Shown piece after piece: positions 1 to 64,000 of a stretch of 64,000 bases of DNA. The first letter of the stretch is position 1. Each line of letters starts with the position of its first letter. Source of the DNA: Aromatoleum buckelii (GTDB lineage: Bacteria; Pseudomonadota; Gammaproteobacteria; Burkholderiales; Rhodocyclaceae). Under the pieces are notes generated by a model. The model was not told the origin of the DNA. It was given only the letters and a program-made list of their open reading frames with translations, and did not search any database. Position numbers and translations under genes: made by a program. The DNA lies in assembly GCF_012910785.2 (NCBI RefSeq), contig NZ_WTVH02000008.1, positions 558,001-622,000 of the forward strand, written 5' to 3'.

Positions 1-414
1 GCGAACAACGACTTCCTGCGCGTCTGTGGCAAGGATTGCGAAGGCACGTTCCTGCCGGCCGGCCCGGTGCTCGTTGCGAGCCAGCTCGCCGACAGCAACC
101 CGGTGAAGAAGAGCGCGATCGAGTACATCACGAAGTACGAGGCGGCACACGGCAAGGGCAGCGTATCGACGTTCGGTGCGCACGCCTGGGATGCCGGCGT
201 GCTGCTCGCCGCGGCGGCGCCAGAAGCGCTGAAGAAGGCGAAGCCGGGCACCAAGGAGTTCCGTACCGCGCTGCGTGACGCACTCGAGAACGTGAAGGAA
301 GTGCCCGCCGCGCACGGCATCTTCACGATGAGCCCGACCGACCACCTGGGTCTCGACCAGCGTTCGCGCGTGATGGTGCAGATCCAGAACGGAGCTTGGA
401 AGCTCGTCCAGTAA
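1..414 (+). CDS. Branched-chain amino acid-type ABC transporter substrate-binding protein (C-terminal part)
   Basis: The reading frame is open from the first base, so the start lies outside the window; 137 residues of the C-terminus remain. The end contains features of the type I periplasmic-binding fold used by LivJ-type proteins: a segment FGAHAWDAG, a helix KEFRTALRDALENVKEVP and a terminal VQIQNGAWKLVQ beta strand. It is followed by two permease and two ATPase modules of the same transporter class, so it is the solute receptor of this system. In this group such transporters carry branched-chain amino acids but also aromatic acids; the substrate cannot be read from the sequence. Confidence 0.85.
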   Translation, partial: ANNDFLRVCGKDCEGTFLPAGPVLVASQLADSNPVKKSAIEYITKYEAAHGKGSVSTFGAHAWDAGVLLAAAAPEALKKAKPGTKEFRTALRDALENVKEVPAAHGIFTMSPTDHLGLDQRSRVMVQIQNGAWKLVQ

Positions 415-543
415 TCGGTCGGAAACACGCTGAAGCAGACCGGTTCGGCGGCGTCGTCGGGCGCCGCCGGACCCGCTTTCGATGCATCGGAGACAGACCG
501 GGTCCCGCCTTGGCAGGTTCTGGTCCGGTAACGAGGTTTGTCC

Positions 544-1581
544 ATGGATTTCCAGATAGCTCTGCTGCTCGGGCAGGACGGCATCACCAACGGGGCGATT
601 TATGCGCTGCTCGCGCTCGCGCTCGTGCTGGTGTTTGCGGTCACTCGGGTGATTTTCATTCCACAGGGTGAGTTCGTGTCGTATGGCGCGCTCACGCTCG
701 TCATGATCCAGGCCGGCGCGATTCCCGCGACGGTATGGCTGCTGCTCGGCGCCGGGCTGCTCGCGGCGGCACTCGACGTGCGGCTCGCGCTGCGCGCCGG
801 CCAGCCCGGACGGCTCGTGCGGCTCGTCGGCTGGTACGTCGCTTATCCGCTGGTCCTCGTCGCGCTGCTGTACACGCTGCCCGTCAAGGACTTCCCGATG
901 ATCGCGCAGATCCTTTTCGCGCTGGCCGTCGTCGTGCCGATGGGGCCGCTGATGTACCGGCTCATCTACCAGCCGATCGCCGCCGCACCGGTGCTGGTCC
1001 TGCTGATCGTGTCGGTCGCGGTGCACGTTGCGATGGTGGGCCTGGGGCTGCTGTTCTTCGGCGCCGAAGGCTCGCGCACGCCGCCGTTCTCCGATGCGCG
1101 CTTCGAAATGGGTCCGGTCATGGTTTCCGGCCAGACGATCTGGGTCGTGGTCTCGTCGCTCGTGCTGATCGTCGCGCTCTACCAGTTCTTCGAGCGCACG
1201 CTCTACGGCAAGGCGTTGCGGGCGACCGCGATCAACCGGGTCGGCGCGCGGCTGATGGGCATTTCGCCGGCGCTCGCGGGGCGGCTCACGTTCTTCCTCG
1301 CCGCGCTGATCGGGGCTCTGTCGGGCGTGCTGATCGCGCCGATCACGACGATTTATTACGACACCGGCTTCCTGATCGGCCTGAAAGGCTTCGTCGCTGC
1401 AATCGTCGGCGGGCTCGGAAGTTATCCGCTGGCGGCTGCGGGCGCACTGCTGGTCGGCCTGCTCGAAGCGTTCAGCTCGTTCTGGGCAAGTGCCCACAAG
1501 GAAGTGATCGTGTTCACGTTGATCATCCCGGTTCTGTTGTGGCGTTCGCTCAGAGGCCGCCACGTGGAGGAGGAGGAATGA
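544..1581 (+). CDS. Branched-chain amino acid-type ABC transporter permease (LivH-like)
   Basis: Inner-membrane permease of the HAAT family, 345 residues, with an N-terminus (GAIYALLALALVLVFAVTRV) typical of LivH and a C-terminal half containing FFERTLYGKALRATAINR and the conserved FLAALIGALSGVLIAP region. It is longer than the usual ~290-310 residues because of an extra hydrophobic segment after the second helix (about residues 60-110). ATG 544 is chosen over an in-frame TTG at 538 because ACGAGG at 531-536 sits 7 nt upstream. The stop overlaps the next start (ATGA at 1578-1581), which indicates translational coupling. Confidence 0.9.
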   Translation: MDFQIALLLGQDGITNGAIYALLALALVLVFAVTRVIFIPQGEFVSYGALTLVMIQAGAIPATVWLLLGAGLLAAALDVRLALRAGQPGRLVRLVGWYVAYPLVLVALLYTLPVKDFPMIAQILFALAVVVPMGPLMYRLIYQPIAAAPVLVLLIVSVAVHVAMVGLGLLFFGAEGSRTPPFSDARFEMGPVMVSGQTIWVVVSSLVLIVALYQFFERTLYGKALRATAINRVGARLMGISPALAGRLTFFLAALIGALSGVLIAPITTIYYDTGFLIGLKGFVAAIVGGLGSYPLAAAGALLVGLLEAFSSFWASAHKEVIVFTLIIPVLLWRSLRGRHVEEEE

Positions 1582-3380
1582 AACCGATGTTCTCCCCGCG
1601 CCTGATTCTCGGCGTCTTTCTCGCGGTGCTCGCGGTGGCCCCGCTGGTGCTGTCTTCGTTCTACGTCACGCTCTTGAACTACATCGGCCTGTATGCGCTG
1701 GTCGCGCTCGGTCTCGTGCTCCTGACCGGTGTCGGCGGCCTGACGAGCTTCGGCCAGGCCGCTTTCGTCGGCCTCGGCGCCTACACCACTGCGGTGCTCA
1801 CGACAGCGACCGAACTGCCGGGCTGGCTCGCGTGGGCGGGCGGGTCGCCGTGGCTCGCGCTCGTCGTCGGCCTGGTCTTCACCGCGGTCGTCGCGCTGGT
1901 GCTGGGCTCGCTGACGCTCAGGCTGTCCGGGCACTACCTGCCGCTCGGGACGATCGCCTGGGGCATCAGCCTCTACTTCCTGTTCGGCACGCTCGACACG
2001 CTGGGTGGCCACACCGGTCTTACCGGCGTGCCGCCGATCACGGTGTTCGGCTTCGAACTCGACCGCGGCGAAGAGCTGTTCTACCTGATCTGGCTGTTCC
2101 TGCTGGCGGCGATGCTCACGACGCAGAATCTGCTCGACTCGCGTGAAGGGCGGGCGATCCGGGCGCTCAAGGGCGGCATGGTGATGGCCGAGGCGATGGG
2201 CGTGAACACCGCGCGCTCGCGGATGATCATCTTCGTCATCGCCGCGCTGCACGCCTGTGCGTCCGGCTGGCTGTACGCCCACCTGCAGCGCTTCGTGAAC
2301 CCGACGCCGTTCGGCCTGCACATCGGCATCGAGTACCTGTTCATGGCGGTGGTCGGCGGGGCGGGCCAGGTGTGGGGCGCGCTCGTCGGCGCCGGCGTGA
2401 TCACGATCGCCAAGCAGTGGCTGCAGGACGTGCTGCCGAGAATCTTCGGCCAGAGCGGCAACTTCGAGGTGATCTTCTTCGGCCTGATGATGGTCATCGT
2501 GCTGCAGCGGGCGCGCGACGGTCTGTGGCCGCTGCTGGCCCGGCTCGTGCCGGTGCGCGCGACACGCCGCGAACTCGACGCCGCCGCCGAGGCGCTGCCG
2601 AGAAAGCCGTTGCCGGCCAAGGGCGAAGTGATCCTCGAGGCCAAGGAGGTCACGCGGCGCTTCGGCGGCCTGGTCGCCAACAACAACATGAGCCTGTCAG
2701 TGCGCGCCGGCGAGATCCTCGCGCTGATCGGTCCGAACGGTGCGGGCAAGAGCACGATGTTCAACCAGATCTCGGGCGTCGATACGCCGACTTCGGGCGA
2801 AGTGCTGTTCCTCGGTCGCGCGGTGGCCGGGCGCGACTCGCGCGAGATCGCGCGCATGGGCATGAGCCGCACGTTCCAGCACGTGAAGCTGCTGCCGACG
2901 ATGACGGTGCTGGAGAACGTCGCGATCGGCGCGCACCTGCGCGGCGACAAGGGCGTGCTGTCGTCGGCGTGGCGGCTCGACCGCAACGAGGAAGCGCGGC
3001 TGCTGAACGAGGCGGCGCGCCAGATCGAGCGGGTCGGACTCGCCGAGCACATGTTCGATGCGGCCGGCAGCCTCGCGCTCGGCCAGCAGCGCATCCTCGA
3101 GATCGCCCGCGCGCTCGCCGCCGACCCCTGTCTGCTGCTGCTCGACGAGCCGGCCGCGGGCCTGCGCTTCAAGGAGAAGCAGGCGCTCGCGGAGTTGCTG
3201 AAGAAGCTGCGTGGGGAAGGGATCGGCATCCTGCTTGTCGAACACGACATGGACTTCGTGATGGGCCTCGTCGATCGCGTCGTCGTCATGGAATTCGGCG
3301 AGAAAATCGCCGAGGGCCTGCCGGAAGACGTGCAGCGCAATCCGGCGGTGCTCGAAGCCTATCTCGGAGGCGTCGAATGA
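1578..3380 (+). CDS. Fused ABC transporter permease (LivM-like) and ATP-binding protein (LivG-like)
   Basis: A single 600-residue chain. Residues ~1-325 are a LivM-type permease with the TSFGQAAFVGLGAY motif and about ten hydrophobic segments. Residues ~345-600 are a LivG-type ATPase with Walker A GPNGAGKST near residue 385, the signature region SLALGQQRILEIARALA, Walker B LLLLDEPAAGL and a switch histidine in LLVEHDMDFVMG. In E. coli LivM and LivG are separate polypeptides. No stop or frameshift occurs at the junction (~2580-2640). The start overlaps the previous stop and the end overlaps the next start (ATGA at 3377-3380). Confidence 0.93.
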   Translation: MKPMFSPRLILGVFLAVLAVAPLVLSSFYVTLLNYIGLYALVALGLVLLTGVGGLTSFGQAAFVGLGAYTTAVLTTATELPGWLAWAGGSPWLALVVGLVFTAVVALVLGSLTLRLSGHYLPLGTIAWGISLYFLFGTLDTLGGHTGLTGVPPITVFGFELDRGEELFYLIWLFLLAAMLTTQNLLDSREGRAIRALKGGMVMAEAMGVNTARSRMIIFVIAALHACASGWLYAHLQRFVNPTPFGLHIGIEYLFMAVVGGAGQVWGALVGAGVITIAKQWLQDVLPRIFGQSGNFEVIFFGLMMVIVLQRARDGLWPLLARLVPVRATRRELDAAAEALPRKPLPAKGEVILEAKEVTRRFGGLVANNNMSLSVRAGEILALIGPNGAGKSTMFNQISGVDTPTSGEVLFLGRAVAGRDSREIARMGMSRTFQHVKLLPTMTVLENVAIGAHLRGDKGVLSSAWRLDRNEEARLLNEAARQIERVGLAEHMFDAAGSLALGQQRILEIARALAADPCLLLLDEPAAGLRFKEKQALAELLKKLRGEGIGILLVEHDMDFVMGLVDRVVVMEFGEKIAEGLPEDVQRNPAVLEAYLGGVE

Positions 3381-4156
3381 ACGCGAACATCCACGGCAGC
3401 AACCTGATCCTGAAAACCGTGCTGGAAGTGCGCGACCTCACCGTGTCGTACGGCAAGGTCGAAGCGCTGTCGAACGCAAACATCAAGGTCGGCGAAGGCC
3501 AGATCGTCACCGTCATCGGTCCCAACGGTGCGGGCAAGACGACGATGCTGTCGGCGATCATGGGATTGCTGGAGTCGCGCGGCAAAGTCGACTTCGACGG
3601 CACGATCGAAGGCGTGCCGGTCGTCGAGCGCATGGTGGCGCGCGGCATGAACCTGGTGCCGGAAAAGCGCGAGCTGTTCGGCGAAATGACCGTCGAGGAC
3701 AACCTCGTCCTCGGCGCGTTCCAGCGTCATCGTTCGGGGCACCGCGACCACGCGCAGACGATGGAAGAGGTCTACCAGCTGTTCCCGCGCCTGCGGGAGC
3801 GACGCAGCCAGCTCGCGGGCACGCTGTCCGGCGGCGAGCGCCAGATGCTCGCGGTCGGCCGCGCGCTGATGGCCAAGCCGAAGCTCCTGATGCTCGACGA
3901 GCCGAGCCTGGGCCTCGCGCCGCTGATCGTGCGCGAGATCTTCCGCATCATCGGCGAGCTGCGCCGCCGCGGCGTGTCGATCCTGCTCGTCGAGCAGAAC
4001 GCGCGCGCCGCGCTGCAGGTCGCCGACTACGCGTACGTGCTCGAGACCGGCGAGATCGCGATGGAAGGCCCGGCGCGCCAGCTTGCCGACGACCCGCGCG
4101 TCATCGAGGCTTATCTCGGCCTCGGCGGCAAGCATCAGGAAATGCTGTCGACCTGA
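3377..4156 (+). CDS. Branched-chain amino acid-type ABC transporter ATP-binding protein (LivF-like)
   Basis: Second nucleotide-binding subunit of the transporter, 259 residues. It shows Walker [10 protein letters not shown], the LivF-type segment LVPEKRELFGEMTVEDNL, ABC signature LSGGERQMLAVGRAL, Walker B LLMLDEPSLGLAP and the H-loop-equivalent LLVEQNARAAL typical of LivF. Coupled to the upstream fused gene by ATGA overlap. It closes the operon: a GC-rich hairpin follows at 4165-4198. Confidence 0.93.
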   Translation: MNANIHGSNLILKTVLEVRDLTVSYGKVEALSNANIKVGEGQIVTVIGPNGAGKTTMLSAIMGLLESRGKVDFDGTIEGVPVVERMVARGMNLVPEKRELFGEMTVEDNLVLGAFQRHRSGHRDHAQTMEEVYQLFPRLRERRSQLAGTLSGGERQMLAVGRALMAKPKLLMLDEPSLGLAPLIVREIFRIIGELRRRGVSILLVEQNARAALQVADYAYVLETGEIAMEGPARQLADDPRVIEAYLGLGGKHQEMLST

Positions 4157-4164
4157 GTGCGGGA

Positions 4165-4198
4165 GGTGCGACGGCGGCACTCCGGCGTCCGTCGCACC
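4165..4198 (+). terminator. Hairpin after the ABC transporter operon
   Basis: Perfect 10-bp inverted repeat GGTGCGACGG / CCGTCGCACC with a 14-nt loop, 8 nt after the livF-like stop. There is no T-tract downstream, so it may be an RNA-stabilising 3' structure or a weak or factor-assisted terminator. Confidence 0.45.
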
Positions 4199-4326
4199 CG
4201 GCAGTCATGCTCTTGGCCATGAGTCGAAAACAGGCCCGGGGCAGCGCCTGCGCAGTGGCGCATCGCCCGCGAATGCTGGCAGAATGACCGCGGTTCGAAT
4301 TTTCGATTCCCGACCCAGGAGGCACC

Positions 4327-5424
4327 GTGAATTCCCGTCTGCTTGAACCCGTTCGCCTCGGCGCGCTGGAATTGCCGAACCGTGTCGTGATGGCGCCGCT
4401 GACGCGCTGCCGCGCCGACAATCCTGAATTTGCCCCGACCGAGTCGACGGCGCGCTATTACGCACAACGCGCGAGCGCGGGCCTGATCGTGTCGGAGGCG
4501 ACGATCGTCTCGGCACAGGGGCGCGGCTACCCCTATACGCCCGGCATCTGGTCCGACGCCCAAGTCACCGGCTGGCGGGGCGTGACCGACGCAGTCCATG
4601 CCGCGGGCGGGCGCATCGTCTGCCAGCTGTGGCATTGCGGGCGCCTGTCGCTGACCGAATTCCACGACGGTGAACTTCCGGTCGCCCCTTCCGCGGTCAA
4701 TGCGGAGTGGAAAATGTTCTCGGCCCAGGGGCTGAAGACGACGCCCACGCCGCACGCCCTGAGCCGCGAGGAGATCGCCGCGATCGTCGCCGACTTCGGC
4801 CGTGCTGCCCGCAATGCGGTGCTGGCGGGCTTCGACGGCGTCGAGATCCATTCGTCGAACGGCTATCTGATCCACCAGTTCTTTTCGCCGCTTGCCAACC
4901 GGCGCGACGACGAATACGGCGGCAGCCACGCGAACCGTGCGCGCTTCTTCTTCGAAGTGCTCGACGCGGTGGCCGCCGAGTGGTCGCCGTCGCGCATCGG
5001 CTTCCGGCTCAATCCGATGATGAACCGCTTCCATGGCATGCGCGTCGACGAGGACACGCTGCCGATGTTCGAGTACGTCGTGCGTCGTGCCAATGCCCAT
5101 GAGCTGGCCTATCTGCATCTGACCGAGCCGTATCTGCCGAACCAGCTCGACGGCGCGGTCGGCGCGATCGACGACGTGACGCGCCATTTTCGCGACATCG
5201 CGACAATGGCAATCGTGACGAACGGGGGCTTCGACCAGGCACGCGCCGAAGCTGCGCTGGCTGCGGGAATCTGCGATGCGGTCGCGTTCGGGCGCCCATA
5301 CATCTCGAACCCGGATCTGGTCGAACGCTTCCGTGCGGGTGCGCCGCTGAACGAGTGGGATGCCGATACCTTCTATCAGGGAGGCGACCGGGGCTATATC
5401 GACTATCCTACGCTGGGTGGATGA
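4327..5424 (+). CDS. Old Yellow Enzyme-family alkene reductase (NADH:flavin oxidoreductase)
   Basis: FMN-dependent ene-reductase of the NemA/OYE class, 365 residues, a single TIM barrel. Visible family features: N-terminal LGALELPNRVVMAPLTRCRA-type segment, LWHCGR (LWHxGR), IHSSNGYLIHQF after the fourth strand, NRRDDEYGGS, and the C-terminal FGRPYISNPDL phosphate-binding region. GTG 4327 is chosen because AGGAGG (4317-4322) lies 4 nt upstream. It reduces activated C=C or nitro compounds in known homologues; the physiological substrate is unknown. Stand-alone between the transporter and the HU gene. Confidence 0.9.
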   Translation: MNSRLLEPVRLGALELPNRVVMAPLTRCRADNPEFAPTESTARYYAQRASAGLIVSEATIVSAQGRGYPYTPGIWSDAQVTGWRGVTDAVHAAGGRIVCQLWHCGRLSLTEFHDGELPVAPSAVNAEWKMFSAQGLKTTPTPHALSREEIAAIVADFGRAARNAVLAGFDGVEIHSSNGYLIHQFFSPLANRRDDEYGGSHANRARFFFEVLDAVAAEWSPSRIGFRLNPMMNRFHGMRVDEDTLPMFEYVVRRANAHELAYLHLTEPYLPNQLDGAVGAIDDVTRHFRDIATMAIVTNGGFDQARAEAALAAGICDAVAFGRPYISNPDLVERFRAGAPLNEWDADTFYQGGDRGYIDYPTLGG

Positions 5425-5499
5425 CGATTTTATGGCGATGAAATCGCTGTTTTTCGTGTTGTATCCACGTTCCGGGCAAATCCCCGGTGACCGCGACGG

Positions 5500-5508
5500 T
5501 GCTAGAAT
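5500..5508 (+). promoter_or_regulatory. Candidate extended -10 promoter of hup
   Basis: TGC-TAGAAT forms an extended -10 element 53 nt upstream of the HU start codon. No convincing -35 hexamer is seen at 17 bp, which is compatible with an extended -10 promoter. Confidence 0.45.
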
Positions 5509-5561
5509 CCGCGCGGTAAAGCTGCAATTCTGTACCACACACACACCAATCGAGGATAAGC

Positions 5562-5840
5562 ATGAACAAAGGTGAATTCGTCGAGGCCTTGGCCGACCGT
5601 CTGGATGTTTCCCGTGCGCAGGCCGACCGGGCCCTGTCGACCGTGCTGGATATCATCGTCGAGCGCATGGCTGCCGGCGAAAAAGTTGCCTTCACAGGCT
5701 TCGGCTCTTTCGAAGTGTCCGAACGGGCGGAGCGCACCGGGCGGAACCCGCAGACCGGCGCCTCGATCAAGATCGCCGCGTCGCGCGTGCCGAAGTTCTC
5801 CGCCGGCGCTACGTTGAAGACCGCAATCAACAGCAAGTAA
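5562..5840 (+). CDS. hupB: HU-family histone-like DNA-binding protein
   Basis: 92-residue nucleoid protein of the HU/IHF family, the usual length. It shows the dimerisation helices (EFVEALADRLDVSRAQAD), the conserved FTGFGSFEVSERAERTGRNP segment that begins the DNA-clamping arm, and a basic C-terminus. It bends and compacts DNA as a dimer. GAGGA lies about 7 nt upstream of ATG. Monocistronic: a promoter-like element precedes it and a strong intrinsic terminator follows. The arm is alanine/serine-substituted in part (PQTGASIKIAASRVPKF), as in many betaproteobacterial HU proteins. Confidence 0.95.
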   Translation: MNKGEFVEALADRLDVSRAQADRALSTVLDIIVERMAAGEKVAFTGFGSFEVSERAERTGRNPQTGASIKIAASRVPKFSAGATLKTAINSK

Positions 5841-5866
5841 GACGCTCGGCTTTTTCATGCCGCAGC

Positions 5867-5907
5867 AGGACCCGGCGCCTCCTGGCGTCGGGTCCTTCGT
5901 TTTTCTC
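5867..5907 (+). terminator. Rho-independent terminator of hup
   Basis: 13-bp stem AGGACCCGGCGCC / GGCGTCGGGTCCT (one G-U pair), loop TCCT, then TCG-TTTTT-CTC. It lies 26 bp after the HU stop codon. Confidence 0.9.
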
Positions 5908-5908
5908 T

Positions 5909-6283
5909 TTCCCGGATAGGGAAAATCAGGTACCATTCGCGTCGTTGTGCAATGCAGCAGTCGGTCTTTTTTCAGGTCTATCTCGCGGGATCAGGATTCC
6001 GCGGACCCAGCCGAGGGACTGTATCCACAGCCCCATCGCCCCCGACCCTCCCGTCGAAACCCATTCGTTCTTCTGATCGTATGGCATCGCGAATGCCGGT
6101 TGGTGCCGATGCGCGGTCGATTTCCGCCTGTTTTCCCGGCGGAATCCGGCCGGCCCAAGCCCATCGCGCGCTTGCCGCCACCGCGTCCCCTATGGGACGG
6201 TGCGATGCTTTTTCATTTGCCCGTTCACCCGGGCATCGATTCGGCACGACCATCCGTTGTGCCGGACATACAAGGAAGAACCC
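5909..6283 (+). other. 375-bp intergenic region and probable leader of the RhlE-type helicase gene
   Basis: No supported gene. The reading frames that cross it lack family features and ribosome binding sites. It contains a short inverted repeat CTTTCCC-GGATA-GGGAAAA-like at ~5908-5926 and the helicase ribosome binding site AAGGAAGAA (6272-6280). A long leader is common for DEAD-box helicase genes that are cold-regulated or autoregulated, but nothing here proves this. Confidence 0.4.
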
Positions 6284-7675
6284 ATGACGTTCCAGGAACT
6301 CGGCCTCCACGAAGCCCTGCTTCAAGCCATCGCAACTACCGGTTACACGGTCCCGACTTCGGTCCAGGAGCAGGCCATTCCCGCCGCGCTCGCGGGGGCC
6401 GACCTGATGGTGTCCTCGCATACCGGCAGCGGCAAGACCGCCGCTTTCACGCTTCCGAGCCTGCACCGCCTGATCGACCGCAAGCCGGCCCCCGGTGCCG
6501 GTCCGCGCGTGCTGGTGCTGACTCCGACGCGCGAGCTGGCGCAGCAGGTCGAAAAAGCGGTCAAGACTTACGCTCGCAACCTGCGTTACCTGAACACTGC
6601 GTGCCTCGTCGGCGGTGCGCCGTTCTTCGCCCAGGCGAAGCTGCTGTCGCGCCCCGTCGACGTCGTGGTCGCGACGCCCGGCCGCCTCATCGATCACCTC
6701 AACCGTCGCAAGCTCAAGCTGTCGGACATCGAAGTGCTGGTGCTCGACGAAGCCGATCGCATGCTCGACATGGGGTTCGTCGAGGACATCGAAACCATCG
6801 TCGCCGCGACCCCGGCGAGCCGCCAGACGCTGCTGTTCTCGGCAACGCTCGACGGCGTGGTCGGCAACCTCGCGCGCAAGATGACGCGCAATCCGCAGCG
6901 CATCGAGATCGCCGCGACGGTCGAGAACCGCGCGAACATCGAGCAGCGTCTGCTGATGGCCGACAACATCGTGCACAAGAACCGCCTGCTCGAATCGCTG
7001 CTCGGCGGCGACGACCTGCAACAGGCGGTCGTCTTCACGGCGACCAAGCGCGGGGCCGAGGAAGTGTCGCTGAATCTGCAGGAAAAAGGCTTTTCGGCCG
7101 CTGCGCTGCATGGCGACATGCATCAGACGGCGCGCAACCGCACGCTGGACAAGCTGCGCCAAGGCCGCATCGGCGTGCTCGTCGCGACTGACGTCGCAGC
7201 GCGCGGCATCGACGTCGCCGGCATCAGCCACGTGATCAACTTCGACGCACCCCGTCAGGTCGAAGACTACGTGCACCGCATCGGCCGCACCGGTCGAGCC
7301 GGGCGCGACGGCATCGCGATCACGTTCTCGGGGCCGCGCGAAATGGGCATCATCCGCGCGATCGAGCGCTTCACCGGCAAACAGCTCGCGGTGCACGTGA
7401 TCGAAGGCCTCGAGCCGACGCAACGCCCGTCGTCGCCGCGTCGCGCGCCGGCCGGTGGCAAGCCGGGCTTCGGCGGTCGTCCGAGCGGGTCGTCGTACGG
7501 TCGTGAAAGCCGTGACAGTCGTCCGGGCGCCGGCAAAGGCTGGTCCTCGGAGTCGCCGTCCGGAAGCCGCGCCGGCTACGGTCGTGACGGTGGCGCCGGC
7601 CGCAGCGAAGGCAGCCGCTTCGGCGGTGACCGGCCGGACGGCGCCCGCCGCCCGCGTCCGGCTGCGCGCGGCTGA
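6284..7675 (+). CDS. rhlE: DEAD-box ATP-dependent RNA helicase (RhlE-type)
   Basis: 463 residues. Two RecA-like domains occupy residues ~1-380: Q motif (FQELGLHEAL...PTSVQEQAIP), motif I HTGSGKTAAF, Ia PTRELAQQ, Ib TPGRL, II VLDEADRMLDMGF, III SAT, IV-V VFTATKRGAE and ATDVAARGID, VI HRIGRTGRAGR. A ~75-residue Arg/Gly/Ser-rich, low-complexity tail follows, as in RhlE proteins that act in ribosome assembly and RNA turnover. ATG 6284 has AAGGAAGAA 4 nt upstream; an upstream in-frame start at 6200 has no ribosome binding site and encodes a non-conserved extension. Confidence 0.92.
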   Translation: MTFQELGLHEALLQAIATTGYTVPTSVQEQAIPAALAGADLMVSSHTGSGKTAAFTLPSLHRLIDRKPAPGAGPRVLVLTPTRELAQQVEKAVKTYARNLRYLNTACLVGGAPFFAQAKLLSRPVDVVVATPGRLIDHLNRRKLKLSDIEVLVLDEADRMLDMGFVEDIETIVAATPASRQTLLFSATLDGVVGNLARKMTRNPQRIEIAATVENRANIEQRLLMADNIVHKNRLLESLLGGDDLQQAVVFTATKRGAEEVSLNLQEKGFSAAALHGDMHQTARNRTLDKLRQGRIGVLVATDVAARGIDVAGISHVINFDAPRQVEDYVHRIGRTGRAGRDGIAITFSGPREMGIIRAIERFTGKQLAVHVIEGLEPTQRPSSPRRAPAGGKPGFGGRPSGSSYGRESRDSRPGAGKGWSSESPSGSRAGYGRDGGAGRSEGSRFGGDRPDGARRPRPAARG

Positions 7676-7686
7676 ACGACCGATCG

Positions 7687-7709
7687 GGACGGCCACCCAA
7701 GGGCCGTCC
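7687..7709 (+). terminator. Hairpin immediately after rhlE
   Basis: 8-bp stem GGACGGCC / GGCCGTCC with loop ACCCAAG, 11 bp after the stop, followed only by TTG. A weak terminator or a 3'-end stabilising hairpin upstream of the strong shared terminator at 7794-7835. Confidence 0.4.
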
Positions 7710-7793
7710 TTGTGACGAGGGTGCGTGGCGGGTGAGCCGCTCGCGCACCTCGGGGTGCAACCGGAGCGATCGCTCCCCTTGTAGGTCGAAATG

Positions 7794-7835
7794 AAAAAAG
7801 CGCGGAACCGCAACATTGCGGTTCCGCGCTTTTTT
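7794..7835. terminator. Bidirectional intrinsic terminator between rhlE and nusB
   Basis: Near-ideal inverted repeat: AAAAAAGCGCGGAACCGC and GCGGTTCCGCGCTTTTTT separated by AACATT. The GC core is flanked by six A on one side and six T on the other, so it terminates both convergent transcripts. Confidence 0.93.
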
Positions 7836-7925
7836 GTTTTTTTGCGCCCCGTCGGGTCCCGTGGTCGCAGCGGGTGCGCGTCCCGGGCGGACCGAACCCT
7901 GCTGCCGGATCCGGCGCCGCCCGCT

Positions 7926-8363
7926 TCAGCTGCGGCCGGCGCCGACTTCGGTGGCGCGCAGCTGCGCCGCGAGCTTGTCGAGGACGCCGTTGACGAAACG
8001 GTGGCCGTCCGTGCCGCCGTAGCCTTTCGCCAGCTCGATCGCCTCGTTGATGATGACGCGATAGGGCGTGTCGAGATTGTGCTTGAGTTCGTGCGTCGCG
8101 AGCAGCAGGATGGCGCGCTCGACCGGCGACAGTTCATGCACGGCGCGATGGATGAACGGCGCGAACTCCGCCTGCAGGTCGTCGACGTTGTTCAGCGTGC
8201 CGCGCAGCAGGCTGATGAAAAGCTCGCGGTCGGCCTTGTCGAAACCCGAGACCTGGCTGACATGTTCCTCGATGAGCGGCATCGAGTTGGCCGAAAGCAG
8301 CCACTGGTAAATCCCCTGCAGCGCGAATTCGCGCGCCCGGCGGCGGGCAGCCTTGCCGCTCAT
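7926..8363 (-). CDS. nusB: Transcription antitermination factor NusB
   Basis: 145 residues, all-helical NusB family, the usual length. Typical features: N-terminal [17 protein letters not shown], central [29 protein letters not shown] and the C-terminal [27 protein letters not shown] block. With NusE (S10) it binds boxA RNA and supports rRNA antitermination. The start overlaps the ribH stop (ATGA, 8360-8363), giving the common ribH-nusB pairing. It is the last gene before a bidirectional terminator. Confidence 0.96.
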
Positions 8364-8830
8364 TGGAGCTGCTTCAGCAGCTTGGCCATCTCGATCGCGG
8401 TGCGGGCGCAGTCGGCGCCTTTTTCCTGCATCCGCGCGAGGGCCTGGTCGTCGTCTTCAGTCGTCAGCACGCCGTTGGCGATCGGCAGGCCGGTGTCGAG
8501 CCCGACCCGGTTGATGCCGCTGCCCATTTCGTTCGACACCAGCTCGAAGTGGTAAGTCTCGCCGCGGATCACCGCACCGAGCGCGATCAGCGCATCGAAG
8601 CGCCCGCTGCGCGCCATCGCCTGCAGCGTCAGGGGGATTTCCAGCGCCCCCGGAACGGTGGCGATGCGCATCAGCTCCGGCGACACGTTCAGGCGCAGCA
8701 GCTCGGCGGTGCACGCGGACAGCAGGCCTTCGCAGACGTCCTGGTTGAAGCGGCTCATGACGATGCCGACGCGCAAGCCGCGGCCGTCGAGGTCGGTTTC
8801 GAATTCGGGGATGTTGTCGTAACGGGCCAT
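8360..8830 (-). CDS. ribH: 6,7-Dimethyl-8-ribityllumazine synthase
   Basis: 156 residues. Condenses 3,4-dihydroxy-2-butanone 4-phosphate with the ribitylamino-uracil intermediate, the penultimate step of riboflavin synthesis, usually in an oligomeric capsid. Family features: [45 protein letters not shown] (with catalytic His) and [17 protein letters not shown]. It lies downstream of ribBA across an 83-bp spacer that carries a terminator-like hairpin, and overlaps nusB by 4 bp. Confidence 0.96.
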
Positions 8831-8848
8831 GTTCGATTCTTCAAAGAC

Positions 8849-8890
8849 AAAAAAGCCGGCAGCACGGTCGCGATGCGCGACGGCTCCGGC
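8849..8890 (-). terminator. Intrinsic terminator/attenuator-like hairpin between ribBA and ribH
   Basis: Reading the minus strand, GCCGG...GTCGCG-CAT-CGCGAC...GCCGGC folds as a stem with an internal bulge and is followed directly by TTTTTTG. It lies within the 83-bp gap between the ribBA stop and ribH start, so part of the rib transcript may end here and ribH-nusB may be partly read-through or separately promoted. Confidence 0.75.
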
Positions 8891-8913
8891 GCGGAAGGTT
8901 CAGGGTAACACCC

Positions 8914-10089
8914 TCAGGGGCGCTCGACGAAGCCGGTGATCTCGAGACCGAAGCCGGCCATGCTCGGGATCTTGCGCGGGCTCGCGAGGAGCCGCATCTT
9001 GCCGACCTTCAGGTCGCGCAGGATCTGCGCGCCGACGCCGAACAGGCGCGCGTCCCATTTCGCCGCGAGCGAGGGGTCGCCACGCAGGCCGGCGAGCAAC
9101 TCGCTGCCCGATTGCGGCCGATAGAGCAGCACGATGACGCCCTGTTCGGCTTCGGCCAGGCGCGCCATCGCCTGGTTGACGGGAAAAGTGTGACGGCCGC
9201 TCTCAGGATCGATGAAATCGACGACCGAGATCGGCTCGTGTACGCGCACCAGGGTTTCGCGCTCGGGGCGGATTTCGCCGTGAGAGAGCGCAAAATGCAC
9301 TTCGCCGGTTGTCTTGTCTTCGAACGCGGCGAGCCTGAAGCGGCCATACGGCGTCTCGACGTCCTTTTCGGCGACGCGTTCGACCAGGTGCTCGTTCGCG
9401 GAACGGTACTCGATGAGGTCGCGGATCGCCCCGATCTTCAGGCCGTGCTCTTTCGCGAACTCGACCAGATCCGGCAGCCGCGCCATCGTGCCGTCGTCCT
9501 TGAGGATCTCGCAGATCACCGACGCCGCTTCGAGTCCGGCCAGCGCCGCGAGATCGCACCCCGCTTCGGTGTGGCCGGCGCGGATCAGCACGCCGCCTTT
9601 CTGTGCCATCAGCGGGAAGATGTGGCCGGGCTGCACGATGTCGGCCGGCTTCGCATGCCGCGCGACGGCCGCCTGCACTGTGCGTGAGCGGTCCTGGGCG
9701 GAAATGCCGGTCGTGACGCCTTCGGCGGCCTCGATCGAGGTCGTGAAAGCGGTGCCGTGCGGCGAGCGGTTGTCGCGCACCATCAGGTGCAGGTCGAGCT
9801 GGCGGCAGCGCGCTTCGGTCAGCGTCAGGCAGATCAGCCCGCGGCCGAATTTCGCCATGAAGTTGATCGCTTCCGGCGTCACGTGTTCGGCGGCGAGCAC
9901 GAGGTCGCCTTCGTTCTCGCGGTCTTCCTCGTCGACGAGCACGACCATGCGGCCGGCGCGGATGTCCTCGACGATCTCGGTGATCGGGGCGAGTGCGCTC
10001 GTGCCGGCGCCGGGCCGTCCCAAGCCGGCGCGTTCCCCCTCGGGGGGCAGCGAGCCCGATTGCGGGCGAGCGTGGGGGTTGTCGATCAT
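8914..10089 (-). CDS. ribB: 3,4-Dihydroxy-2-butanone 4-phosphate synthase with degenerate GTP cyclohydrolase II domain (RibBA/RibBX type)
   Basis: 391 residues. Residues ~30-235 are DHBP synthase: [11 protein letters not shown] acidic loop, [20 protein letters not shown] and [13 protein letters not shown], all active-site regions intact. Residues ~245-391 align with GTP cyclohydrolase II ([21 protein letters not shown]...[11 protein letters not shown]) but lack the Cys-x10-Cys-x-Cys zinc site after RVH, so cyclohydrolase activity is not expected. Start 10089 is preferred over a start 21 bp upstream because it overlaps the ribE stop as ATGA. It makes the four-carbon precursor used by RibH; a separate functional GCH II should lie elsewhere. 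Confidence 0.92.
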
Positions 10090-10691
10090 TGTGCGGACTC
10101 CTCGCGCCACGCCAGCATGCGTTCGACGTAACGGGCGATGAGGTCGATCTCGAGATTGACGCGGCTGCCTGCGGCGAGGTGCTTGAGATTGGTCACGGCG
10201 ACGGTGTGCGGGATCAGGTTGATCGAGAATTCGCGGGCTTCGACGCGGTTCACCGTCAGGCTCACGCCGTTGACGGTGACCGAACCTTTCTTCGCGATGT
10301 AGCCGGCGAGCGCCGCAGGCGCACGGATCACGAGGTCGTGACTCTCGCCGACCGGCGTGAAGCTCACGACTTCACCGACGCCGTCGACGTGGCCGGTGAC
10401 GAGATGGCCGCCGAGCCGGTCGGCGAGGCACAGCGCTTTCTCGAGATTGACTTCGTTGCCGGCGGTGTCGAGGCCGGCGGTGCAGTTCAGCGTTTCACGC
10501 GACACGTCGAACTGCACGCGGCTGCCGTCGAGCGCGACGACGGTCAGGCAGACGCCGCTGTTCGCGATGCTGTCGCCGATCTGCACGTCGGCGAGGTCCA
10601 GCCCGTCGGCATCCACGGTCAGGCGCACGCCGTCCTGGAGAGGTTCGATACGTTCGATTCGGCCGCAGGCGGCCACGATTCCGGAAAACAT
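10086..10691 (-). CDS. ribE: Riboflavin synthase alpha chain
   Basis: 201 residues with two lumazine-binding repeats, each opening with a short barrel strand ([15 protein letters not shown] at the N-terminus; [13 protein letters not shown] begins the second repeat). It dismutates two lumazine molecules to riboflavin. Signature residues include [13 protein letters not shown] and [13 protein letters not shown]. First gene of the local rib set; ribD is not adjacent. The 102-bp gap to dsbD is too short for, and shows no match to, an FMN riboswitch. Confidence 0.95.
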
Positions 10692-10793
10692 GATGGAGGG
10701 ACGGGCAAGTGGGGAAGCAGCGATTGTAGGCGAAAGTGGGCGAAAAACGGTGGATTGCCAATCGCTTCCCGCCGCAGCCTCCTCCCGCCGGGT

Positions 10794-12608
10794 TCAGCGC
10801 AGCGCACGGTCGAGCAATTCGCCGAACGGCTCTGCTGCCATGAATCCGACGACTCGCAGGCCTTCGCGCTCCTTGCCGTCGCGATCGAAGAAGATCGTTC
10901 CCGGCGGACCGAACAGCGTGAAACGCTTCAGCAGCGCCTTGTCGTCGTCGCTGTTCGCGGTGACGTCGGCTTTCAGCAGCAGCATGCGGTCCATGCGCGC
11001 CTGCACCGCGTGGTCGCTGAACGTGAAGCGCTCCATCTCCTTGCACGACACGCACCAGTCGGCGTAGAAATCGAGCATCACCGGTCGATCGGCCGACGCG
11101 AGGCGCGCGTCGAGCTCGGCGACGGACGCGACTTTCTCGAAACGCGGCGCAGTCGCGACGGACGCCGACGCTTCGGCTCGCAGCACCGCGAGCGGCTGCA
11201 GCGGGTCGCGCGAGCCGGCCAACGCACCGACGAACATCGCCGCCCCGCCGATCAGCATGACGACGCCGGTGCCTTTCCAGAAGCGCGCCCAGCCTTTCGC
11301 GTGCACCGGCAGCGGGTCGATCGCGTGCAGGAAGATGCCCGAGAACAGCAGCAGCGCCGCCCACGCGAGCATCGTCACGAGGGGCGGGACGACCGGCGTC
11401 AGCAGCCACACCGCGACAGCGAGCAGCATCACGCCGAACGCTTTCCTGACGCCTTCCATCCACGGTCCGACTTTCGGCAGCACCGAGCGCGCGGCGACAC
11501 CGACTGCGATCAGCGGCGCGCCCATGCCGAGTGCCATGACGAACAGCGCGACTCCGCCGAGCGTCGCGTTGCCGGTCTGCGCGATGTAGAGCAGTGCCCC
11601 GGCGAGCGGTGCGGCGACGCACGGCCCGACGATCAGCGCCGACAGCACGCCCATGACCGCGACGCCGCCGAGACTGCCGCCTTTCTGGTGATTCGCGGTC
11701 GAGCTCAGGCGGCTTTGCAGCGCGCTCGGCAGTTGCAACTCGTAGAAGCCGAACATCGACAGCGCCAACAACACGAACACCAGCGCGAAGGCGCCGAGCA
11801 CCCACGCGTTCTGCAGCGCCGCCGATAGCAGCGTGCCGGAGATGCCCGCTGCGACCCCGGCCACGGCATAGGCCGCCGCCATGCCGAGCACGTACACGAG
11901 CGACAGCGCGAAAGCGCGTCCGCGCGAGATGTGGTGGCCCTGGCCGACGATGACGCCCGAGATGATCGGGATCATCGGAAAAGTGCAGGGCGTGAAAGCG
12001 AGCAGCAGGCCGAAGCCGAAGAAGCTCAACAGGATCAGCGGTACGCTCGCGTCGCGCAGCAGGCCGGCAATGCGCCCGCTTTCGTCGCCGCTCGGCGCCG
12101 TGCCGGAGCCTGTGCCCGCCAGGTTGCCGGGCGACAGGAAGCGGTCGATGAGGCTGCCGCCAGCCGCGACCGGCGTCGCTGTCAGGTCGATGTCGGTGCT
12201 CTGCTGCGTCGGCGGGTAGCAGATGCCGCCGTCCCAGCAGCCCTGGCTCGTCGCGGTCAGGCGGAACGCGGTGACGCCTTCGACTGCGGTGACCGGCAGC
12301 AGGATCCGGATCTCGTCCCGGTAAGTTTCGACGTCGCCGAAGAATTCGTCGTGCCTGATCTTGCCCGGAGCGCGTTCCGGAATGCCGAGCTGCACGGTCG
12401 GCGGGTCGGCGGTGAACTTGAACTTGTCGCCGTAAAGATAGTAGTCGTCGGCGATGTCGAACGTGATCTCGACGGTGGCGGGATCGAGCGCGCGAGCGGC
12501 GAAGCGGAAGGCTTTTTCGGGTTCGATCGGACTGCCTTGCGCGAATGTCGGCGGCAGCAGGGCAAGCAGGCTGGCCAAGGCGGCCAGCAGTAACAGGAGA
12601 CGGCGCAT
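10794..12608 (-). CDS. dsbD: Thiol:disulfide interchange protein DsbD
   Basis: Transmembrane electron conduit that passes cytoplasmic thioredoxin electrons to periplasmic DsbC/CcmG-type partners; needed for cytochrome c maturation. From the chosen start (12608) it has a signal peptide (RRLLLLLAALASLLALLPPTFAQ region), an N-terminal periplasmic domain with CWDGGICYPP, eight hydrophobic helices with the redox cysteines in TPCTFPMIP and VGPCVAAPL, and a C-terminal thioredoxin domain with DWCVSCKEME. An in-frame TTG at 12680 would add 24 non-signal-like residues; the exact start is uncertain as no strong ribosome binding site is seen. About 604 residues, normal for DsbD. Confidence 0.93.
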   Translation of the reverse strand: MRRLLLLLAALASLLALLPPTFAQGSPIEPEKAFRFAARALDPATVEITFDIADDYYLYGDKFKFTADPPTVQLGIPERAPGKIRHDEFFGDVETYRDEIRILLPVTAVEGVTAFRLTATSQGCWDGGICYPPTQQSTDIDLTATPVAAGGSLIDRFLSPGNLAGTGSGTAPSGDESGRIAGLLRDASVPLILLSFFGFGLLLAFTPCTFPMIPIISGVIVGQGHHISRGRAFALSLVYVLGMAAAYAVAGVAAGISGTLLSAALQNAWVLGAFALVFVLLALSMFGFYELQLPSALQSRLSSTANHQKGGSLGGVAVMGVLSALIVGPCVAAPLAGALLYIAQTGNATLGGVALFVMALGMGAPLIAVGVAARSVLPKVGPWMEGVRKAFGVMLLAVAVWLLTPVVPPLVTMLAWAALLLFSGIFLHAIDPLPVHAKGWARFWKGTGVVMLIGGAAMFVGALAGSRDPLQPLAVLRAEASASVATAPRFEKVASVAELDARLASADRPVMLDFYADWCVSCKEMERFTFSDHAVQARMDRMLLLKADVTANSDDDKALLKRFTLFGPPGTIFFDRDGKEREGLRVVGFMAAEPFGELLDRALR

Positions 12609-12707
12609 CGGTTCGGAAAAGGTGTCGGAATTAGTCGGATTCTGGGGCATGGCCGGCAACGGCGCCTGAACCGGGATCAAGCCGTCCGAAGATGACGCAG
12701 TGCGCGA

Positions 12708-13055
12708 TCACGGGGCCGGTCTGCACCCAGTGGATGCCAGAGCCGTCTCTGCGGCCACCCAGTCGAGATAAGCAGGCAGACCCCGCACAACAGGGACCGC
12801 GATGATCTCCGGAAGTTCGTACGGATGCGCGGCGCGCACCGCGGCTTCGAGCGCAGCGTAGCGGTCGGCGCTCGTCTTGATGAGCAACGGAACTTCGACC
12901 GCTTCTTCGATCGCGTCGTGCCAGCGATAAACCGAGCGGCAGGGCGCGAGCATGTTCACGCACGCGGCGAGCCGGTTTTCGACGAGATGCGACGCGAGCG
13001 CGCGGGCGCTCGCCTCGTCGGGAAGATTCGTCAGGACGACAAGCACTTCGTTCAT
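12708..13055 (-). CDS. cutA: Divalent cation tolerance protein CutA1
   Basis: 115 residues, trimeric ferredoxin-like fold. Family features: VVLTNLPDEASARALASHLVE, LAACVNMLAPCRSVYRWHDAIEE with the usual strand-turn-strand, LLIKTSADRYAALE and HPYELPEIIAVPV. Linked genetically to copper tolerance in E. coli, though its biochemical role is unsettled. cutA next to dsbD is a recurrent arrangement in proteobacteria. It precedes dsbD on the same strand and probably shares a transcript with the universal stress gene upstream. Confidence 0.95.
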   Translation of the reverse strand: MNEVLVVLTNLPDEASARALASHLVENRLAACVNMLAPCRSVYRWHDAIEEAVEVPLLIKTSADRYAALEAAVRAAHPYELPEIIAVPVVRGLPAYLDWVAAETALASTGCRPAP

Positions 13056-13071
13056 TCGCGCGCTCCCCCCT

Positions 13072-13518
13072 TCAACCTTCGGCAGCCGGCTTGACGAGCG
13101 TCACGGGGATCGCGGAGCGCTTCAGCACCTCTTGTGCGACCGAGCCGAGCACCATCTGCAGCAGCGCGGTACGCCCGTGCGAGCCCATGACGATCTTGTC
13201 GAAGCCGTGTTCCTTCGCGTAGCGGGTGATCGTGTCCGCGACATGGCCGACCGCGACGTGGTGAGTGTAGGGAACGTGCGCTTCGTCGAGAATGTGGCGT
13301 GCGGGGGCGAGCGCCGCAAGCCCTTCGTCGCGATGGTAATCCTCAAGCTCCTCCGGGCTGACGAACAGCCGCGCGTGGCCCGAGTCGATCGGGATCTGCA
13401 CGTTGAGGAGGTGGATGTCGAGCTGCGCATCGCTGCGATACAGCGCCAGCACGTGCGCCACGGCGCGGTTTGCGTTGTCCGATCCATCCACGGGTACGAG
13501 CACTTTCATCGTCGCCAT
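13072..13518 (-). CDS. Universal stress protein (UspA family)
   Basis: 148 residues, single Usp domain: N-terminal MKVLVPVDGSDNANRAVAHVL strand-loop and the C-terminal ATP-binding motif GSHGRTALLQMVLGSVAQEVL (G-x2-G-x9-G-S). ATG 13518 is chosen because AAGGAGAG lies at suitable spacing; ATG 13524 or 13509 are alternatives in the same frame. The gene has 16 bp to cutA and 13 bp from the TerC-like gene, so it sits in one operon with them. Function is a general stress nucleotide-binding protein; no specific role can be assigned. Confidence 0.92.
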   Translation of the reverse strand: MATMKVLVPVDGSDNANRAVAHVLALYRSDAQLDIHLLNVQIPIDSGHARLFVSPEELEDYHRDEGLAALAPARHILDEAHVPYTHHVAVGHVADTITRYAKEHGFDKIVMGSHGRTALLQMVLGSVAQEVLKRSAIPVTLVKPAAEG

Positions 13519-13531
13519 CGCCATCTCTCCT

Positions 13532-14275
13532 TCACTTGTCGCCCGGGCGCCCGATGTGCGGGTCGTCGACGGCCAGTTCGACCAGCGGCGGCGTCGCCGC
13601 GCCGCGCCGGGCGAGCCAGCTGCCGAGCACGACGACGAACCCCGCGGCAAACGCCGACGTCCCATAGTGCAGCCACGACGGCATCTCTTCCACCCACGGC
13701 CTGATCGTCACGTCCCCGACCAGCATGCCGCCGGCGATCCAGCCGAGCAGCGCCGCGCCGAGCGTGATGACGACGGGGAAGCGGTCCATCAGCTTGAGCA
13801 CGAACTTGCTGCCCCAGACGATGATCGGGATGCTGACGACGATGCCGAACACCACCAGCCCGAGATCGCCTTTCGCCGCGCCGGCCACCGCGATGACGTT
13901 GTCGATGCTCATGACGGCGTCGGCGATGACGATCGTGCGGATCGCGCCGAGCAGGTGCGGCGCGCCCTCGACGCCGGCGTGGCTGTCGCCTTCCTCGGGC
14001 TGCATCAGCTTGACGCCGATCCACAGCAGCAGCAGCGCGCCGACGATCTTCAGGAACGGAAGTTCGAGCAACTGCAGCGCGAAGAAGATCAGCACGATGC
14101 GCAGCCCGATCGCGCCGACGACGCCCCACGCGATGCCTTGGTTGCGCTGGTGCTCGGGCAACTTGCGGCACGCCAGCGCGATGACCACCGCATTGTCGCC
14201 GCCGAGCAGGATGTCGATCGCGATAATCTGCAGCACCGACACCCAGAATGCGCTGTCGGTCATGAATTCGAACAC
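13532..14275 (-). CDS. TerC-family integral membrane protein
   Basis: 247 residues with about seven hydrophobic helices. The paired acidic motifs of TerC/YjbE proteins are present: IDILLGGDNAVVIALACR in the first half and DAVMSIDNVIAVAGAA in the second, which are thought to bind divalent metal, often in manganese export or exoenzyme metalation. Start GTG 14275 has AAGGAG about 8 nt upstream; ATG 14263 is an alternative. First gene of a three-gene run with the Usp and cutA genes. No yybP-ykoY riboswitch core was recognised in the 208-bp upstream spacer. Confidence 0.9.
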   Translation of the reverse strand: MFEFMTDSAFWVSVLQIIAIDILLGGDNAVVIALACRKLPEHQRNQGIAWGVVGAIGLRIVLIFFALQLLELPFLKIVGALLLLWIGVKLMQPEEGDSHAGVEGAPHLLGAIRTIVIADAVMSIDNVIAVAGAAKGDLGLVVFGIVVSIPIIVWGSKFVLKLMDRFPVVITLGAALLGWIAGGMLVGDVTIRPWVEEMPSWLHYGTSAFAAGFVVVLGSWLARRGAATPPLVELAVDDPHIGRPGDK

Positions 14276-14483
14276 GGATGAACTCCTTGCTGATTGGGTC
14301 GGCCGGCCTCGCGTGCCGCTCCGTGGCCGCTATGTTCCGCAGGGTTCACGCGCTTGGCAAGCCGTATATGCCACAACAGTGCGCTGCGAAGGGGCGCGGA
14401 ACTTCGGCGCGGTCCGCCGTTCAAACCGTGCGGCGCTGCCGCCCGTTGCACGGGTCCGAGGCTATGGAGCGCCGCACTTTCCA

Positions 14484-14795
14484 ATGCCGCCATCCGTTTT
14501 CGACATCCTCGCCGAACAGCGCATCACCGAAGCCATCCGGCGCGGCGAATTCGATAACCTGCCCGGCGCCGGGCGCCCCCTCCACCTCGACGACGAACCT
14601 CTGGTGTCGCCGGAACAGCGCATGGCGAACCGGATACTGAAGAACGCCGGCTTCGCGCCGGCCGAAATCATGCTGCGCCGCGAGATCGCCGCGCTGCGCG
14701 GGCAACTGGCCGACAGCGTCGGCGGCGAGCGTGACGACATCAAGCGGCGCCTCGCGCGGTTGGTCGCGGCGCTCGGCATGATGTCGCACCGGTGA
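14484..14795 (+). CDS. DUF1992 / DnaJ-family-domain small protein
   Basis: 103 residues. Matches the DUF1992 (DNAJC28-like, YdhQ-type) family: VFDILAEQRITEAIRRGEFDNLPGAGRPL followed by LVSPEQRMANRILKNAGFAP, a highly conserved pair of motifs. There is no J-domain HPD. Function unknown; a soluble cytoplasmic helix-rich protein. Divergent from the TerC-like gene and convergent with the cytochrome gene that ends at 14830. Confidence 0.85.
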   Translation: MPPSVFDILAEQRITEAIRRGEFDNLPGAGRPLHLDDEPLVSPEQRMANRILKNAGFAPAEIMLRREIAALRGQLADSVGGERDDIKRRLARLVAALGMMSHR

Positions 14796-14829
14796 TTGGC
14801 TCCGTTGCGGCTCTCCGGAGCCCGGAAGG

Positions 14830-16119
14830 TCAGGGCAGCTTGACGGCCTCGATCTTCGCCTTGGCGCCGATCCCCAGCGTCGTCGGCAGCGACACGTAAT
14901 GCGCGCGGCTCGTGACGTTGTCGTCATGGACCGCGAAACCGACGTTATACACGCCGCCTTCGGCCAGCGCCTTGTCGTCACTGTTCGCGAGGCCGAGCGG
15001 GCGGATGATGACGACGGTCCAGATGCCGTCCTGCCAGCGGCCCGAAGCCTTGTTGTCGGCGGCCGAACCGCTCGCATCTGCCGCGCTGAGGACGTACTGC
15101 GGCAGCATGTCGCCTTCCTTCCAGCCGGCGCCGGCGTCGAACGGCACGGCGTTGGCGCCCTTGACGAGGATGTGTTCCTTCTTGAACACCTGCTCGGCCG
15201 TGACCGCCTTGTCTCCGGCTTTCGCCGCGTCGAACATGAACTTCGGCTGCTTTGTCTCCTTGTCGAGGTTCGAGGCGAAAGGATTCTTGCCGGCGTCGAA
15301 ATTGCGGTATTCGAGGACGTACCCGTCGTCGGCCATGCCGACCGGATTGCTGCGGTGCGCGCGCCACTGGATCAGGTCGACGAAGCCGCCGGCGGCCTTG
15401 AGGCGCTCGATTTCGGCGACGGGCTTGCCGGTCTTCCAGTCGAACGGGTCGGTGCGCGTTGCCGGCAGGTATTTGCGCACGTCGGTTTTCCCGATCGCCG
15501 TCAGCAGAGGGTTGGCGGCCACTTCCTCGCTGCTCGCCTGCCCGGCGGTGTCGCGCTCGCCATCGTGGCACGTCAGCCAGCACCCCTGCTCGGCGAACTG
15601 CGGCACCTTGCCGTCGTCGATCATGATCGACACGCGGTCTTCATAGATCGCCGGTTGCTTGCCGTCACGGACCTCCCGCTTGAGGCGCGGGCCGCCGTAC
15701 GCCTTCCACTCCTTGCCGTCGAAACGGTAATACGGGTATTCGACGCCGGGCCCCGCGGCTTGCGTTTTCCACTGCAGGCGCAGGTACGCGTTTCGCGTGT
15801 CGTAAGCGGCCTGTACGGTCAGGTCGACGTGTCCCTTCTTGCCCTCGATCGCTGCCGGCTCGAGCGGGCCGCTCTTCACCAGCTTGTCGCCGAACTGCTC
15901 TTCCTCGTCCTCGTGGCAGTCGAGGCAGCTCTGGCCTTTCCTGACTCCCGTCTTGCCTTTGTGCCCGGTCTGCATCCACTCGTAGGTCGTCAGCCCCGGG
16001 TAGAACAGCGTGATCTCTTCGGCGGGTACCTTCGACCAGTCGATCGTCGCCGGATCGGCGGCGTTCGAGGGCCCGGCGGCGAGGGCAGCGCAGATCGCAG
16101 TCAATGCAAGCTTGTTCAT
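14830..16119 (-). CDS. Periplasmic c-type cytochrome, ethylbenzene dehydrogenase-related haem-binding protein
   Basis: 429 residues with a cleavable signal peptide (residues 1-20, ending GPSNA-AD). A CLDCH haem c motif is at residues 65-69, and a second, wider motif CWLTCH (CxxxCH) at 180-185. The remainder resembles the EB_dh/cytochrome c-552 family, whose prototype is the haem b gamma subunit of ethylbenzene dehydrogenase and related DMSO-reductase-type enzymes; DDGYVLEYRNFDAGKNPF and the C-terminal VYNVGFAVHDDNVTSRAHYVSLP are characteristic. Strong ribosome binding site AGGAGA. No molybdopterin catalytic subunit or partner gene is adjacent, so its electron partner is unknown. Confidence 0.85.
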   Translation of the reverse strand: MNKLALTAICAALAAGPSNAADPATIDWSKVPAEEITLFYPGLTTYEWMQTGHKGKTGVRKGQSCLDCHEDEEEQFGDKLVKSGPLEPAAIEGKKGHVDLTVQAAYDTRNAYLRLQWKTQAAGPGVEYPYYRFDGKEWKAYGGPRLKREVRDGKQPAIYEDRVSIMIDDGKVPQFAEQGCWLTCHDGERDTAGQASSEEVAANPLLTAIGKTDVRKYLPATRTDPFDWKTGKPVAEIERLKAAGGFVDLIQWRAHRSNPVGMADDGYVLEYRNFDAGKNPFASNLDKETKQPKFMFDAAKAGDKAVTAEQVFKKEHILVKGANAVPFDAGAGWKEGDMLPQYVLSAADASGSAADNKASGRWQDGIWTVVIIRPLGLANSDDKALAEGGVYNVGFAVHDDNVTSRAHYVSLPTTLGIGAKAKIEAVKLP

Positions 16120-16280
16120 GGCGTCTCCTGGTCGTGAAAAGGGATTGGGGCGCCGTTTGCGCAGCCCTGCCCCGGAATATGCATATGAGCATAATACCGG
16201 TCCTGAGGGGGCGGCAGGTCGATGACGAATGCGTTGATCGGGGGCGGCGGAGCCAGGGGTCGAGGAGCTGCGTCGGGCCG

Positions 16281-17072
16281 CTACTTGAGAAGCCGCCGCC
16301 GCGTCAGCGCGAGCGCCAGCCAGAAGGCTGCGGCGCCGTAGCCGGCGATGACCCCCAGATGCAGGGCGACGTTCTCCGGCAGCCGTCCGAGCAGTAGCGG
16401 CCGGGCGAGTTCGATCGCGTGCGTCAGCGGCAGCAGCGTCGCTGCGGCCCGCAGCGCGGGGGGGAGCTGTTCGATCGGGAAGAACACGCCCGACACAAGC
16501 GTCATCGGCGTGATGAACAGCGTGAAGTAATACATGAAGAAGTCGTAGCTCGGCGCAAGCGCCGTCATCACCAGCCCGAGCGCGGCGAATGCGAGGCCGA
16601 CGAGGAAGATCAGCGGCAGCAGCCACAGCACGTAACGGGTGTCGACGAACCCGAAAGCCGAGATCACGAGCAGGATCGCCGCACCCGACAGCAGCGCTTT
16701 CGACGCCGCCCACACCAGCTCGGCGAACACGACGTCGTCGAGATCGATCGGCGCGTTCATGATCGCTTCCCAGGTTTTCTGCACGTGCATGCGCGAAAAG
16801 CCCGAATACAGCACTTCGAACGACGCGGCGTTCATCGTCGAATAGCACACCATGCCGGCCGCCAGAAAGCTGATGTAGCGTACGCCGCCGACTTCCGGCA
16901 CCAGCATGCCGATGCCGAAGCCGAGGCCGAACAGGTAGATCACCGGGTCGGCGAGGTTGCCGAGCACCGACGGCAGCGCGAGCTTGCGCCAGACGAGAAA
17001 ATTGCGCCGCCATACCGGGATGAAGCGGCGCGAGAGTTGCGGTGCACGCCAGGAACTCGCTGAAGTGGGCAT
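16281..17072 (-). CDS. ABC-2 type transporter permease (NodJ-like)
   Basis: 263 residues, six predicted membrane helices, ABC-2 family (NodJ/YadH-like): WRRNFLVWRKLALPSVLGNLADPVIYLFGLGFGIG, TWEAIMNAPIDLDDVVFAELVWAASKAL and the FFPIEQLPPALRAAA loop before the last helices. It pairs with the ATPase gene ending 13 bp upstream (stop 17086). Such pairs export lipo-oligosaccharides, polysaccharides or drugs; no specific cargo gene is adjacent. Start 17072 is the first ATG after the ATPase stop. Confidence 0.92.
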   Translation of the reverse strand: MPTSASSWRAPQLSRRFIPVWRRNFLVWRKLALPSVLGNLADPVIYLFGLGFGIGMLVPEVGGVRYISFLAAGMVCYSTMNAASFEVLYSGFSRMHVQKTWEAIMNAPIDLDDVVFAELVWAASKALLSGAAILLVISAFGFVDTRYVLWLLPLIFLVGLAFAALGLVMTALAPSYDFFMYYFTLFITPMTLVSGVFFPIEQLPPALRAAATLLPLTHAIELARPLLLGRLPENVALHLGVIAGYGAAAFWLALALTRRRLLK

Positions 17073-17085
17073 CGATGCGCTCCGG

Positions 17086-18099
17086 TCAGTCCCTGAGCTC
17101 GCGACCGGTGAGCTTGAGGAACACGTCTTCGAGGTTCGCCGGGCGGTGCAGGTAACGCAGGCCGGTCTGCGCGGACAGGTGCGCGAGCAACGGCGCCGCG
17201 TCCTCGACGTAGCAGAAAGCGGTCTCGCCGCTGACTTCGAAGCGTCGTGCGAACGCCGCGGCGTGCCGGGCGGCCCACGCTTCGGCGCCGCCCGCGCCAC
17301 CGCCGCCGTTCCAGTCGCCGTAGACTTCGACGACCTGCGGCTCGATCTGCGCGGCGATGACGTCGCGCGGACTGCCTTCGGTCAGCATGCGCCCGGTGTC
17401 GAGAATCGCGAGGCGGTCCGCGAGGCGCTCGGCCTCGTCCATGAAATGCGTCGTCAGCAGGATCGTCGTGCCGGCGCGGATCAGGTGCTTCAGGCGTTCC
17501 CAGATCAGGTGCCGCGCCTGCGGGTCGAGGCCGGTGGTCGGCTCGTCGAGGATCAGCAGGTCGGGGCGGTTGACGAGCGCGCGGGCGAGCGTCAGGCGCC
17601 GCTTCATGCCGCCCGAAAGCGCCTGGATGCGTGCATCGCGCTTGCCTTCGAGCCCGGCGAACGCGAGCAGCTCCGGGATGCGCGCGCGGATCGCCGCTTC
17701 GTCGAGGCCGAAATAGCGGCCGTAGACGATCAGGTTCTCGGCGCACGTGAAATCGGGATCGAGGCTGTCCTGCTGCGGCACGATGCCGACGCGCATGCGC
17801 GCTTCGCGCGCGCGTGCCGGCACCGGCAGGCCGGCGAGCCGGATCTCGCCGGCGGACGGCGCGGTGAGCCCGAGCGCGCAGCGCAGCGTCGTCGTCTTGC
17901 CGGCGCCGTTCGGGCCGAGCAGCGTGAAACACTCGCCGCGCCGCAGCTCGAGGTCGATGCCGGCGACCACCTCGGTATCGCCATAGCGCTTGCGCAGGCC
18001 GCGGATCGACAGCGGCGAGGCCGGCGAGCGGCTCGCGAGCGTCAGGGGACGATCCGCCTGCACCGGCTCTCCGGAAAAGTCCGTCCTCGCAATAGGCAC
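17086..18099 (-). CDS. ABC-2 type transporter ATP-binding protein (NodI/CcmA-like)
   Basis: 337 residues. Nucleotide-binding domain with Walker [10 protein letters not shown], signature [15 protein letters not shown], Walker [15 protein letters not shown] and H-loop [16 protein letters not shown]-terminal ~100-residue extension is typical of NodI-type ATPases. The likely start is GTG 18099, 7 bp after the GST stop; no ATG exists in the frame after that stop and upstream residues are not conserved. Drives the permease encoded immediately downstream. Confidence 0.9.
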
Positions 18100-18106
18100 T
18101 GCATCT

Positions 18107-18718
18107 TCAGCCCACCGGGGGTTTGGTGTCGGCGAAGCTCGCGCGGTCGAACAGGCGTTCGGCCAGGGCCGTGAGCGCGGGGTGTGCGGCGCGCCAGTCG
18201 TAGTCCGGATGGCGCAGGTCGAGGTAGGCCAGCGCTGCGCCGACCGCGATGTCACCGAGGGTCAGGCTGTCGCCGTGCAGCCAGTGACGCCCGCTCGCGC
18301 GCCGCTCGAGCTCGTCCAGTGACCGGCCGATCTTGCCCGTCTGGTGCGCGATCTCGTCGTCGCTGCGCTTCTCCTCGGGGCGGCGTGATTCGAGCACCAT
18401 CGCGACGGCCGCGTCGGTGATGCCGTCGGCGAGCGCCTCGATCTGCCGCACCCGCACCGCGTCGATCGGTTCGCGCGGCAGCAGGTGCGGTGCGACGTTG
18501 AGGGTTTCGAGGTAGCCGGCGATGACCGGGGAATCGAAGAACACTTCGCCGCCGTCGGTGAGCAGCGCCGGCACCTTGCCGAGCGGGTTGACGGAAGGGA
18601 TGCGAGTATTCACTTCCCACGGCGAATCGACGACGAGCTCGAACGGCAGCCCTTTTTCGGCGAGGATGATGCGGATCTTGCGCGCGTATGGGCTCGTGAG
18701 CGAGGCAAAAAGCTTCAT
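18107..18718 (-). CDS. Glutathione S-transferase family protein
   Basis: 203 residues. Thioredoxin-like N-terminal domain ([22 protein letters not shown], then [29 protein letters not shown] with the cis-Pro and Asp-Ser gamma-glutamyl contacts) and all-helical C-terminal domain. It resembles YfcF/YibF-type proteobacterial GSTs. AAGGAG lies 9 nt upstream of ATG 18718. Located between the hydrolase gene and the exporter ATPase on the same strand with short gaps; it may share their transcript. Substrate unknown. Confidence 0.92.
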
Positions 18719-18756
18719 GGGGTCGATCTCCTTGAAGGCGGGTGCGCGGCCACCGT

Positions 18757-19404
18757 TCAGCGCGGCGCCCACGCGCGCGCGATGATGTCGCGGATCAGAT
18801 GCAGCTTGCCGTGGAAGAAATGGTCGGCGCCCGGGACGACGACGATCGGAAGTTCCTGCGGGCGCGCCCAGTCGAGCACGTTCGCCAGCGCGACGTTCTC
18901 GTCCTCGGCGCCGTGGATCACCAACGTGTCTTTCGGCACCGTTTCGGTCGTGTAGCTGCGCGCACCGGCCGCTTCGCCAGTCGCGGTGCCGACGAGCACG
19001 ATGCGCTCGGCCGGCGTCATGCTGTCGGCGAGCCGCTTCGCGACCCGCGTCTGGACGAAGGCGCCGAACGAGAATCCGCCCAGCGCGATCGGCAGGCTGC
19101 CCCAGCGCGATTGTGCCCACGCGATCACCGACAGCATGTCCTCGGTCTCGGCGTCGCCATGATCGTGCGCGCCTTCGCTCTTGCCGACGCCGCGGAAGTT
19201 CGGCCGGACAGTCGCGTAGCCGAGCTCGCGCAGACTGCGCGCCAGCGTGTGAGCGATCTTGTTCGTGTTCGCGCCGCCGAACAGCGGGTGCGGATGGCAC
19301 ACCAGCGCGATGCCGCGGATCGTCGCGGGGACGTCGATCAGCGCTTCGATCGCGCCGTCCGGGCCGCGCAGCAGCACGCTTTCGCTCGCATGCGCCCGGC
19401 TCAT
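18757..19404 (-). CDS. Alpha/beta hydrolase (YqiA/dienelactone-hydrolase-like, CHPHP family)
   Basis: 215 residues. Contains the VCHPHPLFGG motif and RPNFRGVGKSEG of small proteobacterial alpha/beta hydrolases, nucleophile elbow GGFSFGAFV (G-x-S-x-G), acid in HGAEDENV and catalytic His in PGADHFFHGKL. Soluble, no signal peptide. Its ATG overlaps the stop of the ferredoxin gene (ATGA, 19401-19404), so the two are translated together, as seen in related genomes. Substrate unknown; an esterase or acyl hydrolase is likely. Confidence 0.9.
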   Translation of the reverse strand: MSRAHASESVLLRGPDGAIEALIDVPATIRGIALVCHPHPLFGGANTNKIAHTLARSLRELGYATVRPNFRGVGKSEGAHDHGDAETEDMLSVIAWAQSRWGSLPIALGGFSFGAFVQTRVAKRLADSMTPAERIVLVGTATGEAAGARSYTTETVPKDTLVIHGAEDENVALANVLDWARPQELPIVVVPGADHFFHGKLHLIRDIIARAWAPR

Positions 19405-19721
19405 GCGGCGTCCGGCAGGCGCAGGCGGGTCACGATGCGGCCATGGACGAGATGCTCGTCGATGATCTCGTCGATGTCTTCCTTGTCGATGTACGTGTAC
19501 CAGACGTTGTCGGGGTACACGACAAGCACCGGGCCTTCGTCGCAGCGGTCGAGACAGCCGGCCTTGTTGATGCGGATCTTGCCGCGGCCCTTGAGGCCAA
19601 GCGCCGCGATGCGGTCCTTCGCATACGTCTGCATCCCGGTGGCGTTGTGGTTGTTGCAGCAGGTGTCGCCGGGTTCGCGCTGGTTGCAGCAGAAGAAAAC
19701 GTGGTGCTTGAAGTAGCTCAT
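19401..19721 (-). CDS. Thioredoxin-like [2Fe-2S] ferredoxin
   Basis: 106 residues. Cysteines at 11/12, 21/22, 56 and 60 (CLDRC) give the spacing of thioredoxin-fold [2Fe-2S] ferredoxins related to the NuoE C-terminal domain. The segment RINKAGCLDRCDEGPVLVVYPDNVWY is typical of this stand-alone subgroup. It is coupled to the alpha/beta hydrolase by a 4-bp overlap. Redox partner unknown. The doubled cysteines (CC at 11-12 and 21-22) leave the exact cluster ligands ambiguous. Confidence 0.9.
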   Translation of the reverse strand: MSYFKHHVFFCCNQREPGDTCCNNHNATGMQTYAKDRIAALGLKGRGKIRINKAGCLDRCDEGPVLVVYPDNVWYTYIDKEDIDEIIDEHLVHGRIVTRLRLPDAA

Positions 19722-19812
19722 CGACGGTCTCCGGTCGGGGAAAGTGGCCGGCGCCGCAACGCCGGACCGGCTTCGGCCGATTATAGCTGCGCGACAATCA
19801 TCCCCGCGCGGT

Positions 19813-20892
19813 TCAGCGTCCGGCGAGGTGTTCGCCGCGCCACAGGCCGATCGCCGACAGGTAGGACAGCGCGAGAAACGGCCACACGTTCGCCGTGAGC
19901 CGGGTCAGACCGTGGAAGTTGAGGAAATTTCCCTGCTGCAGCGACGCCAGCCCGAGCATCAAATACGGGTTGTCGGGGAGCAGGTTCGTCAGCGTCGTCG
20001 CCGCGAGCATCGTCACGCCTGCGAGCGCGTGCTGGTGCAGGCGCGGCAGCAGCAGCGCCGCCGCGAGCAGCGGCACGCCGTACAGCAGCCCGCGCGTGGT
20101 GCCGGGCGTGAGCCACACCAGCGCCGCGTCGGGAGCGAAGAACGACGCGGTCGCGACGGTTTTCGCGGCGAGCCCGAGCAGCAACAGCAGCGCAACCGGC
20201 AGCGGGCTCGCGCCTTGCATCATGCAGCGGCAGAAAAGGCCGACGGCGACGAGGCTCACGGCGACGACGACCGATTCGAGCAGGATGAAGCGTTCGGGAT
20301 CGAAATGCAGCGGCGTCGGCAGGCCGAGCAGCTGGCGCAGGTCGCCGCTGCCGAACAGCAGGCTGTCGGGCATCAGCTGCGCGAGCAGCCACAGGCCCAG
20401 CAGCATCAGGCCGAGGTCGCCCGAGTGGCCGGGAATGATGCGTTCGGAGCGCCAGCGGTGCAGCCAGCCGCGCTCGTCGAACAGCGCGTGGCCCCAGCGC
20501 ACGCCGGCGAGCGCGCCGATCAGGCCGCCGAGCACGTTGAACCCGAAGTCGATGTTCGACGACACGCGAGTCGGCAGGAAATTCTGCGTGACTTCCATCG
20601 AGAAGCTCAGCACGCCGGCGATCAGCGTCACGACGATGACTGCGCCCGCGCGCCCGAGGCGCTCGGGGAGCGCCGGCGCGAGCACGAAGCCGAACGGAAC
20701 GAAACCGAGCAGGTTGAGCGCGAGATCGGCGTAGCGGAAATATTTCGGCCACGGCGCGAACAGGAAGTCCAGCAGTGGCAGGCCCGTCGGTCTCCACCCT
20801 GCGAGCGGGTGCAGGCAGGCGTAGACGATCAGCAGTCCGTACGCGAAAGCGAGGTGGCGCGGCAGGGTGGGGACGGCGCGCGCGGGGGGCAT
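19813..20892 (-). CDS. VanZ-family integral membrane protein
   Basis: 359 residues, about nine hydrophobic helices. The N-terminal half matches VanZ-like proteins: ADLALNLLGFVPFGFVLA, then SFSMEVTQNFLPTRVSSNIDFGFNVLGGLIGALAG, with the conserved E and NDxxxNxxG-like residues. The C-terminal half is a further hydrophobic domain seen in proteobacterial long VanZ proteins. ATG 20892 is preferred to a TTG 6 bp upstream. Role unknown outside teicoplanin resistance; lies downstream of ubiT on the same strand. Confidence 0.8.
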   Translation of the reverse strand: MPPARAVPTLPRHLAFAYGLLIVYACLHPLAGWRPTGLPLLDFLFAPWPKYFRYADLALNLLGFVPFGFVLAPALPERLGRAGAVIVVTLIAGVLSFSMEVTQNFLPTRVSSNIDFGFNVLGGLIGALAGVRWGHALFDERGWLHRWRSERIIPGHSGDLGLMLLGLWLLAQLMPDSLLFGSGDLRQLLGLPTPLHFDPERFILLESVVVAVSLVAVGLFCRCMMQGASPLPVALLLLLGLAAKTVATASFFAPDAALVWLTPGTTRGLLYGVPLLAAALLLPRLHQHALAGVTMLAATTLTNLLPDNPYLMLGLASLQQGNFLNFHGLTRLTANVWPFLALSYLSAIGLWRGEHLAGR

Positions 20893-20972
20893 CGGCAAGT
20901 CCGGGCGAAGAATCTGGGAAGCCGATTCTAGCCCGGACGCCGGGGCGGGGACGTCGCCCCCGCTGCAGGGGA

Positions 20973-21479
20973 TCAGATGATGGTCGTCAGGCGGCTGTCC
21001 GCGCGGTGGCGGGTGAGCGGATTGAGCCGTCGCAGCACGCTGGCGGGCGCATATTCCTTCTGCAGCGCGTCCCAGTCCACCGCGTCGAGCGTGTTCTTCA
21101 CCAGCAGGCCGAGGTCGGTGTCGCCTTCGGTCAGCAGCCGGCGGCCGAAGAACAGCGTATCGGCATCTTCCTCGCGCAGCGCGAGCGCAAGGTAGTCGCG
21201 GACGTTCGCGGTCAGCGTCAGATCGGGCGTGCCGCGACCGGACAGCGGGCGAAAGCCGCGCGCGTCGAGCGTGAAGTCGAGCGTCAGTCCGGCGTCGCGG
21301 ACCTTGATGCGCAAGTGCCGGCCGGTCAGCGGTTCGAGGTTCTCGCGCGGCAGGATGCGCCCGAGCGCGAGGTTCAGCGCGGTAGTCAGCGCGAACGTCG
21401 GCGGGCGCTGCGGCAGGCGGGCGGCAAGGCGCGCGAGCGGCGCGGGCAGCGTGAAGGCCGGGATGCGAAGCGTGGTCAT
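20973..21479 (-). CDS. ubiT: SCP2 sterol-carrier-domain protein, UbiT-like ubiquinone biosynthesis accessory factor
   Basis: 168 residues with one SCP2 lipid-binding domain (TALNLALGRIL...LRIKVRDAGLTLDFTLDARGFRPL...DLTLTANVRDYLALALREEDADTLFFGRRLLTEGDTDLGL). In E. coli UbiT (YhbT) works with UbiU and UbiV in oxygen-independent ubiquinone synthesis, presumably holding the lipid intermediate. Here it follows ubiV by 25 bp on the same strand, reproducing the functional trio. Start ATG 21479 is the first ATG after ubiV and matches the family N-terminus. Confidence 0.9.
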   Translation of the reverse strand: MTTLRIPAFTLPAPLARLAARLPQRPPTFALTTALNLALGRILPRENLEPLTGRHLRIKVRDAGLTLDFTLDARGFRPLSGRGTPDLTLTANVRDYLALALREEDADTLFFGRRLLTEGDTDLGLLVKNTLDAVDWDALQKEYAPASVLRRLNPLTRHRADSRLTTII

Positions 21480-21504
21480 CGGGATGGGCTCCAGGAAGGC
21501 GGAT

Positions 21505-22419
21505 TCAGGATGGAACGTATTGTTCCACACCCGGACGGCCGTGCCAGAAACCGTTGCACGGCGCCTCGACCATCCATTCGGCGCTGCGACGGAAAGCTTC
21601 CTGCGGGGCGAGCTGCCCGTCGGCCGATTCGCGGAACAGTTCCAGCACCCGGATCGTATGCTCGCCCTGTGGACTCACCCGCACGACCTGCGCCGACTGC
21701 CGCACCGACGTCAGGTCGGCGAGGAGGTTATGCACGCGCGCCGATTGCGTCTGCACGCCGTTGAGCGTCAGGAAAGATTCGCCTTCGCGCGTGCGCAGCA
21801 CCAGACCGTCGCTCATGCCGAGGCAGCGGAATTCGCAGGTGTCCTTCTGCAGGTTGAAGTGGCGCGCGGTGAAGCAGCGCGCCGAATGCGCAAGCGGCAG
21901 CCGGCCCCACGCGAGCACTTCGGTCTCGATTTCGGGCGCGCCCGACGCGAGCAACTCGGTGAGCACTGCGCCCGACATCTCGGGCGGCGCGACCCAGCGC
22001 GTCGCGCCCGACTCGGCCAGCAGCGCGAGCGTTGGCGGATTGAAGATGTTCAGCGTCGGCCCAGCGATCCAGTCGCGTCGGCCGGCGCCGGTCAGCAGGT
22101 GCACGGCCGACATGTCGTTCGCCTCGACGCGGAAATCGGTCTGGGCGACGATGCGGCGCAACGCCTTGAGATCGGATTCGGATTCGATCAGCGACTGCGA
22201 CGACAGCACGACTTCCTTGCCGGCTGCGCGCAGCATCGCGGCGACTTCGAACCAGTCCTCGAGGCGCAGCTCGTGGCGGCGCGAGCACACCGTTTCGCCG
22301 ACATAGACGACGTCGGCCGGGCTGTCGGCGACCTGCGCATAGAAGTCGAGCGTCGCTTGGCGCGGCCAGTAGTAAAGGAGGGGGCCGAGAGCGAGTTTCA
22401 TCGGGTTCATCGCGTTCAT
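21505..22419 (-). CDS. ubiV: UbiV, U32-peptidase-family protein of O2-independent ubiquinone hydroxylation
   Basis: 304 residues from the ATGA overlap with ubiU (22416-22419); the E. coli-like start MKLALGP is 18 bp further in. Residues matching the UbiV [4Fe-4S] ligands are present (C45 in GETVCSRR, C182 in SARCFTAR, C195 and C199 in DTCEFRC). UbiU-UbiV form a heterodimer that hydroxylates the quinone ring without O2, using prephenate as oxygen donor in E. coli. This allows ubiquinone synthesis under denitrifying conditions, which fits anaerobic aromatic degradation. Confidence 0.93.
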
Positions 22420-23429
22420 TTCCATGGCCGGTAATACGCGCCGAGCGTATGGCTGCGGCCTTCGGAGATTTTGTCGAGCTCGGCGATCCAGGTCGGCTGG
22501 ACCTTGAAGGAGTCGGCATCGCGCATCACGCGGTCGAGCGCTTCGCGCCACACGCGCGTGACCTGCGCGACGTAGGCCGGGCTCCTCTGGCGGCCTTCGA
22601 TCTTGATCGCGCGAATGCCGGCGCCGGCGAGGTCGGGGAGCAACTCCAGCGTGTTGAGGCTCGTCGGTTCCTCGATCGCGTAGTAGGTCTCGCCATTGAC
22701 GTCGAAGCGGCCTTTGCACAGCGTCGGGTAGCCGGCGCGTTCGCCGTCGCCGAAGCGATCGATGAGGATGCCGTTGAGCCGCGTTTCCATCCCGTTCGGC
22801 GTCTGTTCCCAGCGCACGTGCTTGCCCGGCGAGCACGCGCCGTTGCAGTTCGGCGATTCGCCGGTCGCGTACGCGGACAGCGCACAGCGCCCTTCGACCA
22901 TCACGCACAGGCCGCCGAAACCGAACACTTCGATCTCGACGCCGGTGTTCGCGATGACTTGCTCGACCTGCGGCAGCGACAGCACGCGCGGCAGCACTGC
23001 GCGCTGGATGCCGAAGCGTTCGGCGTAGAAGTTGATCGCCTCGTAGCTCGTCGCCGAACCCTGCACCGACAGGTGCAGGCGCAGCTGCGGGTGCGTCTTC
23101 TGCGCATAGGCCATCAGGCCCGGGTCGGCGAGGATCACCGCATCGATGCCGAGGTCGGCGGCGCGGTCGATCGCCGCGGTCCAGGCTGTCCAGTTGCTCG
23201 CCTGCGGATAAGTATTGAGTGCGAGCAGCACCTTGCGGCGGCGGTCGTGCGCGTAGCGCACGCCTTCGCGCATCGCGTTGGCGTCGAAATTGAGCCCCGT
23301 GAAGTTGCGCGCGTTCGTCGCATCCTTGAAGCCGAGATAGACGCAATCGGCGCCGTGGTCGACGGCCGTCTTCAGCGCCGGCAGGCTTCCTGCCGGGCAG
23401 ACGAGTTCTATTCTGGAATTGGAGGTCAT
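22416..23429 (-). CDS. ubiU: UbiU, U32-peptidase-family protein of O2-independent ubiquinone hydroxylation
   Basis: 337 residues, peptidase U32 family. The opening segment [28 protein letters not shown] is the family hallmark. Cysteines at 175, 182, 199 and 238 ([23 protein letters not shown]) match the spacing of the UbiU iron-sulphur ligands. Partner of UbiV, whose start overlaps its stop. It follows tupA by 123 bp on the same strand, so it may be read through from that promoter or use its own. Confidence 0.93.
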
Positions 23430-23552
23430 GGAGGGGGCTGGGGAAAAAAGCCTCGCAACCATAGTGCGACTCGCTGCGCACCGCGTTGACCGGGGTCAAG
23501 GGCGTGGCCGTCGGCTCCGTGCAGGCCTCGCCCCTGTTGCCGCGATCGGAAC

Positions 23553-24371
23553 CTACTTTGCCGCATTCGGGAAGAACAGCTGCTCGCCGTCGATCTTGTA
23601 TGCCGCGATCGCCTGCTGGCCCTCCGCCGAGACGATCCAGTCGATGAACTGCTGCCCGAGCTCGCGCTTGACGTGCGGATGCTTGGCCGGATTGACGAGC
23701 ATCACCCCGTACTGGTTGAAGAGGCGCTTGTCGCCTTCGACTGCGATCGCGAGATCCTGGCGATTCTTGAACGACAGCCACGTGCCGCGGTCGGCAAGGA
23801 GGTACGCACCGAGCGAGGCCGCCATGTTCAGCGCCGGCCCCATGCCCGAGCCCGAGTCGCGGTACCACGGCCCTTTCGCCTGCTCGAGGTCGATGCCGGC
23901 GAGCTTCCACAGCCGCAGTTCGGCCGCGTGCGTGCCGCTCTTGTCGCCGCGCGACACGAACGGCGCCTGCGCGGCCGCGATTTTCTTCAGCGCCGTGACA
24001 ATGTCGCGCCCGCCGGCGACTTGCGCCGGATCGCTTTTCGGCCCGACGAGGACGAAGTCGTTGTACATGACGTCGCGGCGCTCGACGCCGTAGCCTTCGG
24101 CGACGAATTTTTCTTCGGCTGCGCGGTCATGCACGAACACCACGTCCGCGTCGCCGCGCCGCGCCGTATCGAGCGCCTGCCCGGTGCCGAGCGCGACGAC
24201 CCGCACCTCGATGCCCGACTGCTGCTCGAACACCGGCAGGATGTGGCCGAACAGGCCCGACTGCTCGGTCGAGGTCGTCGACGAGACGATGATGAACTTG
24301 TCGCCTGCGTGCGCGGCGAGGCCGAACATGCAGACGAAAGCGGCCAGCAGGACGCGAAGCACATATGCCAT
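23553..24371 (-). CDS. tupA: Tungstate/molybdate-type ABC transporter substrate-binding protein (TupA-like)
   Basis: 272 residues with an N-terminal signal peptide ending near AAHA-GD. The anion-binding start [28 protein letters not shown] matches TupA/WtpA oxyanion binders (TTST motif), and [19 protein letters not shown] and [29 protein letters not shown] are equally typical. In known systems TupA captures tungstate (or molybdate) for TupBC. No permease or ATPase gene follows: the next gene is ubiU. A good ribosome binding site (CGGAGA) precedes ATG 24371. Divergent from a ModE-like regulator. Confidence 0.9.
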
Positions 24372-24420
24372 GAAAAATCTCCGTGTGAAAAGAAATGTCG
24401 ATCAAAGTCCGGAATCGCGC

Positions 24421-24440
24421 GCAAAACAGCGCGCTTTTGC
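24421..24440. promoter_or_regulatory. Candidate operator palindrome near tupA
   Basis: GCAAAA-CAGCGCGC-TTTTGC. The same bases can also pair as GCGCGC-AAAACA-GCGCGC (24417-24434), so a DNA-binding site and a hairpin cannot be separated by eye. Confidence 0.4.
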
Positions 24441-24612
24441 AAAGCGTTGTATCAAAGCTGCAGCGAGCAGGCCAGCGTCGTGCGAAGGCGCGTAGCGTCT
24501 CTTAGGCAAATCCATGCATAAGTCCATCGGCATCGCCGGCGCGACTTCGCGCTGCATTTCGACGGTCTGCCAGCGGTTTCCCGTTTCGGTCCGGTGACGG
24601 CCTCGCGGCTCG

Positions 24613-24638
24613 GGCAAAAATGACTGTTGCTTTTTGCC
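24613..24638. promoter_or_regulatory. Candidate operator palindrome near the ModE-like regulator gene
   Basis: Perfect 8-bp arms GGCAAAAA and TTTTTGCC separated by TGACTGTTGC. It shares the GCAAAA/TTTTGC core with the repeat near tupA, but with a longer spacer. Confidence 0.45.
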
Positions 24639-24724
24639 AGGGGGAAGGTGTTCTCCCGCTGGGCATCAACTTTCCGCGCGCGCGGCGGGAAAGGCGCAGC
24701 CGCGTTTTCGGGTAAGCTTTTCCG

Positions 24725-25825
24725 ATGAGCGTGAAACTCGAATACCGTTTCATTGCCGGCGTGGCCGAGGCAGCGGGAGCCCAACTGCAGCTCCACAATC
24801 CGCTGCTGGCGATGCTCGATGCAATCCGCGTGCAGGGTTCGATCGGCAAGGCCGCCACGCAACTCGGGCTGTCGTATCGCCATCTGTGGGGCGAGCTGAA
24901 GAAGCACGAGGCGGTTTTCGGCCAGACGCTGCTCGCCAGCGGCCAGGGCCGGGCGGCGCGGCTGTCGGCGTTCGGCGAACGCCTGCTGTGGGCGGAAAAG
25001 CGCATTCTCGCGCGCCTGTTGCCGCAGGCGGAGAGCCTCGCCGGGCAGCTCGACCGCGAACTGTTGCTGGCCGTCGATCCGGGGCTGGCGCTGCTGTCGG
25101 CCTGCGCGAGCCACGACCTGCTGTTCGGCGTGCTGCGGGACTCCTTGCTGCGCGACGCGCGCGTGCTGCTCGATGCCGAATATGTCGGCAGCACGCGCGC
25201 GCTCGAACGCCTCAATGCCGGGGCCTGCACCGTGGCAGGCATCCACCTGCCGCTCGATGACGATCGGCTGTGCCGGCGCGGCGCGCGGATCCACATCGCG
25301 CTCGGACGCGAGCTGCGGCTCGGCGCGCACAAGCTGATCCGTTTCGCGCGCCGCGAGCAGGGGCTGATCGTTGCCCCCGGCAACCCGCTCGGGCTCGTCT
25401 CGCTGAGCGACCTCGCCAGATCCGGCGTGGTGTTCGTCAATCGCCTGCAGGGCTGCGGCACGCGGCTGATGTTCGACGAGCTGCTCGCGCGCGCGAACGT
25501 CTCCCCTGCGGCAGTCGCCGGCTATGACACCGCGGAGCCCACCCATCTGTCGGTCGCGGCGAACGTCGCCGCTGGCAGCGCGAGCTGCGGCTTCGGGCTG
25601 CGCGCCGCGGCCGTGCGCTTCGGCCTCGATTTCGTCCCGCTCGTGCACGAACAGTATTTCCTCGTTTGCCTCAAGGATGCGCTGGACCTGCCAGCGATGC
25701 AGGCGGTCATCGGCGTGCTGCGCAGCGCGGATTTCCGGCAGCTGGCCCGGGCGGTGCCGGGCTACGGTGCCGAAGCCGCAGGCGAGATCGTGTCGTTGCG
25801 GCGCACGCTGCCCTGGTACAAGTAG
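24725..25825 (+). CDS. ModE-type winged-helix regulator with periplasmic-binding-protein-like sensor domain
   Basis: 366 residues. The N-terminal ~100 residues form a LysR/ModE-type HTH (NPLLAMLDAIRVQGSIGKAATQLGLSYRHLWGELKKHE). Residues ~120-350 resemble the PBP-like ligand domain found in TupA/ModA-like regulators (LALLSACASHDLLF, REQGLIVAPGNPLGL, GCGTRLMFDELLARA, SVAANVAAGSASCGFGLRAAA). Regulators of this architecture respond to molybdate or tungstate in other bacteria. It diverges from tupA and faces hcrB convergently. Predicted to control tupA and possibly nearby Mo-enzyme genes; the ligand is inferred only from context. Confidence 0.85.
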   Translation: MSVKLEYRFIAGVAEAAGAQLQLHNPLLAMLDAIRVQGSIGKAATQLGLSYRHLWGELKKHEAVFGQTLLASGQGRAARLSAFGERLLWAEKRILARLLPQAESLAGQLDRELLLAVDPGLALLSACASHDLLFGVLRDSLLRDARVLLDAEYVGSTRALERLNAGACTVAGIHLPLDDDRLCRRGARIHIALGRELRLGAHKLIRFARREQGLIVAPGNPLGLVSLSDLARSGVVFVNRLQGCGTRLMFDELLARANVSPAAVAGYDTAEPTHLSVAANVAAGSASCGFGLRAAAVRFGLDFVPLVHEQYFLVCLKDALDLPAMQAVIGVLRSADFRQLARAVPGYGAEAAGEIVSLRRTLPWYK

Positions 25826-25940
25826 CGCGGCAGGCGCGGGCGCCTACCGGGCACCGGCCACGCGGATGCCCGACGCTCCCCGGTGGGCAGCTCCGGCCTG
25901 CGCCTCCTCCGCCTTGTCGTGACGATTTCTTCGCAGATCG

Positions 25941-26930
25941 TCAGCGTCGCTTCGCCTCGTCCCACAGCCTGCCCACGAGGCGCTTCGCGAGCACCGGGGT
26001 TGCGCGGCGGCGGTACGGGACGCTGACGGTCGTCGTTTCCATCGGCTGGATCGTGCGCTTGATCTGGCGTTCGATGGTGGCGAACGCCGCCGCGTCGAGC
26101 GGCTGCCCGGCGAGCGCGTCGAGGCCGCCGACGAATTCAGGCCGCGACGACACGCCGGTGCAGGCGATGCGCAGCTCGCCGATCGCCTCGCCGTCGCGGG
26201 TGAGCGCGGCCGCGACGCCCGCGAGCGGGAAGTCGATCGCCCCGCGCATGCGCAGCTTCTCGTAGCCGCTGACGCGGCCGGCGACGAGCGGCACGGTGAC
26301 GGCGAACAGCAGCTCGTCGGCTCCCAGCGCGAGCCAGCGCATGCCGTCGTCGACGTAAAGCTCGGCGAGCGGCAGGCGCCGGATACCCTGCGGGCCGAGG
26401 AGTTCGACTTCGGCGCCGAGCGCGAGCAGCGCCGGCGCGACATCGCCGCTGAAGGCTGCGTAGCAGCGGCTCGACTTCGGCGCGACGCGGCAGGTGTCGC
26501 CGGCGAGTTTCATGCAGTAGTTGTTGCCCTGGCGCCAGCTCTCGCTCTGGTTGAAGTACTGGCAGCGCGTTTCGAGGCACAGGTTGCCCCCGAGCGTCGC
26601 CGCGGTGCGGTGCGTCGGTCCCGCGACGCAGAGCGCTGCCTGTGCAAGGGCCGGCAGGCTCGCCCGTACCGTCGGGTCGGCGGCGAGCGTCGCGAGCGTG
26701 ACGCCGGCGCCGAGGCGCAGCGTATCGCCGCTGCGCTGCACTTCGCGCATCTCCCCGACGTTGCCGAGGTCGATGACGATATCGGTGCTGACAAGGCCGC
26801 GCCGCAGGTTCGGCACGAGGTCGGTGCCACCGGCGATGAAGCGGCTCGCGGGATGTTCGCCGCGCAGGCGAACCGCGTCGACGGCGCTCGCCGGACGCAA
26901 CACGCGGAATTCGGACAGGGCGGCCATCAT
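25941..26930 (-). CDS. hcrB: 4-Hydroxybenzoyl-CoA reductase, beta (FAD/[4Fe-4S]) subunit
   Basis: 329 residues, FAD-binding subunit of the xanthine oxidase family ([15 protein letters not shown] for FAD pyrophosphate, [18 protein letters not shown]). The region from residue 118 holds an insertion with Cys123, Cys139, Cys147 and Cys156, matching the extra [4Fe-4S]-binding loop that distinguishes HcrB from other family members. This loop is tied to the low-potential, reductive direction of the enzyme. Its start overlaps the hcrA stop (ATGA, 26927-26930). Final gene of the hcrCAB operon. Confidence 0.94.
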
Positions 26931-29311
26931 GCGGCTCCTTTTGCAGCGGCCGCCACGTGGGCGCCGGCGGGGGGTTTGCGGTTGAGCGCGTCGAACACGC
27001 GGTCCGGGGTGAAGGGTGTCGCACGGATGCGAGTGCCGGTGGCGTCCTCGATCGCGGCGGCGATCGCGGACATCACGCCGGCGAGTGGTCCTTCGCTCGC
27101 TTCCTTCGCGCCGAACGGACCGTTCGGGTCCAGGCTCTCGACGATATGCACTGCGATGTCGGGCGACTCAATGATCGTCGGCACGCGGTAGTCGAGCAGG
27201 CTGACCGCCTTGTGGCGGCCGTTCTCATAGACGGTTTCCTCCGAGATCGCCTGCCCCATGCCCATCCAGATCGCGCCCTGGACCTGGCCTTCGACCGACA
27301 TCGGGTTGATCGCGAAGCCGCAGTCGATCGCCGACCAGACTTTCTCGACGGTGACCTTGCCGAGCTCGGTGTCGACGCTGACTTCGACCGCCTGTGCGGC
27401 GTAAGAGAAGCCCATCGTCGAGCCGACCGCGCCGCCGCGCTGCTTGCCACCCTGGAACTCGGGTGGGCACGTGAACGTGCCCTTGACGGTGAGCATGCCG
27501 ACGTCGACGAGGGCTTCCTCGACGATGTCGTGGAATGGGATCTGACGCGCCGGGTCGTTCGCGACCGCGGCCGCCTCGCCGAGCCACTCGACGTCCGCCT
27601 CGGCGACCTGCAGCCGCTTCGCCGCAGCGGCGACGAGCACTGCCTTGAGGTTGCGCGCGGCATCCGCCGCAGCGTTGCCGACCATGAACGTCACGCGTGA
27701 CGAATACGAGCCGTTGTCCTTCGGCGTCAGCGCGGAGTCGGTCGCGATGAGGCGCAGGCGGCGGTACTCGACGCCGAGAATTTCGGCGACGACCTGGGTG
27801 ATGATCGTCGACGAGCCCTGGCCGATGTCGGAGGCGCCGGTCAGGATCGTGATGCCGGCGTCGAAATCGACGCGCAGCGCGATCGTCGCGTGCGGCTGAC
27901 CGGTGAAATGCACGGGCTTCGCCGAGCCGCTGACGAAGTGCGAGCACGCGATGCCGATGCCGCGCCTGATCGGGCCGTCGCTGTCGGCTTCGAGCCGCGC
28001 TACGCGCTCGCGCCAGCCGCTCGCCTGCTCGACCCAGTCGAGGCACTCGGGCAACCCGTAGCTCATCACTTTCAGCCCGTTGATCGTCTCGGTCGGCGCC
28101 TTCAGCAGGTTGCGGCGGCGCACCCCGAAAGCGTCGAGGCCGAGCTCGGCCGCCATCATGTCGAGCAGCGATTCGAACGCGAAGCGGATGTTGACCGTGC
28201 CGTGGCCGCGCATCGCGCCGCACGGCGGCGTGTTCGTATAGACGCGGTAACCGTCGTACTTGACCGCGGGCAGGTCATAGAGGCCGTTCAATAACGCCCC
28301 CGCGTAGAGGATCGTCACCAGCCCGTAGCCGCCATACGCACCGCCGCGCTGCACGACGTGCGCCTCGCATGCGGTCATGCGACCGTCGCGGGTCAATCCG
28401 AGCTTCATGCGCACGTGCGTTTGCGGCCGGCCGCGGTGCGTGAGGAAAGCTTCCTCGCGCGTCTGCAGCAGGCGCACGGTGCCGCGCGCCGCGCGGGCGA
28501 GCAGCCCGGCGATGATCTCGAAGTTCAGCGTCTCGACGCGGTGACCGAAGCCGCCGCCGACGAACGGCTTGATGACGCGGATATAGGCCGCGTCGGTCTT
28601 CATGCAGCGCGCGAGCGATTCGTGCACGTAGTAGGGCACCTGCGTCACCGACCACAACGTGAGGTGCCCGCGCTCGTTGTCCCATGCTGCGAGCGCGGCG
28701 TTCGGCTCCATCATCGCGTGATGGATTTCGGCGCACTCGAAGGTGTCCTCGCGGATCAGGTCGGCCGCTGCGAAACCGGCGGCGGCGTCGCCGAACTCGT
28801 TATGCACTTCGCGCTCGATGTTGCCTTTATTGTTGTCGTGCAGCAGCACGGCGTCGGCCTTGCGCGCGTCGGCCGCGTCGAAATACGCCGGCAGCTCGCG
28901 CACTTTCAGCCGGATCAGCGCGAGCGCCGCGTCGGTCGTCGCCTCGTCGATCGCGGCGACGGCCGCGACCGGCTCGCCGATGTAACGGATGCGCCCGCGC
29001 GCGAGCGGGAATTCGTTCTGCGCAATCGGGATCACGCCGTAAGGCGTGTCGCAGTCGTTGCCGGTGACGATGCCGCGCACGCCGGGCAGCTTCAGTGCTT
29101 CGCTGACGTCGACTTCGAGCAGCTCGGCGTGCGCGTACGGGCTGCGCAGGATCTTGCCGACCAGCGCCCCCTGGGCCGGCAGGTCGGCGGTGTAGCGCGC
29201 CGTGCCGGTGACTTTCTCGACGCCGTCGATGAGCGGCAGGCGGGCGCCGACGCCGTGCGGCGCCGCGTTGGCCGCGCCGAACTTGCGCAGTTCGCGGTCG
29301 GGCGCGTTCAT
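26927..29311 (-). CDS. hcrA: 4-Hydroxybenzoyl-CoA reductase, alpha (molybdenum cofactor) subunit
   Basis: 794 residues, catalytic Moco subunit. It removes the phenolic hydroxyl of 4-hydroxybenzoyl-CoA reductively to give benzoyl-CoA, feeding anaerobic ring reduction. Family motifs: [62 protein letters not shown] and the C-terminal [13 protein letters not shown], which carries the active-site Glu. N-terminal [25 protein letters not shown] is typical of the subunit. ATGA overlap with hcrC upstream and hcrB downstream couples all three subunits. Confidence 0.95.
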
Positions 29312-29784
29312 GCCGGCACCTCGCTGCCGCAGGCGGCCGCTTCGACCGATTCGATGATCTTGACGTAGCCGGTGCAGCGGCACAGGTTGCCGGCAAGTGC
29401 TTCGCGGATCTCGTCGCGCGACGGCTGCGGATTGCGGCGCAGCAGCGCTTCGGCCGCCATCACCATGCCCGGAGTGCAGAAGCCGCACTGGCTGCCGAGA
29501 TGCTCGTGGAACGCGCGTTGCAGGCGCGACAGGTTACCTTCGTGGCTGAGGCCTTCGATCGTCTCGATCGAGCGTTCGGCGACGCTGTGCGCCAGCGTGC
29601 AGCACGCGAGCCGCGGCTCGCCGTCGACGAGCACCGTGCAGGCGCCGCACTCGCCGCCGTCGCAGCCCTGCTTCGTGCCCGTCAGGCCGAGCGTGTCGCG
29701 CAGGTAATCGATCAGCAACGCATTCCCGGCCACTGCGTCCTCGCGCGGCCGGCCATTCACCGAAAGTGTCAGCAGGGTCTTCAT
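29308..29784 (-). CDS. hcrC: 4-Hydroxybenzoyl-CoA reductase, gamma ([2Fe-2S]) subunit
   Basis: 158 residues carrying two [2Fe-2S] clusters: the ferredoxin-type site C41, C46, C49, C61 ([22 protein letters not shown]) and the helical-domain site C100, C103, C135, C137 ([17 protein letters not shown]). It passes electrons from ferredoxin-level donors toward the Mo centre. The start ATG 29784 has a strong AAGGAGG 5-6 nt upstream; an ATG 60 bp earlier lacks one. First gene of hcrCAB. A perfect palindrome lies about 60 bp upstream. Confidence 0.95.
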
Positions 29785-29844
29785 GTCGCCTCCTTGGGCG
29801 AACCGCCGCGAGCGCAGGTGCGATCCTCGCCGGTCCGGCATCAA

Positions 29845-29860
29845 TGTTTGATATCAAACA
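29845..29860. promoter_or_regulatory. Perfect 16-bp palindrome upstream of hcrC (candidate operator)
   Basis: TGTTTGATATCAAACA is identical to its own reverse complement and lies 60-75 bp upstream of the hcrC start. Its TTTGATATCAAA core has no 4-nt spacer, so it is not an FNR box (TTGAT-N4-ATCAA). The form suits a dimeric regulator such as a MarR-family CoA-thioester sensor. Confidence 0.6.
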
Positions 29861-30150
29861 ATTTAACGTGAAGCGATGCTAGCACCGTTGGAGGCAACGG
29901 AAAATATGAAGCGCAAAGCAGCGGTCGGTCGCGAGACTGCCCATGAAAACCCATGATTTTCAAGGGATTCTGGCTGATGATGCGAACGCTCGGCCTGCTC
30001 CGTCTGCAATAAATAGCCGCGGTTTGTGCGCTCGCCCGAAAGGCACGCCGCAGCTGGCGCAACTTTCTTTCTGACGTCGCGCCACAGCGCCGGGATCGGC
30101 GTACGGTACGGCTCGGGCGTGATTTGACCTCGCCGGAGCCGGAGGGAACA
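29861..30150. other. Remainder of the divergent hcrC/asparaginase intergenic region
   Basis: No gene is supported. AT-rich DNA follows the palindrome (ATTTAACGTG), and an imperfect inverted repeat TGAAAA-N7-TTTTCA lies at 29944-29962. The asparaginase ribosome binding site GGAGGGAAC is at 30141-30149. Promoters for both directions should lie here, but I could not place clear -35/-10 pairs. Confidence 0.4.
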
Positions 30151-31236
30151 ATGGCCGGCATCGAAACCCGGAGAGCCTGTGCGATGAATCCCGGCAACAC
30201 GGCTGGCGTAGCGGAACAAGGATCGCGCGCCGCGGCGGGCGAAGGACAGCCGGCGCGGCCGCGCATCGTGCTGCTAGGCACTGGCGGCACGATCGCGGCG
30301 GTGGCCGGCGAGCCGACCCAGCTCCACGACTACACCGTCGGCGCGACCACCGACGAACTGCTCGCCGCGGTGCCGCAACTGCGCGCGCTCGCCGAAGTGC
30401 GCGGCGAACAGCTCGCCAATGTCGACAGCCGCGACATCGACAATGCACTGCTGCTGAAGATCGCCCGCCGCGCCGACGCGCTGCTCGGCCAGCCCGATGT
30501 CGACGGCATCGTCATCACGCACGGCACCGACACCCTCGAAGAGACGGCGTACTTCCTCAATCTCGTGCTGAAGAGCGCGAAGCCGGTCGTGCTTGCCGGC
30601 GCGATGCGTCCGGCGACCGCGCTGAGCGCCGACGGGCCGCTGAATCTGTACAACGCTTTTCTCGTCGCCACCTGCGCTACAGCGCACGGCAAGGGCGTGC
30701 TGGTGATGATGAACGACCGCATCGGCGCGGCGCGTTTCGTCACCAAGGGGGCCACGACCGCGCCCGACGCGTTTCGCGCGTTCGAACAGGGCAACCTCGG
30801 CGAAGTCGCCGCGGGCAGGGTGCATTTCTTCACTGCGCCGTTATGCCGGCACACCGTCGACAGCGAGTTCTCGCTCGCCGCGATCGATGAGCTGCCGCAT
30901 GTCGACATCCTCTACGATCATCAGGGCGCGGGGCTGCACCACTATCGGGCCGCGATTTCCGCCGGCGCGCGCGGGATCGTCATCGCCGGCTCCGGCAACG
31001 GTAGCCTGTCGCCTGCAGCGCGTGCCGGCGCCGAAGAGGCGGCACGGCATGGTGTCGCGGTCGTGCGCTCGAGCCGCGTCGGCCAAGGCGTGGTCACCGC
31101 GTCGACCGACGACGCGGTGCTCGGCACTGTCGCGGCGAACTCGCTCAATCCGCACAAGGCCCGCATCCTGCTGATGCTCGCCCTCGGGCGTTCGCGCGAC
31201 GCCGGCGAGCTGCAGCGCTGCTTCGACCAGTACTGA
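30151..31236 (+). CDS. L-asparaginase / glutaminase-asparaginase family protein
   Basis: 361 residues. Hydrolyses Asn (and often Gln) to the acid and ammonia. The first catalytic motif ILLGTGGTIA-like (VLLGTGGTIAAVAG) with its Thr and the second motif VITHGTDTLEETAYFL are both intact, as is LAGAMRPATALSADGPLNLYNA. The C-terminal domain carries the substrate-side SGNGSLS. No clear signal peptide is seen in the Pro/Ala/Gly-rich first 40 residues, so cytoplasmic location is more likely. ATG 30151 has GGAGGG 6 nt upstream. Fits the local amino-acid-catabolism theme. Confidence 0.93.
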   Translation: MAGIETRRACAMNPGNTAGVAEQGSRAAAGEGQPARPRIVLLGTGGTIAAVAGEPTQLHDYTVGATTDELLAAVPQLRALAEVRGEQLANVDSRDIDNALLLKIARRADALLGQPDVDGIVITHGTDTLEETAYFLNLVLKSAKPVVLAGAMRPATALSADGPLNLYNAFLVATCATAHGKGVLVMMNDRIGAARFVTKGATTAPDAFRAFEQGNLGEVAAGRVHFFTAPLCRHTVDSEFSLAAIDELPHVDILYDHQGAGLHHYRAAISAGARGIVIAGSGNGSLSPAARAGAEEAARHGVAVVRSSRVGQGVVTASTDDAVLGTVAANSLNPHKARILLMLALGRSRDAGELQRCFDQY

Positions 31237-31255
31237 ACCGGGGACGATGCGGCGG

Positions 31256-32722
31256 TCAGCGCCCTGCGTGCGGCTGTTGCTGAGTCTGCAGGTGCGCGGC
31301 GACGTGGCCGTGGACGGGCGTGACCAGCGTCTGCGGCAGCAGCGAGCCGGCGATCATGCCGACGATGCCTGCGAGCATGCCGGCGAAGTGCGGCGGAACG
31401 TCGGCGTCGGGAGCGGCGATCTCGAGCGTCACCCACACGACGAGGCCGGCCAGGATCGATCCCAGCGCGCCCTGCGTGCTCGCGCGCTTCCAATAGAGAC
31501 CGAACGCGAGCGGCACGAAAGCGGTCGCGAGCGTCACTTTGTACGCGTTCTCGACCATGCCGTGGATCGTCTCCTCGGTGTGCGTCGCGTACCACGTGAT
31601 CAGCAGCGCGAACACGACGACGACGATGCGCGTGAGCAGCAGGAACTGGCGATCGTCCAGGCGGCGGAACGTGCCGCGCAGGATGTTCTCGGAAAAAGTC
31701 ACGGAGGGCGCGAGCAGCGTTCCCGACGCAGTGCTCATGATCGCCGACAGCAGCGCGCCGAAGAACATCACCTGCGCGAACAGCGGTGTCTGCGCGAGAA
31801 TCAGCTGCGGCAGGATCTGCTGGCTGTCGATGTCCTGATACTGCGCGACGAGCTCGGGGTCGATCAGCGTCGCCGAGTACGCGATGAACAGCGGCACGAA
31901 CGCGAAGAGAAAGTAGCCGGAGCCCCCGAGCAGCGTGCCGCGCACGGCGATCTTCTCGTCGCGCGCCGAGTTCAGCCGCTGGAACACGTCCTGCTGCGGG
32001 ATCGAGCCGAACCCCATCGTCAGGATGCCGGCGAGGAAGGCGATGATGTCGGCCGGGTCGAGCGCGGGCAGGAAGTTCAGCTTGCCGGACTCGCTCGCGT
32101 GGGCGACGACGAGGTCGACTCCGCCCGCCATATCACCGACCAGCCACGCGATGTAGAACAGCCCGGCGATGATGACGATCATCTGCATGAAGTCGGTCAG
32201 CGCCACCGACCACATGCCGCCGAACAGCGTATACACCAGCACCACTGCGGCGCCGATCATCATGCCGGCCTCGTTCGAGATCGCGCCGTCGGAGAGGATG
32301 TTGAACACCAGGCCGAGCGCGGTGATCTGCGCCGCGACCCAGCCGAGGTAGGAGACGACGATCGCGATCGAACACAGCACTTCGACGGTGCGCCCGTAGC
32401 GTAGCCGGTAGTAATCGCCGAGCGTCAGCAGGTTCATGCGGTACAGCGGGCGCGCGAAGAACAGGCCGACGAGGATCAGGCACAGCGACGCGCCGAACGG
32501 GTCGGACCACAGCCCGCGCAGGCCTTCGTCGATGAACGTCGCGGAGATGCCGAGCACGGTTTCCGAGCCGAACCACGTCGCGAACACCGTCGCAGTGACG
32601 ATGTACAGCGGCAGGTGGCGCCCGGCGGCGACGTAGTCGGCGGTGTTCCTGACGCGCGTCGCCGCGTATAGCCCGACGCCGATCGAAACCAGCAGGTAAG
32701 CGATGACGAAGCCGATCAGCAT
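31256..32722 (-). CDS. Sodium:solute symporter family (SSS) transporter
   Basis: 488 residues with about 13 membrane helices. SSS-family hallmarks: ADYVAAGRHLPLYIVTATVFATWFGSETVLGISATF near the N-terminus, VYTLFGGMWSVALTDFMQMIV and GFGSIPQQDVFQRLNSARDEKIA. Proteins of this type bring in amino acids such as proline, or organic anions, with Na+. It lies 193 bp downstream of, and on the same strand as, the arginase-aminotransferase gene, which suggests an amino acid substrate, but this is inference. Confidence 0.9.
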   Translation of the reverse strand: MLIGFVIAYLLVSIGVGLYAATRVRNTADYVAAGRHLPLYIVTATVFATWFGSETVLGISATFIDEGLRGLWSDPFGASLCLILVGLFFARPLYRMNLLTLGDYYRLRYGRTVEVLCSIAIVVSYLGWVAAQITALGLVFNILSDGAISNEAGMMIGAAVVLVYTLFGGMWSVALTDFMQMIVIIAGLFYIAWLVGDMAGGVDLVVAHASESGKLNFLPALDPADIIAFLAGILTMGFGSIPQQDVFQRLNSARDEKIAVRGTLLGGSGYFLFAFVPLFIAYSATLIDPELVAQYQDIDSQQILPQLILAQTPLFAQVMFFGALLSAIMSTASGTLLAPSVTFSENILRGTFRRLDDRQFLLLTRIVVVVFALLITWYATHTEETIHGMVENAYKVTLATAFVPLAFGLYWKRASTQGALGSILAGLVVWVTLEIAAPDADVPPHFAGMLAGIVGMIAGSLLPQTLVTPVHGHVAAHLQTQQQPHAGR

Positions 32723-32836
32723 GGGCGGATTCTTCCGGGGACGTGGATTGAGCGGGCCGAAGTTTAGCAACGAATTTCGTCGCGAGGGCCGCCCCAATCG
32801 ATCCGGATTCGCGCCCGATCGGGCCGACGAACGGGG

Positions 32837-32875
32837 CGACGATTGTGCCGGCGATTAGGCCGACGATTGTGCCGG
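32837..32875. repeat. Short direct repeat in the spacer upstream of the SSS transporter gene
   Basis: CGACGATTGTGCCGG occurs twice (32837-32851 and 32861-32875), 24 bp apart, with a related GCCGACGAACGGGG just before. It sits between the arginase-OAT stop (32916) and the transporter start (32722). Confidence 0.6.
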
Positions 32876-32915
32876 ACTTCGTCGTCTCGTCCCGGAGTCA
32901 GTAAGCGCGCTGCGC

Positions 32916-35072
32916 TCAGCCGTGCAACGGCTCGTGCTTGCGGCGGTGGTTCGCAGTCGCGAGCGTGTCGAGGATCACGTCGATCCCGCCGTCGAGCACG
33001 GCGTCGTCGATCACCAGCGGCGGTGCGAAGCGCAGCACCGTGTGGTGCGTGTCCTTCGTCGCGATGCCGCGTGCGAGCAGTAGTTCGGCGCCGGTCGCGG
33101 CGTCGAGAATGTGGGGGTCGAGCTCGATGCCGACCAGCAAGCCGCGGCCGCGCACTGCCTTCACGCACGGCGGCGCACCGTCGGCAAGCCGGCGCATCAG
33201 ATGTTCGCCGAGACGCGCGGCGTTTTCCCACGGCCGCGTTTCCTCGAGCAGATCGAGGACTTCGAGCGCGACAGCCGCGCCGAGCGGATTGCCGCCGAAC
33301 GTCGAGCCGTGGTCGCCGGGATGGAGCACGTCCATCACTGCGGCGTCGGCGAGGAACGCCGACACCGGCAGCAGGCCGCCGCCGAGCGCCTTGCCGAGGA
33401 TCACCCCGTCCGGATGCACGCCTTCGTGCTCGCACGCGAGCAGCCGGCCGGTGCGCCCGAGCCCGGTCTGCACTTCGTCGACGATCAGCAGCACGTTGTT
33501 GCGGCGACAGATCTCGGCGCATCGCGCCAGATAGCCGTCGGGCGGCACGATAATGCCGCCTTCGCCCTGGACCGCCTCGACGAGGAAAGCTGCCGTGTCC
33601 GGCGTGATCGCCGCTTCGAGCGCGTCGGCGTCGGCGTACGGGATGAGCGTGAAGCCGGGCGGGAACGGCCCGAAGCCGTCGCGGTACTGCGCTTCTGACG
33701 ACATGCCGACGATCGCAATCGAACGGCCGTGGAAGTTGCCCTGGCAGGCGATGATCCCGGCCTGGTCGGTTGCGACGCCCTTGACCTTGTACGCCCATTT
33801 GCGCACCGTCTTGAGCGCGGTTTCGACCGCTTCGAGGCCGGTGTTGACTGGCAGCGCCCGCTCGTAGCCGAACAGCGTGCACAGCCGCTCGAGCAGCAGC
33901 GGCAGGCGGTCGTTCGAATACGCGCGCGACGTCAGCGCGAGGCGCTGCGCCTGGTCGTTGAGCGCGCGCAGCAGGCGCGGGTGGCCGTGACCGAAGCTCA
34001 CTGCGGAATACGCGCTCATCATGTCAAGGTAGCGCCGCCCCTCGACATCCCACAGCCAGACGCCCTGACCACGGTGAAACACCACCGGCAGCGGGGCGTA
34101 GTTGTGCGCGCCGAAATGCTGTTCCTTCGCGCGCAGCAGCGCCGTGCCCGGGCCGAGCGCGGCGCCGGCGAATTCGGCAATCCAGGCGGCGCCTGCACCG
34201 AGCGGATCGAGTCCGGGCACGTATTCGACGATCTCGAGTGCCGCGAAGTCGGGGCACGCGCGCAGCGCGAGCAGCGCGTCGGAAAGCTCGTCGGCCGCGA
34301 GGCCCCCGGTTTCGCGGCAGGTAACCGCCGGAAAGCTCGCCGGATCGAGCGCGTCGAGATCGAGCGTGACGCCGAACGCAGCGGTGTTGCGCCGCACGAC
34401 GCTGAGCGCGTCGCAGAACACCGCCGACAGTCCCCGCTCGCGGATCGCCGGCATATCGAAGATCGTCACGCCGAGCCGCTGCAGGCGCTCGAACTCTTCC
34501 GGTTCCCACGAGCGCGCGCCGATGATGCAGACGTTGTGCGGGTCGAGACGCGGCCCCGGAATGCCGGTCAGCAGCGCATGGCCTTCGCCGAGCACTGCCG
34601 CGAGCGGCATGCCGTGGATGTTGCCGGACTGGGTGCTGGCGCTGGTGTGGCTGTCGAGGTGGGCGTCGATCCAGATCAGGCCGAGCGTGCCGCGCGCCGC
34701 GACCCGGCTGGCGATCGCCGGCCAGGTGCCGATCGCGATCGCGTGGTCGCCGCCGAGGATCAGCGGGAAGCGCGCCGGGTCGAGCGCAGCGAGCTGGTCG
34801 GCGACGCTTCGCGCGAGGTCGGCGACGCTCTTCAGGCGTTCCTCCATCGACGCGCCCGGCGCCGCCGAATCGTGCGGCAGCAGCGTCTGCTCCCATTTCG
34901 CGGCGATGCCGAGGCCGCGCAGCCGCGCGACGAGGCCGGAGGCCTGCAGCGCCGCGGGGCCTGCGTCGGGGCCGCTTCCGGGCGCGCCGAGTGCCGACGC
35001 GACGCCGAGGATGCTGACGCTGGCATGCGTCGCGGAATCGTTCGAGATATGAAGTGGGGCTGAATGCGTCAT
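32916..35072 (-). CDS. Arginase-ornithine aminotransferase fusion protein
   Basis: 718 residues in one uninterrupted frame. Residues ~15-305 are an arginase: GGDH (His110), DAHLD (Asp136, His138, Asp140), SGNIHGMPLA and DLDALDP (Asp238, Asp240), giving all Mn ligands. Residues ~312-718 are a class III aminotransferase of the ornithine type: GAHNYAPLPVVFHRGQGVWLWD, NTGLEAVETALK, VDEVQTGLGRTG and PLP-lysine K561 in LGKALGGG. Together they would convert arginine to urea and ornithine, then ornithine plus 2-oxoglutarate to glutamate semialdehyde and glutamate. A strong ribosome binding site (GGGAGG) precedes ATG 35072. The two enzymes are normally separate. Confidence 0.93.
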   Translation of the reverse strand: MTHSAPLHISNDSATHASVSILGVASALGAPGSGPDAGPAALQASGLVARLRGLGIAAKWEQTLLPHDSAAPGASMEERLKSVADLARSVADQLAALDPARFPLILGGDHAIAIGTWPAIASRVAARGTLGLIWIDAHLDSHTSASTQSGNIHGMPLAAVLGEGHALLTGIPGPRLDPHNVCIIGARSWEPEEFERLQRLGVTIFDMPAIRERGLSAVFCDALSVVRRNTAAFGVTLDLDALDPASFPAVTCRETGGLAADELSDALLALRACPDFAALEIVEYVPGLDPLGAGAAWIAEFAGAALGPGTALLRAKEQHFGAHNYAPLPVVFHRGQGVWLWDVEGRRYLDMMSAYSAVSFGHGHPRLLRALNDQAQRLALTSRAYSNDRLPLLLERLCTLFGYERALPVNTGLEAVETALKTVRKWAYKVKGVATDQAGIIACQGNFHGRSIAIVGMSSEAQYRDGFGPFPPGFTLIPYADADALEAAITPDTAAFLVEAVQGEGGIIVPPDGYLARCAEICRRNNVLLIVDEVQTGLGRTGRLLACEHEGVHPDGVILGKALGGGLLPVSAFLADAAVMDVLHPGDHGSTFGGNPLGAAVALEVLDLLEETRPWENAARLGEHLMRRLADGAPPCVKAVRGRGLLVGIELDPHILDAATGAELLLARGIATKDTHHTVLRFAPPLVIDDAVLDGGIDVILDTLATANHRRKHEPLHG

Positions 35073-35205
35073 GACATCCTCCCATACCGCAGCTGCGGGC
35101 GAACAAGTCGAAATGCCTGACGGTTCGACGTGGGCGGCAGGGATTCGTTCAGCTGCTGCAGGGCGGGGCGCGGTGTCGAGCGCGCCGCGACTCCCGTCGG
35201 CGCGT

Positions 35206-36735
35206 TCAGGTGAAGCCGCGGTACAGCTCGATCGTGACGAGCGCCGCGAGCAGCAGCGCGACGATCGCGAGCAGGCGTCCCTGGAAGCGCTGCGCCGCGG
35301 TGAGGCGCTCGAGCTGCTCGCGCTGGACAGCGTGGTGCAGCGTCGGCTCGACCAGCGCCTGATGCATCAGGCGCGGCAGCTGCGGCAGCGTCCCGGCCCA
35401 CGCTGGCGCCTCGTTGCGCACGCCGTGCAGCAGCGCGCGCCAGCCCATGCGCTCGTCCATCCAGCGCTCGAGGAACGGCTTCGCGGTCTTCCACAGATCG
35501 AGGTCCGGGTCGAGCTGGCGGCCGAGGCCTTCGATGTTCAGCAGCGTCTTCTGCAGCAGCACGAGCTGCGGCTGCACTTCCATCTCGAAGCGGCGCGCGG
35601 TCTGGAACAGGCGCAGCAAGGTCTTGCCGAATGAAATGTCCTTCAGCGGACGGTCGAAGATCGGCTCGCAGACTGCGCGGATCGCCCCTTCGAACTCGTC
35701 GACGCGGGTGTGCGCAGGCACCCAGCCGGCTTCGATGTGCGCGCGCGCGACGCGGTTGTAGTCGCGCTTGAAGAATGCGAGGAAGTTCTGCGCGAGGTAG
35801 TTCTTGTCGACTTCGGTCAGCGTGCCGACGATGCCGAAATCGAGCGCGATGTAGCGTCCGTCGGCATGCACGAAGATGTTGCCCGGATGCATGTCGGCGT
35901 GGAAGAAGCCGTCGCGGAACACCTGAGTGAAGAAGATCTCGACGCCGGCGCGCGACAGCCGCGACAGGTCCGTGCCCTGCGCGCGCAGCGTCGCGAGCTG
36001 CGAGATCGGCACGCCGTGCATGCGCTCCATGACCATCACCGACTTGCCGCACCAGTCCCAATAGACTTCCGGCACGACGAGGAGCAGGGAGTCCTTGAAA
36101 TTGCGCCGCAGCTGCGAACAGTTGGCCGCTTCGCGCATCAGGTCGAGCTCGTCGTGCAGGTATTTGCTGAACTCGGCGACGACTTCGCGCGGCTTGAGCC
36201 GCCGGCCTTCGATCCACAGCCTGTCGAGCAGCATCGCCGCGGTCTCGAGCAGCGCGAGGTCGTGCTCGATGACGCGCTCGATGCCGGGACGCAGGATCTT
36301 GACCGCGACTTCGGTGCCGTCGGGCAAGCGGGCGAAATGCACTTGCGCGACCGAAGCGGAGGCGACCGGGGTGCGCGCGAAATCGACGAAGACGTCGTCG
36401 ACCGGCCGCCCGTAGAAGTCCTCCAGGACTTTCAGCGCCTGCTCGGTCGGGAATGGCGGCACGCGGTCCTGCAGCAGCGCGAGTTCGTCGGCGAGGTCGG
36501 TCGGCAAGAGGTCGCGGCGCGTCGACAGCATCTGGCCGAACTTGACGAAAATCGGGCCGAGCGATTCGAGCGCCTGTCGCAGCCGCACGCCGCGTGGCGC
36601 CGACGGGTGGCGCCAGAAAAATACGACGTGCCACAGCCGCAACAGCCGGCCGCTCGGATCGGCGTCGAGCACCATCTGGTCGAGGCCGAAACGCAGGCCC
36701 ACGGTGACGATCTTGGCGAGGCGGAACAGGCGCAC
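35206..36735 (-). CDS. ubiB: UbiB/ABC1 kinase-like ubiquinone biosynthesis protein
   Basis: 509 residues, ABC1/ADCK family. It shows the KxGQ motif in [19 protein letters not shown], the Ala-rich loop [32 protein letters not shown] and [10 protein letters not shown] (DFG), plus a C-terminal membrane anchor ([20 protein letters not shown]). UbiB has ATPase activity and supports extraction or delivery of ubiquinone intermediates from the membrane; together with ubiT/U/V in this window it covers several ubiquinone functions. GTG 36735 is chosen by match to the family N-terminus, though no ribosome binding site is clear. Divergent from argS. Confidence 0.94.
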
Positions 36736-36845
36736 GGGAGGGGTGAAAGAGGGAAACCGCGGACTTTAGCCCGAAAGGCGGGGCGGCGAAAGGCGCAGCA
36801 GGGCGTGAACTGTGAAGCGCACCGGGTCCGGCGGGGCCGATCCGT

Positions 36846-36851
36846 TATAAT
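36846..36851 (+). promoter_or_regulatory. Candidate -10 element of argS
   Basis: TATAAT lies 28 nt upstream of the argS start codon within the 144-bp ubiB/argS divergent spacer. The base composition changes sharply to AT here; a -35 element at 17 bp is not convincing. Confidence 0.5.
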
Positions 36852-36879
36852 TCAGCCCTTTTACGATTTCCCGAGTGCC

Positions 36880-38643
36880 ATGAGCGCCGATTCGAAAGTA
36901 CAACTCACCGCCTTGCTGCGCGCCGCGCTCAAGAGCATCGCGCCGGAACTGGCCGATACGCCGATCCACCTCGAACGGCCGAAACAGGCCGGCCACGGCG
37001 ATTTCGCGACGAACCTCGCGCTGCAGCTCGCGAAACCGCTGCGCCGCCGCCCGCGCGAGCTTGCGGAGTTGCTGCTCGCCGAGCTGCCGCGCTCGACGCT
37101 GGTCGCGGCGACCGAAGTCGCCGGCGCCGGCTTCATCAACTTCACGCTCGCCGCCGGCGCAAAGACCGCAGCGGTCGGCGCGGTGCTCGAGCGCGGGGCC
37201 GAGTTCGGCCGCGGCGCGCGCAACGGCACCAGTGTGCAGCTCGAATTCGTCTCGGCGAACCCGACCGGCCCGCTGCACGTCGGGCACGGGCGCGGCGCGG
37301 CTTACGGCGCGTCGCTTGCCGCGGTGCTCGATTTCGCCGGTTCGGACGTGACGCGCGAGTACTACATCAACGACGCCGGCCGCCAGATGGACATCCTCGC
37401 GCTGTCGACGTGGCTGCGCTATCTCGCGCTGCATGGCGTCGACATCCCGTTCCCGCCCAACGCCTACCAGGGCGACTACGTCGTCGGGATGGCGCGCGCG
37501 ATGCGCGAAGGGCACCAGGACCGCTTCGCCGGCTTCACCGCCGAACAGGTGCTCGAGGGCGCGCCGGGGCTGCCGATTGCCGAGCGCAAGGACGACGAGG
37601 CGAAGACGCAGCGCGAGGACCACCTCGACATGTTGATCGCCAACGCCAAGCGGCTGCTCGGTGAGGACTACCACTTCGTGCATGGCTTTGCGCTCAACGA
37701 GCAGCTCGGCGACGGGCGCGACGACCTCGAAGAGTTCGGCGTGCATTTCGACAAGTGGTTCTCGGAGAAAAGCCTGTTCGACACCGGGCTCGTGGACCGC
37801 GCGGTTGCGGAGCTCGAAAAGCGCGGCCACGTGTATCTGCAAGACGGCGCGAAGTGGTTCCGCTCGACCGCGTTCGGCGACGAGAAGGACCGCGTCGTGC
37901 AGCGCGAGAACGGGCTGTACACGTATTTCGCGTCCGATATCGCGTACCACCTGAACAAGTACGAGCGCGGTTACGACCGCATCATCGACATCTGGGGCGC
38001 CGATCACCACGGCTACATTCCGCGCGTCAAGGGAGCGATCGCCGCGCTCGGCCTGCCGCCGGAAAAGCTCGAGGTGACGCTGGTGCAGTTCGCGGTGCTG
38101 TATCGCAACGGCCAGAAGGCGTCGATGTCGACGCGCTCAGGCGAATTCGTCACGCTGCGCGAACTGCGCCGCGAAGTCGGCAACGACGCGTGCCGCTTCT
38201 TCTACGTGCTGAGAAAAAGCGACCAGCACCTCGATTTCGACCTCGACCTGGCGAAAAGCCAGAGCAACGAGAACCCGGTGTATTACGTGCAGTACGCGCA
38301 CGCCCGCGTCTGCTCGGTGCTTGAGCAGTGGGGCGGCGACGCGGCCGAGCTGCGTGGCGCGCAACTCGATCTGCTCGGCAACGAGCGCGAGCTCGCGCTG
38401 TGCGCGCGCCTCGCGAGCTTCCCCGAGCTGATCCAGAACGCCGCCGCGGACTACGCGCCGCACCAGCTCGCGTTCTACCTGAAAGACCTCGCCGCGGAGT
38501 TCCACAGCTGGTACAACGCCGAGCGCATGCTCGTCGACGATCCCGCGCTGCGTCTGGCGCGGCTCGCGCTGGCGGCAGCGGTGCGGCAGGTGCTGGCCAC
38601 CGCGCTGGCGCTGCTCGGCGTGTCCGCCCCGCAGTCGATGTAA
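36880..38643 (+). CDS. argS: Arginyl-tRNA synthetase
   Basis: 587 residues, class I synthetase. It has an N-terminal Add-1 domain for tRNA D-loop contact (residues ~1-95), the HIGH-like motif in SANPTGPLHVGHGRGAAYG (HVGH), a catalytic-core YINDAGRQMD, and a KMSKS-equivalent near QKASMSTRSGEFVTL (the lysine precedes, as is usual for many ArgRS). The C-terminal DALR anticodon-binding domain contains ARVCSVLEQ and ends LLGVSAPQSM, which is typical. It starts a short run with the SPOR-domain gene 22 bp downstream. Confidence 0.97.
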   Translation: MSADSKVQLTALLRAALKSIAPELADTPIHLERPKQAGHGDFATNLALQLAKPLRRRPRELAELLLAELPRSTLVAATEVAGAGFINFTLAAGAKTAAVGAVLERGAEFGRGARNGTSVQLEFVSANPTGPLHVGHGRGAAYGASLAAVLDFAGSDVTREYYINDAGRQMDILALSTWLRYLALHGVDIPFPPNAYQGDYVVGMARAMREGHQDRFAGFTAEQVLEGAPGLPIAERKDDEAKTQREDHLDMLIANAKRLLGEDYHFVHGFALNEQLGDGRDDLEEFGVHFDKWFSEKSLFDTGLVDRAVAELEKRGHVYLQDGAKWFRSTAFGDEKDRVVQRENGLYTYFASDIAYHLNKYERGYDRIIDIWGADHHGYIPRVKGAIAALGLPPEKLEVTLVQFAVLYRNGQKASMSTRSGEFVTLRELRREVGNDACRFFYVLRKSDQHLDFDLDLAKSQSNENPVYYVQYAHARVCSVLEQWGGDAAELRGAQLDLLGNERELALCARLASFPELIQNAAADYAPHQLAFYLKDLAAEFHSWYNAERMLVDDPALRLARLALAAAVRQVLATALALLGVSAPQSM

Positions 38644-38665
38644 CGTCCCAACGTCGGAGAACCTC

Positions 38666-39247
38666 GTGAGCCGCGCCCCCAAGTCCCGGCCGACAACCCG
38701 CCGCCCGCCCGCGAAAAGCGGCGGCGGCGTGATCGTCGGCATTTTCATCGGCCTGATCCTCGGTGCGCTGTTCGCGGCCGGAGCCGCGTGGTGGTTCACC
38801 CGCTCGTCGCCGTTCCAGACGCCGCAAGGCAGCGGCAGCGTGCCGAGCCGCGTGCCGTCGGGGCCCGACCAGCCGCCGTTGTCGTTGCCCGGCAAGCCGG
38901 GCGACCGCCCGGTCGTCAAGCCCGACTTCGAGTTCTACAAGATCCTGCCGCAGGGCAACGTCGCGCCCGCTGAAGTCCCGCCCGCTCCGCCGCCCGCGCC
39001 CCCGGTCGCCGAGCGGCTGTATCTGCAGATCGGCGCTTTCGAGAATCCCGCCGAAGCGGACAACCTCAAGGCGCGGCTCGCGCTCGCCGGCATCGAGGCG
39101 AGCGCGCAGCGCGCGCAGCTGCCCGACGGGCGAACGATGCACCGCGTGCGCATCGGCCCGTTCGCCAAGCCGGAAGACATGAATCCGGTGCGCACGCGGC
39201 TCGCCGACGCCGGCTTCACCGGCACCGTCGTGAAAGCCAGCCCCTGA
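38666..39247 (+). CDS. SPOR-domain membrane protein (FtsN-like)
   Basis: 193 residues. A short basic cytoplasmic tail (SRAPKSRPTTRRPPAKSGGG), one membrane helix (residues ~22-45), a Pro-rich periplasmic linker (EVPPAPPPAPPVAE) and a C-terminal SPOR domain (LYLQIGAFENPAEADNLKARLALAGIEA...MHRVRIGPFAKPEDM). SPOR domains bind denuded septal peptidoglycan. GTG start has GGAGA 5 nt upstream. The argS-SPOR-dsbA arrangement recurs in betaproteobacteria. Probably a cell division protein, but FtsN identity is not certain. Confidence 0.9.
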   Translation: MSRAPKSRPTTRRPPAKSGGGVIVGIFIGLILGALFAAGAAWWFTRSSPFQTPQGSGSVPSRVPSGPDQPPLSLPGKPGDRPVVKPDFEFYKILPQGNVAPAEVPPAPPPAPPVAERLYLQIGAFENPAEADNLKARLALAGIEASAQRAQLPDGRTMHRVRIGPFAKPEDMNPVRTRLADAGFTGTVVKASP

Positions 39248-39338
39248 TTCGCGGTTCCATGCCGTTGGCACGGACGTTCGCGGGAACGTCAGCGCGCGGC
39301 TGCCGTCCGAGACATTGTCATCAACCCGGGAGCAATGC

Positions 39339-39983
39339 ATGAATCGTCGTCTCGCCCTCAAGCAACTCGCCGCGCTCGGCGCGCTGTCCACGCTGGGCGC
39401 CTCCGCCTCCGTCTTCGCCCAGCGGGAAGCTTTCCAGACGTTGGGCACGAAGGTGCCGACCGAAGTCGCAGGCAAGGTCGAAGTGATCGAGTTCTTTTCC
39501 TACGGCTGCCCGCACTGCCACGACTTCGAACCGCTGCTCAACGGTTGGGCGAAGAAGCTGCCGGGCGACGTGAACTTCGTCAAGGTGCCGATCACGTTCA
39601 ACCGTCCCGAATGGACGGCGCTGGCGCGGCTCTACTACACGCTCGAAGCGATGGGCCAGGCCGAAGAGAAAGGGCCGGCAGTGTTTGCCGCGATCCACGA
39701 CCAGCGGCAGCCGCTGTACCGTGATGAGGTGCTGATGCAGTGGGTCGCGAGTTCGGGGCTCGACAGCAAGCGCTTCAGCGACATCTACAAGTCGTTCGGC
39801 GTGCAGTCGAAAGTGCAGCGCTCGAACCAGATCGCGGCGGCGTACAAGGTCAGCGGCGTGCCGATGATGGCCGTCGACGGCCGCTACACCGTTTCCGCGA
39901 GCTCGGCGGGCGGATTCGAGCAGATGCTCAAGGAAGTCGACCAGTTGATCGCGCGCTCGCGCAGCGAGCAGAAAAAGGGCTGA
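39339..39983 (+). CDS. dsbA: Thiol:disulfide interchange protein DsbA
   Basis: 214 residues with a signal peptide ending near SVFA-QRE. Thioredoxin fold with active site C57-P-H-C60 (FFSYGCPHCHDFEP), an inserted helical domain, and the cis-Pro loop VSGVPMMAVDG. It oxidises newly exported proteins in the periplasm. It complements dsbD (reducing branch) elsewhere in the window. CGGGAG lies 6 nt upstream of ATG 39339. Follows the SPOR gene by 91 bp. Confidence 0.95.
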   Translation: MNRRLALKQLAALGALSTLGASASVFAQREAFQTLGTKVPTEVAGKVEVIEFFSYGCPHCHDFEPLLNGWAKKLPGDVNFVKVPITFNRPEWTALARLYYTLEAMGQAEEKGPAVFAAIHDQRQPLYRDEVLMQWVASSGLDSKRFSDIYKSFGVQSKVQRSNQIAAAYKVSGVPMMAVDGRYTVSASSAGGFEQMLKEVDQLIARSRSEQKKG

Positions 39984-40148
39984 ACTCCGTCGACCCGCTG
40001 CTCCGGCCGACCCGCGCGGCCGGATAACCCTACGGGGTAAAAGCTTCTTTCGCCGCGCGCCTGATCCGGGTATCGTTTTCGACGGAAGCGGGTCGGCGCC
40101 CGTATGACGCCACGTTGCACAGCCCGTCTTCGACAAACGGAGGCAGCG

Positions 40149-43100
40149 ATGCAGGCACTTCAGGCGGACGTCGACGCCGCGCGATTCGATGCGGTTCTGG
40201 AACAGATCGCGAACAAGTTGCCGACCGACCAGGCGGCGCTGATCGAGCCGTTTGCGCGGCGATGGTTCGGCCAGGTCGCGCCGGAGGATCTCGCCGACCG
40301 CTCGGTCGACGACCTGTACGGCGCCGTGGTCAGCCACTGGCAGTTCGTGCGCAAGCATCGCGGCGGCACGCGCTTGCGCGTGTACAACCCGAAGCTCGAA
40401 GAGCACGGCTGGGAATCCACGCACACCGTCGTCGAAATCGTCAATGACGACATGCCGTTCCTCGTCGATTCGATCACGATGGAAGTCAATCGGCAGGGGC
40501 TCACGCTGCACCTGATCATCCATCCGGTGATGCGTGTCGTGCGCGACGAAGCGGGCCAGTATCTCGGGATCGCCGAAGACGGCGACACGCGCGGGCATTA
40601 CGAATCGATCATCCACGTCGAAGTCGACCGGCGCACCGAAGCGGACGACGTCGATGCGCTGCGCACCGGGCTCGAGCGCGTGCTCGCCGACGTGCGCGCG
40701 GCAGTCACCGACTGGCCGGCGATGCAACAACGCGTCGTCGAGATCATCCAGGGCATCGAGCAGGACCCGCCGCCGGTCCCGCAGGACGAGATCGCCGAGA
40801 CGGTGGCTTTCCTGAAGTGGCTGTTGGACGAGAACATCGTGCTGCTCGGCTGCCGCGACTACGAGCTGGTCGCCGCCGACGGCGACAGCGAACTGCACAT
40901 CCGGCCCGGCTCGGGGCTCGGCTTGCTGCGGCAGCATCCGGGAGAGAACGTGTCGCGCTCGTTCGCCGCGCTGCCGATGAACCTCAAGGCGACGCTGCCG
41001 AATCTGCCCGTGCTGCTGACCGTGACGAAGTCGAACACGCGCTCGACCGTGCATCGGCCGGGGTTCATCGACCGGTTCAGCGTCAAAGTGTTCGACGAGA
41101 ACGGCCGCGCGCGCGCCGAGCGCCGCGTCATCGGGCTGCTCGCGTCGACCGCTTACAGCACCAGCCCGAAGCTGATTCCGTTCCTGCGCCGCAAAGTCGC
41201 CGCGGTCGTCGAGCAGGCCGGCCTGCTGCCGAAGAGCCATGCGGCGAAGGCGTTGCTGACGATCCTCGAGCGCTACCCGCGCGACGAGCTGTTCCAGATC
41301 TCGACTGAGGATCTGTACCACCAGGCGATGGGCATCCTGCGGCTCGGCGAGCGCCAGCGCACGCGCCTTTTCGTCCGCACCGACCCGTTCGCGCGCTTCG
41401 TCTCGTGCCTGATCTACGTGCCGCGCGAGCACTACAACACCGACCAGCGGCTGCGCATGCAGGCGGTGCTGATGGAAGCGTTCAACGGCAGCAGCGCCGA
41501 GTTCGACGTGCAGTTTTCCGAATCGGCGCTGGCGCGCGTCCTGATCATCGTGCGCACGCGCGACTCGACGATTCCGCCGTTCGACGTGCACGAACTCGAG
41601 CAGCGCCTGGTGCGTGCGACGCGGCGCTGGGAGGACGAGCTGCAGCGCGCGATCCTCGAACACTGTGGCGAGGAGCGCGGCATGGCGCTGCTGCGCCGCT
41701 ACGCCGACGGTTTCCCGGCCGGGTACCGCGAGGAATACGCGCCGCGCGTCGCGGTGTTCGACATCGAGCAGATGGAATCGCTTGCCGATGACCGCGACCT
41801 CGCGATGAGCCTCTACATCCCGCTCGAAGCGCCGCCGGGGCGGCTGAACTTCAAGATCTACCGTGTCGGCGCGCCGGTGCCGCTGTCGCAGAGCCTGCCG
41901 ATGCTCGAACGCATGGGCGTCGCCGTCATCGACGAGAAACCCTCGGAGATCGAGCGCCAGGACGGGCGCTGCGTGTGGATCCACGACTTCGGGCTGTCGT
42001 ACGCGGGCGCCGAGGAACTCAACCTGGACCGGCTGCGGGCGCTGTTCCACGATGCTTTCCTGCACGCGTGGCGCGGCGACATCGAGAGCGACGACTTCAA
42101 CCGCCTGACGCTGCTCGCCGGGCTCACGTGGCGCGAGATCGTCGTGCTCCGCGCCTACGCGAAGCACATGCGCCAGGCCGCGTTCACGTTCAGCCAGGCG
42201 TACATGGAGCAGACGCTCGCGGCCCACCCGAAGCTCGCGCGGCAACTGATCGACCTGTTCGCGCTGCGCTTCGACCCGGCGCATGGCGGCGAGCGCGAGG
42301 CGCAGGCGGCAGCGCTTGTCGCGAACATCGAGGAGGCGCTGAACCACGTCGCCAACCTCGACGAGGACCGCATTCTGCGGCAGTTTCTCGCGATGGTGCG
42401 GGCGACGCTGCGCACCAACTACTACCAGCGCGCCGCCGACGGCAGGCCGAAGACTTATCTGTCGCTGAAGCTCGATCCGCGCCGCATCCCGAACCTGCCG
42501 CAGCCGCTGCCGATGTTCGAGATTTCGGTCTATTCGCCGCGCTTCGAAGGCGTGCATCTGCGCGGCGGGCGCGTCGCGCGCGGCGGCCTGCGCTGGTCGG
42601 ACCGCATGGAGGACTTCCGCACCGAAGTGCTCGGTCTCGTGAAGGCACAGATCGTCAAGAACGCCGTCATCGTGCCGGTCGGCTCGAAAGGCGGCTTCGT
42701 CGTCAAGAACCCGCCGGCCGGCGGCCGCGAGGCGCTGCTGGCCGAAGGCGTCGAGTGCTACCGCACGTACCTGCGCGGCCTGCTCGACGTGACCGACAAC
42801 CTCGTGCAGGGCCAGGTCGTGCCGCCCGTCGATGTAGTGCGCCACGACGAGGACGACCCTTACCTCGTCGTCGCAGCGGACAAGGGAACGGCGACGTTCT
42901 CCGATCACGCGAACGCGGTGGCGGCCGAATACGGCTTCTGGCTCGGCGACGCGTTCGCGTCCGGCGGCTCGGCGGGCTACGACCACAAGAAAATGGGCAT
43001 CACTGCGCGCGGCGCGTGGGAGTCGGTCAAGCGCCACTTCCGCGAACTCGGGCTGAACACGCAGGAACAATCGTTCACGGTCGTCGGCATCGGCGACATG

Positions 43101-44966
43101 TCCGGCGACGTGTTCGGCAACGGCATGCTGCGCTCGCGCACGATCCGGCTCGTCGCCGCATTCGACCACCGCCACATCTTCATCGACCCGACTCCAGACG
43201 CCGAAACCTCGTTCGCCGAACGCGAGCGCCTGTTCGCGCTGCCACGTTCGTCGTGGGACGACTACGACAAGACGCTGATCTCGGCAGGCGGCGGCGTGTG
43301 GTCGCGTCACGCGAAATCGATTCCCCTGTCGCCGCAGGTGCGCGAGGCGCTCGACATCGAAGCCGAGATACTGTCGCCGGCCGAGCTGATCCGCGCGATC
43401 CTCACCGCGCCGGTCGATCTGCTCTACAACGGCGGCATCGGGACGTATGTCAAGGCGACGAGCGAGACCGACGCCGCGGTCGGCGACCGGGCGAACGACG
43501 CGGTGCGCGTCAATGGCGCGGCGCTGCGCTGCCGCGTCGTCGCCGAAGGCGGCAACCTCGGCGTCACGCAGCTCGGGCGCATCGAATACGCGCTGCGCGG
43601 CGGCAAGATCAACACCGACGCGATCGACAACTCCGGCGGCGTCGACTGCTCGGATCACGAGGTGAACATCAAGATCCTTCTCGACAGCGTCGTCGATGAA
43701 GGCGACCTGACCGACAAGCAGCGCAACGTACTGCTCGTCGAGATGACCGACGAAGTCGCCGGCCTCGTGCTGCGCGACAACTACGGCCAGACGCAGGTGC
43801 TGTCGGTGACGCGCTCACGAGGCGTCGCGCTGCTCGGCGAGCAGGCCGAATTCATCCGCCGGCTCGGCCATGCGGGGCGCCTGAACCGCAAGCTCGAGTT
43901 CCTGCCGATGGACGAGGAGATCGCCGAACGGGCGCTCAAGCAGGTCGGCCTCGTCACGCCCGAACTCGCGGTGCTGCTCGCATACAGCAAGATCGAGCTG
44001 TTCGACGAAGTCATCGCCTCCGACGTGCCGGAAGATCCGTACATCTCGGCTGCGCTGAAGAACTATTTTCCGCAGCCGCTGCGCGAACGCTATGCGGCGC
44101 AGATCGAGCGCCATCCGCTGCGGCGCGAGATCATTGCGACGCACGTCGTCAACAGCATGATCAACCGCGTCGGGCCGACTTTCGTCAGCCGGCTGCACGG
44201 CGAACTCGGCGCGACGCCGGCGGAAGTCGTCCGGGCGTACATGGCGAGCCGCGAAGTGTACGGCCTCGTGCCGACGTGGCGCGACATCGAGTCGCTCGAC
44301 AACGTCGTCGCCGACGTGGTGCAGACCGAGATGATCATCGAGTCGGTGCGGCTGATTGAGCGCGGCGCGGTGTGGTTCCTGCGCCACCGCGACTGGATCG
44401 CCGACCTGCAGGCGACGCTCGACTATTTCTCCGCAGGCGCCGCGGAGCTGTCCGCCGGGCTGCGCGACTTTGTCCAGCCGGCGTACCGCGAAGTCCTCGA
44501 CACCGTCGCCGCGGGTTTCATCGAGAAAGGCGTGCCCGCGCCGCTCGCGCAGCGCATCGCGTCGCTCGACGAACTGTATTCGGCGCTCGATCTCGTCGAG
44601 GTGGCGGCGGAAACCGGACGGCCGGAAGCGACCGTCGCGCGCGTGTATTACGCCCTCGGCGACCAGCTCGACCTGTACTGGCTCGGGCTGCAGATCTCCG
44701 CGCTGCCGGCCGAATCGCGCTGGCAGGGGCTCGCACGCAGCGCGCTGCGCAGCGAGCTGTCGAACCAGGCGCGCATCCTCGCTGCCGAAGCGCTCAGGCA
44801 TTGTCCGGGCGTCGAACAGCCCGAAGTGGTGATTGCCGCATGGGAAGCCCGCAACCGCAGCAACGTCGAGCGTTACCGGCATCTCCTCGCGGACGTGAAG
44901 ACCGCCGCGCAGACCGACATGCCGATGCTGTCGGTGCTGCTGCGCGAGCTGCGCAACATGAGCTGA
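40149..44966 (+). CDS. gdhB: NAD-specific glutamate dehydrogenase, large (~180 kDa) class
   Basis: 1605 residues, the size of the GDH-180 class (Pseudomonas/Streptomyces type). Long N-terminal ACT-like regulatory region (residues ~1-700), then the catalytic core with RGGRVARGGLRWSDRMEDFRTEVLGLVKAQIVKNAVIVPVGSKGGFVVK, DNLV...PPVDVVRHDEDDPYLVVAADKGTATFSD and VVGIGDMSGDVFGNGML (NAD-binding). Catabolic direction: glutamate to 2-oxoglutarate plus ammonium. ATG 40149 has GGAGG 5 nt upstream; an earlier in-frame ATG at 40104 lacks one. It can consume the glutamate made by the arginase-OAT pathway. Confidence 0.95.
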   Translation: MQALQADVDAARFDAVLEQIANKLPTDQAALIEPFARRWFGQVAPEDLADRSVDDLYGAVVSHWQFVRKHRGGTRLRVYNPKLEEHGWESTHTVVEIVNDDMPFLVDSITMEVNRQGLTLHLIIHPVMRVVRDEAGQYLGIAEDGDTRGHYESIIHVEVDRRTEADDVDALRTGLERVLADVRAAVTDWPAMQQRVVEIIQGIEQDPPPVPQDEIAETVAFLKWLLDENIVLLGCRDYELVAADGDSELHIRPGSGLGLLRQHPGENVSRSFAALPMNLKATLPNLPVLLTVTKSNTRSTVHRPGFIDRFSVKVFDENGRARAERRVIGLLASTAYSTSPKLIPFLRRKVAAVVEQAGLLPKSHAAKALLTILERYPRDELFQISTEDLYHQAMGILRLGERQRTRLFVRTDPFARFVSCLIYVPREHYNTDQRLRMQAVLMEAFNGSSAEFDVQFSESALARVLIIVRTRDSTIPPFDVHELEQRLVRATRRWEDELQRAILEHCGEERGMALLRRYADGFPAGYREEYAPRVAVFDIEQMESLADDRDLAMSLYIPLEAPPGRLNFKIYRVGAPVPLSQSLPMLERMGVAVIDEKPSEIERQDGRCVWIHDFGLSYAGAEELNLDRLRALFHDAFLHAWRGDIESDDFNRLTLLAGLTWREIVVLRAYAKHMRQAAFTFSQAYMEQTLAAHPKLARQLIDLFALRFDPAHGGEREAQAAALVANIEEALNHVANLDEDRILRQFLAMVRATLRTNYYQRAADGRPKTYLSLKLDPRRIPNLPQPLPMFEISVYSPRFEGVHLRGGRVARGGLRWSDRMEDFRTEVLGLVKAQIVKNAVIVPVGSKGGFVVKNPPAGGREALLAEGVECYRTYLRGLLDVTDNLVQGQVVPPVDVVRHDEDDPYLVVAADKGTATFSDHANAVAAEYGFWLGDAFASGGSAGYDHKKMGITARGAWESVKRHFRELGLNTQEQSFTVVGIGDMSGDVFGNGMLRSRTIRLVAAFDHRHIFIDPTPDAETSFAERERLFALPRSSWDDYDKTLISAGGGVWSRHAKSIPLSPQVREALDIEAEILSPAELIRAILTAPVDLLYNGGIGTYVKATSETDAAVGDRANDAVRVNGAALRCRVVAEGGNLGVTQLGRIEYALRGGKINTDAIDNSGGVDCSDHEVNIKILLDSVVDEGDLTDKQRNVLLVEMTDEVAGLVLRDNYGQTQVLSVTRSRGVALLGEQAEFIRRLGHAGRLNRKLEFLPMDEEIAERALKQVGLVTPELAVLLAYSKIELFDEVIASDVPEDPYISAALKNYFPQPLRERYAAQIERHPLRREIIATHVVNSMINRVGPTFVSRLHGELGATPAEVVRAYMASREVYGLVPTWRDIESLDNVVADVVQTEMIIESVRLIERGAVWFLRHRDWIADLQATLDYFSAGAAELSAGLRDFVQPAYREVLDTVAAGFIEKGVPAPLAQRIASLDELYSALDLVEVAAETGRPEATVARVYYALGDQLDLYWLGLQISALPAESRWQGLARSALRSELSNQARILAAEALRHCPGVEQPEVVIAAWEARNRSNVERYRHLLADVKTAAQTDMPMLSVLLRELRNMS

Positions 44967-44991
44967 AGAGCGTCGGGCCGGCGCGGCGGGT

Positions 44992-46914
44992 CTACAGCTC
45001 GACCTGCGTGCCGAGCTCGACGACGCGGTTGGGCGGGATGTGGAAGTAGTCGGCGGCGCTGCCGGCGTTGCGGAACATGACGATGAAGAGCTTCTCGCGC
45101 CAGCGCGGCATGCCGGAACCGACGCGCGACACGAGGGTTTCGCGGCCGAGGAAGAACGACGTCTCCATCATGTCGAATTTCAAGCCGAAATCCGCGCACT
45201 GCATGAGCGCCGCCGGCAGGTCGGGGTCGTCCTTGAAGCCGTAGTTCACGCGCACGCGGTAAAAGCCGTAGTCGAGTTCCTCGACGACCACGCGCTCGCT
45301 GTCGGCAACGTGCGGCACGTCGGCGGTTTCGACCGTCAGCAGCACGACCCGGCGGTGCAGCACCTTGTTGTGCACGAGGTTGTGCAGCAGTGCGCGCGGC
45401 ACGCCCTCGAGCCAGGTCGTCATGAATACCGCGGTGCCGTCGACGCGCGGCGAAGGGCTGTTGAACATCGACCGGATGAAGCTGTCGAGCGGCATCGTGT
45501 CGGTGCGGATGCGGCTGTTGAGCAGTTCGCGGCCGCGCTTCCAGGTTGTCAGCAGCGTGAAGATCAGTGCCCCGATCAGCAGCGGGAACCAGCCGCCGGC
45601 GAGGATCTTCACGGTGGTCGCGGAGAAGAACGCGACGTCGACCGCGAGGAACACGCCGAGGAAGAGTCCCGCCTGCAGCCTGCCCCAGCCCCACAGCGCG
45701 CGGACGACCACGAACGCGAGCAGGGTGTCGATCATCATCGTCAGCGTGACTGCGATGCCGTACGCCGACGCCAGCGCGCTTGACGAGCGGAAGCCGACAA
45801 CCAGCGCGATCACCGCGCCGAGCAGCATCCAGTTGATGCTCGGCACGTAGATCTGGCCCATCTCGCGTTCCGACGTGAAGATCGTGCGCATGCGTGGCGC
45901 GTAACCGAGCTGCATCGCCTGGCGGGTCAGCGAGTAGGCTCCGGAGATCACCGCTTGGCTGGCGATGATCGTCGCCAGCGTCGCCATCGCGACCATCGGG
46001 TACACCAGCGCATCAGGCACCAGCAGGTAAAACGGATTGCGCACGTTGTCGGGGTGATCGAGGATCAGCGCGCCCTGGCCGAGGTAGTTCAGGTACAGCG
46101 ACGGAAACACGACGAGGAACCACGCGAACTTGATCGGCCGGCGGCCGAAGTGGCCCATGTCCGCATACAGCGCCTCGCCGCCGGTGATCGCGAGCACGAC
46201 CGCGCCGAGCGACAGCCAGCCGACCAGCGGCATGTCGGCAAAGAAGCGCAGCGCCCAGCGCGGGTCGAGCGCGCCGATGATCTCGGGATGCAGCGTGATA
46301 CCCAGGATGCCCAGCACCGCGAGCAGGACGAACCACACCAGCATCACCGGCCCGAAGATCCTGCCGACACTGCCGGTACCGTGGCGCTGAATGACGAACA
46401 GGCCGCATAGCACGGCGAGCGCGATCGGCAGCACGTACGGGCGGAACGCCGGCGTCGCGACCTCGAGGCCTTCAACTGCCGACAGCACCGAGATCGCCGG
46501 CGTGATCATGCCGTCGCCGTAGAACAGCGCGGCACCGAACACCCCCAGCGCCGACAGCACCCAGACCTTGCGACCGGGCGGCACCGCGCGCAGCACGAGC
46601 GAGGTCAGCGCCATGATGCCGCCTTCTCCGCGGTTGTCGGCGCGGGTGATGAACAACACGTATTTCGCCGACACCACGAGCACCAGCGCCCAGAACACCA
46701 GCGACAGGATGCCGTAGACGTTCTGGGGCGTCACCGGCACTGCATGCGGGCCGTTGAAGACTTCTTTCAGCGTGTAGAGAGGGCTTGTGCCGATGTCGCC
46801 ATAGACGACGCCGATCGCCGCGACCGCGAGCCCGGCAATGCCGCGGCGCGGAGCGGCGGCGTGCGCCGTGGCAGCTGCTGCGGGTGAAGTATTCACACCC
46901 TCGAGTGCTTGCAT
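44992..46914 (-). CDS. kup: Kup-type low-affinity potassium transporter
   Basis: 640 residues, KUP/HAK/KT family, about 12 membrane helices (residues ~25-460) and a C-terminal cytoplasmic domain. Signature N-terminus LAVAAIGVVYGDIGTSPLYTLKEVF and the conserved ADNRGEGGIMAL. It brings in K+ with protons. Start ATG 46914 has GGGAG 7-8 nt upstream. The C-terminus converges on gdhB with a 25-bp gap. Confidence 0.96.
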   Translation of the reverse strand: MQALEGVNTSPAAAATAHAAAPRRGIAGLAVAAIGVVYGDIGTSPLYTLKEVFNGPHAVPVTPQNVYGILSLVFWALVLVVSAKYVLFITRADNRGEGGIMALTSLVLRAVPPGRKVWVLSALGVFGAALFYGDGMITPAISVLSAVEGLEVATPAFRPYVLPIALAVLCGLFVIQRHGTGSVGRIFGPVMLVWFVLLAVLGILGITLHPEIIGALDPRWALRFFADMPLVGWLSLGAVVLAITGGEALYADMGHFGRRPIKFAWFLVVFPSLYLNYLGQGALILDHPDNVRNPFYLLVPDALVYPMVAMATLATIIASQAVISGAYSLTRQAMQLGYAPRMRTIFTSEREMGQIYVPSINWMLLGAVIALVVGFRSSSALASAYGIAVTLTMMIDTLLAFVVVRALWGWGRLQAGLFLGVFLAVDVAFFSATTVKILAGGWFPLLIGALIFTLLTTWKRGRELLNSRIRTDTMPLDSFIRSMFNSPSPRVDGTAVFMTTWLEGVPRALLHNLVHNKVLHRRVVLLTVETADVPHVADSERVVVEELDYGFYRVRVNYGFKDDPDLPAALMQCADFGLKFDMMETSFFLGRETLVSRVGSGMPRWREKLFIVMFRNAGSAADYFHIPPNRVVELGTQVEL

Positions 46915-47013
46915 GAATACTCCCGGAGGGCCTGGCGCGAGGCGCGTAGATTAGCGCAGGGCACCATCGCCGACGAGCAGATTTTCACGGTGCGGAAAAA
47001 GAATCCGTGTTTC

Positions 47014-48147
47014 TCAGGGCGTCGCCGCGGTCGCCGCCGCAATGTCGCGCGCGTTGCCGGGTTCGACGCCGAGGGCTGCCGCGACGCCGGGATGCATGAC
47101 GCGACCGGCGCAGATGTTCAGCCCCTGCGCCAGATGCGGATCGTCGCGCAGCGCCTCGCGCCAGCCCTTGTCCGCGAGCGCGAGCACGTAGGGCAGCGTC
47201 GCGGCGTTCAGCGCGAGCGTCGAAGTCCGGGCGACTGCGCCCGGCATGTTCGCGACGCAGTAATGCACGACGTCGTCGACGACGAAAGTCGGATCGGCAT
47301 GAGTCGTCGGGCGTGAAGTCTCGAAACAGCCGCCCTGGTCGATCGCGACATCGACGACCACCGTGCCCGAGCGCATCCTGCGCACGATGTCGCGCGTGAC
47401 GAGCTTCGGCGCCGCGGCACCGGGCACCAGCACCGCGCCGATCACGAGATCGGCGTCGAGCACGGCGGCTTCGATCGCATCGGTGCTCGCGTGCAGCGTG
47501 TGCAGCTGCGTGCCGAAGCGCTCGCCGACGCGGCGCAGGACTGCCACCGAGCGGTCGACGATCGTCACCGCGGCACCCATGCCCAGCGCGATCAGCGCGG
47601 CGTTGCTGCCGACGACGCCGCCGCCGAGGATCACCACCCGCGCCGGCTCGACACCCGGCACGCCGCCGAGCAGCAACCCGCGCCCGCCGGCCGCTTTCTC
47701 GAGACAATGCGCGCCCGCCTGCACGCTCATCCGCCCGGCGACTTCGGACATCGGCGCGAGCAACGGCAGCCCGCCGTCGGCGTCGCCGACCGTCTCGTAC
47801 GCGATCGCGGTAACGCCGCTCGCGAGCAGGTCGTTTGCCTGTTGCGGGTCCGGCGCGAGGTGGAGATAGGCGAACAGCACCTGGCCGGCGCCAAGGCGCA
47901 CGCGCTCGGCGGGCTGGGGCTCCTTGACCTTGACGATCAGTTCGGCAGCGGCATACAGCGCTGCCGCATCGTCCTCGATGCGCGCCCCCGCGCGCCGGTA
48001 GTCGTCGTCTCCCGCGCCGATGCCGCGCCCCGCGTCGCGCTCGACGATCACTTCGTGGCCGTGCGCGACGACCTCGCGGACGCTCGCCGGCGTGAGCCCG
48101 ACGCGGTATTCATGGACCTTGATTTCCCTCGGTACGCCGACAAGCAT
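47014..48147 (-). CDS. ald: Alanine dehydrogenase
   Basis: 377 residues. Oxidative deamination of L-alanine to pyruvate with NAD+. Motifs: VGVPREIKVHEYRVGLTPASVREVVAHGHEV at the start, IVKVKEPQ (substrate Lys), FAYLHLAPD (catalytic His), Rossmann VVILGGGVVGSNAALIALGMGA and VVVDVAIDQGGCFETSRPTTHADP. GGGAGG lies at proper spacing to ATG 48147. Divergent from the cobalamin-binding-like gene. Part of the local amino acid catabolism set. Confidence 0.95.
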   Translation of the reverse strand: MLVGVPREIKVHEYRVGLTPASVREVVAHGHEVIVERDAGRGIGAGDDDYRRAGARIEDDAAALYAAAELIVKVKEPQPAERVRLGAGQVLFAYLHLAPDPQQANDLLASGVTAIAYETVGDADGGLPLLAPMSEVAGRMSVQAGAHCLEKAAGGRGLLLGGVPGVEPARVVILGGGVVGSNAALIALGMGAAVTIVDRSVAVLRRVGERFGTQLHTLHASTDAIEAAVLDADLVIGAVLVPGAAAPKLVTRDIVRRMRSGTVVVDVAIDQGGCFETSRPTTHADPTFVVDDVVHYCVANMPGAVARTSTLALNAATLPYVLALADKGWREALRDDPHLAQGLNICAGRVMHPGVAAALGVEPGNARDIAAATAATP

Positions 48148-48255
48148 GTTGAACCTCCCGCGCAGGTGGCCGGACGCCGGCGGGCGCGACTCGGGCAGCG
48201 GCCGGACTGCCGCATCGCCTACAATCGCAGTCTTTCCCGGCGACCGCCTATCGAA

Positions 48256-49086
48256 ATGCAAGTATCCACGATCCCGCCCGAATCTGCCGCCCTCGAAGAC
48301 GCCGCCGGCGTCGTGCACCGCCGCGCCGAAGGGCCGGTGCGCATCGTGTCGCTGGTGCCGTCGCTGACCGAACTGGTATGCGAGCTCGGTCTCGCCGACC
48401 AGCTCGTCGGACGCACCGGCTTCTGCATTCATCCACGCGACATCGTCAGGAAGGTGGCGAAAGTCGGCGGCACGAAAGACGTCAGGATCGACGCCGTGCG
48501 CGCCCTCGAAGCCACGCACCTGATCGTGAATATCGACGAGAACCGGCGCGAGACGGTCGAGCGGCTCGCCGCTTTCATCCCGAATGTCATCGTCACCCAT
48601 CCGTGCACGCCCGAGGACAATTTCGGGTTGTACCGGCTCTTCGGCCGGATCTTCGATCGCGACGCCGAAGCGGACCGGCTGGCCGCGGATCTTGCCGCCG
48701 CGCTCGATGCCGCACGCGCCGTGGCCGCGTCGCTGCCGCCGGAGCGGGTGCTGTACCTGATCTGGCGCGAGCCGTGGATGAGCGTGTCGCGCGACACCTA
48801 TATTTCGGCGACGCTGCGCGCGGTCGGCTGGGAAACCGTGCCGGACGAGACATCGAGCCGTTATCCTGAAATCGCCTGGCAGGCGTCGGCGGTCGTGGCC
48901 GCGCAACGGGTGCTGCTGTCGTCCGAACCCTACCGTTTCCGCACGTTGCATCTGGACGAGGTCGCGCGGCTGTCGGGCCGGCCTGCTGCACTGATCGACG
49001 GCAAAATGACGTCGTGGTACGGCAGTCGCGCCGCGGCCGGGCTGCGCTATCTCGCGCGGCTGCGGGAGCGGCTCGCAGTCGAGTAG
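48256..49086 (+). CDS. Helical-backbone metal receptor / cobalamin-binding (BtuF-like) protein without signal peptide
   Basis: 276 residues, type III periplasmic binding protein fold: RIVSLVPSLTELVCELGLADQLVGRTGFCIHP, VGGTKDVRIDAVRALEATHLIVNIDENRRE and the long helix DAEADRLAADLAAALDAARAVAA joining two lobes. Unlike BtuF or FhuD it has no obvious signal sequence or lipobox from the chosen ATG 48256, and no ABC permease or ATPase is adjacent. A TACAAT -10-like element is 31 nt upstream. The stand-alone cytosolic type is common in betaproteobacteria; its ligand is unknown. Confidence 0.82.
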   Translation: MQVSTIPPESAALEDAAGVVHRRAEGPVRIVSLVPSLTELVCELGLADQLVGRTGFCIHPRDIVRKVAKVGGTKDVRIDAVRALEATHLIVNIDENRRETVERLAAFIPNVIVTHPCTPEDNFGLYRLFGRIFDRDAEADRLAADLAAALDAARAVAASLPPERVLYLIWREPWMSVSRDTYISATLRAVGWETVPDETSSRYPEIAWQASAVVAAQRVLLSSEPYRFRTLHLDEVARLSGRPAALIDGKMTSWYGSRAAAGLRYLARLRERLAVE

Positions 49087-49136
49087 GGGTAGGGAAAGTT
49101 CGCGGGTTCGCGGGCCGCGTCGACGCTGCAGCCGAG

Positions 49137-49613
49137 TCAGCGCGAAGCGAACGCCTGTGCGAAGTTTTCCGGCGTCAGCACCGCGAACAGCGACCGCAGC
49201 AGCCGGTGGCGGTTGAGCTTCAGCAACGCCTTGTCGCGGCTGACGAGATGGCTCGCTTCGCCGTCGCGCGCGATCTCGAGAAACTTCTGGTCGTCGCGGT
49301 CGCGGCACAGCGGCAGTGCGGGCAGCGCCTGCGCCGGTGCGTCGCCCAGGGCGGGGCCGTCACCGTCGGGGAGTAATGTGACGCGCGCCACATAGCCGGC
49401 GAGGATCGTCGCTTGGCGTTCGGCAGCGACGCCGAACTGGCGGTACGCGAGAACGTGGCGCAGTTCGTCGAGTGCGTCGGCGCGCGTGACGAGGGTGAGA
49501 TGGCCGCTCTCGATCGCATCGCGCAGGCGCATCAGCGCCGGGTCTTCGAAAAGCCACAGCGCCATGACGGTGTTCGTGTCGAGGACGACGCGCGGGGAGG
49601 GAAGGTCGGGCAT
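49137..49613 (-). CDS. PIN-domain nuclease-like protein (PIN_3 family)
   Basis: 158 residues. Opens with VVLDTNTVMALWLF (first acidic residue and N of the PIN active site), a central glutamate-bearing helix LDELRHVLAYRQFG, then CRDRDDQKFLEIA and SRDKALLKL, which supply the remaining acidic residues. PIN_3 proteins are often named VapC-like toxins. No small antitoxin reading frame lies in the 76 bp upstream, so it appears solitary here. Could be a housekeeping RNase rather than a toxin. Confidence 0.85.
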   Translation of the reverse strand: MPDLPSPRVVLDTNTVMALWLFEDPALMRLRDAIESGHLTLVTRADALDELRHVLAYRQFGVAAERQATILAGYVARVTLLPDGDGPALGDAPAQALPALPLCRDRDDQKFLEIARDGEASHLVSRDKALLKLNRHRLLRSLFAVLTPENFAQAFASR

Positions 49614-49643
49614 CGAGTCTTCAGAGGGTGGTGGTCGACGGCA

Positions 49644-49667
49644 GCGAGGGGGCCGCAGCCCCCTCGC
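49644..49667 (-). terminator. Strong GC hairpin between phaC and the PIN gene
   Basis: Perfect 10-bp stem GCGAGGGGGC / GCCCCCTCGC with loop CGCA (as read on the plus strand), 23 bp beyond the phaC stop. No T-tract on either side, so a factor-independent terminator is uncertain. Confidence 0.45.
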
Positions 49668-49689
49668 GATGTGCGACCGGCGACTCGCG

Positions 49690-51513
49690 TCAAGCCGCTT
49701 GGTTTGCGTCGAGGCGGACCTTCACGAAGGAGCCGGGAGCGTCCTCGATCGGCTTGAGCTTGCCTTTCGCCGGGTCACGCGCGTCGACCTGCTCGGGATC
49801 CTGCGGCACGACCCATTCCTGCCAGTCGGTCCACCACGATCCCTGCTGGTGCTGCGCGCCTTCGAACCACGCGTCGGCGTCCTTCGGCAGCTTTGCCGAC
49901 GGATTCAGCCAGTAGCCGTACTTGTTCGACGCCGGCGGGTTGACGATGCCGGCGATGTGGCCGGAGCCGCCGAGCACGAAGCGCACCGGGCCGCCGAGCG
50001 CCTGCGCGCCCGTGTAGGTGCTTTTCCACGGCGCGATGTGGTCTTCGAGCGTCGAGATGAAGTAGCACGGGATCTTGATCTTCGACAGATCGATCGGCAC
50101 GCCGTCGATGACGATGCCGCCCGGCTCGACGAGCCGGTTTTCCATGTACATCGTGCGCAGGTAGTAGCTGTGCATCTTCGCCGGCATGCGCGTCGAGTCG
50201 GAGTTCCAGTACAGCAGGTCGAACGGGAACGGGTCCTTGCCCATGAGGTAGTTGTTCACGACGAAGGACCAGATCAGGTCGTTCGCACGCATCATGTTGA
50301 ACGTGCCGGCCATCTCGGAACCTTCGAGGTAGCCGCGCTCGAACATCTTCTTCTCGAGGCTCGATACCTGGCCCTCGTCGATGAACACGCCCAGTTCGCC
50401 CGGCTCCGAGAAGTCGATCATCGTCGTGAAGAACGTCGCCGTCGCGATGCGCTTGTCCTTCTTCCCGGCGAGGTACGCGAGCGTCGTCGCCAGCAGCGTG
50501 CCGCCGAGGCAGTAGCCGCAGACGTTCACCTCCTTCTCGCCAGTCTGCTTCTCGATCGCGTCGAGCGCGGCGACGATGCCTTCGTGCACGTAGGACTCGA
50601 AAGTCTTCTCGGCCAGGCGCTCGTCGGGGTTCACCCACGACACGACGAACACCGTGTGGCCCTGGTCGACGCACCACTTGATGTACGAATTCTTCTCGCG
50701 CAGGTCGAGGATGTAGAACTTGTTGATCCACGGCGGCACGATCAGCAGCGGGCGCTTGAGCGCTTTGTCGGTGCGCGGCGTGTACTGGATCAGCTGCATC
50801 ATGTCGGTCTGGAACACGACTTTGCCCGGCGTCGTCGCGACGTTGCGGCCGAGTTCGAACGCGGTCGTGTCGGTCATCTTGACGCGCAGCTGGCCGCCGC
50901 CGTCTTCCATGTCGCGCAGCAGGTTGTTCAGGCCCTTGATCAGGTTCTGGCCGTTGTTCTTGACGGTCTCGCGGAACACTTCGGGATTCGTCAGCGCGAA
51001 GTTCGACGGCGACAGCGCGTCGATGTACTGGCGCGTGAAGAAGTTCACTTTTTTCTGCGAGTGCTCGTCGAGCCCTTCGACGCAGCACACCGTGTCATGC
51101 ACGTGGCGCGCGGTGATCAGGTACGACTGCTTGATGAAGTCGAACAGGAAATGCTCTTCCCACTGCTCGTCCTTGAAGCGCTTGTCGGTCTTCTCCGGTT
51201 GCGCGATCGGGGCACCGTGCATGCCCATGACGCGCAGCATCGAATGCTGCCACAGCGAGAAGTAGTCCCACACCAGGTTCATCTGCGACTGGGCGAGCTT
51301 GTAGGGATTGGCCAGCAGCTTGGCCATCATGTCCATGAACGCCTGCGCGATGCCCAGCTCGTCGCTGGGCGTGGAGACGCCTTTCTTGAGCTGGCGCTGG
51401 ACGTGTTCGCTGATCAGGTGCGAAGCGCGCTGCGCGACTTCGGCGTAGGTCTTGGCGACCTCCTTCGGATCCGGCAGCTCGGCAAATACATTCTCGGGGG
51501 TGGGTGCAGCCAT
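49690..51513 (-). CDS. phaC: Class I poly(3-hydroxyalkanoate) synthase
   Basis: 607 residues. Polymerises (R)-3-hydroxyacyl-CoA into storage granules. The lipase-like box GYCLGG carries the catalytic Cys; the catalytic Asp region is STLEDHIAPW and the His is in GGSGHIAGIVNPP. N-terminal ~190 residues with NPYKLAQSQMNLVWDYFSLWQHSMLR match class I synthases. Neither phaA nor phaB is adjacent, but a thiolase is present 3 kb away. A sequence with AGGAG precedes ATG 51513 by a normal distance. Confidence 0.96.
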   Translation of the reverse strand: MAAPTPENVFAELPDPKEVAKTYAEVAQRASHLISEHVQRQLKKGVSTPSDELGIAQAFMDMMAKLLANPYKLAQSQMNLVWDYFSLWQHSMLRVMGMHGAPIAQPEKTDKRFKDEQWEEHFLFDFIKQSYLITARHVHDTVCCVEGLDEHSQKKVNFFTRQYIDALSPSNFALTNPEVFRETVKNNGQNLIKGLNNLLRDMEDGGGQLRVKMTDTTAFELGRNVATTPGKVVFQTDMMQLIQYTPRTDKALKRPLLIVPPWINKFYILDLREKNSYIKWCVDQGHTVFVVSWVNPDERLAEKTFESYVHEGIVAALDAIEKQTGEKEVNVCGYCLGGTLLATTLAYLAGKKDKRIATATFFTTMIDFSEPGELGVFIDEGQVSSLEKKMFERGYLEGSEMAGTFNMMRANDLIWSFVVNNYLMGKDPFPFDLLYWNSDSTRMPAKMHSYYLRTMYMENRLVEPGGIVIDGVPIDLSKIKIPCYFISTLEDHIAPWKSTYTGAQALGGPVRFVLGGSGHIAGIVNPPASNKYGYWLNPSAKLPKDADAWFEGAQHQQGSWWTDWQEWVVPQDPEQVDARDPAKGKLKPIEDAPGSFVKVRLDANQAA

Positions 51514-51534
51514 CTCTCTATTGCTCCTGTTTTT

Positions 51535-52563
51535 TCATGCAATGCGTTCGAATCGGATCGTGCCGTCGTCGCTGGTCAGCCTGCGAGCCTCGTTTCTTTT
51601 GACGAGGTAGTTGAGGTGTGCGATCGCTTCTCCCATCGCGAACATGACCTGGTGCGTGTCCAGTTCGCGGGGAAACAGTGTCGAAAGGACGTCCGCAGCG
51701 CTGCCGGGCGTTACGATCGCGCCCAGCAGTTCGTCGCAGCGTTCACGGTGGTGCGTTTCGAGCTGTGCGATTCTTGCCCTGATGCCGCGGAATGGTCGAC
51801 CATGTGATGGTAGCACGAGCGTATCGTCGGGCAAGTCCTTGAAGCGATTCAGCGAATCGAGGAACCAGCCGAGCGGATCGTCATTCGGTGTTGCCGCATA
51901 GACGCTGACGTTCGTCGAAATGCGCGGCAGCAGCATGTCACCCGAAACGAGTATCCCCAGCTGCGCGCAGTACAGGCTCGCGTGCTCGGGCGCATGACCA
52001 TATCCTACGATGACGCGCCACTCGTGGGCGCCGATCGCCACGACATCGCCGTCGAACAGGCGGTGGTAGGCCGTGGGGAGCGTCGGCACGCCACGGCGAT
52101 AACCGTTGCCGCGATCGACGAGTGCCGCCTGGCGCGCGTCGTCGAGTCCATGGCTGCGGAATTGCGCGACCATGTCGGTGACCGAATATCCGGGCAGCTG
52201 GTTCCATATCGCGTGGCCGTACAGGAGCTCGCCCTGCGTCATCCAGACTGGCGCGTCGTCGCGCGCGGCGAGCCAGGTCGCCAGGCCGAGATGGTCGGGA
52301 TGGTGGTGGGTGACGACGACGCGGCCGACCGGACGCCCGTCGTTCGCGATGATCGTGTTCCAGTGCTCGCGCACTTCATCGAGGCCGAAGCCGGAGTCGA
52401 TCGCGGCGAGCGTTTCGCCGTCGTCGAGCAGCCACAGGTTGATGTGGTCGAGGGCGAATGGCAGCGGCATCCGCACCCAGCTCACCCCCTTCGCCACGGG
52501 AAGTGTCTCGCCGCCGGCAGGGGTCTCGCTGAACGGATACTGCAGTTCGGTAAGACGGGTCAT
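51535..52563 (-). CDS. MBL-fold metallo-hydrolase
   Basis: 342 residues. Metallo-beta-lactamase fold with the HxHxDH motif in VVTHHHPDHLGLATWL, followed by the second metal set (YGHAPEHASLY and SGDMLLP) and SHGRPF. A C-terminal helical domain (LFPRELDTHQVMFAMGEAIAHLNYLVKRNEARR) is typical of a betaproteobacterial group near acyl-CoA genes. ATG 52563 has CGGAGAG about 8 nt upstream. It lies 21 bp upstream of phaC on the same strand, so it is likely co-transcribed with it, and diverges from the MerR-type regulator. Confidence 0.9.
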   Translation of the reverse strand: MTRLTELQYPFSETPAGGETLPVAKGVSWVRMPLPFALDHINLWLLDDGETLAAIDSGFGLDEVREHWNTIIANDGRPVGRVVVTHHHPDHLGLATWLAARDDAPVWMTQGELLYGHAIWNQLPGYSVTDMVAQFRSHGLDDARQAALVDRGNGYRRGVPTLPTAYHRLFDGDVVAIGAHEWRVIVGYGHAPEHASLYCAQLGILVSGDMLLPRISTNVSVYAATPNDDPLGWFLDSLNRFKDLPDDTLVLPSHGRPFRGIRARIAQLETHHRERCDELLGAIVTPGSAADVLSTLFPRELDTHQVMFAMGEAIAHLNYLVKRNEARRLTSDDGTIRFERIA

Positions 52564-52701
52564 CGATTTCTCTCCGTTGGACGGGGCAAGCAATCGCCGA
52601 TTGCTCAAACCCCTCAATTCTGATTAACTTTTCTGCTCTCTCAGAGCGGCTGCTTGCGCTGGACGCAATGGACCAGGCCGTTTTACTTCGGGCACCGATC
52701 A

Positions 52702-53139
52702 ATGGCAAGCGAACAAACCTACACCATTACCGAACTCGCGCGCGACTTCGACGTGACGCCTCGGGCGATCCGCTTCTACGAGGACCAGGGGCTGCTGAAA
52801 CCTTCCCGAGCCGGGCGCACGCGCATCTATTCCAAGTCCGACCGCACTCGCCTCAAGCTCACGCTGCGCGGCAAGCGCCTCGGCCTGTCGCTCGCCGAAA
52901 TCAAGGAATTGCTCGAGATGCACGGCGGCGTTCGCAATCCCGCCGCTCAGCTGGTGCGTTTCCTCGTCGTGCTCGCCGACCGCCGCGAAGCGCTCGAACA
53001 GCAGCGCGAGGACATCGAGGCGGTGCTCGGCGAGATCGCGATGCTCGAAAAACAGTGCTCCGACTTGCTCGGCCACGACCCAGGCGGCGCCGCGGCTGCC
53101 CGTGCCGAGATCGTGCGACGCATGCGTAGCGGGACTTGA
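52702..53139 (+). CDS. MerR-family transcriptional regulator (LiuR-like)
   Basis: 145 residues. Winged-helix N-terminus (YTITELARDFDVTPRAIRFYEDQGLLKPSRAGRTRIYSKSDRTRLKLTLRGKRLGLSLAEIKELLEMH) then a coiled coil (residues ~75-125) for dimerisation. It lacks a metal-binding Cys cluster except one C-terminal Cys. The sequence and the downstream acyl-CoA genes resemble LiuR, which controls leucine/isovalerate or fatty acid catabolism. A repeated ACGT site just downstream is its likely operator, suggesting control of the operon that begins at 53214. Confidence 0.9.
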   Translation: MASEQTYTITELARDFDVTPRAIRFYEDQGLLKPSRAGRTRIYSKSDRTRLKLTLRGKRLGLSLAEIKELLEMHGGVRNPAAQLVRFLVVLADRREALEQQREDIEAVLGEIAMLEKQCSDLLGHDPGGAAAARAEIVRRMRSGT

Positions 53140-53155
53140 TTTTTTTCACGATTAG

Positions 53156-53174
53156 TTTACGTTGACGTAAACGT
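53156..53174 (+). promoter_or_regulatory. Candidate MerR/LiuR operator of the acyl-CoA operon
   Basis: TTTACGTTGACGTAAACGT: three ACGT cores at exact 6-bp spacing (53159, 53165, 53171), with TTTACGTTGACGTAAA palindromic except for its two central bases. It lies 40 bp upstream of the thioesterase start. TTGACG within it could serve as a -35 hexamer. Confidence 0.65.
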
Positions 53175-53213
53175 AATAACAACTGGAAATTAAACGCCCG
53201 ACGGGGAGACGCG

Positions 53214-53681
53214 ATGAGATACGAGCTGCCGATTTTCCAGCCCAAAGACCCGGGGTATGCAGATCGTGTCCGTGAAAGTTTCCGCCTGCAGCAGGCGATG
53301 GCGCTGATCGGCGCCGAACTGTCGGTCGTCGAGCCGGGTCACGTCGAGATCCACCTGCCGTTCAAGCCGGAAATCACGCAGCAGCACGGCTTCATCCATG
53401 GCGGCGTCGTCGGGATGATCGCGGACTCCGCGGCCGGCTACGCGGCGAACACGCTGACGCCGGCCGGCACCAGCGTGTTGACCGTCGAATACAAGCTGAA
53501 CCTGCTCGCGCCGGCCGACGGCGAACGGCTCGTCGCGCGCGGCGAAGTCGTCAAGCCCGGCCGCACGCTGCTGATCACGCGCGCGGAAGTGTTCGCGATC
53601 AGGCGCGAGCAATGGACGTTGTGCGCGGTGATGCAGCAGACGATCATGGCGATGCATGGCCGGAAGGAAGGGATCGAGTGA
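53214..53681 (+). CDS. Hotdog-fold thioesterase (PaaI family)
   Basis: 155 residues. Hotdog signature HGFIHGGVVGMIADSAAGYAANTL with the catalytic Asp in the helix, then VEYKLNLLAPADGERLVARGEVVKPGRTL. Hydrolyses acyl- or aryl-CoA thioesters. GGGGAGAC lies 5-6 nt upstream of ATG. First gene of the operon regulated by the upstream MerR-type protein; the next gene starts 55 bp later. Confidence 0.93.
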   Translation: MRYELPIFQPKDPGYADRVRESFRLQQAMALIGAELSVVEPGHVEIHLPFKPEITQQHGFIHGGVVGMIADSAAGYAANTLTPAGTSVLTVEYKLNLLAPADGERLVARGEVVKPGRTLLITRAEVFAIRREQWTLCAVMQQTIMAMHGRKEGIE

Positions 53682-53736
53682 TTTCAGCTGCCGCGGCGCG
53701 GCCGCGGTGTTGCAGGCAAAACTGAAGGAATTCTCT

Positions 53737-54876
53737 GTGCCAGTCGAACTTCGCGTGTTGGATGCCGATGACCGGGTGTGCCTCGACCACGTCCGCCAGT
53801 TCTTCCGCAACTATGCCGCTTCGATCGGCGTGGACTTGTGTTTTCAGGGTTTCGGCGACGAGATGGCGTCGTTGCCGGGAGCGTACGGAGGGGCGCAGGG
53901 CAGGCTTTTCTACGCCGAACTGGACGGACAGCCCGCGGGCTGCGTCGGCATCCGCCCGTTCTCCGACGGCATCTGCGAGATGAAACGCCTGTACGTCGAG
54001 CCGGCGCTGCGCGGCTTGGGCGTCGGCCGCGAACTGGTCCTCGCGGCGATCCGGGCGGCGAAGGAAATCGGTTACCGCCGCATCCTGCTCGACACGCTGC
54101 CGACGATGCGTATCGCCGTGAAGCTGTATCGCGAACTCGGTTTCACCGAGGCGCCGGCCTATTACCCGACGCCGGTCGAAGGGACGCTTTTCCTCGCGCT
54201 GGACCTCGAGAACTGGTCCGAGGAGGAGGTCGCGAACGAAAACCTGTTCCACCTCTTCGATTACAACCGCGCCTGGGCGCGCCAGATGCAGCAGATCGAC
54301 CCGGGTTTCTTCGAGAAACTGTCGAAGCTGCAGTCGCCCGAATACCTGTGGATCGGCTGCTCGGATTCCCGCGTGCCGGCGAACCAGATCATCGGCCTGC
54401 TGCCGGGCGAAGTGTTCGTGCATCGCAACGTCGCGAACGTCGTCGTGCATACCGACCTCAACTGCCTGTCGGTGATCCAGTTCGCCGTCGACGTGCTGAA
54501 AGTCAGGCACATCATGGTTGTCGGCCACTACGGCTGCGGCGGCGTGAAGGCGGCGCTCGGACGCGAGCGCGTCGGCATCGTCGACCTGTGGCTGCGCCAC
54601 GTGCAGGACGTGCACGTCAAGCACCGCCAGGCGGTCGATGGGCTGCCGCCGGAACTCGCGCACGACCGGCTGTGCGAACTGAACGTGCTCGAGCAGGTCG
54701 TCAATGTGGCCCAGACGGTGGTCGTGCAGGACGCCTGGCAACGCGGCCAGCCGCTCGCGGTGCATGGGTGGATCTACGGGCTGAAGAACGGCCTGGTGCG
54801 CGATCTGGGCCTCAACGTGACGCGCCCCGAAGACGTGATGCCGCGCTATGTCGCGGCGCTCGAAACGCTGGCCTGA
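53737..54876 (+). CDS. GNAT acetyltransferase-beta-carbonic anhydrase fusion
   Basis: 379 residues from GTG 53737, which has AAGGA 7 nt upstream. Residues ~1-158 are a GNAT domain with the acetyl-CoA loop RLYVEPALRGLGVGRELVLAAI and YRELGFTEAPAYYPTPVEGTLFLAL. Residues ~168-379 are a beta-class carbonic anhydrase with zinc ligands C208, H264 and C267 and the Asp210-Arg212 dyad (CSDSR, VVGHYGCGG), so CO2 hydration should be intact. AGGAGGAGG at 54221-54229 at the junction resembles a relic ribosome binding site. An internal frame start at 53656 is less likely as it overlaps the thioesterase. Confidence 0.92.
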   Translation: MPVELRVLDADDRVCLDHVRQFFRNYAASIGVDLCFQGFGDEMASLPGAYGGAQGRLFYAELDGQPAGCVGIRPFSDGICEMKRLYVEPALRGLGVGRELVLAAIRAAKEIGYRRILLDTLPTMRIAVKLYRELGFTEAPAYYPTPVEGTLFLALDLENWSEEEVANENLFHLFDYNRAWARQMQQIDPGFFEKLSKLQSPEYLWIGCSDSRVPANQIIGLLPGEVFVHRNVANVVVHTDLNCLSVIQFAVDVLKVRHIMVVGHYGCGGVKAALGRERVGIVDLWLRHVQDVHVKHRQAVDGLPPELAHDRLCELNVLEQVVNVAQTVVVQDAWQRGQPLAVHGWIYGLKNGLVRDLGLNVTRPEDVMPRYVAALETLA

Positions 54877-54914
54877 GAGCCCGCTATCCCTACAAGTCGT
54901 ACAGGAGAGAAAGC

Positions 54915-56105
54915 ATGAATGATCCGGTTGTCATCGTTTCCGCCGCCCGCACGCCGATGGGCGGCTTCCAGGGCGATTTGTCCGCGCTGAGCGGCCCGCA
55001 ACTCGGCTCGGTCGCGATCCGGGCGGCTGTCGAGCGCGCCGGTGTAAACCCCGAAGCGGTGCAGGAAGTGCTGATGGGCTGCGTGCTGCCGGCGGGCGTC
55101 GGGCAAGCCCCGGCGCGCCAGGCCGCGCTCGGCGCTGGTCTTCCGCTGTCAGCCGGCTGCACGACGGTCAGCAAGGTGTGCGGCTCCGGCATGAAGTCCG
55201 TGATGCTCGCGCACGACCTGCTGGTCGCCGGCACGAACGACGTGATGGTCGCCGGCGGCATGGAGTCGATGTCGAACGCGCCGTATCTGCTGCCGAAGGC
55301 GCGCGGCGGCTACCGTCTCGGCCACGGCCAGGTGCTCGACCACATGTTCCTCGACGGCCTCGAGGACAGTTACTCGAAAGAGAACAAGGGTCGCCTGATG
55401 GGCACTTTTGCCGAAGACTGTGCGAGCCACTTCGACTTCAGCCGGGCCGCGCAGGACGAGTTCGCAATCGCCTCGACGACGCGCGCGCAGAACGCGATCC
55501 AGGACGGCAGCTTCGCGTGGGAAGTCGCGCCGGTGACGGTCCCGGGGCGCAAGGGCGACGTCGTCGTCGACCGCGACGAGCAGCCGCCGAAGGCGCAGAT
55601 CGACAAGATCGCCGGCCTGAAGCCCGCGTTCGCCAAAGACGGCACCGTCACGGCCGCGAATTCGAGCTCGATCTCCGACGGTGCCGCGGCGCTCGTGCTG
55701 ATGCGCCGCTCGACCGCCGACAAGCTGGGCCTCGCGCCCCTCGCGACGGTTCAAGGCCATGCGACGCACGCGCAGGACCCGGCGTGGTTCACGACCGCCC
55801 CGGTCGGCGCGATGCAGAAAGTGCTGGCGAAGGCCGGCTGGAACGTCGGCGACGTCGACCTGTGGGAAATCAACGAAGCGTTCGCGGTCGTCACGATGGC
55901 AGCGATGAAGGAACTGGACCTGCCGCACGACAGGGTGAACGTGCATGGCGGCGCGTGCGCGCTCGGTCACCCGATCGGCGCATCCGGCGCCCGGATCATC
56001 GTCACGCTGCTCGGCGCGCTGCGCCAGTACGGCAAGAAACGCGGCGTCGCGAGCTTGTGCATCGGCGGCGGCGAAGCGACGGCGGTTGCGGTGGAGCTCG
56101 TCTAA
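54915..56105 (+). CDS. Acetyl-CoA acetyltransferase (thiolase)
   Basis: 396 residues. Nucleophilic C89 in TTVSKVCGSGMKSVMLA, GGMESMSNAPY, the histidine in WEINEAFA...GGACALGHPIGASGARI and the second active cysteine in SLCIGGGEATA are all present. It works as a biosynthetic/degradative thiolase of acetoacetyl-CoA or 3-ketoacyl-CoA. AGGAGAG precedes ATG 54915. In the MerR-controlled operon; it could also feed PHB synthesis via phaC. Confidence 0.95.
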   Translation: MNDPVVIVSAARTPMGGFQGDLSALSGPQLGSVAIRAAVERAGVNPEAVQEVLMGCVLPAGVGQAPARQAALGAGLPLSAGCTTVSKVCGSGMKSVMLAHDLLVAGTNDVMVAGGMESMSNAPYLLPKARGGYRLGHGQVLDHMFLDGLEDSYSKENKGRLMGTFAEDCASHFDFSRAAQDEFAIASTTRAQNAIQDGSFAWEVAPVTVPGRKGDVVVDRDEQPPKAQIDKIAGLKPAFAKDGTVTAANSSSISDGAAALVLMRRSTADKLGLAPLATVQGHATHAQDPAWFTTAPVGAMQKVLAKAGWNVGDVDLWEINEAFAVVTMAAMKELDLPHDRVNVHGGACALGHPIGASGARIIVTLLGALRQYGKKRGVASLCIGGGEATAVAVELV

Positions 56106-57239
56106 ATGATCCTCACGCAAGAACAGGAGATGGTCCGCGACTCGCTACGCGCGTTCGCGCAGGAGCGCCTCGCGCCGTTCGCCGCCGAATGGGACCGCAA
56201 CCACACTTTTCCGCGCGAAGCCTTGCGCGAACTCGCCGAGCTCGGCGCGCTCGGCATGGTCGTGCCGGAGCAGTGGGGCGGCGCGGGGATGGATTACGTC
56301 AGCCTCGTGCTCGCGCTGGAAGAAATTGCCGCCGGCGACGGCGCGACCTCGACGATCGTTAGCGTGCAGAACTCGCTCGCGTGCGGCATCCCGAACCGCT
56401 ACGGCAACGACGCGCAGAAGGAGCGCTGGCTGAAGCCGCTCGCCAAAGGCGAGAAGCTCGGCTGCTTCTGCCTCACCGAGCCGCACGTCGGCTCGGACGC
56501 GTCTGCGCTGAAGACGACGGCAGTGAAGGACGGCGACGGGTGGGTCATCAACGGCGTCAAGCAGTTCATCACGACCGGTCGCGAAGCCGACGTCGCGATC
56601 GTGTTCGCGGTGACCGACAAGACGGCCGGCAAGAAAGGCATTTCGTGCTTCCTCGTGCCGACCGACGTGCCGGGTTACATCGTCGCGCGCATCGAGGAGA
56701 AGATGGGGCAGAAGGCGTCCGACACCGCGCAGATCCTGTTCGAGGACTGCCGCGTGCCGGCCGACGCGCTGCTCGGTGCCGAAGGCGAAGGCTACAAGAT
56801 CGCGCTGTCGAACCTCGAAGCGGGACGCATCGGCATCGCCGCGCAGTGCCTCGGCATGGCGCGCGCCGCGCTCGACGCGGCAGTGAAATACGCGCACGAG
56901 CGCGAGACTTTCGGCAAGCCGATTTTCGAGCACCAGGCGGTGAACTTCCGCCTCGCCGACATGGCGACGCAACTGGAAGCCGCACGCCAGCTCGTCTGGC
57001 ACGCGGCGACGCTGAAGGACGCCGGCCGGCCGTGCCTGAAGGAAGCGTCGATGGCGAAGCTGTTCGCGTCGGAGATGGCCGAGAAGGTGTGCTCGGATGC
57101 GATCCAGGTCCACGGCGGCTATGGTTACGTGACCGACTTCCCGGTCGAGCGCATTTATCGTGACGTGCGCGTGTGCCAGATCTACGAAGGCGCAAGCGAC
57201 ATCCAGCGGCTGGTGATCGGGCGTTCGCTCGCCGCCTGA
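56106..57239 (+). CDS. Acyl-CoA dehydrogenase (short-chain/butyryl-CoA type)
   Basis: 377 residues, FAD flavoprotein. Motifs: [65 protein letters not shown] and the catalytic Glu in [21 protein letters not shown] at the position used by short-chain acyl-CoA dehydrogenases (isovaleryl-CoA dehydrogenase places it elsewhere). Its ATG directly follows the thiolase stop (TAA at 56103-56105), so the two are translated together. Electrons go to ETF. Confidence 0.95.
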
Positions 57240-57298
57240 GGTCGTTGCCGCGCCCCCGGGAGCCGGGCCGCGAGGTCCGGGCAACAGGAGACAGCAGG

Positions 57299-58087
57299 AT
57301 GTACGAAACTCTCGAAATCCGCACCGAAGGCGGTGTCGCGACGATCTGGATGAACCGTCCTGACGTGCATAACGCGTTCAACGCGCAGCTGATCGCGGAC
57401 CTGACAGCGGCATGTCGCGAACTCGACGCGGACGACACGGTGCGCGTCGTCGTGCTCGCCGGACGCGGCAAGAGTTTCTCCGCGGGCGCGGACCTGAACT
57501 GGATGAAGGCGGCTGCCGCAGCCAGCGTCGAAGACAACCTCGATGACGCACGCCGGCTCGCCGGCATGCTGCAGACGATTTCCGCGATGGGAAAGCCGAC
57601 GATCGCGCGCGTGCAGGGCGCAGCTCTCGGCGGCGGGATGGGGCTCGCGAGTGCGTGCGACATCTGCGTTGCCGCGGAGCAGGCAGTGTTTGCGACTTCC
57701 GAAGTCAAGTTCGGCATCATCCCGGCGGCGATCAGCCCGTACGTGATCCGGGCGATCGGCGAGCGCCAGGCGTATCGCTATTTCCAGACGGCCGAGCGGA
57801 TCACCGCCGCGCGCGCCGGCGAGATCGGCCTTGCGCACGAAGTCGTCGCGGCCGCAGCGCTCGACGCGAAAGTCGCCCAGATCGCCGCGGCGCTGCTGCA
57901 GGGCGGGCCGAAAGCGCAGGCCGCGGCGAAGGACCTGATCCGCAACGTCGCGAACCGGCCGGTCGGCGACGCGGTCATCGAGGACACCGCGCGCCGCATC
58001 TCCAGCCTGCGTGCGACGCCGGAAGCGCAGGAAGGGCTCGACGCTTTCCTGTCGAAGCGCCCCGCGGCGTGGGTGGTGCAGGGCTGA
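57299..58087 (+). CDS. Enoyl-CoA hydratase/isomerase family (methylglutaconyl-CoA hydratase-like)
   Basis: 262 residues, crotonase fold. Oxyanion-hole segments SFSAGADLNWM and GAALGGGMGLASACDI; SEVKFGIIPAAISPYVIRAIGERQAYRYFQTAERITA closely resembles LiuC/methylglutaconyl-CoA hydratases rather than generic FadB-type enzymes. An AGCAGGAT region and GGAG about 7 nt upstream support ATG 57299. A methylcrotonyl-CoA carboxylase, expected for a full leucine pathway, is not in the window, so the exact substrate is open. Confidence 0.9.
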   Translation: MYETLEIRTEGGVATIWMNRPDVHNAFNAQLIADLTAACRELDADDTVRVVVLAGRGKSFSAGADLNWMKAAAAASVEDNLDDARRLAGMLQTISAMGKPTIARVQGAALGGGMGLASACDICVAAEQAVFATSEVKFGIIPAAISPYVIRAIGERQAYRYFQTAERITAARAGEIGLAHEVVAAAALDAKVAQIAAALLQGGPKAQAAAKDLIRNVANRPVGDAVIEDTARRISSLRATPEAQEGLDAFLSKRPAAWVVQG

Positions 58088-58109
58088 ACGCTGTCGCGCC
58101 GAGCGCGAG

Positions 58110-58775
58110 ATGGATGCTTTTGCCAGCTGGAGCGAAGCGCTGCAGGGGCTCACGCCGCTGCTCGACTGGCGGGACGTTCCGCTCGACGTCGCGTCGCTCG
58201 CCGCGCTCGCGGCCGGCCTCGGCTGGGCGAGCGGGCTACGGCTCTACGCGCTCGTCTTCGCGCTCGGCGCGCTCGATCGCTTCGGCGGCGTGCAGTTGCC
58301 CGGCGGCCTCGAAGTGCTCGCGCACCCGGTCGTGCTCGGGCTGTCCGGCTTCATGCTCGTCGCGGAGTTCTTTGCCGACAAGCTGCCGTGGCTCGACTCG
58401 TTGTGGGACGCGGTGCACACTTTCATCCGCATTCCCGCCGGCGCAGCGCTCGCGGCGGCGGTGATGGGCGACCAGAGCGGCGCGATGCAGGTCGCGGCCG
58501 GGCTCGCTGGGGGCACTCTCGCTGCCGGCACGCATTTCGCGAAAGCGGGCGCGCGCGCGGCGATCAACACGTCGCCCGAGCCGCTCAGCAACGTCACGAC
58601 TTCGCTCGGCGAGGACGCGATGTTCGCCGGCGGCCTGTGGATGCTGCTGCAGCATCCTTTGTGGTTCCTCGTCGCGCTCGTCGTGTTCGTCCTGCTCGCC
58701 GGCGTGCTGATCGTGCTGCTGTGGCGCTTCATCCGCAGACTGTTCCGGCCGCGCCCACGACCGGGCGTTCCGTAA
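58110..58775 (+). CDS. DUF4126 family membrane protein
   Basis: 221 residues with four to six hydrophobic segments. Family features: ASLAALAAGLGWASGLRLYALVFALGALDRFG, LAHPVVLGLSGFMLVAEFFADKLPWLDSLWDAVHTFIRIPAGAALA and THFAKAGARAAINTSPEPLSNV. Function unknown. It begins 22 bp after the enoyl-CoA hydratase stop. The ATG 58110 matches the family length; upstream in-frame residues overlap the crotonase gene and are not hydrophobic. Confidence 0.85.
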   Translation: MDAFASWSEALQGLTPLLDWRDVPLDVASLAALAAGLGWASGLRLYALVFALGALDRFGGVQLPGGLEVLAHPVVLGLSGFMLVAEFFADKLPWLDSLWDAVHTFIRIPAGAALAAAVMGDQSGAMQVAAGLAGGTLAAGTHFAKAGARAAINTSPEPLSNVTTSLGEDAMFAGGLWMLLQHPLWFLVALVVFVLLAGVLIVLLWRFIRRLFRPRPRPGVP

Positions 58776-58907
58776 GTGTCCGGCAACCCCGCGAACGGCA
58801 GCGACAACGCGGCGACTGACGCGAACCGAACCGAACCGGTCCGCAGCGGACCAATGGCAACAACACCACAACAACACCACCACAACTTGCCCGACCCCGA
58901 CGACACC

Positions 58908-59114
58908 ATGAACATCCCGTCCCCCTGCATCAACGTCTGCCGCCTGGATGCGGCCACCGGCCTGTGCGAAGGCTGCTTCCGCACGCTCGACGAAATCGCT
59001 CGCTGGAGCCGCCATGCCGACGTGGAGAAACGCCGCATTCTCGACGCGGTGGATCGGCGCCGCGCGCAGGCCCCCGTCGCGGCGAGCGCGCTTCGTGCGG
59101 AGCAGGCACGATGA
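58908..59114 (+). CDS. DUF1289 small cysteine-rich protein
   Basis: 68 residues from ATG 58908. Contains [30 protein letters not shown], the DUF1289 four-Cys motif (C-x3-C-x7-C-x2-C) expected to bind zinc or iron. Earlier in-frame starts (58854 ATG, 58776 GTG) would add a low-complexity Gln/His/Thr tail, so the start is uncertain. The stop overlaps the next start. Function unknown. Confidence 0.75.
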
Positions 59115-59293
59115 GCGATGCCCTGTGCGTCGGCGTGTGCATGATCGACTGGGATAGCGGAGTGTGCCTCGGTTGCGGCCGCACGCCCGAGGAGATCGAC
59201 GGCGTGCCTGTCGCACCTACGCCTGCGCAGACGCCGGCGAAAGTGCCGCTGCCGGCGAACGTCGCGGCACAGGTCGGCGAAGGCTCGCAATGA
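59111..59293 (+). CDS. Second DUF1289-like small cysteine-rich protein
   Basis: 60 residues. [27 protein letters not shown] repeats the DUF1289 spacing (C-x3-C-x8-C-x2-C), followed by an unrelated Pro/Ala tail. ATGA overlap with the DUF1289 gene before it (59111-59114) and with the MBL gene after it (59290-59293). A tandem duplicate of the motif with a divergent tail. Function unknown. Confidence 0.75.
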
Positions 59294-60210
59294 GCGCGGC
59301 GGCAAAGCTCCCGGCGACGATCGCCGTGCTCGAGCGCGGCTGGCTGTCGTCGAACAACGTCGTGCTGTTCGACGGTGGCGAGGCGACGCTGATCGACAGC
59401 GGCTACGTCAGCCACGCCGCGCAGACGGTCGCGCTGCTGCACCGCACGCTCGACGGCCGCCGCCTCGGACGGCTCATCAACACGCACTCGCATTCCGACC
59501 ATATCGGCGGCAACGCGGCAGTGCAGCGGGCGTTCGGCTGTGCGATCACGGTGCCTGCCGGGATGGCGGGCGCAGTGGCCGAGTGGGACGAGGCAGCGCT
59601 GCTGCTGAGCACTGCCGAGCAGGCCGGCGAACGTTTCCACGCCGACGGGGTGCTGGCCGCGGGCGAAACCGTCGGGATGGGCGGCCTGACGTGGCAGATC
59701 CTCGAAGCGCCGGGCCACGACATGGACGCGCTGGTGTTCCACAATCCCGACCGGCGCATCCTGATTTCCGGCGACGCGCTGTGGCGCGACGGCTTCGGCA
59801 TCCTGTTCGCGGACGTGCTCGGCACCGGCGACGGCATCGGCGCGACGCGGCGCACGCTCGAGGCGATCGCGCGCCTGCCGGTCGATGTCGTCATTCCGGG
59901 GCACGGCGCGCCGTTCGTCGAATTCGACGACGCGCTGGCGCGGGCGTTTGCCCGGCTGAAGGCGTTCGAGGACGACGGCGCGCGCATGGCGCGCAACGCG
60001 ATCCGTGCGTGCATGACGTTCTCGCTGCTCGACTTGCGCTCGATCGCGCTCGACGAATTGCCGGAACATCTCGCGCGTGTGCCGCTCTACCGCGAAGTCA
60101 ACGCGCGTTTCCTCGGCCAGTCGCCGGCGGCGCTGGCCGACTGGCTGGTTGCGGAACTGTCGCGCGCCGGCGTCGCGCGCTGCGAAGGAGGGCGGCTGGT
60201 CGCAGCCTGA
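59290..60210 (+). CDS. MBL-fold metallo-hydrolase
   Basis: 306 residues. HxHxDH motif in LINTHSHSDHIGGNAAV, APGHDMDALVF, SGDALWRDGFG and VIPGHGAPF supply the dinuclear metal ligands. A C-terminal helical domain follows. Overlaps the DUF1289-like gene by 4 bp, which suggests a functional module. Distinct from the longer MBL protein at 51535. Substrate unknown; glyoxalase II-like or lactonase activity is possible. Confidence 0.9.
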   Translation: MSAAAKLPATIAVLERGWLSSNNVVLFDGGEATLIDSGYVSHAAQTVALLHRTLDGRRLGRLINTHSHSDHIGGNAAVQRAFGCAITVPAGMAGAVAEWDEAALLLSTAEQAGERFHADGVLAAGETVGMGGLTWQILEAPGHDMDALVFHNPDRRILISGDALWRDGFGILFADVLGTGDGIGATRRTLEAIARLPVDVVIPGHGAPFVEFDDALARAFARLKAFEDDGARMARNAIRACMTFSLLDLRSIALDELPEHLARVPLYREVNARFLGQSPAALADWLVAELSRAGVARCEGGRLVAA

Positions 60211-60297
60211 ATGCCGTCTGGATCGACACGGGTTTTCGCCGCTGGCCTGCCCCTACGACTTTCGCCATAATCCCCGCGATAGGGGGAGTGTCCTGTC

Positions 60298-61176
60298 ATG
60301 CAGATCGTCCTGATTAGCGGGTTGTCGGGTTCCGGCAAGAGCATCGCGCTGAAAGTGCTGGAAGACGTCGGTTATTACGCGGTCGACAACCTGCCGGCGA
60401 CGCTGCTGCCCGAACTCGTCGCCGAGCTGAGCGACACCGGGCACGAGCGTGTCGCGATCGCCGTCGACGTGCGCTCGGGCGCGAGCCTTTTGGCGCTGCC
60501 GCAGCAGGTCGAGTACCTGCGTGGCGTCGCGTCGGATCTGCGCGTGATCTTTCTCGATGCGCGCGACGACACGCTGATCGCGCGTTTTTCGGAAACACGC
60601 CGACGCCATCCGCTGGGGAGCGAAGGCGTCTCGCTCGCCGAAGCGATCCAGAACGAGCGCGACGCGCTCGCGAGCATCGCCGAACTTGGCCACCGCATCG
60701 ATACCAGCGAACTGCAGGCGAACACGCTGCGCGCCTGGATCAAGGATTTTCTCGCGATCGAGGCGACCGAAGGGCTGACGTTGATGTTCCAGTCGTTCGG
60801 CTTCAAATACGGCATTCCGCTCGACGCGGACCTCGTCTTCGACGTGCGTTGTCTGCCGAACCCGCATTACGACCTGTACCTGCGGCCTTTCACCGGCAAG
60901 GACCAGCCAGTCGTCGAGTTTCTCGACAGCTTTCCCGAGGTCGGGCGCATGTGCGAGGACATCCGCCGCTTCGTCGCGACCTGGCTGCCGAGCTACGCGC
61001 GCGACAACCGCAGCTACCTCACGGTTGCGATCGGCTGCACCGGCGGACAGCACCGCTCGGTGTATATCGCCGAATGGCTCGGCCGTCACTTCGGCGACAC
61101 CCTGCGCGTGCTCGTGCGTCACCGTTCCGCCGCGCGCCGTATCGTCGACCACGGCGCCGGCATGGCAGGCAAGTGA
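60298..61176 (+). CDS. rapZ: RNase adapter protein RapZ
   Basis: 292 residues. Walker [27 protein letters not shown] at the N-terminus and the C-terminal block [21 protein letters not shown] are RapZ signatures. In E. coli RapZ directs RNase E to the sRNA GlmZ, controlling glucosamine-6-phosphate synthesis; the role here is presumed similar but the sRNAs are not known in this lineage. CATAAT at 60266 may be its -10. It overlaps the next gene's start (GTGA, 61173-61176). Here rapZ is not next to hprK/ptsN. Confidence 0.93.
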
Positions 61177-61562
61177 ATCCGCGCCTCGCCGACTGGCTGG
61201 CGCTGCTGCGGCCGGGCGATTTCGCGACGCTGGCAGGCGCCCTCGCGGTATGCGTCGTGTCGGCGCTGCTGCTGTGGCGCGGTGGCGCGCCGGACAAGGC
61301 GATCGTGCGCGCAGGCGGCGCAGTGTTCGCCGAACTGAGTCTCGCGCAGCCGCAGCGTGTCGATGTCCCCGGGCCGCTCGGGATCACGCGCATCGAAGTC
61401 GAACCGGGGCGCGCGCGCGTCCTCTCCGATCCCGGGCCGCGCCAGTATTGCGTTCGCCAAGGCTGGCTGAGCCGCGCCGGAGCGGTCGCGATCTGCGCGC
61501 CGAACGAGGTCAGCCTGAGTCTTTCCGGCGGCGCAGCGGACTATGACTCCCTCAACTATTGA
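61173..61562 (+). CDS. NusG domain II-containing membrane-anchored protein
   Basis: 129 residues from GTG 61173. One N-terminal hydrophobic helix ([20 protein letters not shown]) and a small extracytoplasmic beta domain ([51 protein letters not shown]) matching NusG_II, which contains two cysteines (YCVRQ, AICAP). Unrelated in function to transcription factor NusG. It overlaps rapZ by 4 bp and the Gx transporter gene by 20 bp; the pair is widespread. Confidence 0.87.
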
Positions 61563-62085
61563 GATCCACCCGACCGCCGACGACCGGCGGGTGGCGCGGC
61601 TGGCGACCGCGGCGATCGTGCTGACGATCGCCGAAGCCGCGATTCCGCTGCCGCTGCCGGGAGTCAAGCCCGGGCTCGGAAACATCGTGATCCTGATCGT
61701 GCTGCTGCGCTGGGGCTGGCGCGATGCGGTGTGGGTCGGGCTGCTGCGCGTGTTCGCGAGCAGCCTGCTGCTCGGGCAGCTGTTCGCGCCGGGATTCTTC
61801 CTCAGCCTCGCCGGCTCGCTGACGAGCCTCGCGACGCTGGGCGTGGCGAAGCACCTGCCGCGGCGCTGGTTCGGCCTGGTGAGCCTCAGCGTGTTCGCGG
61901 CGTTCGCGCATATCGGCGGACAGCTTGCGCTCGCGCGCGCGTGGCTCGTGCCGCACGACGGCGTGTTCTATCTCGTGCCGGTGTTTGCCGCAGCGGCGAC
62001 GCTGTTCGGCGTGATCAACGGGCTGGTCGCCGCGCGCCTGCTGCGGGACCGCATTGCCGTACCGGCGGGCGCAGCCAAGCGGTAG
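61543..62085 (+). CDS. Gx transporter family protein (heptaprenyl diphosphate synthase component I-like)
   Basis: 180 residues, about five membrane helices. [67 protein letters not shown] is the hallmark of the Gx/Hpre_diP_synt_I family, related to ECF-type membrane proteins. It overlaps the NusG-II gene by 20 bp in a different frame. The enzymatic name is historical; a small-molecule transporter role is more likely. Confidence 0.88.
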
Positions 62086-62200
62086 CGGACAGGGGCTGGC
62101 AGCAATTTTGCTCGCTCGGGAAAACGCCTGGCGGCCCAGGTTTTCTTGTCCTGCTCGGGGTACTCGGTTCCCGGCGGGATTTCCATCGAGAGGAGGCATC

Positions 62201-63184
62201 ATGTTCAAGGCGGTACTGATCGAGAAGGACGACGCCGGCTATCGGGCAACGCTGACCGACGTCGATGACGCGCGTCTGCCCGACGGCGACGTGACAGTGC
62301 GGGTCGCGTATTCGACGCTGAACTACAAGGACGCGCTCGCGATCACCGGCAAGGGGCCGGTCGTGCGCCAGTTTCCGATGGTCCCCGGCATCGACCTCGC
62401 CGGCAGCGTCGAGCACAGCTCGCATCCGGAGTACCGGGCCGGCGATCTCGTCGTGCTCAACGGCTGGGGCGTCGGCGAAGGCCACTGGGGCGGGCTCGCG
62501 GAGAAGGCGCGGCTTGCCGGCGACTGGCTGGTGCCGCTGCCGGCGGCGTTCTCGCCGAAGCAGGCGATGGCGATCGGCACCGCCGGCTACACGGCGATGC
62601 TGTGCGTGATGGCGCTCGAACGGCACGGCGTGACGCCGGACCAGGGCGACGTGCTCGTCACCGGTGCGAACGGCGGTGTCGGCAGCGTCGCGGTGTCGCT
62701 GCTCGCGAAGCTCGGCTACCGCGTCGTCGCCTCGACCGGGCGGCCGAACGAAGTCGAGTACCTGAACGCGCTCGGCGCCGCCGAAATCATCGACCGGGTG
62801 CAGTTCTCGGTGCCCGGCAAGCCGCTGGCGAAGGAGCGCTGGGCCGGTGCCGTCGACACGGTCGGCAGCCACACGCTCGCGAACGTCTGCGCGAGCATGA
62901 AGTACCGCGGCGTCGTTGCCGCGTGCGGCCTCGCGCAGGGCATGGACTTCCCGGCGACGGTCGCGCCGTTCATCCTGCGAGGCGTGACGCTCGCCGGCGT
63001 CGATAGCGTCTATTGCCCGCGACCGGAACGCCTCGAAGCGTGGCAGCGGCTCGCGCGCGATCTCGATCCCGCGCATCTCGACCTGATCTCGCACGAAGTC
63101 GGCCTCGCCGACGTGATCCGCCTCTCCGGCGAGCTGCTCGCCGGCCAGGTGCGCGGGCGGCTGATCGTCGACGTCAACCGTTGA
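62201..63184 (+). CDS. acuI: MDR-family NADPH oxidoreductase (acrylyl-CoA reductase AcuI/YhdH-like)
   Basis: 327 residues, zinc-free medium-chain dehydrogenase. Features: [52 protein letters not shown], cofactor loop [21 protein letters not shown] and [15 protein letters not shown]. This matches YhdH/AcuI, which reduces acrylyl-CoA to propionyl-CoA. AGGAGG lies 4 nt upstream of ATG 62201. Stand-alone, about 115 bp after the Gx gene. Confidence 0.9.
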
Positions 63185-63248
63185 GCCCATCGCCTTGAGC
63201 CCATCGCCTCCGGGCCGTTTTTTCAACTTGCTGTCAAAAGGAATGCCC

Positions 63249-63830
63249 ATGACCGACCGTCCCATCAGCCGCTTTCCGGTGCCCGAACTGAAGGACCTGC
63301 CCGACGACGTGCGCGGGAAGATCCTTGCAGTGCAGGAGAAAGCCGGTTTCGTGCCGAACGTCTTCCTCGCACTCGCACACCGGCCCGACGAATTCCGCGC
63401 CTTCTTCGCGTATCACGACGCCCTGATGGAGAAGAACGAAGGGCTGACGAAGGCCGAGCGCGAGATGATTGTCGTCGCGACCTCAGGGGCGAACGGCTGC
63501 CTGTACTGCGTCGTCGCGCACGGCGCGATCCTGCGCATCCGCGCGAAGAACCCGCGCGTCGCCGATCAGGTGGCGACGAACTACCGCAAGGCCGAGATCA
63601 CGCCGCGCCAGCGCGCGATGCTCGACTTCGCGATGAAGGTCGCGCTCGCTTCGGCCGAAGTCGATGACCCCGATTTCGCCGCGCTGCGCACACAGGGTTT
63701 CAGCGACGACGAGATCTGGGACATCGGCGCCATTGCGGCTTTCTTCGCGATGAGCAACCGGCTCGCGAACCTCTCGAGCATGCGGCCGAACGACGAGTTC
63801 TTCCTGATGGGGCGGCTGCCGAAAGCCTGA
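63249..63830 (+). CDS. Peroxidase-related carboxymuconolactone decarboxylase-family protein (AhpD-like)
   Basis: 193 residues. The AhpD/CMD core GCLYCVVAHGAILRIRAKNP supplies the CxxC...H relay, with EREMIVVATSGANG before it. AAAAGGA lies 6 nt upstream of ATG 63249, so that start is preferred to ATG 63243. The close match of length and core suggests an uncharacterised peroxidase-related enzyme. Substrate unknown. Follows the AcuI-like gene by 64 bp. Confidence 0.9.
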   Translation: MTDRPISRFPVPELKDLPDDVRGKILAVQEKAGFVPNVFLALAHRPDEFRAFFAYHDALMEKNEGLTKAEREMIVVATSGANGCLYCVVAHGAILRIRAKNPRVADQVATNYRKAEITPRQRAMLDFAMKVALASAEVDDPDFAALRTQGFSDDEIWDIGAIAAFFAMSNRLANLSSMRPNDEFFLMGRLPKA

Positions 63831-63885
63831 ACCCCTGCGGCGGCACGATGGGCCGCGGCGCTGATCGATGGCCGAACCGCCGGCG

Positions 63886-64000
63886 TCAGCCGAGATCCGG
63901 CGCGACGAGGATGCGCCCGGCGCGGCGCCGGCCGGCGAATGCGCCCGGCGTGCCCTGCCCGCCATGCGCGTGGCAGATCGCGCACGCGAGCGCGTCGGCC
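63886..64000 (-). CDS. C-terminal fragment of an unidentified protein with a CxxCH motif
   Basis: A minus-strand frame ends with stop TGA at 63886-63888 and runs to the window edge. It encodes 37 residues including ACAICHAHGGQGTPGAF, where CAICH would be a haem c attachment site, followed by RRRAGRILVAPDLG. The motif and the downstream orientation suggest the end of a cytochrome-like or metal-binding protein. Too short to identify; it could be a chance open frame in GC-rich DNA. Confidence 0.3.
   Translation of the reverse strand, partial: ADALACAICHAHGGQGTPGAFAGRRRAGRILVAPDLG

Follow-up and report, generated by a model that had tools for sequence, protein, structure and literature searches.

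A single gene predicted to encode a bifunctional arginase–ornithine aminotransferase in Aromatoleum buckelii and related bacteria

Arginase, ornithine aminotransferase (OAT), and the pathway in which they act are textbook biochemistry; known arginases are trimers or hexamers, and OATs are dimers or hexamers. To our knowledge, the nearest known analogue of a protein that combines the two is the cyanobacterial enzyme AgrE, also called ArgZ. According to the portion of the AgrE literature on which we draw, this one protein takes arginine via ornithine to proline, which PutA then oxidizes (PMC8262935). The protein described below resembles AgrE in that a single chain would take arginine to ornithine and onward, and it differs in its parts and products: AgrE uses a dihydrolase, not an arginase, and a cyclodeaminase, not an aminotransferase, and it yields ammonia and CO2, not urea. 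Our literature search, with thin coverage of subscription journals and preprints, returned no paper that we recognized as dealing with an arginase-OAT fusion, which is weak evidence for its novelty.

We analyzed a stretch of 64,000 nucleotides from Aromatoleum buckelii (hereafter, the window), in which one gene joins an arginase domain to an OAT domain. The gene, its parts, and the neighbors that matter here are as follows.

30124 to 31236, convergent with the symporter gene: type II asparaginase (TIGR00520, over cut-off)
31256 to 32797, minus strand: SSF sodium/solute symporter, downstream of the fusion (PF00474, E = 4.9e-42)
32916 to 35072, minus strand: arginase-OAT fusion gene, a single open reading frame of 718 codons (718 amino acids), ATG start, TGA stop
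32964 to 34112, minus strand: OAT domain, residues 321 to 703 (Pfam PF00202, Aminotran_3, E = 3e-115)
34113 to 34169, minus strand: junction, residues 302 to 320, predicted helix, break of ~3 residues, helix
34170 to 35021, minus strand: arginase domain, residues 18 to 301 (Pfam PF00491, E = 1.4e-47)
35077 to 35083, minus strand: Shine-Dalgarno-like GGGAGGA, 4 nt before the fusion ATG, read from the upstream sequence
40104 to 44966, plus strand: large NAD-glutamate dehydrogenase (by Pfam)

The product of the fusion gene is very probably a bifunctional enzyme for breaking down arginine, one that was fused from adjacent genes and kept as useful, a reading that we build on sequence comparison. 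In the proposed mechanism, the N-terminal half would use a two-manganese center to hydrolyze L-arginine, giving ornithine and urea, and the C-terminal, pyridoxal phosphate (PLP)–dependent half would transfer the delta-amino group of ornithine to 2-oxoglutarate, giving glutamate semialdehyde and glutamate. The semialdehyde would cyclize to P5C, and PutA and the NAD-glutamate dehydrogenase could then deliver this carbon to central metabolism. Retention of the fusion across the genus, and by some members of the family, is probably due to the usefulness of having the two activities in equal amounts and close together. Architecture, conservation, active-site residues, and relatives with neighboring genes are observed directly; that both halves are active, which way the flow runs, that a gene pair gave rise to the fusion, and why it was retained are inferences.

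The first-pass annotation had described one uninterrupted frame with both enzymes, with all arginase Mn ligands in the first half, an intact class III ornithine-type aminotransferase in the second, and almost no linker between them, and this description held. The frame, for which no strand had been given, was confirmed as a 718-codon open reading frame on the minus strand with both Pfam domains, present as a single copy in the 4.16-Mb genome. That two genes were falsely joined by assembly or sequencing is vanishingly improbable: each of the 16 other genomes of the genus that were searched carries the fusion (matched between residue 1 and residue 710 or beyond, at 74 to 95% identity; Aromatoleum anaerobium, a named carrier, at 94%), as do many other assemblies of the family. 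Because all 16 carry it, the fusion is no artefact, and nothing was found in favor of one. The region near 34130 to 34150, where a stop or frameshift had been considered, reads in the same frame with neither in four other genomes of the genus (L005 to L008, 93 to 95% identity). Values of dN/dS were 0.14 to 0.26 for the arginase half and 0.09 to 0.18 for the OAT half (10 pairs among five close relatives); for the 19-codon junction taken alone, the estimate was noisy and reached 1.23. The conserved ligands together with dN/dS below 0.3 rule out a decayed arginase half. We also found no start at the junction, because a scan of codons 280 to 344 for in-frame ATG, GTG, or TTG returned only GTG at 285, 330, and 331; a separate OAT start is ruled out, as codons 286 to 329 hold none of the three. 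A scan for promoters and terminators was uninformative, with no promoter-like site and 3 terminator-like sites against 3.0 expected.

For comparison, 196 loci were examined, 186 of which contain a close OAT. Among these 186, the arginase is fused to the OAT in 68 and lies in a separate open reading frame in 35 (hereafter, split loci), and no arginase was detected in 83, where the available stretches were often short. Removal of seven duplicate loci left 64 fused and 32 split arginase rows. Both Pfam domains were present in all 40 fused proteins that we aligned, chosen from the 68 fused loci, and a sequence search of the PDB gave no best stretch spanning both halves in the best 60 of its 263 matches.

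The OAT half scored 501.2 bits with TIGR01885 (ornithine–oxo-acid transaminase), above the 378.4-bit equivalog cut-off, and aligns with human OAT at the PLP lysine (K561) and at pocket residues Y325, Y355, and R450, whose human counterparts we take to be the ornithine-pocket residues Y55, Y85, and R180. It shares these features with RocD-type enzymes, at 49% identity to both the Bacillus (3RUY) and human (1OAT) proteins in Foldseek alignments, and it differs from them in having no start of its own and an arginase at its N terminus.

By its sequence, the other half is an arginase-like member of the arginase family that falls outside the TIGR01229 equivalog: it passed PF00491 (163 bits; curated cut-off, 22), and its best NCBIfam model was TIGR01229 (arginase), at 187 bits, below the 227.6-bit equivalog cut-off. 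Bacterial arginases were its best sequence matches among solved structures. Alignment to Bacillus RocF (1CEV) placed all six Mn ligands (H110, D136, H138, D140, D238, and D240) and the catalytic H153 and E283, positions whose roles here we presume from known arginases. All 68 fused and all 35 split arginases (64 and 32 distinct) keep the six ligands and the catalytic Glu, and the catalytic His is found in all 68 fused and in 34 of the 35 split loci, duplicates included. The one departure is L093, a split pair in a Xanthobacteraceae metagenome-assembled genome (MAG), whose arginase carries Asn at that position. Besides its score and its joining to an OAT, the half differs from RocF in the substrate pocket, where N128 of 1CEV is replaced by H142 and D178 by E190, with S149 and E193 retained; we take these Asn, Ser, Asp, and Glu positions to contact the alpha-carboxylate and alpha-amino groups of the substrate in known arginases.

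These two replacements and the score under the equivalog cut-off could mean that the first half now acts on a different guanidino substrate and has ceased to be a strict arginase. We consider such a shift improbable, since TIGR01229 is by far the best family (187 bits, versus 70 for the formimidoylglutamase model), its closest matches among solved structures are bacterial arginases, it retains S149 and E193, and the partner enzyme uses ornithine. Furthermore, the same residues recur beside separately encoded OATs: His occupies position 128 in all 68 fused loci and in 27 of the 35 split ones, and Glu occupies position 178 in 67 of the 68 and again in 27 of the 35 (both counts include duplicates). 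Both classical residues are present in seven split loci (L131, L132, L162, L171, and L173 to L175), which, together with L178, form a group separate from all others with a support of 97 in the arginase tree rooted on 1CEV. The change from Asn/Asp to His/Glu therefore probably came before the fusion. Against the bifunctional reading itself, the low TIGR01229 score, the two altered substrate-contact residues, and the Asn of L093 all count to some degree, and we nonetheless hold that reading to be very probable.

Why the halves are fused is a finer question within the bifunctional reading, for which we weighed two answers that are not alternatives to it. In the first, which develops a suggestion of the first-pass annotation, the halves would lock together in one particle and pass ornithine between sites, keeping it from the biosynthetic pool. 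Such channelling is attractive because the gap between the aligned domains is short in all 68 fused loci (16 to 22 residues) and the joint is a predicted helix-break-helix; the order of the halves, arginase and then OAT, is likewise identical in all 68. Many fused enzymes, however, do not channel. The structure model (pTM, 0.75; its residue numbering is the protein numbering minus one) also speaks for little here, as its OAT half is distorted, with a root mean square deviation of 11 to 14 Å to the solved OATs listed; because the model is poor over this half, we drew no active-site distance or geometry from it. AgrE offers a precedent for carrying arginine through ornithine to a product on one chain, although the portion of its literature cited here treats release of ornithine as possible and not investigated (PMC8262935). 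On balance, we regard channelling as a tentative idea that is rather unlikely to be right. Still more doubtful is a specific form of it, in which a closed particle of trimeric arginase and dimeric OAT channels ornithine and the arginase constitutes a distinct, OAT-partnered subfamily with a rewired His/Glu pocket.

The second answer is that one frame merely replaces a translationally coupled pair and so fixes stoichiometry, with no gain in transfer and with halves that are otherwise ordinary. Here the split loci are informative. Adjacent pairs, as in Gammaproteobacteria MAGs, Shinella, and Azospirillum, resemble the fusion in placing arginase before OAT in adjacent or overlapping genes, and differ in making two polypeptides and, in 7 of the 35 split loci, in having the usual Asn/Asp arginase. 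Arginase precedes OAT in 33 of the 35. The order is reversed in L131 and L132, where the OAT frame overlaps that of a classical Asn/Asp arginase; these two loci come from a different family within the taxonomic order of A. buckelii. Possible ATGA overlaps occur in five split pairs (L052, L079, L145, L146, and L148), and in five more loci (L133 to L136 and L138) the halves share one frame with a single stop directly between them. Because of these possible overlaps and single in-frame stops, the step from pair to fusion would be small, and we give the stoichiometric answer a slightly better than even chance.

Given relatives with adjacent or overlapping genes, a pair of this kind is the probable source of the fusion, most likely through adjacent arginase-then-OAT genes becoming one frame. 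The tree of arginase halves (96 rows, with L137 counted as fused) requires four changes of the fused or split label. When both halves were used (74 rows, leaving out L057, L137, L131, L132, and 18 near-copies), the tree required two, and a single fused clade was not rejected (AU p = 0.443); a single origin of the fusion is possible. The arginase of L137, from genome G497, sits among the split rows of the arginase tree; this locus is possibly a second fusion or conceals a stop.

The distribution of the gene bears on the stoichiometric answer and on the bifunctional reading as well. In a sample of 297 Rhodocyclaceae genomes, 81 had a close match (E <= 1e-95), distributed over 25 of 68 genera, and 79 of these 81 matches spanned both halves, beginning before residue 50 and reaching at least residue 558; the two partial matches were in G1278 and G1329. 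A stop fell inside the matched stretch in 3 of the 81 (L188, L194, and G1186), with both domains in one frame in L188 and L194. Since 216 of the 297 genomes lack a close match, the fusion is dispensable at the family level, a point that weighs against the bifunctional reading. The stoichiometric answer meets a different difficulty: without a further gain, re-split forms might be expected in the genus and family, yet the genus sample is fused in 16 of 16 genomes, and the close OATs of the family, at the same threshold, are fused save for the two partial matches. Thus, the spread of the two-domain architecture, which the first-pass annotation had proposed to check, came out as throughout the genus sample and in only part of the family.

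Samples of the order, class, and phylum gave sparser matches; some genomes are shared between samples. In the order, 24 of 399 genomes matched, of which 12 showed the two halves within a single match and the other 12 showed the OAT alone. The class yielded 54 matches in 369 genomes, of which seven had both halves and at least one internal stop; besides the A. buckelii genome, both halves appeared without a stop only in G497 (L137), whose junction contains an undetermined residue. In the phylum (21 of 398), one match besides that of A. buckelii spanned both halves, with a stop. Plasmid and phage collections held no place that covered 80% of the fusion query, and the two plasmid matches that ran across both halves, from Shinella and Azospirillum, were separate open reading frames. 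Judged by record titles, with names scanned for the best 80 of 447 relatives, fused loci came mostly from Betaproteobacteria (Aromatoleum, Azoarcus, Zoogloea, Azonexus, Dechloromonas, and MAGs) plus a small number of oddly titled MAGs, and split loci from Gammaproteobacteria or unplaced proteobacterial MAGs and one Xanthobacteraceae MAG. Two MAGs, titled Bordetella parapertussis and Candidatus Eisenbacteria (L040 and L057), carry fusions of Betaproteobacterial type, and L057 lies very close to L049 and L122 in the tree; both are probably misnamed or misbinned.

The genomic setting adds a metabolic context. The successive steps that the first-pass annotation had drawn, from arginine through ornithine to glutamate semialdehyde, form a coherent route when continued to glutamate, with PutA in the genome (over cut-off) and an NAD-glutamate dehydrogenase in the window. 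The latter, which had been cited as gdhB, is indeed there, encoded on the opposite strand at a distance of ~5 kb; its link to the fusion is putative. The symporter reported just downstream was likewise found, as a member of the SSF family, with a related gene in 35 of the 64 distinct fused loci; of the 10 NCBIfam models that matched it, none was over its cut-off. Its likelier start is the ATG at 32722, 193 nt past the fusion stop, and in L021 and L043 the related gene flanks the opposite end of the fusion. UbiB lies upstream on the same strand as the fusion, with a related gene in 34 of the 64 loci (for both neighbors, some stretches were short). Other features nearby include a 12-bp imperfect direct repeat at 32816 to 32875, between the fusion stop and the symporter; the type II asparaginase, a further amino-acid-degrading enzyme; and, at 26927 to 29844, two minus-strand open reading frames that by eye resemble the large and iron-sulphur subunits of a molybdenum hydroxylase.

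Elsewhere in the A. buckelii genome, the sole other match to the arginase family is HutG, a formimidoylglutamase, and AstA gave no match there (the control matched in 2 of 14 genomes). With no other arginase, no AstA match, and PutA present, the gene therefore fits a role in arginine catabolism. Use of the urea by A. buckelii was considered and set aside: the genome gave no match to urease alpha (the control matched in 4 of 14 genomes) and none over cut-off to urea carboxylase, the best being partial, at 567 of 1303.85 bits. Given the lack of a urease alpha match, part of the arginine nitrogen should leave the cell as urea. Urease does not go along with the fusion, being found in 7 of 14 picked fusion-bearing genomes.

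Provided that both halves are active, the protein would be a natural bifunctional enzyme of the arginase route, and its present-day relatives range from separate genes, through possibly overlapping ones and frames with a single stop between the halves, to the fusion itself. It would then be well suited to asking whether fusion serves channelling or equal dosage only. More broadly, His/Glu arginases may escape annotation, as both of those scored, the window protein and that of L079, fell below the curated arginase cut-off.
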